The notes under the pieces: generated by a model
Told to the model about the DNA's origin: nothing
Database searches by the model: none
The model's input: only the letters and a program-made list of their open reading frames with translations
In this document: positions 1-32,336 of the stretch, in pieces
Position numbering within the stretch: position 1 is the stretch's first letter
Layout of the letters: every line of letters starts with the position of its first letter
Made by a program: the position numbers and the translations under genes
NCBI GenBank assembly: GCA_026713825.1
Contig: JAPONS010000057.1
Span: 1 to 32,336, forward strand
Direction: 5' to 3'
DNA length: 32,336 bases
Source of the DNA: Chloroflexota bacterium
GTDB lineage: Bacteria; Chloroflexota; Dehalococcoidia; Lucifugimonadales; UBA1127

Positions 1-55
1 GAGGTGGGGCAGATGCGGCGAAGAGGGTTGGTGGAGAGGGCTCCCCTCCCGGCCC

Positions 56-80
56 CTGGATACCGGCATCCGCCGGTATG
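56..80. repeat. Dispersed palindromic repeat, family A
   Basis: CTGG followed by ATACCGGC, a four-base loop and GCCGGTAT, forming a perfect 8-bp stem. Other family A copies in this window are at 254-278, 14527-14551, 15592-15616, 15674-15698 and, with a longer insert, 18051-18102. All lie at gene ends or between genes, as expected of REP-like elements. Confidence 0.85.
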
Positions 81-145
81 GAGGCGGTGGGTGTTGGTTG
101 GGGCTGAGGTTGTTGTGGTGGGGGTGCCCCACGTGCGCCGGGCCT

Positions 146-196
146 CTGGATTCCCCCGCTTTCGCGGGGGCAGGCTCTGCCTGCGCAGGAATGACG
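146..196. repeat. Dispersed palindromic repeat, family B (compound copy)
   Basis: Starts CTGGATTCC, carries CCCCGCTTTCGCGGGG, then CTGCCTGCGCAGG, and ends GGAATGACG. A simpler copy is at 14591-14617 (CCCGCCTTCGCGGGAATGACG-like). The shared CTGGAT start and ATGACG end link it with family A. Confidence 0.75.
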
Positions 197-253
197 CGAA
201 GGTGGGGCAGATGCGGCGAAGAGGGTTGGTGGAGAGGGTGCCCCGCCCTGCCT

Positions 254-278
254 CTGGATACCGGCGTTCGCCGGTATG
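254..278. repeat. Dispersed palindromic repeat, family A
   Basis: Second copy in the edge cluster. The loop reads GTTC instead of ATCC while both stem arms are intact, so the hairpin is conserved although the loop varies. Confidence 0.85.
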
Positions 279-295
279 GAGAACCCTGGGTGCGG

Positions 296-1129
296 CTACC
301 CGGCCATGCGGTCTGCCAGCCAGTCAAACATTCTGTCGGTGAAGAGGCTGCGGACCAGGAGGACGGGGCGGGCGTACTGGCCGGCGACGTAGCGGGTCTT
401 GGGGCGGCGGGCGCGCAGGGCCTTCGAGATGGCGTTGGCGATTACTGTGGGCGGGGAGCCGTGCGGGCCTGAACGGTCCATGCGGCTGGTTATTCTGCCA
501 GCGATTTCGGCGTAGGGGGAGCCGGTGGAACGCTCGGCCATCGGGCTGAAGGCGATGCCGCCGAACTCGGTGCGGATGAGACCGGGCTCGACGATGACGA
601 CGTCGATGCCGAAGCGCTTCAGCTCCCACCTCAGGCAGTCGGACCAGCCCTCGATGGCGTGCTTTGTGGCGTGGTACCAGGAGCCGAGGGGGGTGTAGAC
701 CTTGCCGGCGACGGAGGAGACGTTCACGATCCTGCCCGCTTTCTGCTCACGCATGTGGGGGAGGACGAGCTGGGTGAGGCGCGCGAGGCCGAAGAGGTTG
801 ACCTCGAACTGGTAGCGGGCGTCGTCGAGGGAGATGTCCTCCATTGCGCCGAAGAGGCCGAAGCCGGCGTTGTTGACGAGGACGTCGACGCCGCCGTGCT
901 CGGCGGTGATGCGCTCGACGGCGGCGACGAGGTCTTCCTCGCGGGTGACGTCCATCTTGAGGGCGACGGCGCCGAGGTCCTCGAGGCCGCGCATGTTCTC
1001 GACGCGGCGGGCGGCGGCGTAGACGGTGTAGCCCTCGCGGAGGAGGCGCTCGGCGGTCGACTTGCCGATGCCGGCGGAGGCGCCGGTGACGAGGACGGTG
1101 CGGCCGGCGCGTTGTTTGGACATTGTCAT
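296..1129 (-). CDS. Short-chain dehydrogenase/reductase (SDR), 277 aa
   Basis: Probable NAD(P)-dependent oxidoreductase of the classical SDR family. TGASAGIG (residues 15-22) is the nucleotide-binding glycine motif, NNAG (86-89) the structural motif, and Ser138/139, Tyr152 and Lys156 (YHATK) form the catalytic set. The acceptor substrate cannot be told from sequence. The start at 1129 is chosen because GGGAG lies eight bases upstream; the open frame continues to 1348, but that extra part overlaps the divergent monooxygenase gene and looks non-coding. The gene is divergent from the FAD monooxygenase, which may act on a related substrate. Downstream lie palindromic repeats. The family call is secure; the substrate is unknown. 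Confidence 0.93.
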   Translation of the reverse strand: MTMSKQRAGRTVLVTGASAGIGKSTAERLLREGYTVYAAARRVENMRGLEDLGAVALKMDVTREEDLVAAVERITAEHGGVDVLVNNAGFGLFGAMEDISLDDARYQFEVNLFGLARLTQLVLPHMREQKAGRIVNVSSVAGKVYTPLGSWYHATKHAIEGWSDCLRWELKRFGIDVVIVEPGLIRTEFGGIAFSPMAERSTGSPYAEIAGRITSRMDRSGPHGSPPTVIANAISKALRARRPKTRYVAGQYARPVLLVRSLFTDRMFDWLADRMAG

Positions 1130-1207
1130 CGTGGTTTCTCCCGCGCTTGTTCCCACCATCGTAGCCCATCGGTGGGCGGATGGCTCTCCTTGGGCGACGG
1201 GTTCGCC

Positions 1208-1236
1208 TTGCCGTGACCCCCACGCTGCAATACACT
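1208..1236 (+). promoter_or_regulatory. Promoter of the FAD monooxygenase
   Basis: TTGCCG (1208-1213), a 17-base spacer and TACACT (1231-1236) make a good sigma-70-type promoter. Transcription would begin near 1243, about 30 bases before the ATG at 1275. TACACT/TATACT/TACAAT hexamers recur upstream of several genes in the window. Confidence 0.6.
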
Positions 1237-1274
1237 CACGGGCACCGGGGGAATTGGCATTCGGGAGGACCGCT

Positions 1275-2936
1275 ATGGCGGAGCGACACCAGGTAATCGT
1301 AGTCGGCGGCGGGCCGGTCGGCGTGGCCATGGGGCTCGACCTGGGCATGCGCGGGGTGGACGTGGTCGTCGTCGGGCGGCACCTGCTGCCGCAGCGGATC
1401 CCGAAGGGGCAGAACCTCTCGCAGCGGACGTTGGAGCACTTCTACTTCTGGGGCATCGAGGACGAGTTGCGGGCGGCGCGGGTGATGCCAAAGGGCTACC
1501 CGATCGGCGGGGTGACGGCGTACAAGAATTTGAACAGCGAGTACTGGTGGGCGCCGCCGGGACGCGAGCAGGTGCGGCGGTATTACTACGTGGAGAACGA
1601 GCGGCTGCCGCAGTACCTGACGGAAGAGGTGCTCCGCAAGCGCGCCGAGGATTTTCCGAACATCACGCTGCTCTATGGCTGGACAGCGCAGAACATCGAG
1701 CAGGATGAGGGCGGCGTGCGGGTGACGATCGAGGAGACGGAGGACGCGGCGCAGAAGGGCGGACGGTACTCGTGGGAGGGTTTCCTCGACATCGACGACG
1801 CGGGCAGAGAGACGGTCACGGGGACCGCGCGGGTGCTGGAGGCGGACTACGTCGTCGGGTGTGACGGGGCGCGGTCGATGGTGCGGGGCTGGATGGGCGT
1901 CGGCGCGAACGGGTCGGACTTCGACCAGAAGATGTGCCTGGCGGTGTTCCGGTCGACGGAGCTGCACGATCATCTGAGCCGCTTCCCTGAGTCGACAACG
2001 TTTCGCGCCATGGACCCGGAGCTCAAGGGGTACTGGATGTTCTTCGGGCGGGTGGAGGTCGGCACGAGCTGGTTTTTCCACGCGCCGGTGCCGGAGGACG
2101 CGACGCCGGAGAACTACGACTTCCAGGGGCTGCTGGAGAAGGCCGCGGGCGTGCCGTTCAAGGCGGAATTCGACCACGTGGGCTTCTGGAACCTGCGGGT
2201 GTCCGTCGCCGACCAGTACCAGGTGGGGCGTGTGTTCATCGCGGGGGACGCGGCGCACAGCCACCCGCCGTACGGGGGCTTCGGGCTGAACAACGGGCTT
2301 GAGGACGTGGCGAACCTGGGATGGAAGATCGCCGCGCGGCTGCAGGGCTGGGGCGGGGACACGCTGCTGGAATCGTACAGCGACGAGCGGCGGCAGGTGT
2401 TCTGGGAGACGGGCGAGGACTACATCGCCGCGGGCATTCGCCGGGACGCGAAGTTCTTTGAGACCTACTCGCCGGAGAAGGACGAGGAGGAGTTCAAGAC
2501 GGAGTTCGCGAAGCTGGGCGCGGAGGGCGGCCGACGGACGACGGTGTACGAGCCGAACTTCGAGGGGTCGCAGGTGGTCTTCGGGCCGCCGGACGGGGTG
2601 AACAGCGCGCACGGATCGCACTCGTTCAAGGCGCGGCCGGGGCACCACTTGCCGCCGCAGCCGCTATCGTCGGGCAAGGAAGTCCACGAGGAGTACGGGC
2701 TGGGGTTCACGCTGCTGGCCTTCGACGCGCCTGATGGGAGCGTGCAGGCGTTCGGCGAGGCGGCGGAGGCGCTCGGGGTGCCGTTCACGGTGGTGGAGGA
2801 CACGTACGAGGGCGGGCGCGAGAACTACGAGGCTCGGCTGGTGCTGGTGCGGCCGGACCAGTATTGCGTGTGGGCGGAGGACGAGGCGCCTGCGGACGCG
2901 GCGGCGGTGCTGCGGAGGGTGTGCGGGCTCTCATAG
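1275..2936 (+). CDS. FAD-dependent monooxygenase (class A, PheA/MhpA-like), 553 aa
   Basis: Likely flavoprotein hydroxylase of aromatic or related compounds using NAD(P)H and O2. GGGPVG (residues 11-16) is the FAD Rossmann fingerprint, CDGARS is the DG motif, and GRVFIAGDAAHSHPPYGG is the GD motif that binds the FAD ribityl chain. After about residue 400 a C-terminal thioredoxin-like region follows, as in phenol hydroxylase-type members, and about 550 aa is the usual length. The ATG at 1275 has GGGAGGA eight bases upstream; an open frame extends back to 1062 without a ribosome site. It is divergent from the SDR gene with promoter elements between. The family is clear; the specific substrate is unknown. 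Confidence 0.9.
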   Translation: MAERHQVIVVGGGPVGVAMGLDLGMRGVDVVVVGRHLLPQRIPKGQNLSQRTLEHFYFWGIEDELRAARVMPKGYPIGGVTAYKNLNSEYWWAPPGREQVRRYYYVENERLPQYLTEEVLRKRAEDFPNITLLYGWTAQNIEQDEGGVRVTIEETEDAAQKGGRYSWEGFLDIDDAGRETVTGTARVLEADYVVGCDGARSMVRGWMGVGANGSDFDQKMCLAVFRSTELHDHLSRFPESTTFRAMDPELKGYWMFFGRVEVGTSWFFHAPVPEDATPENYDFQGLLEKAAGVPFKAEFDHVGFWNLRVSVADQYQVGRVFIAGDAAHSHPPYGGFGLNNGLEDVANLGWKIAARLQGWGGDTLLESYSDERRQVFWETGEDYIAAGIRRDAKFFETYSPEKDEEEFKTEFAKLGAEGGRRTTVYEPNFEGSQVVFGPPDGVNSAHGSHSFKARPGHHLPPQPLSSGKEVHEEYGLGFTLLAFDAPDGSVQAFGEAAEALGVPFTVVEDTYEGGRENYEARLVLVRPDQYCVWAEDEAPADAAAVLRRVCGLS

Positions 2937-2964
2937 CGATCGGACGGTTGACTCGCTGACTGTG

Positions 2965-2996
2965 GATGCCGGACTCGCCATTGGCGGGCCGGCATC
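2965..2996. terminator. Strong hairpin after the FAD monooxygenase
   Basis: GATGCCGG (2965-2972) pairs perfectly with CCGGCATC (2989-2996), and CGCC/GGCG pair inside. No T-run follows, so it may be a Rho-type or 3'-protecting hairpin, or a relative of the dispersed palindromes, instead of a classical intrinsic terminator. Confidence 0.45.
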
Positions 2997-3074
2997 GTAC
3001 GTGGACATCGAACTGCAATGGTCATGGTATGGGGCGACGTCGCCTGATTCCTTGTCTCGACACCAGTTTCTCTA

Positions 3075-3103
3075 TTGCATCCGCACTTTGGCGGGTGTAG
3101 TAT
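3075..3103 (+). promoter_or_regulatory. Promoter of greA
   Basis: TTGCAT (3075-3080), exactly 17 bases, then TAGTAT (3098-3103). The predicted start, about seven bases downstream, falls at the first base of the hairpin at 3110. Confidence 0.6.
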
Positions 3104-3109
3104 TGCGCG

Positions 3110-3142
3110 GCTGAGGGTTAAGAGAACGCCTCTCAGCTTTTT
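3110..3142 (+). terminator. Intrinsic terminator / possible attenuator in the greA leader
   Basis: GCTGAG (3110-3115) pairs with CTCAGC (3132-3137), extended by GG/CC with one bulge, and TTTTT follows at 3138-3142. It lies between the greA promoter and the greA start, so it could end most greA transcripts early. The alternative is a late terminator for the FAD monooxygenase, 175 bases upstream. Confidence 0.55.
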
Positions 3143-3159
3143 CTATTTTGGCGGGAGTG

Positions 3160-3630
3160 ATGGCAAGCGAAAAGTCTTATTTGACGCCCGAAGGGTTCGA
3201 GAAGCTCTCCAAGGAGCTTGACCAGCTCAAGACGACACGCCGCCGCGAGGTGGCGGAGGAGCTGAAACGCGCCTCGGAGGTCGGCGGGACCGTGGACAAC
3301 GCGGAGTACGACGAGGCGAAGCGCGACCAGGCGACGGTCGAGGGGCGCATCTTCGACCTGGAGACGACGCTGAACAACGCGGAGGTCATCCCCGGGCACG
3401 ATACGCCGTCGGAGACGGTGACGGTGGGCTCGACGGTGGTGATACGGAACCCGGCAGGGAAGTCGGTGGAGTACACGATCGTCGGGAGCATGGAGGCGGA
3501 CCCGGCGCACGGGCGGATCTCGAACGAATCGCCGGTGGGGCGCGCGATGCTGGGCAAGCGCGTTGGCGAGGATATCGACGTGCACGCGCCGAGCGGCGAG
3601 CAGGTGTTTACTGTTGTAGAGATCCGGTAG
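3160..3630 (+). CDS. greA: Transcription elongation factor GreA, 156 aa
   Basis: Rescues backtracked RNA polymerase by stimulating transcript cleavage. The N-terminal coiled-coil region contains LTPEGFEKLSKELDQL and the acidic loop NAEYDEAK, whose Asp/Glu pair enters the polymerase secondary channel. The C-terminal FKBP-like domain has ARISNESPVGRAML-type sequence (here HGRISNESPVGRAMLGK). The length matches the usual 155-160 aa. The start is uncertain: ATG at 3160 has GGGAG only two bases upstream, while GTG at 3157 and TTG at 3148 are in frame. A terminator-like hairpin lies in the leader. lysS follows after a repeat-bearing gap of 185 bases. Confidence 0.95.
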   Translation: MASEKSYLTPEGFEKLSKELDQLKTTRRREVAEELKRASEVGGTVDNAEYDEAKRDQATVEGRIFDLETTLNNAEVIPGHDTPSETVTVGSTVVIRNPAGKSVEYTIVGSMEADPAHGRISNESPVGRAMLGKRVGEDIDVHAPSGEQVFTVVEIR

Positions 3631-3707
3631 TCCCGCTCGCTTCTTAGCACCCTCTTTCAACTTGCAGTACCCTTGTGCGCTACAATTGTCGTGGTGCGCC
3701 CTGCAAG

Positions 3708-3803
3708 CGGGGGACTCCCCCATCCCGGCCCCGTATCGAGTACGGGGCAGGCTCTTCCCCCTGAGGGGGAAGGGGTTTGTGGTAGGGGCGGGAATGACGG
3801 ATA
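3708..3803. repeat. Dispersed compound repeat upstream of lysS
   Basis: Contains CCCCGTATCGAGTACGGGG (3729-3747) followed by CAGGCTCTTC, then a CCCCCTGAGGGGG palindrome, and ends GGGAATGACGG. The CCCCGTATC..GTACGGGGCAGGCTCTTC unit recurs with one mismatch inside pcrA at 15914-15942. The terminal ATGACGG opens a nine-codon frame (3794-3823) that overlaps the lysS start. Confidence 0.75.
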
Positions 3804-3815
3804 GGACTGCATTTC

Positions 3816-5531
3816 GTGACTGAACGCGACGAGTATTTTCAGATACGGGCCGAGAAGGTTGAGCGGCTGCGCGAGCAGGGGATCGACCCGTTTCCGGCCC
3901 GGTATGGGCGGACGCATACGATTGCGGCGGCTCGGGCGTTGCTGGCGCGATGGTCGGAGCGGGGGCGGCCGGCACGGGAGCGCTCGGTGAGCGTGACTGG
4001 GCGGGTGACGGGCGTGCGCAACATGGGACGCGTCGCGTTCCTGGACCTTCGCGACGGGACGGGGTCGATGCAGGCGCAGTTCCGGCGCGACGTCATGGGC
4101 GGGGACTTCGAGCTGCTGAAATCGCTGGACCTTGGGGACTTTCTCGGCGTGCGGGGGCGGCTGATCCACACGCGGACGGGGGAGCCGACGGTGGAGGCGC
4201 GGTCGGCGACGATGCTGGGGAAGGCGCTGCGGCCGCCGCCGGATAAACGGCACGGGCTGCAGGACGTGCAGCAGCGGCTCCGGCAGCGGGAGGCGGACCT
4301 GATCGCCAACGACGAGGTGCGGGAGCGGTTCGTGCTGCGGAGCAAGCTGGTGGCGGCGATCCGGCGGTTCATGGACGGGCGCGACTACCTGGAGGTGGAG
4401 ACGCCCATCCTGCTGAACGTGGCGGCGGGGGCGAACGCGCGGCCGTTTGTGACGCAGCACAACGCGCTGAGCCGGACGCTGTACCTGCGCATCGCGACGG
4501 AGCTGCATTTGAAGCGGTGCATCATCGGCGGGCTGGACCGGGTGTACGAGATCGGGCGGATCTTCCGCAACGAGGGGCTGGACGCGACGCACAACCCGGA
4601 GTTCACGTCGATGGAGAGCTACGAGGCGTACGCGGACTACAACGACATCATGTCGCTGGTGGAGACGCTGGTGTCGAGCGTGGCGACGGAGCTGCTGGGG
4701 ACGACGAAGCTGGAGTACGGCGGCGAGGTAATCGACGTGAAGGCGCCTTGGCGGCGGCTGGACCTGCGGGAGGCGATCCTCGAGCACTCTGGCATCGACA
4801 TCGACGTGGACTTGAACTCGTCAATGCTGGCGGAGCGGATGCGTGAAATAGGTGTCGTCGTGACGCAGGAGGACAGCTGGGGCAGACTCGTCGACAAGCT
4901 GCTAAGCGACAAGGTCGAGCCGCACCTCGTACAGCCCACATTCCTCGTCGACTACCCGGCAGAGATGACGCCGCTGGCCAAGAGCCACCCAACCAGAGAA
5001 TTCTACGTGGAACGCTTCGAAGGGTACGTTGCTGGAATGGAGGTCTGCAACGCCTTTACGGAGTTGAACGACCCCATCGAGCAGCGGGAGCGGTTCGAGA
5101 TGCAGGAGGCTCTGCGTCTCGATTACATGGGCGAGGATTTCGATCGGCTGGACGAAGAGTTCCTGACAGCCATTGAGTACGGGATGCCGCCGACGGGGGG
5201 GCTCGGTGTGGGGATAGACCGGCTGGCGATGCTGTTCAGCGGGCAGAGCACGGTGCGGGAGGTGGTGCTGTTTCCGCATTTGTCGTTGTCGCAGGATGAG
5301 GTGTTTCGGGCGGTGGACAAGGCGCTGGATGAGGTTGAAGAGGGACTCGTAGAATACATGAATGCGCTTGTGGATTACGCAGGCCATGACGTTGCCGCAA
5401 CCGCCGAGTGGGATATCGATGATCTCGTTCAGCAGATGCGCAGTGCGCTTCCAGATGAGATTAGCGCGCGCATAACAGACGGCGAACTTAGGAGCCGAGC
5501 AGAAGTTCATGTGCGAAATTGGCGCATTTGA
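3816..5531 (+). CDS. lysS: Lysyl-tRNA synthetase, class II, 571 aa with a C-terminal extension
   Basis: Charges tRNA-Lys with lysine. The N-terminal OB-fold anticodon-binding domain is around residues 55-150 (VTGRVTGVRNMGRVAFLDLRDG). The class II catalytic core follows, with motif 2 around RIFRNEG and motif 3 in GGLGVGIDRLAMLF. Bacterial LysRS usually ends just after the VVLFP element, here near residue 490. This protein continues for about 80 residues with an acidic, probably helical tail (DEVEEGLVEYMNALV...). Codon use in the tail (about 5330-5531) and around 4845-5160 is less G-ending than in the rest. The start is GTG at 3816. The product is certain; the tail's role is unknown. Confidence 0.95.
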   Translation: MTERDEYFQIRAEKVERLREQGIDPFPARYGRTHTIAAARALLARWSERGRPARERSVSVTGRVTGVRNMGRVAFLDLRDGTGSMQAQFRRDVMGGDFELLKSLDLGDFLGVRGRLIHTRTGEPTVEARSATMLGKALRPPPDKRHGLQDVQQRLRQREADLIANDEVRERFVLRSKLVAAIRRFMDGRDYLEVETPILLNVAAGANARPFVTQHNALSRTLYLRIATELHLKRCIIGGLDRVYEIGRIFRNEGLDATHNPEFTSMESYEAYADYNDIMSLVETLVSSVATELLGTTKLEYGGEVIDVKAPWRRLDLREAILEHSGIDIDVDLNSSMLAERMREIGVVVTQEDSWGRLVDKLLSDKVEPHLVQPTFLVDYPAEMTPLAKSHPTREFYVERFEGYVAGMEVCNAFTELNDPIEQRERFEMQEALRLDYMGEDFDRLDEEFLTAIEYGMPPTGGLGVGIDRLAMLFSGQSTVREVVLFPHLSLSQDEVFRAVDKALDEVEEGLVEYMNALVDYAGHDVAATAEWDIDDLVQQMRSALPDEISARITDGELRSRAEVHVRNWRI

Positions 5532-5563
5532 GGAATAGGCTAGGCGATGCCGACAGGTTCAGG

Positions 5564-5569
5564 TATACT
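5564..5569 (+). promoter_or_regulatory. Possible -10 element for rpsT
   Basis: TATACT lies 30 bases before the GTG start of rpsT, in the short gap after lysS. No good -35 is seen at the expected distance, so this is tentative. Confidence 0.35.
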
Positions 5570-5599
5570 GTCGTGCAGCACTATTGGAGGACTTGAAAC

Positions 5600-5860
5600 G
5601 TGCCCAGTGAACGGTCTGCTCGAGTAACGGAAAGGCGCTCCCTGCGAAACCGGTCGGTGAAGCGCAGTCTGCGGACGTCGCGGACGAAGGCGGCGCGCGC
5701 GCTCAGCGGCGGGGACGCGGAGGCGGCGCAGCAGGCTGTCCACAGCACGCTCCGCGACATCGACGTGGCCGCTCGGAAGGGCGTCATCCACGCGAACAAG
5801 GCCGCCCGCACGAAATCGAGGCTCGCCCGGAAGCTCAACGCCGCGCAAGCCGACGCCTAG
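5600..5860 (+). CDS. rpsT: Small ribosomal subunit protein bS20, 86 aa
   Basis: Binds 16S rRNA early in 30S assembly. The small, very basic sequence has the S20 signatures: RRSLRNRSVKRSLRT near residues 12-26 and the C-terminal KGVIHANKAARTKSRLARKLN. The GTG start at 5600 is supported by GGAGG at 5586-5590, nine bases upstream; no ATG fits the conserved N-terminus. The length is normal. It sits between lysS and a NUDIX-like gene on the same strand. Confidence 0.95.
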   Translation: MPSERSARVTERRSLRNRSVKRSLRTSRTKAARALSGGDAEAAQQAVHSTLRDIDVAARKGVIHANKAARTKSRLARKLNAAQADA

Positions 5861-5880
5861 GCCCACCCCGGTCCGCTCCA

Positions 5881-6318
5881 ATGAGCACTGTCAGGGCAAT
5901 CGCCGTCGTCATCAGCGCACCCCACGACGTGAACCTTGTCCTAACTGTGCGCCGCCCCGACGATGACGATGACCTCCCCGGCGTCTGGGGGCTGCCCGCT
6001 ACGACCGTTCGCAAGGGCGAGGCTGACTCCGATGCCGCGCTGCGGCTGGGCGAGACGAAGCTGTGCAGCCCCGTGACGCTCAGGAACCTTCTCTCCGACG
6101 GGACGCAAAACCGCCCCGACAACAAGCTCTACATGCGGCTGTACTCCGCGACCATGACCAACCCCGAGCCATCACTTCCTGCGAGCGCGGGGGAGGAGGG
6201 CGTCACTTTCTATGCCGAATGGCGATGGGCGCCGATGTCGTCGCTGGTGGAGGGGGCGGAGCGCGGGTCGCTGTGCTGCGCGCTGGCGCTGCGGTCGCAC
6301 GGGGCGCGGGCACGGTGA
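5881..6318 (+). CDS. NUDIX-fold protein with a degenerate Nudix box, 145 aa
   Basis: The opening beta strands (VRAIAVVISAPHDVNLVLTVRR) and LPGVWGLPATTV fit the NUDIX hydrolase fold, but the catalytic box GX5EX7REUXEEXGU is not intact. Around residues 46-62 the sequence reads KGEADSDAALRLGETKLC, so the RE and EE residues that bind magnesium are mostly lost. It may be an inactive, regulatory or altered-specificity member. No ribosome-binding site is evident. Its stop at 6316-6318 lies six bases before the thiI ATG (6324), so the two are probably co-transcribed and translationally coupled. The fold call is moderately sure; activity is doubtful. Confidence 0.65.
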   Translation: MSTVRAIAVVISAPHDVNLVLTVRRPDDDDDLPGVWGLPATTVRKGEADSDAALRLGETKLCSPVTLRNLLSDGTQNRPDNKLYMRLYSATMTNPEPSLPASAGEEGVTFYAEWRWAPMSSLVEGAERGSLCCALALRSHGARAR

Positions 6319-6323
6319 CGGGC

Positions 6324-7538
6324 ATGGAGCAGCACGTCCTCGTCCGCTTCTACCACGAGATCGCCCTGAAGGGGGGCAACCGGCCGTGGTTCCTGAAGCA
6401 CATGGGCGCGAACCTGCGGCGCGCGCTGGCAGGGACGGGCGTGGGGAAGATCCGGTGGAACGCGATGATGGCGAGCTTCCCGCTCCGCGACGAGGAGCAA
6501 TGGGAGCTGGTGCGCAGCCGGCTGGAGGAGCTCATCGGGGTGGAACGATTCTCGCGGGCCATTAGCGTCGAACCGACGATGGACGCGATGAAGGAGGCTA
6601 TCCCGGGGCTGATCGAGGGCCAGACACCGGAAACGTTTCGCATAGCGGCGCGGCGGGCCGACAAGCGGTTCCCGATGACCTCGCCGGAGATCAACCACGC
6701 GCTGGGCAGGCACGTGCAGGACCTGACGGGGTGGCCCGTGGACCTGAAGGACGCCGACCTGACGCTGTACGTGCAGACGACGGAGCGCGAGGCGCTGCTC
6801 TCGGCGGAGAGCCTGCCGGGGCCGGGCGGGATGCCGGTTGGCGTCGGCGGGCATGTGGCGGCGCTGCTGTCGGGGGGAATCGACTCGCCGGTGGCGGCGT
6901 ACCAGATGATGCGGCGGGGGTGCAAGGTCACCTTCGTGCACTTCCACAGCTTCCCGCTGGTCGAGGGGACGTCACGGGAGAAGGCGGAGGAGCTGGTGGA
7001 GCTGCTGACGCACTACCAACAGAGCTCGCGGCTGCTGCTGGTGCCCTTCGCGGGGGCGCAGCAGCGGATCATCGTGACGGTGCCGCCGGCGTACCGGGTG
7101 GCGGTGTACCGGCGGTTCATGGTGCGGATAGCGGAGGCGCTGGCGGTGAAGCACGGGGCGGCGGCGCTGGTGACGGGGGACAGCCTGGGGCAGGTGAGCT
7201 CGCAGACGCTGGAGAACCTGACGACGATAGGCGCGGCGGCGGAGCGGCTGCCGCTGTTCCGGCCGCTGCTCACGATGGACAAGGGCGAGATCATCGACAT
7301 TGCACGGCCGCTGGGGACGTACCCGATCTCCATCATCCCGGACCAGGACTGCTGCTCGCTGTTCGTGCCGCGGCACCCGGTGATCAAGAGCCGCATCCAG
7401 GACGTGGAACGGATGGAGGCGGAGCTGCCGGTGGAGGAGCTGGTCAAGGCGGCGCTGGAGGCGGTGGAGGAGCGGGTGTACCACTGGCCGCCCGCCGCGG
7501 CGAAACGCGGGACAGACGAAGGCGCGACGGCTGGATGA
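6324..7538 (+). CDS. thiI: tRNA 4-thiouridine / thiazole sulfurtransferase ThiI, 404 aa
   Basis: Adenylates tRNA uridine-8 for thiolation and can supply sulfur for thiamine thiazole. An N-terminal ferredoxin-like plus THUMP region covers roughly residues 1-170, followed by the PP-loop ATPase motif SGGIDS at 183-188 and the conserved VTGDSLGQVSSQTLENL. The QDCCSLF region carries the core-domain cysteine. The protein ends near 404 without the C-terminal rhodanese domain of enterobacterial ThiI, as in many Gram-positive relatives, so sulfur must come directly from a cysteine desulfurase. The ATG at 6324 is preferred; GTG at 6315 overlaps the upstream stop. Confidence 0.93.
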   Translation: MEQHVLVRFYHEIALKGGNRPWFLKHMGANLRRALAGTGVGKIRWNAMMASFPLRDEEQWELVRSRLEELIGVERFSRAISVEPTMDAMKEAIPGLIEGQTPETFRIAARRADKRFPMTSPEINHALGRHVQDLTGWPVDLKDADLTLYVQTTEREALLSAESLPGPGGMPVGVGGHVAALLSGGIDSPVAAYQMMRRGCKVTFVHFHSFPLVEGTSREKAEELVELLTHYQQSSRLLLVPFAGAQQRIIVTVPPAYRVAVYRRFMVRIAEALAVKHGAAALVTGDSLGQVSSQTLENLTTIGAAAERLPLFRPLLTMDKGEIIDIARPLGTYPISIIPDQDCCSLFVPRHPVIKSRIQDVERMEAELPVEELVKAALEAVEERVYHWPPAAAKRGTDEGATAG

Positions 7539-7585
7539 GTCGTCACAGAGGCGAACAAATCAGCGAAATTGCCTCCTCCTGCCCC

Positions 7586-7615
7586 TTGACACGGTTATGC
7601 CACGGTCAATAGGAT
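7586..7615 (+). promoter_or_regulatory. Promoter of lexA
   Basis: TTGACA (7586-7591), 18 bases, TAGGAT (7610-7615). The SOS box at 7621-7634 covers the predicted start site, so LexA bound there would block initiation. Confidence 0.65.
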
Positions 7616-7620
7616 AGGAA

Positions 7621-7634
7621 CGAACATTCGTTTG
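7621..7634 (+). promoter_or_regulatory. SOS (LexA) box upstream of lexA
   Basis: CGAACATTCGTTTG matches the Gram-positive-type LexA operator CGAAC-N4-GTTYG. It overlaps the expected transcription start of lexA, giving classic autorepression. Confidence 0.85.
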
Positions 7635-7659
7635 TATACATAAATCCAGGGAGGCTGGC

Positions 7660-8316
7660 ATGGTGTCCACGAATCGGAAGCTGTCCGAGCGACAGAACAA
7701 GATGCTTGAGTTCATTTCCAACTTTGTGAAGGAGCACCCGTACCCACCCTCAGTGCGGGAGATCCAGATGGGATGCAGCATCAGCTCCACTTCCGTGGTG
7801 GACTACAACCTGCACATCCTGCGGCGGGAGGGCTACATCAAGCGGTCGCCGGACATTTCCCGGGGGATCCAGCTTCTGGACAAGGACACGGGGCGCGCCA
7901 TGGGGCACCCGAACACCGTCGCGGTGCCGGTCCTCGGGGCCATCGCGGCGGGGGAGCCGCTGATGGCCTTCCCGGAGGCGTCGGAAGCGGGGGAGACGAT
8001 GGAGCTGCCCTTGTCCATGCTGCCGGCGCGAACGGACGGCATCTACGCGCTGCGCGTGAAGGGGCAGTCGATGATCGAGGACCTGATCGACGACGGGGAC
8101 GTCGTGGTGTTCCAGCGGCGGGAGACGGCGAGCCCCGGCGAGATGGTGGCGGCGTGGCTGAAGGAGCGCGGGGAGGCGACGCTGAAGCGGTACTACCCCG
8201 AAGGCGCCCGCATCCGGCTGCAGCCAGCCAACTCGGCGATGTCGCCCATCTACGAGGACGCGGACAACGTGGATGTGCAGGGCGTCGTGGTGGGCGTCAT
8301 CCGGATGTACCGGTAG
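7660..8316 (+). CDS. lexA: LexA repressor / SOS autoprotease, 218 aa
   Basis: Represses DNA-damage genes until RecA filaments trigger its self-cleavage. The N-terminal winged helix (about residues 5-70) includes YPPSVREIQ and a recognition helix around SSTSVVDYNLHIL. The cleavage site is Ala97-Gly98 (AIAAGEP). The catalytic dyad is Ser137 (GQSMIEDLI) and Lys176 (EATLKRYY). The ATG at 7660 has AGGGAGG five bases upstream. An SOS box and promoter precede it, and a perfect hairpin ends it. The recognition-helix sequence is unlike that of E. coli LexA, consistent with the CGAAC-type operator. Confidence 0.96.
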   Translation: MVSTNRKLSERQNKMLEFISNFVKEHPYPPSVREIQMGCSISSTSVVDYNLHILRREGYIKRSPDISRGIQLLDKDTGRAMGHPNTVAVPVLGAIAAGEPLMAFPEASEAGETMELPLSMLPARTDGIYALRVKGQSMIEDLIDDGDVVVFQRRETASPGEMVAAWLKERGEATLKRYYPEGARIRLQPANSAMSPIYEDADNVDVQGVVVGVIRMYR

Positions 8317-8345
8317 GCGGACAGCAACACCAAGCAAGGAAAAGA

Positions 8346-8373
8346 GAACGCCGCGCCATTTGGCGCGGCGTTC
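8346..8373. terminator. Bidirectional terminator between lexA and trxB
   Basis: GAACGCCGCGCCA (8346-8358) pairs perfectly with TGGCGCGGCGTTC (8361-8373). TTCGTTT follows on the plus strand and TCTCTTTTCC on the minus strand, so it can stop transcription from both convergent genes. Confidence 0.88.
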
Positions 8374-8403
8374 TTCGTTTGCACCTATGCTCCAGCCAGG
8401 AAG

Positions 8404-9324
8404 CTAGCCCTCCGTGATGTAGCGGTAGGCGGAGAGGGCGGCGGTGATGCCGTCGCCGACGGAGGTGCCTAGCTGGCGGTCGGAGTACTGGCGGATGTCG
8501 CCGGCCGCGTAGACGCCAGGGACGTCGGTCTCCATGCGTATGTTGGTGATGACGTGGCCGCCGTTGTCGAGCGGCACCTTGCCCTGGAGGAAGCCGGAGT
8601 TGGGGTGGAAGCCGATGTAGATGAAGACGGCGGCGGTGGGGTACTCGTATTGCTGCCCGCTCTTGAGGTCCTCGAGGAGGACGCGGTCGACGCCGCCGTT
8701 GCCGCGGATCTCCCTGACGGCGTGGCTGAACTTGAAGTTGAAGTTGTCAGTCGCGAAGGCGCGCTCCTGCAGCACCTTGGTGGCCCGGAGCTCGTCCCGG
8801 CGGTGGACAAGGGTGAGGCTCTTGACGATGCGGCTGAGGTACATGCCCTCGTCGATGGCGGCGTCGCCACCGCCGACGACGACGGTGTCCTCGCCGGCGA
8901 AGAAGTTGCCGTCGCAGGTGGCGCAGTAGGTGACGCCGCGGCCGGCGAACTCGTCCTCGCCGGGGACGCCGAGCTTGTTGTGCGCGCCGCCTGCGGTGAC
9001 GATGATGGTCTTCGCCGTGTACTCGCGCTCCTCGCCGACAACGACCTTGACGTCGCCGTCGACCTTGAGGTCGATGACGGTGTCGTACTCGAAGAGGGTG
9101 CCGGTGTTCTCGGCCTGCTTGTGCATGGCCATGCCGATATCGGGGCCGAGGACGCCGTCGGGGAACCCTGGGTAGTTCTCGATGTCGGAGGTGTTGAGGA
9201 TCTGCCCGCCGGGGGCGAGTTGCTCGACGATGACCGTCTTCAGTTGCGCTCGCGTGGCGTAGATGGCGGCGCTCAGGCCGGCGGCGCCTCCGCCAATAAT
9301 TACGACATCGTACTCTGCTTCCAT
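8404..9324 (-). CDS. trxB: Thioredoxin reductase, 306 aa
   Basis: NADPH-dependent flavoenzyme that reduces thioredoxin in the cytoplasm. The FAD-binding GGGAAG motif is at residues 11-16, the redox-active CATC disulfide at Cys134/Cys137, the NADPH-binding GGGDAAID around 151-158, and the C-terminal FAD motif in VYAAGDIR. Length is typical of the low-molecular-weight type. The ATG at 9324 has AGGGTGG upstream on the minus strand. A TACAAT -10-like hexamer lies at 9357-9362 (minus). It is convergent with lexA across the shared terminator. Confidence 0.95.
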   Translation of the reverse strand: MEAEYDVVIIGGGAAGLSAAIYATRAQLKTVIVEQLAPGGQILNTSDIENYPGFPDGVLGPDIGMAMHKQAENTGTLFEYDTVIDLKVDGDVKVVVGEEREYTAKTIIVTAGGAHNKLGVPGEDEFAGRGVTYCATCDGNFFAGEDTVVVGGGDAAIDEGMYLSRIVKSLTLVHRRDELRATKVLQERAFATDNFNFKFSHAVREIRGNGGVDRVLLEDLKSGQQYEYPTAAVFIYIGFHPNSGFLQGKVPLDNGGHVITNIRMETDVPGVYAAGDIRQYSDRQLGTSVGDGITAALSAYRYITEG

Positions 9325-9420
9325 AGTCCACCCTGCTGTTGAATTGTGCTAATTCCATTGTAGCCCAGCAACCGGGAGAGGGGTAGATTCGGCCGCGCGG
9401 CCTATTCTGATTTAATCGCC

Positions 9421-9461
9421 AGTTAACATATTGCGCAGTTGTGTTAATATTACGAGTTAAC
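9421..9461 (+). promoter_or_regulatory. GTTAAC-repeat region upstream of pstB (candidate Pho operator)
   Basis: In an AT-rich island, GTTAAC (9422-9427), GTTAAT (9443-9448) and GTTAAC (9456-9461) are repeated in one orientation. PhoP of Bacillus binds TTAACA-like direct repeats, and the downstream genes are phosphate genes, so a phosphate-response operator is plausible. Spacing (21 and 13 bases) is not the textbook 11, so this is tentative. Confidence 0.4.
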
Positions 9462-9600
9462 TGCTAATCCTTACTTGATTGTCTTAAGGATAGCGGTTCC
9501 CTACCATGGCCCTAGCCGGCCGCATCGCACTTCCCCGAACTCCGAGGTTGTGCAGCATTTCAATACGCGCCAGCTAGCGAGACAGCCGAGGAGGGGTGCG

Positions 9601-10374
9601 TTGGAGCAGGAAAACATCGTCCTGGAAGTACGGGACCTGAAGGTGTTCTACGGCTCTTTCAACGCGCTTCGAGACATCAGCATTGAAATACCGCGACACC
9701 AAGTGACGGCGCTCATCGGGCCGTCGGGCTGCGGGAAGAGCACCTTCCTGCGATGCTTCAACCGCATGAACGACCTGATCGCCGGCTCGTCGGTGCAGGG
9801 GCAGGTCCTTTACCGCGGCAACGACATCTACGCGCCAACGATCGACGCGACGCGGATCCGGTCGGAGATAGGCATGGTGTTCCAGAAGCCGAACCCGTTC
9901 CCGAAGACCATCTACGAGAACGTGGCGTTCGGGCTGAAGATCAACGGGTACCAGGGCAACATGGCGGAGGCGGTCGAGCGGTCGCTGCGGCGCGCGGCGC
10001 TGTGGGACGAGGTCAAGGACCGGCTGAACAAGAGCGCGTTCCAGCTCTCGGGCGGGCAGCAGCAACGGCTCTGCATCGCGCGGGCGCTGGCGGTGGAGCC
10101 GGAGGTCATCCTGATGGACGAGCCGGCGTCGGCGCTCGACCCGATCGCGACGCTGGCGATCGAGGAGCTGATCCGGGAGCTGTGCGTCGAGGTGTCGATC
10201 GTCATCGTGACGCACAACATGCAGCAGGCGGCGCGGGTGTCGGACCAGACGGCCTTCCTGATGATGGGCGAGGACCGCGCCGGCTACCTGGTTGAGTACG
10301 GCGACACCAAAGAGATGTTCACCAACCCGAAGAACGAGCGGACAGAGGCGTACATAACGGGACGGTTCAGCTAG
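9601..10374 (+). CDS. pstB: Phosphate ABC transporter ATP-binding protein PstB, 257 aa
   Basis: ATPase of the high-affinity phosphate importer. Walker [10 protein letters not shown] is at residues 40-48, the LSGGQ signature at 149-153, Walker B VILMDEP at 169-175 and the switch His at 205 (THNMQQA). [20 protein letters not shown] and the YITGRFS ending are PstB hallmarks. The TTG start at 9601 is chosen because GGAGGGG lies four bases upstream and it gives the usual length; an open frame reaches back to 9475 with unrelated sequence. phoU follows after 14 bases. No pstS, pstC or pstA gene is next to it. Confidence 0.93.
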
Positions 10375-10388
10375 CCAAGGAGGCGGCG

Positions 10389-11054
10389 ATGGCACGCGCA
10401 AGCTTCGACATTCACCTGCATCACCTGCTGGACGAGCTCATGCAACTGGGCGGCATGGTGGAGAAGGCCATCGCCACGTCTCTCCAGGCGCTGAGGGACC
10501 GCGACCTGAAGACCTCCGAGCGGGTCATAAAGGAGGACGACTTCATCGACCGGAAGCGCTGGGAGATGGAGGAGCGCTGCCTGGAGCTGATCGCGACGCA
10601 GCAGCCGATGGCAGTCGACCTGCGGGTCCTCGTGACCATCCTGCACATCTCCGTGGAGCTGGAGCGGATGGGGGACTACGCCGAGGGCATCGGGAAGATC
10701 AGCCTATTGATGGGGGACGAGCCGCCGCTGAAGCCGCTGGTCGACATCCCGCTGATGGCGGCGAAGGCGAGCGACATGCTGAACCGGAGCCTGGACGCGC
10801 TGGTGCGGCGCGACACGACTGAGGCCCTCGCGGTGTGCAACAAGGACGACGAAGTCGACGAGCTGTACGACGTCGTGTACCGCGACCTGCTCGATCTGAT
10901 GATCCAGGACCCGGCGAACGTGCAGCGGGCGACGTACCTGCTGTGGGTGGCGCACGACCTGGAGCGCATCGCGGACCGGGCCACGAACATCGCTGAGCGG
11001 GTGATCTTCATGGTCACCGGCAAGTTGACGGAGGTCAACGTCTCCAAGTACTAG
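10389..11054 (+). CDS. phoU: Phosphate-specific transport regulator PhoU, 221 aa
   Basis: Links the Pst transporter to the phosphate two-component system and limits phosphate uptake. The sequence is a tandem of two three-helix bundles, each with the metal-binding motif E-x-E-R-x-x-D: ELERMGD near residues 90-96 and DLERIAD in the second repeat. AAGGAGG precedes the ATG. The short gap after pstB implies one transcript, which ends in a long hairpin at 11062-11113. Confidence 0.94.
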   Translation: MARASFDIHLHHLLDELMQLGGMVEKAIATSLQALRDRDLKTSERVIKEDDFIDRKRWEMEERCLELIATQQPMAVDLRVLVTILHISVELERMGDYAEGIGKISLLMGDEPPLKPLVDIPLMAAKASDMLNRSLDALVRRDTTEALAVCNKDDEVDELYDVVYRDLLDLMIQDPANVQRATYLLWVAHDLERIADRATNIAERVIFMVTGKLTEVNVSKY

Positions 11055-11061
11055 ACCCCTC

Positions 11062-11113
11062 GGCGTCCGTTCTCCCTGAGCGTGCGAGAACCCTCAACGG
11101 GAGAACGGACGCC
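11062..11113 (+). terminator. Terminator of the pstB-phoU operon
   Basis: GGCGTCCGTTCTCCC (11062-11076) pairs perfectly with GGGAGAACGGACGCC (11099-11113) around a 22-base loop that can form a further TGAG/CTCA pair. TTGTTCTC follows. It separates phoU from the DUF47 gene. Confidence 0.75.
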
Positions 11114-11309
11114 TTGTTCTCTCCAGCCGCACCCGCGCATGGGCATCCCCGCAATGGCGTGCGCCGTTCCTTGCTTCGCTGGTGTACACTAACTTCATCA
11201 GTATGTGCCGGCCGCCTCGGCATTGTTTTTCGCATCGGAACGGCTGTGGAAAGGTTGGCGGTTGGCTACAGATTTGCTGTGAGTGAATCATTAGCGGGAG
11301 AGTTAGGCG

Positions 11310-11975
11310 GTGCGTTTCCGGTCTTCTAAGAAGGGCGAGCACATCTTCTTCCTGCTGGAGCAGAACGCGCTGAACGCCGGCAAGGCGGGGCGGCTGCTCC
11401 GGGGGTTGATGGAGCACACCGAGGGCATGAAAGGGCAGGTCGAGGAGATCGCGGCCCTGGAGCGCTTTGGGGACGAGATTGTCCAGCAGACGGCCGTCGC
11501 GTTGCAGCAGGGGAAGACGGCGCCCATGGACCGCCGCGACATCGCCGCGCTGACGGACGCGCTGGACGGGGTCGTGGACGGGGTTGGGAGCGTGGCGGCG
11601 TCGATGCCGGCGTACGGGCTGGACGCGCCCTCGGAGCGCGCGCGGTCGATGGCGGAGGCCATCGCGCAGTCGTGCGGCGAGCTACAGAAGGGCGTCGGGC
11701 TGCTGAAGGCCGGCCCCGAGAGGCACTCGGAGATACTGTCGCTGACGGCGTCGGTGCGGGCGCGGGCCGCGGCGATGGAGCGGGCCAACGGCGGGCTGCT
11801 TGCGCCGCACTTCGCGGAGGGGCAGGACGCGGAGACCATCCTCAAGTGGCGCGACGTTTACGGCGACCTGCGGCGGGCGCTGGGCGAGACGCGCTCGGCG
11901 GCGGCGGCGCTCGAGGGGGCGGTGATGCCGCGGGGCAGGGGGCGCTTTCGGCGCAGTCTGTCACACCCGGCTTAG
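11310..11975 (+). CDS. DUF47 family PhoU-like protein, 221 aa
   Basis: All-helical protein of the DUF47 (PhoU-divergent) family, whose members usually accompany low-affinity Pit phosphate transporters. The signature is the central LQQGKTAPMDRRDIAALTDALDG-like segment (residues about 65-87), matching the family's TPFDREDI..L...LDD motif. The C-terminal end is basic (RGRGRFRRSL). GTG at 11310 is preceded by GGGAG. It follows phoU after a terminator, so it probably has its own promoter. No Pit gene is in the window, so it may act with the neighbouring PhoU instead. The family call is fairly sure; the partner is inferred. Confidence 0.78.
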   Translation: MRFRSSKKGEHIFFLLEQNALNAGKAGRLLRGLMEHTEGMKGQVEEIAALERFGDEIVQQTAVALQQGKTAPMDRRDIAALTDALDGVVDGVGSVAASMPAYGLDAPSERARSMAEAIAQSCGELQKGVGLLKAGPERHSEILSLTASVRARAAAMERANGGLLAPHFAEGQDAETILKWRDVYGDLRRALGETRSAAAALEGAVMPRGRGRFRRSLSHPA

Positions 11976-12013
11976 CACAGCCCTTGCCGCGCCCCCGCGC
12001 CCCCGCATCACCC

Positions 12014-12042
12014 TTGCTTCATCCGTACAAATGGTCTATTGT
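12014..12042 (+). promoter_or_regulatory. Promoter of the methyltransferase-HNH gene
   Basis: TTGCTT (12014-12019), 17 bases, TATTGT (12037-12042), about 45 bases before the GTG start. It would drive both the methyltransferase fusion and the DUF4238 gene. Confidence 0.5.
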
Positions 12043-12088
12043 GCGATACTGTGCAAGCGGACCTGAATCCACGCCAAGGAGCGACGCC

Positions 12089-13441
12089 GTGACGGCCAAC
12101 TTCACCAACCGCACCCTCTGGACGGGCGACAACCTGGACATCATGCGCGGGCTGAACTCCGAGTCTGTGGACCTGATCTATCTGGACCCGCCCTTCAACT
12201 CCAATCAGGAATACTCCGCACCCATCGGCTCCGAGGCGGCGGGCGCGGCCTTCAAGGACACGTGGACGCTGAACGACGTTGACCTAGCGTGGCACGGGCT
12301 CATTGCGGAGGAGCACCCCGGCCTCTACCGGATCATTGACGCCGCCGGCGCCGCACATGGCAAGGGAATGAAATCCTACCTGATTATGATGGGTGTCAGG
12401 CTGTTGGAGATTCATCGTGTCTTGAAGGTCGCAGGCGCTGTTTACCTCCATTGTGATGACACCGCAAGCCACTACCTTAAAATGCTGATGGATTCTGTGT
12501 TTGGCGATGGAAACTTCAAGAATGAAATCTCTTGGCAGCGTTTCAACTTCCACGCTGATGCAAAGCGCTTTGGCAGAGTCTGTGACCGGATTCTGTTCTA
12601 CACCAAATCCCAAGCGCACAATTTCAATCGACTCCGAGTGCCCTTCTCAGAGCAATACGTGTCAAGCAAGTTCACACACCAAGACCCTAATGGGCGAAGA
12701 TTCAGGCTGGACAACCTAAATCCACCAGCGGGCCGCGGGCCGGTCTATGAATTCCATGGCGTTACCAAAGCCTGGCGATTCACTGAGGAGAAGATGCTAG
12801 CTTTGGAGAGCGAAGGTCGAATTTACACTCAAAGCAGGGTTCCACAATTGAAGCGGTTTTTGGACGAACTGGATGGTCAAGCCGTCCATGACAATTGGCA
12901 CGACATTCCTCCCATCAACTCAAGGGCCAAGGAGCGCACGGGCTACCCAACGCAGAAGCCACTCGCCCTGCTGGAACGCATCATCAAGGCCAGCAGCAAC
13001 GAGGGCGACGTTGTGCTGGACCCCTTCTGCGGCTGCGCCACTGCCCTCATCGCCGCCGAGAAGCTGGAACGACAGTGGGTCGGCATTGACATTTCCCCCG
13101 CTGCCAAGCGGCTGGTCAAGAGCCGGATGGAGCGGGAGCTGGGCCTGTTTGGGATGCAAGCGATCTACCGTGACGACATTCCGCAACGGACCGACATGGG
13201 CAAGCTGCCGTCGCCGCAGACGCACAAGCACACGCTCTACGGGGTGCAAGAGGGGGTCTGCATCGGGTGCAAGATCATGTTCCCGTTCAAGAACATGACG
13301 ATAGACCACATCGTGCCCCAGTCGAAGGGCGGCTCGGACCACATCGAGAACCTGCAACTGCTGTGTGGCGCGTGCAACTCGATGAAGGGGACGAAGTCGC
13401 AGGCGGAGTTTTTGGCGGCGCTGGCGCAGGCGGGGGGGTAA
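12089..13441 (+). CDS. Beta-class DNA methyltransferase fused to an HNH endonuclease, 450 aa
   Basis: Probable adenine-N6 or cytosine-N4 DNA methyltransferase with a nuclease domain. The catalytic DPPF motif (residues 33-36) precedes the AdoMet-binding DPFCGCATA (311-319), the beta-class order; the region between (about 95-275) should hold target recognition. YPTQKP (286-291) is the usual element before motif I. Residues 391-430 form an HNH finger: CIGC, then IDHIVPQSKGGSD, then CGAC. Residues 95-275 are encoded by visibly lower-GC DNA than the two ends. The GTG start at 12089 has AAGGAG seven bases upstream. The DUF4238 gene follows after 14 bases. It could be a self-contained restriction-modification enzyme. 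Confidence 0.85.
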   Translation: MTANFTNRTLWTGDNLDIMRGLNSESVDLIYLDPPFNSNQEYSAPIGSEAAGAAFKDTWTLNDVDLAWHGLIAEEHPGLYRIIDAAGAAHGKGMKSYLIMMGVRLLEIHRVLKVAGAVYLHCDDTASHYLKMLMDSVFGDGNFKNEISWQRFNFHADAKRFGRVCDRILFYTKSQAHNFNRLRVPFSEQYVSSKFTHQDPNGRRFRLDNLNPPAGRGPVYEFHGVTKAWRFTEEKMLALESEGRIYTQSRVPQLKRFLDELDGQAVHDNWHDIPPINSRAKERTGYPTQKPLALLERIIKASSNEGDVVLDPFCGCATALIAAEKLERQWVGIDISPAAKRLVKSRMERELGLFGMQAIYRDDIPQRTDMGKLPSPQTHKHTLYGVQEGVCIGCKIMFPFKNMTIDHIVPQSKGGSDHIENLQLLCGACNSMKGTKSQAEFLAALAQAGG

Positions 13442-13455
13442 GGGGGAGAGGGGTC

Positions 13456-14337
13456 ATGGGGAAATCCATACCGCACGAATCTGAGATAGACAACACCCGC
13501 AAGCACATGATCCCTCAGTTTTATCTTAAGGGGTTTTCTGCCGGTAAGCGTAGGATTTATGCATTCGACAAGAAGCACCCTGAGCTTGGCGTAAAGATAC
13601 AACTCATTAAGAAAACAGCAGTGTCGAAACTTGCCTACTCCGCGGAAAACGATGATGAACTTGGGCGTCGTGAGCAGGTATGGAGTCTGTTACTGCAAGA
13701 GACTTTGCCTAAGAGTGCGTCGTTCTTGAACAAGGCAATTGCTGACAGGGAGTACGCGCGGCCATTCCGAGAGACTCTAGCCATGTTTGTCTTGGATTCA
13801 ATAGCACGCAGTCCAGGCATGCGTGATCGGATAGAGAAACCGTTAAGGGATGGATTAGAGGACTATTGGGCGTTTTGGCGACAACAAATTGATGTTGCTG
13901 GCGTTCATTCCGGGGTGCCTACCGGTCAGGTGCAGAGCGTACTCGAAGGCGTTCGTGCAAAGTTCCACCCCGACCGATACCCAGAATGGTCAGCAATCTA
14001 CCTCAAGCCATTCCTCCCGGAGGAACACATCTCCGCGTACGCGCTGGTGGCTGACGGGATTTGGCGATTTCTTGAGGCCCCGGAGGGCCGGGGCTTCATT
14101 ACGGCGGACATTCCGGCCATTTGCTGGGATTATAGATTTTTCAGTATGCCGCTTTCCCGCAAGCTACTCTTGGAAGGTGTATGGGGAGACGCTCGCCAAG
14201 AAAGCGCCGTTTTGAGGGACTTAGCTATGGATGATGAGGCGATGACTCTTGTGAACCGCCGCATGTTTCAGAATGCTGAACGCTGGGTCTATGCCTCGTC
14301 AGAGGGTGAGCTGCATCGCTTTCTTGGTGCGGAGTAG
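13456..14337 (+). CDS. DUF4238 family protein, 293 aa
   Basis: The N-terminus RKHMIPQFYLKGFS (residues 15-28) matches the DUF4238 opening (H-x-V/I-P-Q-F-Y-L-x-x-F). The function is not established. The rest is mixed alpha/beta with no transmembrane segment and no motif I can assign to a catalytic family. The ATG at 13456 has a GGGGGAGAGGGG ribosome site. It starts 14 bases after the methyltransferase-HNH stop and so is almost surely co-transcribed. Base composition is markedly lower in GC than the flanking housekeeping genes, suggesting transfer. It may be an effector or accessory of a defence cassette; that is inference from context only. Confidence 0.7.
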   Translation: MGKSIPHESEIDNTRKHMIPQFYLKGFSAGKRRIYAFDKKHPELGVKIQLIKKTAVSKLAYSAENDDELGRREQVWSLLLQETLPKSASFLNKAIADREYARPFRETLAMFVLDSIARSPGMRDRIEKPLRDGLEDYWAFWRQQIDVAGVHSGVPTGQVQSVLEGVRAKFHPDRYPEWSAIYLKPFLPEEHISAYALVADGIWRFLEAPEGRGFITADIPAICWDYRFFSMPLSRKLLLEGVWGDARQESAVLRDLAMDDEAMTLVNRRMFQNAERWVYASSEGELHRFLGAE

Positions 14338-14526
14338 GGCTGCGCCCAGCCTGCTGACAATCGAGTGCTTCCTTCCAGGTTTCCGGCCTCCGCCGTGATT
14401 GCACGGCTCCCCCCTACCGCCCTGCGCGGGCGCGGTTTGCGCCGAGGAGGGTGCTGGCTGAGCCGAGGAGCGCCGCCCATGCTGATGAGGGCTGCTCGTG
14501 TCGTGATGTTCTCCTCCGCTGGGTTT

Positions 14527-14551
14527 CTGGATACCGGCATTCGCCGGTATG
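14527..14551. repeat. Dispersed palindromic repeat, family A
   Basis: CTGG plus ATACCGGC / GCCGGTAT arms with an ATTC loop, the most common version in the window. Confidence 0.85.
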
Positions 14552-14590
14552 AGGAGGGTGGGGTCAGGGCGAACGGGGCCGCCTGCCCCT

Positions 14591-14617
14591 CTGGATTCCC
14601 GCCTTCGCGGGAATGAC
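14591..14617. repeat. Dispersed palindromic repeat, family B
   Basis: CTGGATTCCCGCC then TTCGCGGGAATGACG; the TTCCCGC and GCGGGAA arms pair perfectly. It sits 40 bases from the family A copy, the same pairing seen at 1-295. Confidence 0.8.
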
Positions 14618-14639
14618 GGATGAGAGTTCCCCCCTACCC

Positions 14640-14975
14640 CTACGACGCCGTCTTTGCACGCATCACGCCCAGCAGGGCGCCGACGGTGGCTAACAGGGCG
14701 ACGTAGGCGAGGACCATTGCCGGGATGTAGAGGACGATGACCGGTACGTCTGCCAGGACGTAGACGCCCAGGGCGAACGGCAGCGCTATCAGCCCCATGA
14801 ATGCACCCATGAGCACGCCTATGCCTATGGCCTTTCCCTCGTCGGGTTTGTCCAGGGACTGGCCTGCGAAGAAGCCGCCTGCCAGCGGGCCGAGGGGGCC
14901 GGTGATGAAGTGGACCACGGGGATGATGAGGCCTATGAGGGCGATGCCGGTGCCGATTAGCGCGGCTCGTGCCAC
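14640..14975 (-). CDS. Small hydrophobic membrane protein, 111 aa
   Basis: Not recognised as a named family. Three hydrophobic stretches fit membrane helices: about residues 4-28, 47-70 and 76-104. A short polar loop with QSLDKPDEGKA lies between the first two. Glycine-rich helix 1 and 2 (GPLGPLAGGFFAG, GIGVLMGAFMG) resemble small archaeal and chloroflexal DUF5518-like proteins, but I cannot confirm that. GTG at 14975 is supported by AGGAGG five bases upstream. It is divergent from hicB and shares that upstream region. Confidence 0.65.
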   Translation of the reverse strand: MARAALIGTGIALIGLIIPVVHFITGPLGPLAGGFFAGQSLDKPDEGKAIGIGVLMGAFMGLIALPFALGVYVLADVPVIVLYIPAMVLAYVALLATVGALLGVMRAKTAS

Positions 14976-15073
14976 GGTGTCCTCCTGTGTGCGGTGTGTT
15001 TGTCCGAGGCTCTCCGCCGCGTGGTATCATGCCGGCAGACGCCATCGCCCGACGCTGCGCCCCGGAGGTCGAG

Positions 15074-15316
15074 ATGGAAGTGTACCTGCTGGACTACATC
15101 CTGCACGAGCCCAGTGAAGATCAGGGCGGCCTCTATATGGCCGAGATACCGGAACTGCCCGGTTGCCGCGCATGGGCCGAGACCGCCAACCAGACTCTCA
15201 CCGATCTGTCCACGGTAGCCGAGCAATTCATCCTCTCCTACAGAGATAGGGGCAAGTCCCTTCCGCCCGGGATCGCCCGTTCCCTGTCCGGCCAGGGCAG
15301 GATCTCCGTCGCCGTA
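15074..15316 (+). CDS. hicB: HicB-type antitoxin, 80-81 aa
   Basis: Antitoxin that neutralises the HicA mRNA interferase. The sequence has the HicB partial RNase H-like fold: EVYLLDYILHEPSEDQGGLYMAEIPELPGCRAWAE, with the conserved E-x-P-x-L-P-G-C segment near residues 24-32. The ATG at 15074 follows GGAGG by five bases. Reading continues through 15319, where its TGA overlaps the hicA ATG as ATGA, so the pair is translationally coupled. The antitoxin-first order is the less usual of the two known arrangements. No separate DNA-binding domain is obvious in this short version. Confidence 0.83.
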
Positions 15317-15699
15317 TGACATACCGGGAGTTGACCGGAAAGCTCAGAAGGCTCGGATGCGTCTTTGACCGGCAGGTAGGGGGTTCGCACGAAATCCGGC
15401 TCAACCCGGCCAACGACCAGGAAACCACCATTCCCAGACATGGCAACCGCGACCTTGCTACAGGGACTGTCCACGGAATTCGCAGAGACTTGGGGATCAC
15501 CCGCGAGGACTTCGACCGGACGCAGGATAAAGCGGGGGCCACAAGGGTTCCCCCTACGCCCTACTCCTCCGGGTTCGCTGCCGCCGCGATTCTGGATACC
15601 GGCATTCGCCGGTATGAGGAGAGGGGGTGGTTCCTCTGCCTGTTTCGTGGCGGGGACTCCCCGCCGCCGGCCTCTGGATACCGGCATTCGCCGGTATGA
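15316..15699 (+). CDS. hicA: HicA-type mRNA interferase toxin with a repeat-encoded C-terminal tail, 127 aa
   Basis: Small dsRBD-fold toxin. The core (residues 1-66) reads YRELTGKLRRLGCVFDRQVGGSHEIR, with the catalytic His in GGSHEI, then TTIPRHG and GTVHGIRRDLGI. Known HicA proteins stop at about 60-85 residues; this frame continues for about 60 more. That extra part runs through two family A palindromes (15592-15616 and 15674-15698), encoding DTGIRRYEE and GYRHSPV, and the TGA stop lies in the second repeat. Either repeats have replaced the original stop and extended the toxin, or the tail is tolerated. The start overlaps the hicB stop (ATGA). Confidence 0.82.
   Translation: MTYRELTGKLRRLGCVFDRQVGGSHEIRLNPANDQETTIPRHGNRDLATGTVHGIRRDLGITREDFDRTQDKAGATRVPPTPYSSGFAAAAILDTGIRRYEERGWFLCLFRGGDSPPPASGYRHSPV
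15592..15616. repeat. Family A palindrome inside the hicA reading frame
   Basis: ATACCGGC-ATTC-GCCGGTAT copy that is read in frame by hicA as DTGIRRY. Confidence 0.85.
15674..15698. repeat. Family A palindrome supplying the hicA stop codon
   Basis: Second copy, read in frame as GYRHSPV; the GGTATGACGG end carries the TGA at 15697-15699. Confidence 0.85.
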
Positions 15700-15714
15700 C
15701 GGGTGCGGGGCAGC

Positions 15715-17970
15715 CTACCCGCTTGCCTCCAGCTTGGCGAGGGAGTGGAGGAGGCGTTTTACGCCTGTGCCGTCGAAGGCGACGGTGACCTCGTAGTCGT
15801 CTTTGGTGGGTTTGCAGTTGACGACGACGCCCTCGCCGAAGGTGGCGTGGGAGACGCGGTCGCCAGGGTCGAAGGGCGGCGGGCCGGTGGGGGTGTCGGC
15901 GCCGTCCGTTCGCCCCCGTATCAAGTACGGGGCAGGCTCTTCGATTTCCCTCAGGGTGAACGGATTGGAGCGGGCGCGGCTGCCGGTGCGGGTGGCGGCC
16001 CTGGTTTCCTGGCGGGCTTCGCGTTCGCCCTCGGGCGAGGCTATGAGCTCGCGGGGGATGTCGGCGAGGAAGCGCGAGGGGATGCCGGGCAGGGAGTTGC
16101 CCATGACGCGGCGGCGGAAGGCGCGGGTGAGGTAGAGGCGCTCTTTGGCTCGCGTCATGCCGACGTAGCAGAGGCGCCGTTCCTCCTCCATCTCTCCGGG
16201 GTCGTCGAATGAGCGGATGTGCGGGAGCATGCCCTCTTCCATGCCGACCATGAACATGGCGGGGAACTCCAAGCCCTTGGCCTGGTGCAGGGTGATGAGG
16301 GTGACGCCGTCGCTGGAGTCCGCGTTGTCGGCGTCAGAGACGAGGGCGACCTGCTCGAGGAAGGCGGCGAGGCCGTCGGGGGGCGGGACGCCGGCGAAGT
16401 CGGCGGCGACGGTGCGGAGCTCACGGATGTTGTCCCAACGGTCCTCGCCCTGCTCGTCGTCGCTGAGGATGTGGTCGCGGTAGCCGGTGGGCTGGAGGAC
16501 GAGGTCGAGGAGCTCGGCGGCCTCGAGCTCGGTGACGGCCTGCTGGAGCTCCTTGAGGACGGCGCCGAGGCGGGAGAGGGAGGCCTTGCCCGCCCGCGGG
16601 ATGGGGGTGTCGACCTCGGGGTCGTCGGCGAGGATGTCGAGGGCGCGGCGCATGGGGATGTTGAGGGTGCGCGACCATCGATTAAGCTCGTCGACGGAGC
16701 GCTGGCCGATGCCTCGGGGCGGGACGTTCAGGATGCGTTCGAGGCTGACGTCGTCGGCGGGGTTGTTGAGGACGCGGAGATAGGCGATGACGTCCTTGAT
16801 CTCCTTGCGCTGGTAGAAGCGGAGGGCGCCGACGAGGCGGTAGGGGATGCCGTGGCGGATGCAGGCCTCCTCCAGCGCGCGGGACTGGGCGTTGACGCGG
16901 TAGGCGACGGCGGCGTCGCCGAATTGGAGCTCGCCTGCGCGGCGGAGGCGGTCGACTTCCTTGATGACCCAGAGGGCCTCGTCGCCCTCGTCGTAGGCCT
17001 CATGGACGAAGACGCGGAGGCCGGCGGGGGCGGTGGGGAGCAGACGCTTCTCGACGCGCTGGCGGTTGCCGCTGATGACCTTCTCGGCGGCGGAGAGGAT
17101 GTTGGCGGAGGAGCGGTAGTTCTCCTCGAGGAGGACGGTCTCGGCGTCGTGGAAGTCGTTTCGGAAGCTGAGGATGTTGCGGATGTCCGCGTGGCGCCAG
17201 GAGTAGATGGACTGGTCGGGGTCGCCGACGACGGCGATGTTGCGCCACCTGCCGGCGAGCTGCTTGGCGATCTCGTACTGGGCGACGTTGGTGTCCTGGA
17301 ACTCGTCGACCATGAGGTGGCGGTAGCGTGTCTGGTAGCGTTCCAGGACTTCAGGGTGGCTGGCGAATAGGTAGTAGGTCATGAGGAGCAGGTCGTCAAA
17401 ATCGACGGCCTGGTTGGCGCGGAGCATGCGCTGGTACTCCTCGTAGGCGCGCAGGGTCACCTCCTCAAAGTAGGAGCCGACGTTGGCGCGGTAGACGGCG
17501 GGGTCCATGAGCTGGGCCTTGGCGCCGGAGATGCCGCTGAGGATGGCGCCGGGGGTGAACTGCTTGGGCTCAATGCCCGCGCTGACCATTGCCTTCTTGA
17601 GGAGGCTGACCTGGTCGTCGCGGTCGTAGATGGTGAAGCCGCGGTCGATGTTGATGGCCTCGCCGGACTCGCGGAGGATGCGGGAGCAGAGGGCGTGGAA
17701 GGTGCCGGCGGTGATCTGCTCGGCGATGGGGCCGCCGAGGAGGCGGGCGAGGCGGTCGCGGAGCTCGCGGGCGGCCTTGTTCGTGAACGTGAGGACGCAG
17801 ATGCCGCGGGGGCCGACGCCGACGGTGTGGACGAGGTAGGCGACGCGATGGACGATGACGCGGGTCTTGCCGCTGCCGGGGCCCGCGACGATGAGCAGCG
17901 GGCCATCGATGTGCTGGACGGCCCGCTGTTGGGCGTCGTTGAGGCCTTGGAGGAGGGAGTCTGTCGTCAT
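15715..17970 (-). CDS. pcrA: UvrD/PcrA-type superfamily 1 DNA helicase, 751 aa
   Basis: 3'-5' ATP-dependent DNA helicase for repair and replication. Walker A AGPGSGKT is at residues 29-36, then TFTNKAA, motif II VDEFQDTN, motif III GDPDQSIYSWRHAD, motif IV EENYRSS, motif V TLHQAKGLEF and motif VI YVGMTRAKERLYL. The C-terminal GDRVSHATFGEGVV segment is the PcrA/UvrD Tudor-like RNA-polymerase-binding domain. Between the helicase core and that domain, residues 670-686 are encoded by a copy of a dispersed repeat. The minus-strand hexamer TATACT lies only eight bases before the ATG, so the mRNA may be nearly leaderless. It converges on hicA. Confidence 0.94.
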   Translation of the reverse strand: MTTDSLLQGLNDAQQRAVQHIDGPLLIVAGPGSGKTRVIVHRVAYLVHTVGVGPRGICVLTFTNKAARELRDRLARLLGGPIAEQITAGTFHALCSRILRESGEAINIDRGFTIYDRDDQVSLLKKAMVSAGIEPKQFTPGAILSGISGAKAQLMDPAVYRANVGSYFEEVTLRAYEEYQRMLRANQAVDFDDLLLMTYYLFASHPEVLERYQTRYRHLMVDEFQDTNVAQYEIAKQLAGRWRNIAVVGDPDQSIYSWRHADIRNILSFRNDFHDAETVLLEENYRSSANILSAAEKVISGNRQRVEKRLLPTAPAGLRVFVHEAYDEGDEALWVIKEVDRLRRAGELQFGDAAVAYRVNAQSRALEEACIRHGIPYRLVGALRFYQRKEIKDVIAYLRVLNNPADDVSLERILNVPPRGIGQRSVDELNRWSRTLNIPMRRALDILADDPEVDTPIPRAGKASLSRLGAVLKELQQAVTELEAAELLDLVLQPTGYRDHILSDDEQGEDRWDNIRELRTVAADFAGVPPPDGLAAFLEQVALVSDADNADSSDGVTLITLHQAKGLEFPAMFMVGMEEGMLPHIRSFDDPGEMEEERRLCYVGMTRAKERLYLTRAFRRRVMGNSLPGIPSRFLADIPRELIASPEGEREARQETRAATRTGSRARSNPFTLREIEEPAPYLIRGRTDGADTPTGPPPFDPGDRVSHATFGEGVVVNCKPTKDDYEVTVAFDGTGVKRLLHSLAKLEASG
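15914..15963. repeat. Dispersed repeat embedded in frame in pcrA
   Basis: CCCCGTATCAAGTACGGGG then CAGGCTCTTC matches 3729-3757 with one mismatch, and its far end, CTCAGGGTGAACGG, matches the family C repeat at 19306-19330. On the minus strand it encodes PFTLREIEEPAPYLIRGR within the helicase linker. Confidence 0.85.
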
Positions 17971-17978
17971 ACGCTAGC

Positions 17979-17984
17979 AGTATA
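17979..17984 (-). promoter_or_regulatory. -10 element of pcrA
   Basis: TATACT on the minus strand, eight bases from the ATG. No clear -35 is seen. The close spacing implies little or no 5' leader. Confidence 0.45.
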
Positions 17985-18050
17985 GCAGCGCGGGCGGCTC
18001 CATCGGCGGGGTGACGGCGCCGGTTCCGGGGGTGTTTGGGGGTGGGCCTC

Positions 18051-18102
18051 CTGGATACCGGCCCCATATCGGAGTACGGGGCCGGTATGCGCGGGTATGA
18101 CG
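18051..18102. repeat. Dispersed repeat, family A with internal insert
   Basis: CTGGATACCGGCCCC, then ATATCGGAGTA, then GGGGCCGGTATG and GGGTATGACG. A family A element whose loop has been replaced by the GTACGGGG unit seen at 3729 and 15914, so it joins the two repeat types. Confidence 0.75.
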
Positions 18103-18142
18103 CCAGGGGCGCTGTGCTATCCTGTTTCAACAAGAGGTGAGG

Positions 18143-19294
18143 ATGAACAACCCTCCGGCCCACGCCATAGCGTCGATATCGTTCGGGTCCACCTATGCGG
18201 ATGTTGCCGCGCTGGTGGGGGCCTTTCTCCTCTTTGTGCTGCTCTCCTACCTTGTGCACTTCATTCTCGACCGGGTGGCGGACAGCCTGAAGCGCAAGCA
18301 GAGGGCGGAGGTGATCGAGCACCTCATTCAGGCGACGTACCGTCCCATCACGCTCTTCTTTCTGGTGCAGGGGATCCTGGCCGTCGCGGTCTTGCTCAGC
18401 CAGATGGAGCGGTGGCACGGCGTCATTGGCCTGGACGCGTGGCTCAACATCATCTTCCGCGGCTGGGCGGTCCTAACGTTGCTGCTGGTGGCGGCGGGCG
18501 GCGCCCGGGCTTTGGGCGTCGTGCTGACCTGGTACGGCGAGAACCTTGCGGACGACGAGGGCGCCATACTCGCGCCGAGCCTCATCAATCCCCTGCGCCG
18601 CTTTGCCACGCTGGGCATCTACATCATCGCGATCCTGCTGGCCCTGGAGTTGGTGGGCATCAGCGTGACGCCGCTGGTGGCGGGTCTCGGCATCGGCGGT
18701 CTGGCTGTCGCGCTGGCGGTGCAGCCGACGCTGTCGAACTTCTTCGCGGGCAGCTACCTCTCTGGCGACCGGGTCATCAGCGCGGGGGACTTCGTCGAGC
18801 TGGAGAACGGATTTCAGGGCTACGTGGTGGACGTGGGATGGCGGAGCACACGGCTGCGGACGCCGTACAACAACCTCGTGGTGGTGCCGAACTCGCGGCT
18901 GGCCGACAGCATGCTGACGAACTATTCGAGCCCGGAGGAGCAGATCGGGGTGCTCGTCATGTGCGGCGTGAGCTACAGCAGCGCGCTGGCAGACGTGGAG
19001 CGGATGGCCAAGGAGGCGGCGCAGAAGGTCGTCGACAACACGGACGGCGCGGACAAGGGGATGGCGCCGTGGTTCGGGTTCGAGACGTTCGGCGACTCCA
19101 ACATCGACTTCTGGGTGTGGGTGCAGGCCAACAGCCGGATCGATTCCTTCATCGTCAAGAGTGAGCTGATCAAGGCGCTGCACGAGCGGTTCGGGGCGGA
19201 GGGGATCTCCATCAACTACCCGATGCGCCACCTGGTGTTCCCGGAGGACGGGCTGCCGGTGACGCATACCGAGGGCGACGGGCCGTCGGCGTAG
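18143..19294 (+). CDS. MscS-family mechanosensitive ion channel, 383 aa
   Basis: Membrane-tension-gated channel that releases solutes on osmotic downshock. Hydrophobic segments near residues 20-42, 68-86, 103-130 and 155-177 precede the pore helix GLGIGGLAVALAVQPTLSNF (181-200), rich in Gly/Ala as in MscS TM3. The beta domain follows (SGDRVISAGDFVELENGFQGYVVDVGWRSTRL; PNSRLADSMLTNY), then the alpha/beta C-terminal domain. The ATG at 18143 has GAGG five bases upstream; GTG at 18137 is also possible. A TATCCT -10-like hexamer lies at 18118-18123. It converges on the VLRF1 gene across a family C repeat. Confidence 0.93.
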   Translation: MNNPPAHAIASISFGSTYADVAALVGAFLLFVLLSYLVHFILDRVADSLKRKQRAEVIEHLIQATYRPITLFFLVQGILAVAVLLSQMERWHGVIGLDAWLNIIFRGWAVLTLLLVAAGGARALGVVLTWYGENLADDEGAILAPSLINPLRRFATLGIYIIAILLALELVGISVTPLVAGLGIGGLAVALAVQPTLSNFFAGSYLSGDRVISAGDFVELENGFQGYVVDVGWRSTRLRTPYNNLVVVPNSRLADSMLTNYSSPEEQIGVLVMCGVSYSSALADVERMAKEAAQKVVDNTDGADKGMAPWFGFETFGDSNIDFWVWVQANSRIDSFIVKSELIKALHERFGAEGISINYPMRHLVFPEDGLPVTHTEGDGPSA

Positions 19295-19305
19295 CCGGGG
19301 CGAGG

Positions 19306-19330
19306 CCCTTCGGCAGGCTCAGGGTGAACG
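19306..19330. repeat. Dispersed repeat, family C
   Basis: CCCTTCGGCAGGCTCAGGG then TGAACG, two mismatches from the copies at 21266-21291 and 27141-27165 (core CAGGCTCAGGGCGAACGG). It occupies the gap between two convergent genes. Confidence 0.8.
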
Positions 19331-19340
19331 TCGGCCGCCG

Positions 19341-20102
19341 TCACACTGGCGGCGCAACCTCGTAGACGACGCTTTCCCAGAGTGTCTTCGGCAGGGCGAC
19401 TAGAGCGTCGTGGCCGGGCTCGCGGACGTCGAGGACGCGCTTGCGGGTGACGGGGCCGAAGCGCTCGGCCCACGGGCACCACTCGCGGAAGCCCGCGAGG
19501 GTGTGGGCCTCGCCGCCGAGGAAGAAGTGCTCGATATCACGCTCGTACGGGGTGAGTCGGGCCTGCAACTCCTCACAGACTTCCTTGTAGAGCTCGTGCA
19601 TCTGGCCCTCTCGGATGCGGCGGAAGCGGTTGGACGACGAGCCGCCCTTCTTGTGGCGCCCCTTGACGAAGCGGCGGTCGGTCTTGGACGCGAGCAGGCG
19701 CTCGCCGCGGTAGACGCCGATGCCGTAGCGGCCGAGGCGCACGAGGCAGGCGGCGATGACGGGCTCGGTGTCCAAGAGGGCGAGCAGGGGCGTTGCGTCG
19801 ATGCCTTCTGTCTGCATCTCGACGGCGAGGGGGAGCGGGGGGAGGACGGCGCGGAGGAGGCGTCCGTCCCAGAAGAGCGCGGCGCCGACGTCGGATGCGG
19901 CGATGGCGGCGGTCACGCGGTCGAGGCCGTCGGCGCCGGCGAGGGTGGGCGAGAGCTCGGCGAGCGGGGGCGGCGCGCTCCAAGGCGCGAGGCAGGCGGT
20001 GCGAGCCGTCGCGCCGGGCCTCGCGAGGAGGGCGTCGAGGTAACGGCGCATGCGGTCCTTCGGCAGGACGCGGCGGGTGACGGCGGCGGTGTGGGTCGTC
20101 AT
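19341..20102 (-). CDS. Vms1/VLRF1-type peptidyl-tRNA hydrolase (release-factor-like), 253 aa
   Basis: Predicted to cut nascent chains from tRNA on stalled large ribosomal subunits, as Vms1/ANKZF1 does in eukaryotes; bacterial relatives (acVLRF1) are known. The diagnostic segment is residues 143-167: TDRRFVKGRHKKGG then SSSNRFRRIREGQ, matching the VLRF1 G-R-H-x-x-G-G-x-S-x-x-R-F loop that resembles the eRF1 GGQ loop. The alpha/beta core before it (AALFWDGRLLRAVLPPL) fits the same fold. The start at 20102 is chosen because the open frame beyond it is antisense to the next gene. CTGACG-N18-TACAGT ends six bases from this ATG, suggesting a leaderless mRNA. The usual ankyrin and zinc-finger parts are absent. 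Confidence 0.78.
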   Translation of the reverse strand: MTTHTAAVTRRVLPKDRMRRYLDALLARPGATARTACLAPWSAPPPLAELSPTLAGADGLDRVTAAIAASDVGAALFWDGRLLRAVLPPLPLAVEMQTEGIDATPLLALLDTEPVIAACLVRLGRYGIGVYRGERLLASKTDRRFVKGRHKKGGSSSNRFRRIREGQMHELYKEVCEELQARLTPYERDIEHFFLGGEAHTLAGFREWCPWAERFGPVTRKRVLDVREPGHDALVALPKTLWESVVYEVAPPV

Positions 20103-20108
20103 GCTCCA

Positions 20109-20138
20109 ACTGTACCCCACACCTTGACGCAGCGTCAG
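20109..20138 (-). promoter_or_regulatory. Promoter of the VLRF1 gene
   Basis: On the minus strand, CTGACG (20138-20133), 18 bases, TACAGT (20114-20109), then six bases and the ATG. Transcription would begin at or next to the start codon. Confidence 0.5.
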
Positions 20139-20199
20139 CCTGCGCGGGATTGCTGAGTGGGGTACACTATGCGGATTCCAAGCTGAACGGGGGTCTACT

Positions 20200-21249
20200 A
20201 TGGCGACGTTCAAGGTTGTGGCGCAGAAGCCGCCTGTTCCTACGCCGATGCAGCCCGGGGATTTCGACCTCGAGATGGAGGCGCTGGCGGGCATTGACGC
20301 GGAGATTGTGGAGCTGGAGGCAACGACGGAGGATGAGTTTATCGCGGGGGCGCGGGACGCCGACGCGGTGATGGCGCGAGGGCGGCGGATGACGAAGAAC
20401 ATCATCGACAGCCTGGAGCGGTGCAAGGTCATCGCGCTGGGGAGCGTCGGGGCGGACTCGGTGGACGTTGACGCCGCGACGGCGCGGAACATCCCCGTCA
20501 CCAACTGCCCGGACACCTTCATCGAGGAGGTGGCCGACCACACGATGATGCTGATTCTCTCGACGTTCCGGCGGCTGACGACGATGGACCGGATGGTGCG
20601 GGAGTCGCGGTGGCGCGAGGGACGGCCGCTGCTGTCGGAGTTTCCTCGGCTGATGGGGCAGACGCTGGGGTTCATCGGCTTTGGACACGTGCCGCGGGCT
20701 ACGGCGATCCGGGCGTCTGGGTTCGGCATGCGGATGCTGGCGTACGACCCGTACATCGAGGAGCTGGTGATGAGCGGGTACGGGGTCGAGCCGGTCGGGT
20801 TGATGGAGCTGCTGGAGAAGTCGGACATCGTCTCGATGCATGCGCCGGCGACGGCGGAGGCCGATGGTATGCTGACGCACCGGCACTTTCAGGCGATGAA
20901 GCCGACGGCGCTCTTCATCAACAACGGGCGCGGGCCGACGGTCCACGAAGAGGCGCTCATCCAGGCGCTGCAGGAAGGATGGATTGCCGCGGCGGGGCTG
21001 GACGTGCTCGAGAAAGAGCCGCCGGACCCGGAGAACCCGCTGCTGCACATGGACAACGTCATCCTGACGCCGCACGTGGCGTCGGCGTCGGCGCGGATGG
21101 CGCCGGAGTCTCGGCGGCGGGTGGGCACGGAGATCGCGCTGGTGCTGACGGGGCGGTGGCCGAAGTCTTGCGTGAACCCGTCAGTGCTGGAGAAGACGGA
21201 CCTGCGGCGGTGGCAGCCGTACTCGATGGAGCGCGGGCCGGGGTCGTAG
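20200..21249 (+). CDS. D-isomer-specific 2-hydroxyacid dehydrogenase, 349 aa
   Basis: NAD(P)-dependent reductase/dehydrogenase of D-2-hydroxyacids (the glyoxylate, phosphoglycerate and hydroxypyruvate group). The catalytic Arg244 (NNGRGPTV), Glu273 (DVLEKEP) and His292 (LTPHVAS) are all present. The nucleotide-binding loop is FIGFGHVPRA (158-167), where the third glycine of GxGxxG is replaced by proline; the ribose-binding acid Asp183 (AYDP) is present. GGGGGT lies upstream of the ATG, and TACACT at 20163-20168 may be the -10. The two phosphotransferase genes follow on the same strand. The substrate is not predictable. Confidence 0.9.
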   Translation: MATFKVVAQKPPVPTPMQPGDFDLEMEALAGIDAEIVELEATTEDEFIAGARDADAVMARGRRMTKNIIDSLERCKVIALGSVGADSVDVDAATARNIPVTNCPDTFIEEVADHTMMLILSTFRRLTTMDRMVRESRWREGRPLLSEFPRLMGQTLGFIGFGHVPRATAIRASGFGMRMLAYDPYIEELVMSGYGVEPVGLMELLEKSDIVSMHAPATAEADGMLTHRHFQAMKPTALFINNGRGPTVHEEALIQALQEGWIAAAGLDVLEKEPPDPENPLLHMDNVILTPHVASASARMAPESRRRVGTEIALVLTGRWPKSCVNPSVLEKTDLRRWQPYSMERGPGS

Positions 21250-21265
21250 AGACTGGAAGCGCGCG

Positions 21266-21291
21266 CCCTTCGACAGGCTCAGGGCGAACGG
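21266..21291. repeat. Dispersed repeat, family C, upstream of the first phosphotransferase
   Basis: Core CAGGCTCAGGGCGAACGG. Its last bases run into GGAGGG, so the repeat end forms part of the ribosome-binding site of the next gene. Confidence 0.85.
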
Positions 21292-21301
21292 AGGGATGAC
21301 A

Positions 21302-22390
21302 TTGGCGACTGTCGCGGTTCCAGCCAGCATCGAGGATGTGACGCCGGAGTGGCTGACGGCTGCGCTGCGCGAGAGTGGGCTCGACGTGCGGGTGGCCTCG
21401 GTGACGGCGCAGAGCATCGGCGAGGGTTTCGGCGTCAACGGGATGACCTCTCGGCTGCGGGTCGAGTACGCAGCGGGCGACGGGCCGCCGTCGTTTGTGA
21501 TGAAGCTGCCAGCGACGATGCCGGAGAGCAAGGCCATCGGGCTGCGGCTGGGGTTCTACGAGAACGAGATCCGCTTCTACGACGAGCTTGCGGGCGGCGT
21601 GTCCGTCAACCTGCCTCGACATTACTACACCGGCATGGACAAGGAGCGGCAGGACTACGCGCTGCTGCTGGAGGACATGGCGCCCGCGACGCCCGGCGAC
21701 GACATCGCGAGTTGCTCGCTGGAGGATGCGCAGCTCATCGTGGACGAGCTTCCGAAGCTGCATGTGCCGTGGTGGAACAGCGAACTGCTGCCGACGCTCG
21801 AGTGGCTGCCTGTCGGCGAGCCGAACATCGAGGCGGCGAACCAGCGGTTCCAGGAGACCCTATTTCCGGCGACGATTGAGCACTACGGCAGTACGCTGTC
21901 GCCGACTGCATACCGGGTGGCGGAGAAGTACTCTCGGGGGCTGGTGCACATCGTGAAGCAGATGACAGCGGCCCCGTACACGCTGACGCACAGCGACTAC
22001 CGGCTGGTGAATATGCTGCTGGGCGGGACGGGGGAAAGCCGACAGATCACGGTGCTCGACTGGCAGCGTGTCGCGCTGGGGAAGGGGCCCATCGACGTGG
22101 CCTTCTTCACGGTGCTGAGTTTGCCGCCGGAGACGCGGCGGGCTTGGCAGTGGGGGCTGGTGGAGCGGTACCACGAGGGGCTGCTGGAGCGGGGAATCAA
22201 GGGCTACAGCCTGGAGGAGTGCCAGCGCGACTATCGGCTGTGCGCCTTCGCGCCGTCGCGTATCGCGCTGGCGCACGGGTCACGGCCGCGATCGCAGCTC
22301 GACGGGGACGCGGGCGTGTTGCTGCAGGCGACGCTGATGCAGCGAGCGGCGGCCGCGATGGAAGATTTGGACATGGAGGAGTTTTTGTAG
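21302..22390 (+). CDS. APH/EcKinase-like phosphotransferase, first tandem copy, 362 aa
   Basis: Protein-kinase-fold small-molecule kinase. Numbering from the ATG at 21296: nucleotide-site lysine K70 (FVMK), catalytic loop HSDYRLVN with H232, D234 and N239, and metal-binding D255 (VLDWQR). SLEDAQLIVDELPKLHVPWW resembles the ecdysteroid-kinase-like / DUF1679 branch of aminoglycoside phosphotransferase relatives. GGAGGG directly abuts ATG 21296, too close for use, so the TTG at 21302, six bases on, is the more likely start. The protein ends MEDLDMEEFL, almost the same as the next gene. The substrate is unknown; an antibiotic is not implied. Confidence 0.85.
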   Translation: MATVAVPASIEDVTPEWLTAALRESGLDVRVASVTAQSIGEGFGVNGMTSRLRVEYAAGDGPPSFVMKLPATMPESKAIGLRLGFYENEIRFYDELAGGVSVNLPRHYYTGMDKERQDYALLLEDMAPATPGDDIASCSLEDAQLIVDELPKLHVPWWNSELLPTLEWLPVGEPNIEAANQRFQETLFPATIEHYGSTLSPTAYRVAEKYSRGLVHIVKQMTAAPYTLTHSDYRLVNMLLGGTGESRQITVLDWQRVALGKGPIDVAFFTVLSLPPETRRAWQWGLVERYHEGLLERGIKGYSLEECQRDYRLCAFAPSRIALAHGSRPRSQLDGDAGVLLQATLMQRAAAAMEDLDMEEFL

Positions 22391-22391
22391 A

Positions 22392-22410
22392 GGCAACCCT
22401 CGTGGTTGCC
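22392..22410 (+). terminator. Hairpin after the first phosphotransferase
   Basis: GGCAACC (22392-22398) and GGTTGCC (22404-22410) pair perfectly, starting one base after the stop. There is no T-run, so termination is uncertain. Confidence 0.4.
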
Positions 22411-22466
22411 TTGGGCGCCCACAAGGGGCGCTCCTATGCCGGCGCCCCTCGGGGTTCCCCTGCCTT

Positions 22467-22549
22467 CCATACCGGGGTGCGGGGCAGGCTTCGAGGGAAC
22501 GACGGAGGTGTCGCGTTTGTCGGGGTTCCTGCCTGCGCAGGAACGACGG
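22467..22549. repeat. Two dispersed repeats between the phosphotransferase genes
   Basis: The first (22467-22505) starts CCATACCGGGG, contains GGGGCAGGCTTCGAGGG and ends GAACGACGG. The second (22525-22549) is a GTTCCTGC...GCAGGAAC palindrome ending CGACGG. Both are variants of the elements seen at 146-196 and 3708-3803. Confidence 0.65.
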
Positions 22550-22576
22550 TTGGGAGGAGAATCTGGAGGCAGGCCA

Positions 22577-23671
22577 ATGGCAGACGTGGAGGTTCCATCC
22601 GGACTTACAGACATAACAGCTGAGTGGATGACGGAGGTGCTGCGCGGGCGCGGGCTTGACGTGGAGGTCGCGTCCGTGACGCCGGAGGTGGGCGCGGAAG
22701 GCTCGGGGGTGAACGGCATCACCTGCCGGTTGTTCCTGGAGTACGCGCGTGGCGGCGAGGGCGCGCCGGCGTCGCTCGTGGTGAAGCTGCCGTCGACGTC
22801 GGAGACCATCAAGGGGGTCGCGATCCGGCAGCGGTTCTACCACAACGAAATCTACTTCTACGACGACATCGCGGACAGGATCACGGTCAACATCCCGCGG
22901 CACTACTACGGAGGCATCGACGACGAGCGGCAGAACTTCGCGCTGCTGATGCAGGACATGACGCCTGCCGTCGTGGGGGACGACATCGGGAGCTGCACCA
23001 AGGAAGAGGCGGTGCTGGCGGTGCGGGAGATCCCCAAGCTGCACGCGCCGTGGTGGGAGCACCCGGACCTCGACAGCTTCGCGTGGCTGCCCGTCGGGGA
23101 GCCGAACCTGGCCGTGGCCGACGCCCGGTTCGCGAACGAGGTGCTGCCGGGGGTGATGCGCAACTACGGCGACGAGCTTTCGCCGAAGGTGCGGGGTATC
23201 ATCGAGCGGTACTGCACCAACTTCACCGAGACCGTTCTGAGCATGTGCACGAGCCCCAGGACGCTGACGCACAGCGACTACCGGCTGACGAACATGCTGT
23301 TCGGCGGGCCGCCGGACGCGCGGGAGATCACGGTGGTCGACTGGCAGCGGGTGGCGATTGCTCGCGGGCCGGTGGACGTGGCGTTCTTCGCGGTGCTGAG
23401 CCTGACGCCGGAGCTGCGGCGGGCGTGGGAGCGGGAGCTGGTGGAGCAGTACCACGACGCGCTGATGGCGGAGGGCGTGAAAGGGTACTCGCTGGAGGCG
23501 TGCTGGCGGGACTACCGGCTGTGCGCCATCGGGCCGTCGCGGATCACGCTGTCGTTCTCGGCGCGGCCGCGGGAGGACATGGGCGGCGCGCACCTGCTCG
23601 CGCTGCAGCAGACGCTGATCTCGCGCGTGTCGGCGGCGATGGAGGACCTGGACATGGAGGAGTTTGTGTAG
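22577..23671 (+). CDS. APH/EcKinase-like phosphotransferase, second tandem copy, 364 aa
   Basis: Paralog of the preceding gene, aligning end to end without gaps at the landmark residues: K70 (LVVK), H232/D234/N239 in HSDYRLTN, D255 (VVDWQR), ending MEDLDMEEFV. Shared blocks include RHYY, LPVGEPN, YTLTHSDYRL-like and GPxDVAFF. Divergence is substantial elsewhere, so this is an old duplication that has probably specialised. The ATG at 22577 has GGAGG seven bases upstream. An open frame back to 22406 runs through repeats and is not coding. The substrate is unknown. Confidence 0.88.
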   Translation: MADVEVPSGLTDITAEWMTEVLRGRGLDVEVASVTPEVGAEGSGVNGITCRLFLEYARGGEGAPASLVVKLPSTSETIKGVAIRQRFYHNEIYFYDDIADRITVNIPRHYYGGIDDERQNFALLMQDMTPAVVGDDIGSCTKEEAVLAVREIPKLHAPWWEHPDLDSFAWLPVGEPNLAVADARFANEVLPGVMRNYGDELSPKVRGIIERYCTNFTETVLSMCTSPRTLTHSDYRLTNMLFGGPPDAREITVVDWQRVAIARGPVDVAFFAVLSLTPELRRAWERELVEQYHDALMAEGVKGYSLEACWRDYRLCAIGPSRITLSFSARPREDMGGAHLLALQQTLISRVSAAMEDLDMEEFV

Positions 23672-23817
23672 GGGGGGCGTGGCTTGACGAAATCACGAGC
23701 TTTCACCCTGACCCTTGTGCTGCACATGTAAGTGGGCCCAGTTATGCCGTACCATGCGAAGGCCGCCCTGTCCTGCGGGGGCTGGCAGGATCCCGAAATC
23801 GGAGGAATCAGCGCTCT

Positions 23818-23922
23818 ATGCCGAACAATAGCTGTGAACAGGTTGACCTGATCCTCGTCGGCTGCGTCAAAAGCAAGCGCCATCATGCCAGCCTCGCCCG
23901 AGATATCTACACGTCACCACTC
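23818..23922 (+). pseudogene. 5' remnant of a DUF6884-like gene
   Basis: Starting at ATG 23818 (GGAGG twelve bases upstream), about 35 codons read DLILVGCVKSKRHHASLARD then IYTSPLW, which matches the start of DUF6884/YaaA-like proteins (LVxCxxxK...A+DLYxSPLF). After TSPLW the resemblance stops in all three frames, although the frame stays open to 24171, overlapping the next gene. The rest of the gene appears to have been deleted and replaced. Confidence 0.55.
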
Positions 23923-23947
23923 TGGGTGGGAGTTGAGGGGATACAAG

Positions 23948-24832
23948 ATGCATGTACCGGACATTCACCACGCGGCCATCATGGCCGAGGCAATCGCAAG
24001 CGACTTCTACAACGACCGGTTCGACCTGTCCGCGAGGAAGGAGGGGTCCGGCAGCTTACGGCCGCAAATGCCGGGGAGCGACCAGGCGACGCGCCTGCGC
24101 AATTCAGGAGCATCTCTCCGAGCCGTGCGCCTGTTCCTGACATTCGTTTCAGCGATGGACCGCGCTCGTGACGCCACGCGTCTTTGGAATAGCGGGGCTG
24201 AGCTGTTTCAAGCGTACCCGGAGGTCTTTGAACCCGCTGAGGCATCAGCGATCCCGCTCTCCATGCTCCGCGCGAGGCTGTCTAAATACGGAGTGAGCCA
24301 ACGTCATGGCCCAGACTCCTCCGGCTGGCACACCATTGCCCGCAGCCTTGCGGCAAGAGGAAACCCTGTAAGCCGGGTAGTGGATTCCGGCGTTGGGAAC
24401 GCCAGAGAATTGCTCAGTTACCTGCGTATCAAGCACAGGGGGCAATCCCTGTTTCCCTTGCTCAGGGGCCCGAGGATCGGGCCGATGTGGGTGCGTATGC
24501 TTGTCACTCTAGGCGGGGCCACGATAGACGACATGGACATCATCCCTGTCTCGGTGGACGTGCATGTTCGCCGTGTTACACAAAACCTGGGGGTCGTGGA
24601 CACTTTGGATATGTCAGAAAGAGAAGCGAGAGAAGTGATTCAGGACACCTGGCGCGCAGCCATAGCCAGAACGAACATAGTGGGTCCGCCCGAAATAGCC
24701 AACACGTCTGCGGCGCTTGACACGGCCCTGTGGGTATTCGGGAGGCTTGGGTGCAGTCATTGTGAGAAGGTGCCCCGGCCGGTGCCCATCAGTCGTGCAT
24801 GCGACCACTGCCAGCTGCGCATTGCACCCTGA
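23948..24832 (+). CDS. HhH-GPD DNA-glycosylase-like protein with C-terminal cysteine pairs, 294 aa
   Basis: The region around residues 165-220 reads LLRGPRIGPMWVRMLVTLGG then DIIPVSVDVHVRRVTQNLGVV. This resembles the helix-hairpin-helix and following helix of the Nth/AlkA superfamily (PGIGPKTA..., then VDTHVRRVAxRLG). The end carries CSHC and CDHC, 14 residues apart, which could hold zinc or an iron-sulfur cluster. The expected catalytic Lys is not evident and the usual Asp is only a candidate, so activity is uncertain. The ATG at 23948 has GAGGGG seven bases upstream. Base composition is lower in GC than the neighbours, and it overlaps the DUF6884 remnant in another frame. The superfamily call is moderate. 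Confidence 0.55.
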   Translation: MHVPDIHHAAIMAEAIASDFYNDRFDLSARKEGSGSLRPQMPGSDQATRLRNSGASLRAVRLFLTFVSAMDRARDATRLWNSGAELFQAYPEVFEPAEASAIPLSMLRARLSKYGVSQRHGPDSSGWHTIARSLAARGNPVSRVVDSGVGNARELLSYLRIKHRGQSLFPLLRGPRIGPMWVRMLVTLGGATIDDMDIIPVSVDVHVRRVTQNLGVVDTLDMSEREAREVIQDTWRAAIARTNIVGPPEIANTSAALDTALWVFGRLGCSHCEKVPRPVPISRACDHCQLRIAP

Positions 24833-25133
24833 CACGCGCCTCTTGCGTGCGTCGCCCCTTTCCGGCTACTTTCATTTGTGCGGTGGGCTTGCACGGGATT
24901 CGGCGGGGCAGCGTCGACAGGGCGTCCGCGGGCCTCTAACAGCTACGAATTGACTTGGAAAACAACCCGTAGCCGAAATTGGATGAATTAGATACGAATT
25001 GTTTTCCAGATAAACCATTGTGCGGACAGGACGACGCTCTCTCACGGCTTACCCTCGATCGGGAGTGGGTCAAGGCTTTGACGGAAATGACCGTGCAAGG
25101 CTGGTGAGGGTTTCCGGGAGGGGCGCTTTGGGG
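24833..25133. other. Non-coding region with an AT-rich inverted repeat
   Basis: No gene is supported. The notable part is the AT-rich stretch 24944-25020, which contains TACGAATTG twice (24944-24952 and 24993-25001) and the inverted pair TGGAAAACAA (24956-24965) / TTGTTTTCCA (24999-25008). It separates the glycosylase-like gene from the thiolase remnant. Confidence 0.6.
24956..25008. repeat. Inverted repeat in an AT-rich island
   Basis: Perfect 10-base arms TGGAAAACAA and TTGTTTTCCA, 33 bases apart, flanked by a direct repeat TACGAATTG. It could be an operator, a hairpin or a trace of an element end; no transposase gene is nearby. Confidence 0.55.
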
Positions 25134-25199
25134 CTAGTCCGCGCCCAGCACGACGGTGCCCGTGGACGAGAGCAGCCCGCCGGTGCCGTTGACCAGCAT
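25134..25199 (-). pseudogene. C-terminal remnant of a second thiolase-like gene
   Basis: On the minus strand, 22 codons including the stop encode MLVNGTGGLLSSTGTVVLGA-D, matching the last 20 residues of the intact thiolase at 25967 (LINGTGGLLSSTGTIVLGAD) at 18 of 20 positions. The frame continues a few codons upstream (DFVA) and then is lost in the peptidase gene. About a quarter of the bases differ from the intact copy, so this is an old paralog fragment. Confidence 0.75.
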
Positions 25200-25201
25200 A
25201 G

Positions 25202-25903
25202 CTACGAAATCTGTCGCGCGTCTAACGGCGTCTCCACAACCTGCCTGCCTGCTAGCTCGACGCGATACGCTGTCGCGCCTGCCCTTGCGCTGACCACCTC
25301 GGACAGCTCTGTGCCCACGAAGTGGATGGCGGCGTCATCGTCTATGGCGTAGCCGGGCGGGAACCCTTCCGCGACGAGGCTGTGGTAGAGGGGCCGGCGC
25401 TGTTCCTCGCCGTCGTAGTGGGGGCAGTGGGAGCCGGGCAGGAATCCGAGGCCGTCGTGGAGGGGCTTGAGCTCGTTCACGTCGAAGGAGTCGGTGGTCC
25501 CGCACTCGAACCAGCAGAGGGAGCCCGCGCTTCCCCCGCAGAGCACGATGCCGGCCTCCCATGCCTCCTTCAACGCTACGTCGACGCCGTGCGTCCGCCA
25601 AACGGCCAGCAGGTTTGCCGTGTTGCCGCCCAAGACGAGGATGATGTCCTGGCTGAGGAGGTATTCTCGAATGTCACGTACTGTGCGATTGAACAGGGCC
25701 AGGTGGGTCGGCTCACAGGCGGAGGCCGGGAAGTTGCTGTAGAACTGCACGAGGTGGGGAGCGGAATCGCCGGTGGCGGTTGGTATGCAACACACCCTGG
25801 GGCGGTCCTTGCCCGTTAGCGACAGGACGTACTTGTGCATAGGGTGCATTCCGACCGCGGCCGGCCGGGTCCCTCCGAATGCGACTATGTGCTTTCCTTC
25901 CAT
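25202..25903 (-). CDS. Peptidase S51 (peptidase E-like), 233 aa
   Basis: Serine peptidase of the S51 family, which includes aspartyl dipeptidase (peptidase E) and cyanophycinase. Visible are IVAFGGTRP, LVLGGNTANLL (GGNT, residues 92-95) and the nucleophile elbow GGSAGSLCW with Ser125; His162 in CPHYDGE is the likely catalytic His. The length is the normal 230 aa. The ribosome site (GGGGAAG) is close to the ATG. It is on the same strand 63 bases after the thiolase-like gene, so it may be the last gene of that operon. Its stop overlaps the start of the thiolase remnant. Confidence 0.88.
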   Translation of the reverse strand: MEGKHIVAFGGTRPAAVGMHPMHKYVLSLTGKDRPRVCCIPTATGDSAPHLVQFYSNFPASACEPTHLALFNRTVRDIREYLLSQDIILVLGGNTANLLAVWRTHGVDVALKEAWEAGIVLCGGSAGSLCWFECGTTDSFDVNELKPLHDGLGFLPGSHCPHYDGEEQRRPLYHSLVAEGFPPGYAIDDDAAIHFVGTELSEVVSARAGATAYRVELAGRQVVETPLDARQIS

Positions 25904-25966
25904 GACTTCCCCATTTCACGAGACGGGTGGACGGTTGGCGCTCGACAAAGGGCGAGCGGCGTGGCG

Positions 25967-27127
25967 CTAATCGGCGCCGAGGACGATGGTGCCGGTGGAG
26001 GAGAGGAGGCCGCCGGTGCCGTTGATTAGAGCGAGCTTCGGGTTGTCGAGCTGGCGGTCGCCGGCCTCGCCGCGGAGCTGGCGGACGGCCTCGACGATGA
26101 GGAAGATGCCGTACATGCCGGGGTGGGTGTAGCTGAGTCCGCCGCCGCTGGTGTTCAGGGGGAAGCCGCCGCCGGGGGCGGTGCGCTGCCCCGCGACGAA
26201 GTCAGGGCCCTCGCCCGGGCCGCAGAAGCCGAGCCCCTCGAGCGTCACGAGCGTGGTGTAGGTGAAGGAGTCGTAGACCATCGTGAGATCGATGTCGTCG
26301 TGGGTGACGCCGGCGGCCTGGAGGGCGGCGGGGCCGGTGACGCGGGACACGGTCGAGGTGAGGTCAGGCATCTGGCTGACGATGGCGTGGTCGTGGCTCT
26401 CGGCGCCGGAGAGGACCCAGACGGGCGGCTTACGGAGGTCGCGGGCGCGCTCGGCTGAGGTTACGACGACGGAGGCGCCGGCGTCGGTTACGAGGCAGCA
26501 GTCGAGCAGGTGGAATGGCCAGGTAATCCAGCGTGAGTCGTGGTAGTCGTCGAAGGTCATAGGGTCGCGCATCATCGCCTTGGGGTTCAATTGCGCCCAC
26601 CTGCGCGTGGAGACGGCGATCTCCGCGAGGGCCTGCCGCGTGCGGTCCTCGCCGTACTGGTGCATGTAGCGGGTGCAGGCGAGGGCGTAGTTGACGGGCG
26701 GGCCGATGAGGCCGAAGGGCGACTCGTACTGCTGGCCGGGCACGTTGGGTTCGGCGAAGCCACCGCCGCCACCGGAGCCTCGGAGGCGCATGCTGCGGCC
26801 GGCCTGGCCGTGGGTGATGAGGGCGACCTCACAGTAGCCGGCGTTGATGGCCGTCATGGCGTGGGCCACGTGGATGACGAAGGACGAGCCGCCGACGGCG
26901 GTCGTGTCGGTGAAGCGCGGGTGGATGCCGAGGTACTCGCCGGTGGCGAGGGTGGAGAAGCCCGCGGTGAAGAGGCCGTCAACGTCGTCCCTGGAGAGCC
27001 CGGCGTCCTCCAGCGCGTTGTGGGCGGCCTCGGCGTGGTGCTGGAGCGCAGACTTGTTCTCGACGACCCCGATGGCGTCGGACTCGGCGGCGCCGACGAT
27101 AGCGACGCTGCGGCGGAGGTCAGGCAT
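25967..27127 (-). CDS. Thiolase-fold acetyl-CoA acetyltransferase-like protein lacking catalytic cysteines, 386 aa
   Basis: Member of the SCP2-thiolase-like group. The fold is shown by VAIVGAAES at the start, AEAAHNALEDAGLSRDDVDGL, AHAMTAINAGYCEVALITHG and the C-terminal GGGLSYTHPGMYG with its conserved His. The nucleophilic Cys expected before the AHAMTA helix is replaced in TAVGGSSF, and the second catalytic Cys in the last motif is replaced by NGTGG. This pattern is known in Ltp2-type aldolases and other non-thiolytic members, which often need a DUF35 (OB-fold) partner, not seen here. The ATG at 27127 has AGAGGA upstream. The longer open frame to 28021 is antisense noise over the CoA-transferase genes. 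Confidence 0.85.
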   Translation of the reverse strand: MPDLRRSVAIVGAAESDAIGVVENKSALQHHAEAAHNALEDAGLSRDDVDGLFTAGFSTLATGEYLGIHPRFTDTTAVGGSSFVIHVAHAMTAINAGYCEVALITHGQAGRSMRLRGSGGGGGFAEPNVPGQQYESPFGLIGPPVNYALACTRYMHQYGEDRTRQALAEIAVSTRRWAQLNPKAMMRDPMTFDDYHDSRWITWPFHLLDCCLVTDAGASVVVTSAERARDLRKPPVWVLSGAESHDHAIVSQMPDLTSTVSRVTGPAALQAAGVTHDDIDLTMVYDSFTYTTLVTLEGLGFCGPGEGPDFVAGQRTAPGGGFPLNTSGGGLSYTHPGMYGIFLIVEAVRQLRGEAGDRQLDNPKLALINGTGGLLSSTGTIVLGAD

Positions 27128-27140
27128 GGCGTCCTCTCTG

Positions 27141-27165
27141 CCTTCGACAGGCTCAGGGCGAACGG
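27141..27165. repeat. Dispersed repeat, family C, within the CoA-transferase/thiolase operon
   Basis: CCTTCGACAGGCTCAGGG then CGAACGG, identical over its core to 21266-21291. It lies in the 47-base gap between the thiolase-like gene and scoB without disrupting either. Confidence 0.85.
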
Positions 27166-27174
27166 TTGTTGAGG

Positions 27175-27852
27175 CTATGCCCCGTAGAACTCCTTGAGGT
27201 CGGGCGAGATGGTGAGCTTGGCCTCGGTGAGTTCCTGGACTTCCTCCGGCGTGAAGCCGGGGGCGATCTCTCGCAGCAGGAAGCCTTCGGGCGTGATGTC
27301 GAAGAGGCCGAGGTCGGTGACGACGCGTGAGACGACGTTGACGGCGGTGACCGGCAGCTTGCAGCGATTCAGCAGGCGCGGCTGGCCGTCGCGGGTGGTG
27401 TGCTCGAGGGCGAGCCAGACGCGCTTGGCGCCGACGGCGAGGTCCATGGCGCCGCCGATGCCGCCTCCCTTGCGGCCAAGGGTCTTCCAGTTTGCGAAAT
27501 CGCCGTGCTCGGCGACCTCGTACGCGCCGAGGACGGTCACGTCGACGTAGCCGCCGCGGATGACGGTGAAGGAGTCGGCGTGGTGCAGGATGGACGCGCC
27601 GGGCTTCATGGTCACGTACTGGACGCCGGCGTTGACCAGGTTCGGATGCTCCTCGCCCTCGGCGGCTAGCGGGCCGTAGCCGATGAGGCCGTTCTCTGAC
27701 TGGAAGACGATGTCCTTGTCCGCGTACTCGTAGTTGGAGCAGAGGGTGGGCATGCCGACGCCGAGGTTGGCGACCCAGCCGTCCTCGAACTCCATCGCCA
27801 GGCGGTTGCACATGGTCTGGCGGTCGAGCCGCTTCTTGTCCGTAGTCGTCAT
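27175..27852 (-). CDS. 3-oxoacid CoA-transferase subunit B, 225 aa
   Basis: Beta subunit of a family I CoA-transferase (ScoB/PcaJ/AtoA type), which moves CoA between succinyl-CoA or acetyl-CoA and a 3-oxoacid. The catalytic Glu is in SENGLIGYGP (near residue 53); VANLGVGMPTL and the late KGGGIGGAMDLAVG are family signatures. The ATG at 27852 follows GGAGGAG. It starts 15 bases after the subunit A stop, so the two are co-translated. The actual acid substrate is unknown; the adjacent thiolase-like gene points to a degradation pathway. Confidence 0.93.
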   Translation of the reverse strand: MTTTDKKRLDRQTMCNRLAMEFEDGWVANLGVGMPTLCSNYEYADKDIVFQSENGLIGYGPLAAEGEEHPNLVNAGVQYVTMKPGASILHHADSFTVIRGGYVDVTVLGAYEVAEHGDFANWKTLGRKGGGIGGAMDLAVGAKRVWLALEHTTRDGQPRLLNRCKLPVTAVNVVSRVVTDLGLFDITPEGFLLREIAPGFTPEEVQELTEAKLTISPDLKEFYGA

Positions 27853-27867
27853 GGCTCCTCCGATGTC

Positions 27868-28593
27868 CTATGCTCGCCGTTCCGACGGCAGGGTCCAGAG
27901 GCCCTCGGGCGGCGGCGGAATCTTGACCACCCGGTCGACGAAGATGCCGGGGGGGTGCACCTGATTGGGGTCCATCCCGCCGAGCTCCACGATGTCGCCC
28001 TCGATCTCGACGAGGGTGCACTTGGCGGCCATGGCCATGATGGGGTTGAAGTTGCGCTGGGTGAGCTCGTACTGGAGGTTGCCGTAGGTGTCGGACGTGT
28101 GGGTGCGGATGAAGGCGTAGTCGGCGGGGAGGGCGTACTCGAGGACGTACTCCTTACCGTCGATGACGCGGGTCTCCTTGTCCTGAGCCAGCTCCGTGCC
28201 GACGCTGGCGCGGGTGTAGAAGGCGCCGATGCCTGCGGCGGCGGCGCGCATGCGCTCGACGAGGGTGCCCTGGGGCATGAGCTCGGCCTCGAGCTCGCCG
28301 GACTCGTTCAGCTCCTCGAAAAGGTTGCGCTGCGAGGGATGCGGCGAGGCGGAGAAGGCACAGCAGACCTTCTTCACGCGGCGCAGCTCGACGAGGTGGC
28401 CGGTGTTGGCCTTGGCGTTGGTCTGGTCGCCGCGGTTGGTGATGATGGTGAGGTCTTTGGCACCCTGCCGGATGAGGGCGGCGAGCAAGTTCTGCGGCAG
28501 TCCCGGCGGGCCGAAGCCGCCTACCATGATGCTCGCGCCGTCCGGGATGTCCGCGACGGCCTCGTCAAACGTTGAGAGCACTTTGTTCTTCAT
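27868..28593 (-). CDS. 3-oxoacid CoA-transferase subunit A, 241 aa
   Basis: Alpha subunit partnering the next gene. IMVGGFGPPGLPQNLLAAL is the CoA-binding glycine loop (residues 22-40), followed by LTIITNRG and the late AMAAKCTLVEIEGDIVELG segment typical of ScoA/AtoD. No convincing ribosome site is seen; instead the minus-strand hexamer TACAAT (28605-28600) sits six bases from the ATG, suggesting a leaderless message for the operon. It is divergent from the LysR-type gene at 28853. Confidence 0.93.
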   Translation of the reverse strand: MKNKVLSTFDEAVADIPDGASIMVGGFGPPGLPQNLLAALIRQGAKDLTIITNRGDQTNAKANTGHLVELRRVKKVCCAFSASPHPSQRNLFEELNESGELEAELMPQGTLVERMRAAAAGIGAFYTRASVGTELAQDKETRVIDGKEYVLEYALPADYAFIRTHTSDTYGNLQYELTQRNFNPIMAMAAKCTLVEIEGDIVELGGMDPNQVHPPGIFVDRVVKIPPPPEGLWTLPSERRA

Positions 28594-28599
28594 AGGCTG

Positions 28600-28605
28600 A
28601 TTGTA
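28600..28605 (-). promoter_or_regulatory. -10 element of the CoA-transferase operon
   Basis: TACAAT on the minus strand, six bases before the ATG at 28593. The -35 region is not obvious, which fits an activator-dependent promoter, but that is inference. Confidence 0.45.
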
Positions 28606-28768
28606 CTCCGCGGGTGTGGATACGCAGGGTCGCCTTGGTGAATCTCAGCTTTTGTAACACGCTTGCCGTTACGGGGCAAGACCCCAAGGCATGGTGAGGC
28701 GCCGGGGCCGGTCAACCTGCATCGAGACCCGTCCGTGAGAAAGTATTCGTTTGTGTACGTATTACTTA

Positions 28769-28797
28769 TTGACCGAGATTGTATATCGTTATAGTAT
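28769..28797 (+). promoter_or_regulatory. Promoter of the LysR-type regulator
   Basis: TTGACC (28769-28774), 17 bases, TAGTAT (28792-28797), in the most AT-rich stretch of the area. ATTCGTTTG just upstream (28746-28754) resembles half of the lexA SOS box. Confidence 0.55.
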
Positions 28798-28800
28798 TCG

Positions 28801-28833
28801 CGCAATCATATGGAAACAGTACGTTATATTGCG
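28801..28833 (+). promoter_or_regulatory. Candidate LysR-type operator (inverted repeat)
   Basis: CGCAAT (28801-28806) and ATTGCG (28828-28833) form an inverted pair between the promoter and the regulator's start, a common place for autoregulation. The spacing is longer than the typical T-N11-A core, so a looped or two-site arrangement would be needed. Confidence 0.4.
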
Positions 28834-28852
28834 TTGAGGCAGGAGGCGCCGG

Positions 28853-29752
28853 ATGGACTTGCGTGAGTTGCGCAGCTTCTGCGCGGTGGCCCAATTCGGC
28901 AGCATTACCAAGGCCGCGGAGCAACTCATGTTGCGCCAACCTGCGGTGACCCTGCACATACAGGAGCTCGAGCGGGAGACGGGGGTCACGCTGCTGGACC
29001 GGAGCAAGCGGCCGGTGCAGCTCACGGCGGCGGGGGGGCATCTCGCCGAATTGGCGAAGCCGCTGCTGCGGCAGATTGATTCGCTTCCGGTGGAGACATC
29101 TTCATACGCGAGCCGGGGCAGCCTGACCGTGGCGTCCACCACGGAAATGATGCGCAACATGCTTGTAGACTCCATCGTGGCTTACCGGCAGACCTACCCG
29201 GACACTCGCCTCTCCGTGCGCAGCGGCCGCCTGCCGGAGGTGCTCCGCATGGTGCGGGACCGCGACGCGGACCTGGGATTCGTGCCCCTGACAGGGAGAT
29301 TCAGCGAGTTCAACGTTGAGACACTGTTCACCAACGAGCGTGTGCTGCTGGCCGCCAAGGGGCACCCGGTGCTGGACCAGCCCATCGAGAGCCTTCATCA
29401 GATCGCCCAGTGGCCCCTCATCGTCAACATTGGCACACGGGACAACCCGACCTACATCGAGGGCAAGCTCAACGAGGAGGGGTTGGACTACAACGTCGTC
29501 ATGCGGCTGGACCATTTCGACGCAATCAAGCGGTACGTGAGCAAGGGACTGGGCATAAGCGTGGTCCCACGCATCATCCTGGAGCCGGACGACGAAGTCA
29601 CGCTGGGCATCGTCGGGCTGGGGCACATCGTGGATATCCAGAGCGTGGGCATCGTCACCGTGCGGGATACGCCAATGTCCCGGTCGTCGGAACAGTTCGT
29701 CGAAATGCTGCGGGAGACGATACCTGCGCACCTCGCGCCACAGTGGCCGTAG
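28853..29752 (+). CDS. LysR-type transcriptional regulator, 299 aa
   Basis: The N-terminal winged helix-turn-helix covers residues 1-60: LRELRSFCAVAQFGSITKAA, then LRQPAVTLHIQELE and LLDRSKRPVQLTAAG. The remaining 230 residues form the two-lobed periplasmic-binding-like effector domain, with the SLTVASTTEMMRNML start and VSKGLGISVVPRI near the end. The ATG at 28853 has GGAGG seven bases upstream. Divergence from the CoA-transferase/thiolase operon makes that operon the likely target, and an inverted repeat before the gene may be its own operator. The inducer is unknown. Confidence 0.92.
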   Translation: MDLRELRSFCAVAQFGSITKAAEQLMLRQPAVTLHIQELERETGVTLLDRSKRPVQLTAAGGHLAELAKPLLRQIDSLPVETSSYASRGSLTVASTTEMMRNMLVDSIVAYRQTYPDTRLSVRSGRLPEVLRMVRDRDADLGFVPLTGRFSEFNVETLFTNERVLLAAKGHPVLDQPIESLHQIAQWPLIVNIGTRDNPTYIEGKLNEEGLDYNVVMRLDHFDAIKRYVSKGLGISVVPRIILEPDDEVTLGIVGLGHIVDIQSVGIVTVRDTPMSRSSEQFVEMLRETIPAHLAPQWP

Positions 29753-29838
29753 GCGGTTGTATCGACAGCCGCGCGCGTCACAGGCCAACACTTCCGACCT
29801 CGCATCAGCCGGGGTAGCGGGATTCCCACGCATTCGCC

Positions 29839-29867
29839 GTGACAAGCGCGCCCTCTCGGGGTAAGGT
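29839..29867 (+). promoter_or_regulatory. Possible promoter of the metallo-beta-lactamase-fold gene
   Basis: GTGACA (29839-29844), 17 bases, TAAGGT (29862-29867), about 60 bases before the ATG at 29928. Confidence 0.4.
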
Positions 29868-29927
29868 CTAGGCCGAGCCGCCATCGACGTGAGCGAGGGC
29901 GGGCCAACGCCATCAGGAGGGGCCGTC

Positions 29928-30767
29928 ATGAAGCAGATCAGCGACAACGTCTTCGTCGACAACGAGCGGCGGGGGTCCAACCACGGATACGTCGTGACGT
30001 CGGACGGCGTCGTGCTCATCGACACGCCGCACAAGCCGACGGATGCACTGCGGCTGCGGGCGGAGATCGAGGCGATCGGGCCCGTGCGGTACATCATCAA
30101 CACGGAGCCGCACGGCGACCACTGGACGGGGAACGCCTACTTCGACGCGCCGGCCATCGCGCAGGCGGGGGTGCGGCAGCGCATCCTCGACACGGACATG
30201 GCAGAGCACGTTTCGAGGGTGTCGGCGATGGGCCCGGACGAGCACCTGCACCTGCAGGGGTACGCGCCGAACACGCCCATCATCACCTTCGACAGGGCGA
30301 TGACGCTGCACGTGGGGAACCACACCTTCCGCATGACGCACATGCCCGGCCACACGAAGGCGCAGGCCGCGGTGAGCGTGGTTGAGGAGGGCGTGACGTT
30401 CACGAGCGACAACATCTTCTGCAAAGTACACACGTGGATCCAGGAGGCGGACCCGAATGAGTGGCTGGGCGCGCTGGAGAGCCTTCGCGCGCTGCCGGAG
30501 GACTCGTTCGTGCCGGGACACGGGCCGCTGTGCGGCAAGGAGTACCTGGACGACCAGGCGGCGTGGATCCAGGAGTGGGTGGCTTACGTGCGCAGCGGGG
30601 TGGAGCGGGGGATGACGAAGGAGGAGGCGCTCGAACAGCTGACGGACATGACGGACCGGTACCCGATGGACGTCGAGCAGGACGGGATGGCGCCGTTCGT
30701 GATGCGGCTGAACGTGGCGAATTTGTACGACTACGTGACGGGGCAGGGGGCGCATGGGGGCGGGTAG
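29928..30767 (+). CDS. Metallo-beta-lactamase-fold hydrolase, 279 aa
   Basis: Metal-dependent hydrolase, substrate unknown. The metal motif is at residues 60-65 and reads E-P-H-G-D-H, so the first His of HxHxDH is Glu; H62, D64 and H65 are kept. Further ligands are H142 (MPGHT), D161 (TSDN) and H198 (PGHGPL). The start (MKQISDNVFVDNERRGSNHGY) has no signal peptide, so it is probably cytoplasmic. The ATG at 29928 has AGGAGGGG five bases upstream; an in-frame GTG/ATG further up is less likely. It follows the LysR gene on the same strand. It resembles quinoprotein-relay/SoxH-like members more than antibiotic-degrading ones, but this is a weak impression. Confidence 0.87.
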   Translation: MKQISDNVFVDNERRGSNHGYVVTSDGVVLIDTPHKPTDALRLRAEIEAIGPVRYIINTEPHGDHWTGNAYFDAPAIAQAGVRQRILDTDMAEHVSRVSAMGPDEHLHLQGYAPNTPIITFDRAMTLHVGNHTFRMTHMPGHTKAQAAVSVVEEGVTFTSDNIFCKVHTWIQEADPNEWLGALESLRALPEDSFVPGHGPLCGKEYLDDQAAWIQEWVAYVRSGVERGMTKEEALEQLTDMTDRYPMDVEQDGMAPFVMRLNVANLYDYVTGQGAHGGG

Positions 30768-30876
30768 GGGGGAGTAGTTCTGAGGGCGGTTACCCTACGA
30801 CATGTGCAGGGAGAATGGGAGCCTGTGCGTCATGCTGAATACGCAAGAGAATGACGATTCACTCATTGCACGCGCT

Positions 30877-31854
30877 TTAAGAAGCGTAGGGCGTTGGGCT
30901 TAGCTGAAAGTCGACACGGTAGAAGCGGATATCAACATTGTCGACCACACTGAGCGCATATTCGAGATCCTCATCGCCGTCCCGACAGATTATCATGCCT
31001 CGGAGCCCCTTCTCTGTCTCACCATCATCGCCTTTGCAGAGGTGTTCCTTCACCCAACCCATATAGCGAAGGGTCTGTCCAACGACGCGGTCGGAGGTTC
31101 TACCTTTCTTGAGCTCCATGACCACGAAGGAATTGCAGCCGGGTTCCCAAGCCAAGATGTCTATACGTCCTACATCAGTCTGATACTGCTTGCCGCTAGT
31201 TCCATCAGCGTCTGTATAGACCTGAATGTCAGGCCCAAACACTGCACCAAAGTTTGAGACGATAAACTCCTCAAGGTATTTCTCAAGGGCAAACTGCGTC
31301 TGAGTCTGGGAAGATTGCTCCTCAGGGGGTATGCCTGTTTCATCTTGTACTTGGGAACTGAGACTTTCGTCAGCTTCAATCGCGCCACTCGTCAGTTCTG
31401 TAAACTTGGACGCTGTAACCTCATATACGGTGTGCATCCCAAAGGCGATGTTTGGGAAGTCGATGCCCGATAGATCTTCCCATTGGATTGGAAGGAAGTT
31501 TTCATAGGTGTCCGTGTTCATATCGCCAACCATCGCTCCGCCGTGTTCGCGGGAGTAGAAGGCTGGACCAGTCGCCGTACCAATGCCTACAATCCTTCGC
31601 CGCCCTGCGCGGGCAATAATTCGATCGCCCTCTTGGATAGCGTAAAACTTGTTCAGTTGGTGAAAGCCGTGTTTGCTGTCATTGGGCATGCGTTCCTTGA
31701 AGCGTTCAAGCCTCTCCTCAAAATCAAGAGAAGCAATGTCTCCAATGTTCCACCCGATTGAGATCACGCTGTTGCTCTTGTCGTAATCCCAGAAGAGCTG
31801 GAATTTCTGCACATTGTTGTAGTTGGCTGGGGCGATTAGCCAGTATCTAGTCAA
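30877..31854 (-). CDS. EVE/PUA-like domain plus NucS-like PD-(D/E)XK endonuclease, 325 aa
   Basis: Two-domain protein. Residues 1-130 (RYWLIAPANYNN, then SVISIGWNIGD, DRIIARAGRRRIVGIGTAT) resemble EVE/PUA-like domains that read modified bases. Residues 188-275 resemble the DUF91/NucS nuclease: ALEKYLEEFIVSNF, then GRIDILAW with Asp232, then VVMELKKG with Glu247 and Lys249, then QTLRYMGWV with Gln260. A Gln/Ser-rich linker (160-187) joins them. The TTG start at 31854 is chosen because GGAG lies seven bases upstream; an ATG at 31887 lies inside a hairpin. It may be a modification-dependent restriction enzyme. Composition is lower in GC than its neighbours. Confidence 0.75.
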   Translation of the reverse strand: MTRYWLIAPANYNNVQKFQLFWDYDKSNSVISIGWNIGDIASLDFEERLERFKERMPNDSKHGFHQLNKFYAIQEGDRIIARAGRRRIVGIGTATGPAFYSREHGGAMVGDMNTDTYENFLPIQWEDLSGIDFPNIAFGMHTVYEVTASKFTELTSGAIEADESLSSQVQDETGIPPEEQSSQTQTQFALEKYLEEFIVSNFGAVFGPDIQVYTDADGTSGKQYQTDVGRIDILAWEPGCNSFVVMELKKGRTSDRVVGQTLRYMGWVKEHLCKGDDGETEKGLRGMIICRDGDEDLEYALSVVDNVDIRFYRVDFQLSPTPYAS

Positions 31855-31885
31855 GCTCGTACTCCAAAGGGTTATCAGAGAAAGC

Positions 31886-31916
31886 AATCGAGGAACAGAG
31901 TTTCTGTTCCTCGATT
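31886..31916 (-). terminator. Hairpin between the Rieske gene and the endonuclease gene
   Basis: AATCGAGGAACAGA (31886-31899) and TCTGTTCCTCGATT (31903-31916) pair perfectly around a three-base loop. On the minus strand it follows the Rieske gene stop at 31944 by 27 bases; the trailing GCTTTCTCT is only a weak U-tract. Confidence 0.65.
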
Positions 31917-31943
31917 CAAGCTACCGGAATCGACGCGTTCTGC

Positions 31944-32336
31944 CTATCCTCCAGTTTCAGCCACAAAGGGGGTCGCCTCAAAGCGTTCTATGCGGTCACG
32001 GGTTTCTTCCCACCAGTCTGCTTCTCGGGGGAGGATTACCTGGCCGGAGCGTAGGTGGTAGTCCTGGGGGTTCTCGACGCCGGGGGGTGGGGCGCCGTCC
32101 TCGGCGAGGGCGCGGGCGGCGGCGAGGAGCTTGCGGCGGGTGCGGATGATCATCTGGTCCGTGGTGCCGAGGTGCTCGCTGGTGCGGTCCAGGATGGTGC
32201 CCATGCCCTCGGTCATCGCCATGTCCTGCTGGCGGATGCCGGTGATGCCGGACCAGCTCTTCATGGTGCGCTGGGCCTCGCGATCGATCTGGAAGTCGTT
32301 GTCCCAATTCTGTTCGATGACGTAGCGGTCGTACCA
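31944..32336 (-). CDS. Rieske-type aromatic oxygenase large subunit, C-terminal part (partial)
   Basis: The gene enters from beyond the right edge and reads inward for 130 codons. The visible C-terminal segment SGITGIRQQDMAMTEGMG then ILDRTSEHLGTTDQMIIRTR is characteristic of phthalate 4,5-dioxygenase / vanillate O-demethylase-type oxygenases (QDxAMxESMGxIxDRxxEHLGxxD). The Rieske [2Fe-2S] domain and mononuclear iron ligands should lie outside the window. The exact substrate cannot be known from this end. A stem-loop follows the stop. Confidence 0.82.
   Translation of the reverse strand, partial: WYDRYVIEQNWDNDFQIDREAQRTMKSWSGITGIRQQDMAMTEGMGTILDRTSEHLGTTDQMIIRTRRKLLAAARALAEDGAPPPGVENPQDYHLRSGQVILPREADWWEETRDRIERFEATPFVAETGG

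What the first reader, a model, noticed from the sequence alone, without database searches (positions are those of the whole stretch)
19341..20138. VLRF1-type peptidyl-tRNA hydrolase: ribosome rescue outside eukaryotes
The GRHKKGGSSSNRF loop (residues 148-160) is the Vms1/ANKZF1-like release motif. Bacterial versions are little studied. Here it stands alone, without ankyrin or zinc-finger parts, and may release nascent chains in ribosome-associated quality control. A fourth-position Ser replaces the catalytic Gln discussed for the eukaryotic enzymes, which bears on mechanism.
Basis: partly seen in the sequence, partly recalled or inferred. Interest (0 to 1): 0.55.

Follow-up and report, generated by a model that had tools for sequence, protein, structure and literature searches.

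The report
Bacterial Vms1-like release factor lacking glutamine
A small bacterial protein shaped like the enzymes that cut unfinished proteins off stalled ribosomes has lost the glutamine thought to do the cutting, and many of its relatives sit next to the gene for the machine that splits stalled ribosomes, pointing to a rescue route that works without the usual bacterial partner.

Summary
The gene at 19341-20102 (-) encodes a 253-aa acVLRF-1-type protein (PF18859, 86 bits; confident eRF1-middle-domain fold). Its loop reads GGSSS where the published family motif is GGxSQ, so no Gln stands at either the eRF1 or the VLRF position. This is a lineage trait: in 82 genes from 294 genomes of the same class, 33 lack Gln at both positions, although GG-x-S-x-x-R holds in all 82; the quick tree needs 19 Gln/no-Gln changes, at least 8 on well-supported branches. 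The genome has tmRNA, SmpB, RF1/RF2 and MutS2 but no RqcH; RqcH is nearly absent from the class (1 of 294). In 37 of 82 class genes acVLRF-1 lies downstream of mutS2 on the same strand, and 17 of those 37 lack Gln. MutS2 is the collision-triggered ribosome splitter. Best reading: acVLRF-1 is the RqcH-independent step that frees nascent chains from MutS2-split 50S subunits, with a loop whose Gln is dispensable. Release activity is untested, and the window copy itself is not beside mutS2.

The parts
19341..20102 (-). acVLRF-1-type gene, 253 aa, ATG start, TGA stop
   Evidence: Translation; PF18859 86.4 bits, cut-off 27.1; relatives
19368..19757 (-). eRF1-domain-2-like (RNase H fold) domain
   Evidence: PF18859 match in the whole genome; model pLDDT 88.8 aligned to aRF1 Z 14.6, rmsd 2.7 over 129 residues
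19623..19661 (-). GRHKKGGSSSNRF loop; GG kept, Ser at the eRF1, Vms1 and acVLRF-1 glutamine positions
   Evidence: published motif GGxSQ in PMC6514570
19788..20102 (-). N-terminal extension of about 105 residues, no Pfam domain
   Evidence: residues 1-103 modelled alone at pLDDT 72.5, no PDB match at E <= 0.001

Best explanation
The gene encodes a bacterial Vms1-like release factor of the acVLRF-1 type. It most likely enters the peptidyl-transferase centre of 50S subunits that still carry peptidyl-tRNA after MutS2 has split a stalled or collided ribosome, and detaches the nascent chain. Shown here: family, fold, intact GG-x-S-x-x-R loop without Gln, no RqcH, MutS2 present in the genome, and a mutS2/acVLRF-1 gene pair in many relatives. 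Inferred: binding to the 50S, release activity, and that release runs without the Gln side chain, using the GG-Ser backbone and the loop Arg/His.
For: Family and fold. In 37 of 82 class genes acVLRF-1 lies downstream of mutS2 on the same strand (in three of them, G109, G186 and G208, about 600 nt more lies between); 15 families in the coordinate count; identity among the 37 runs from 34% to 89%, median 53%, and no other neighbour family recurs in more than 6 loci. MutS2 splits collided ribosomes and leaves 50S-peptidyl-tRNA (PMC10897456, passages). RqcH is over the cut-off in 1 of 294 class genomes although 204 of 294 have MutS2. Where RqcH is present, the Ala tail is said to expose the ester bond to Pth (PMC11633108, passage); without RqcH a factor acting inside the peptidyl-transferase centre would be needed (inference). 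Loop: GG, Ser4 and Arg7 in 82 of 82, His-3 in 79, Arg/Lys-4 in 76; by my count the window's Arg149 stands where Vms1 has R288 (four residues before the first Gly). [quoted passage not shown] In RF2 the Gln backbone amide is held to catalyse hydrolysis (PMC6742477, passage). Gln-less genes keep the mutS2 pairing: 17 of the 37.
Against: No activity is shown for any acVLRF-1 in what I read. Vms1 Q295L is strongly impaired, so loss of Gln may mean loss of catalysis. The window copy and its nearest relatives (L002-L005) are not beside mutS2; their neighbours include PcrA and MscS. 11 of 80 acVLRF-1 genomes show no MutS2 (several are incomplete). The pairing needs only 3 changes on the tree, so it is few origins kept for long, not many independent ones. 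Actinomycetota, the other acVLRF-1 phylum, have no MutS2 (0 of 3,213 in PMC11633108, table passage), so the factor cannot depend on MutS2 everywhere.
Confidence: 0.5

Rival explanations
1. The Gln-less protein is catalytically dead and acts as a plug: it occupies the 50S A site or peptidyl-transferase centre to protect or hold split or idle subunits, in the manner of the hibernation factor Balon.
For: Gln is absent in 33 of 82 class genes. Balon, an aeRF1 relative, lacks the GGQ motif and keeps the catalytic centre inert (PMC10901736, passages) and is a structural match here (Z about 11). Burroughs and Aravind read Gln-less baeRF-1 families as non-catalytic (PMC6514570, passages).
Against: Those families have poorly conserved loops (PMC6514570), whereas here GG, Ser4 and Arg7 are invariant in 82 of 82. 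Gln-bearing and Gln-less copies alternate within the mutS2-paired rows (8 changes), which suits one shared function rather than a switch to a new one. The protein has no pelota/EF-Tu-binding C-terminal domain.
Confidence: 0.25
2. [quoted passage not shown]
For: Vms1/ANKZF1 is described as a tRNA endonuclease that cleaves the CCA 3' end (PMC11317155, passage). His-3 is kept in 79 and Arg/Lys-4 in 76 of 82 class genes.
Against: The canonical actinobacterial copies read here have RT or RS in place of RH. Archaeal aRF1 carries the same His, so it may be structural. In Vms1, H279A and H283A were like wild type (PMC5989216, passage).
Confidence: 0.12
3. It acts on something other than split ribosomes, for instance 70S termination or free tRNA, and the mutS2 neighbourhood is inherited gene order without meaning.
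For: The gene pair traces to few events on the tree (3 changes); the window copy is not paired; Actinomycetota have acVLRF-1 without MutS2 (PMC11633108, table passage).
Against: No other neighbour of acVLRF-1 is kept over the same depth (at most 6 loci), while the mutS2 pairing survives down to 34% identity.
Confidence: 0.13

Closest known systems
acVLRF-1 family (Burroughs and Aravind 2019; PF18859, NCBIfam NF041024)
   Same: Pfam match far over the cut-off, fold, lone domain with a short N-terminal extension, Chloroflexota host
   Different: GGSSS instead of GGxSQ; NF041024 score 91.5, below its cut-off of 125
Vms1/ANKZF1 (eukaryotic RQC release factor)
   Same: Fold (6r84 Z 10.2, 179 residues aligned, rmsd 4.7); GG and the Arg four residues before it
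   Different: No zinc finger, ankyrin or VIM parts; no Gln; different pathway partners
aRF1/eRF1 middle domain
   Same: Best fold match (8hku Z 14.6); archaeal loop GKHKMGGQSQRR against GRHKKGGSSSNR
   Different: GGQ to GGS; no stop-codon or C-terminal domain detected by Pfam
MutS2-RqcH-Pth pathway of Bacillus
   Same: MutS2 splitter present
   Different: RqcH absent; acVLRF-1 would take the release step directly on the 50S
Balon hibernation factor
   Same: aeRF1-type fold without a GGQ motif
   Different: [quoted passage not shown] here GG-x-S-x-x-R is invariant

Membership tests
acVLRF-1 | PF18859 match over the curated cut-off | tested here: met
   86.4 bits, cut-off 27.1
acVLRF-1 | NCBIfam NF041024 over its cut-off | tested here: not met
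   91.5 bits, cut-off 125
acVLRF-1 | eRF1-domain-2-like RNase H fold | tested here: met
   Model pLDDT 88.8; aRF1 Z 14.6, rmsd 2.7 over 129 residues
acVLRF-1 | Stop-codon-binding domain lost, short N-terminal extension instead | tested here: inconclusive
   No Pfam domain outside the catalytic one and no PDB match for the N-terminus alone, but VIA alignments of the whole model to eRF1 and Vms1 start at residues 9-14
acVLRF-1 | GGxSQ catalytic motif | tested here: not met
   GGSSS; hence filed as a variant
acVLRF-1 | Peptidyl-tRNA hydrolysis | not testable with these tools
   Needs a biochemical assay
Vms1/ANKZF1 (eVLRF-1) | Zinc finger, ankyrin repeats, VIM | tested here: not met
   No such Pfam domain in the protein
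Vms1/ANKZF1 (eVLRF-1) | GxxQ glutamine | tested here: not met
   Ser at positions 3, 4 and 5
Vms1/ANKZF1 (eVLRF-1) | Arg four residues before the first Gly (R288 in Vms1), and GG | tested here: met
   R149, G153, G154; Vms1 data from PMC5989216
Bacterial RQC (RqcH type) | RqcH in the genome | tested here: not met
   0 matches in G000; 1 of 294 class genomes over the cut-off
Bacterial RQC (RqcH type) | MutS2 in the genome | tested here: met
   G000 E = 4.4e-215; place not listed, not in the window
Balon | No GGQ-type loop, and a C-terminal EF-Tu-binding domain | tested here: not met
   GG loop kept; no C-terminal domain detected

The most novel reading that the evidence does not exclude
A second branch of bacterial ribosome-associated quality control: MutS2 splits the ribosome and a dedicated Vms1-like factor, not RqcH plus Pth, frees the chain; and in this lineage the release loop works with no glutamine at all, so the residue held to be the universal catalyst of peptide release is dispensable in nature.
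Probability: 0.27. Interest if true: 0.82.

Novelty: new variant of a known kind. Interest (0 to 1): 0.6.

Why it matters
[quoted passage not shown] A conserved mutS2/acVLRF-1 gene pair in a lineage without RqcH names a candidate that can be tested directly. The recurrent natural loss of the Gln in an otherwise invariant loop also gives a ready panel of proteins with which to ask whether that side chain is needed for peptide release.

Tried and rejected
RqcH partnership: rejected for this genome and class; the weak NFACT_N hits in the class, around profile positions 165-255 in mostly 270-300 aa frames, look like Fpg/Nei-type glycosylases (my reading, not tested).

ArfB: only two RF-1-domain genes in the genome, both in frames of 377-379 aa and so read as RF1 and RF2, no third short one. 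ArfA and Pth were not tested.

N-terminal extension as a known fold: modelled alone at pLDDT 72.5, 32 weak matches, none with E <= 0.001; undecided.

Promoter: a TACAGT box just before the ATG in the window, L002, L004 and L005 looked like a -10 element, but the promoter scan found none; not used.

Operon in the window: neighbours PcrA, MscS and a D-2-hydroxyacid dehydrogenase are partly kept in near relatives but carry no ribosome link.

Chance or pseudogene: rejected by dN/dS 0.12-0.15 and conservation.

Rows dropped before counts: of the matches I read 91 (G000 plus 30 loci plus 60 fetched); 82 scored 190 bits or more with my profile and 9 scored 34-92 bits and were set aside as longer baeRF-10-like proteins. 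matches below 46.5 bits and the contig-edge fragment in G275 were not read for the loop; G275 is counted only (80 genomes; 34 pairs). The loop pattern used demanded GG.[SA]..R[FWYM]; none of the 82 failed it, so the invariance stands. Relatives were chosen partly by the loop pattern FVKGRHKK and were left out of the Gln counts.

Full report
What is there. The minus-strand gene 19341-20102 encodes 253 aa. Pfam gives acVLRF1 at 86.4 bits against a cut-off of 27.1, baeRF_family10 at 40.3 and eRF1_2 at 35.6 over the same region, and no other domain. NCBIfam's acVLRF1 model is reached only below its cut-off (91.5 of 125). By sequence the nearest solved structures are archaeal and eukaryotic release factors. 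A model from 13 sequences has mean pLDDT 88.8, with the loop region at 61-67; it aligns with archaeal aRF1 at Z 14.6, rmsd 2.7 over 129 residues, and with yeast Vms1 at Z 10.2, rmsd 4.7 over 179 residues. The N-terminal 103 residues modelled alone match nothing at E <= 0.001.

The missing glutamine. Burroughs and Aravind (PMC6514570, passages read) state that aVLRF-1 and acVLRF-1 carry GGxSQ and eukaryotic forms GxuQ. The window has GGSSS. 33 of 82 have Gln at neither the eRF1 position (3) nor the VLRF position (5); 32 have position 5 only, 12 both, 5 position 3 only. Yet GG, Ser4 and Arg7 are the same in 82 of 82, Phe8 in 77, Arg10 in 80, His-3 in 79 and Arg/Lys-4 in 76. So the residue named as catalytic is among the variable positions of an otherwise rigid loop. 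Five of five canonical actinobacterial copies read (L116-L120) keep the Gln, and the sixth strong match in that sample (L121) does not. A quick tree of 106 rows, with positions 3 and 5 masked, needs 19 changes between Gln-less and other states, of which starred branches force at least 8 (SH-aLRT only, 29 of 103 inner branches starred, long-branch warnings given).

Rescue systems of the genome. tmRNA, SmpB, two RF-1-domain genes read as RF1 and RF2 and nothing like ArfB, MutS2, a single PF18859 gene, no RqcH. RqcH is over the cut-off in 1 of 294 class genomes (G284, 5% contamination), in 115 of 251 genomes of the phylum and in 0 of 246 of the phylum of locus L009, titled Actinobacteria. A published survey agrees: rqcH in 26 of 41 Chloroflexota and 0 of 3,213 Actinobacteriota (PMC11633108, table passage). 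In the phylum sample the 12 genomes with a strong acVLRF-1 match (66 bits or more) have no RqcH, 0 of 12; shared ancestry makes this weaker than 12 independent cases.

The mutS2 link. Clustering of flanking ORFs found one recurrent neighbour, in 35 loci, which is MutS2 (MutS_V plus Smr). It lies upstream on the same strand in 34 of these 35 and downstream in L007. From coordinates, 34 of 48 acVLRF-1 genes whose MutS2 place was listed follow mutS2 on the same strand, in 15 families. The union of both methods is 37 of 82 class genes; in three (G109, G186, G208) about 600 nt more lies between. 17 of the 37 lack Gln and 20 have position 5. On the tree the pairing needs 3 changes, while Gln state changes 8 times among paired rows. 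Identity among the 37 falls to 34% (median 53%), and no other neighbour family recurs in more than 6 loci. By genome, 69 of 80 with acVLRF-1 have MutS2 against 135 of 214 without (Fisher p = 1e-4, not corrected for kinship). The window copy is not paired: MutS2 is elsewhere in the genome, and near relatives share PcrA and MscS as neighbours instead.

Mechanism. MutS2 splits collided ribosomes and leaves peptidyl-tRNA on the 50S, which RqcH then tails in Bacillus (PMC10897456, passages). The Ala tail is said to expose the bond to Pth (PMC11633108, passage), and Pth is reported to release the tailed chains (PMC11317155, passage). [quoted passage not shown] Without RqcH the bond stays inside the peptidyl-transferase centre, where an eRF1-like loop can reach (inference). 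The Gln may be dispensable: for RF2 the backbone amide is held to catalyse hydrolysis (PMC6742477, passage) and the side chain is said to have a packing role (PMC5799190, passage), while in Vms1 R288A and the GG double mutant had no activity and Q295L was strongly impaired (PMC5989216, passages). GG, and by my count the equivalent Arg (R149), are kept here. Binding, release and chemistry remain untested, and a non-catalytic plug is the main rival.

Print. Searches for VLRF1, VLRF-1/acVLRF/baeRF-1, MutS2 with Vms1 and operon terms and MutS2 with Dehalococcoid and VLRF listed no paper, by title and abstract, that joins MutS2 with VLRF-1 in the held open-access library; PMC6514570 has no occurrence of MutS2. 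Subscription journals are mostly not held.

Noticed in passing
L094, L095, L099, L101, L102, L103, L104, L106: A separate, well-supported paralogue clade with loops such as HRKGGRSE; 6 of 8 rows lack Gln; two genomes (G019, G210) carry it besides a Gln-bearing copy that follows mutS2.
   Followed up: partly
window 11672-13438 (+): One ORF with an N6_N4 DNA methylase domain followed by an HNH endonuclease domain; the next ORF is DUF4238.
   Followed up: no
window 21296-22390 and 22406-23671 (+): Two neighbouring ecdysteroid-kinase-like (EcKL/APH-type) genes, a tandem pair.
   Followed up: no
window 15715-20102 with L002-L005 and L083: The PcrA and MscS side of acVLRF-1 is kept in the near relatives.
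   Followed up: partly
window 20109-20114 (-): TACAGT box just upstream of the ATG, also before acVLRF-1 in L002, L004 and L005; perhaps a leaderless promoter; the scan did not support it.
   Followed up: partly
L009-L013: Records titled Actinobacteria MAGs carry short Gln-less relatives (GGSSA, GGSSS), unlike canonical actinobacterial GGWSQ; the search that found them was loop-biased.
   Followed up: partly
L044 (G284): The only class genome with an NFACT_N match over the cut-off; 76% complete, 5% contaminated, so possibly foreign.
   Followed up: no
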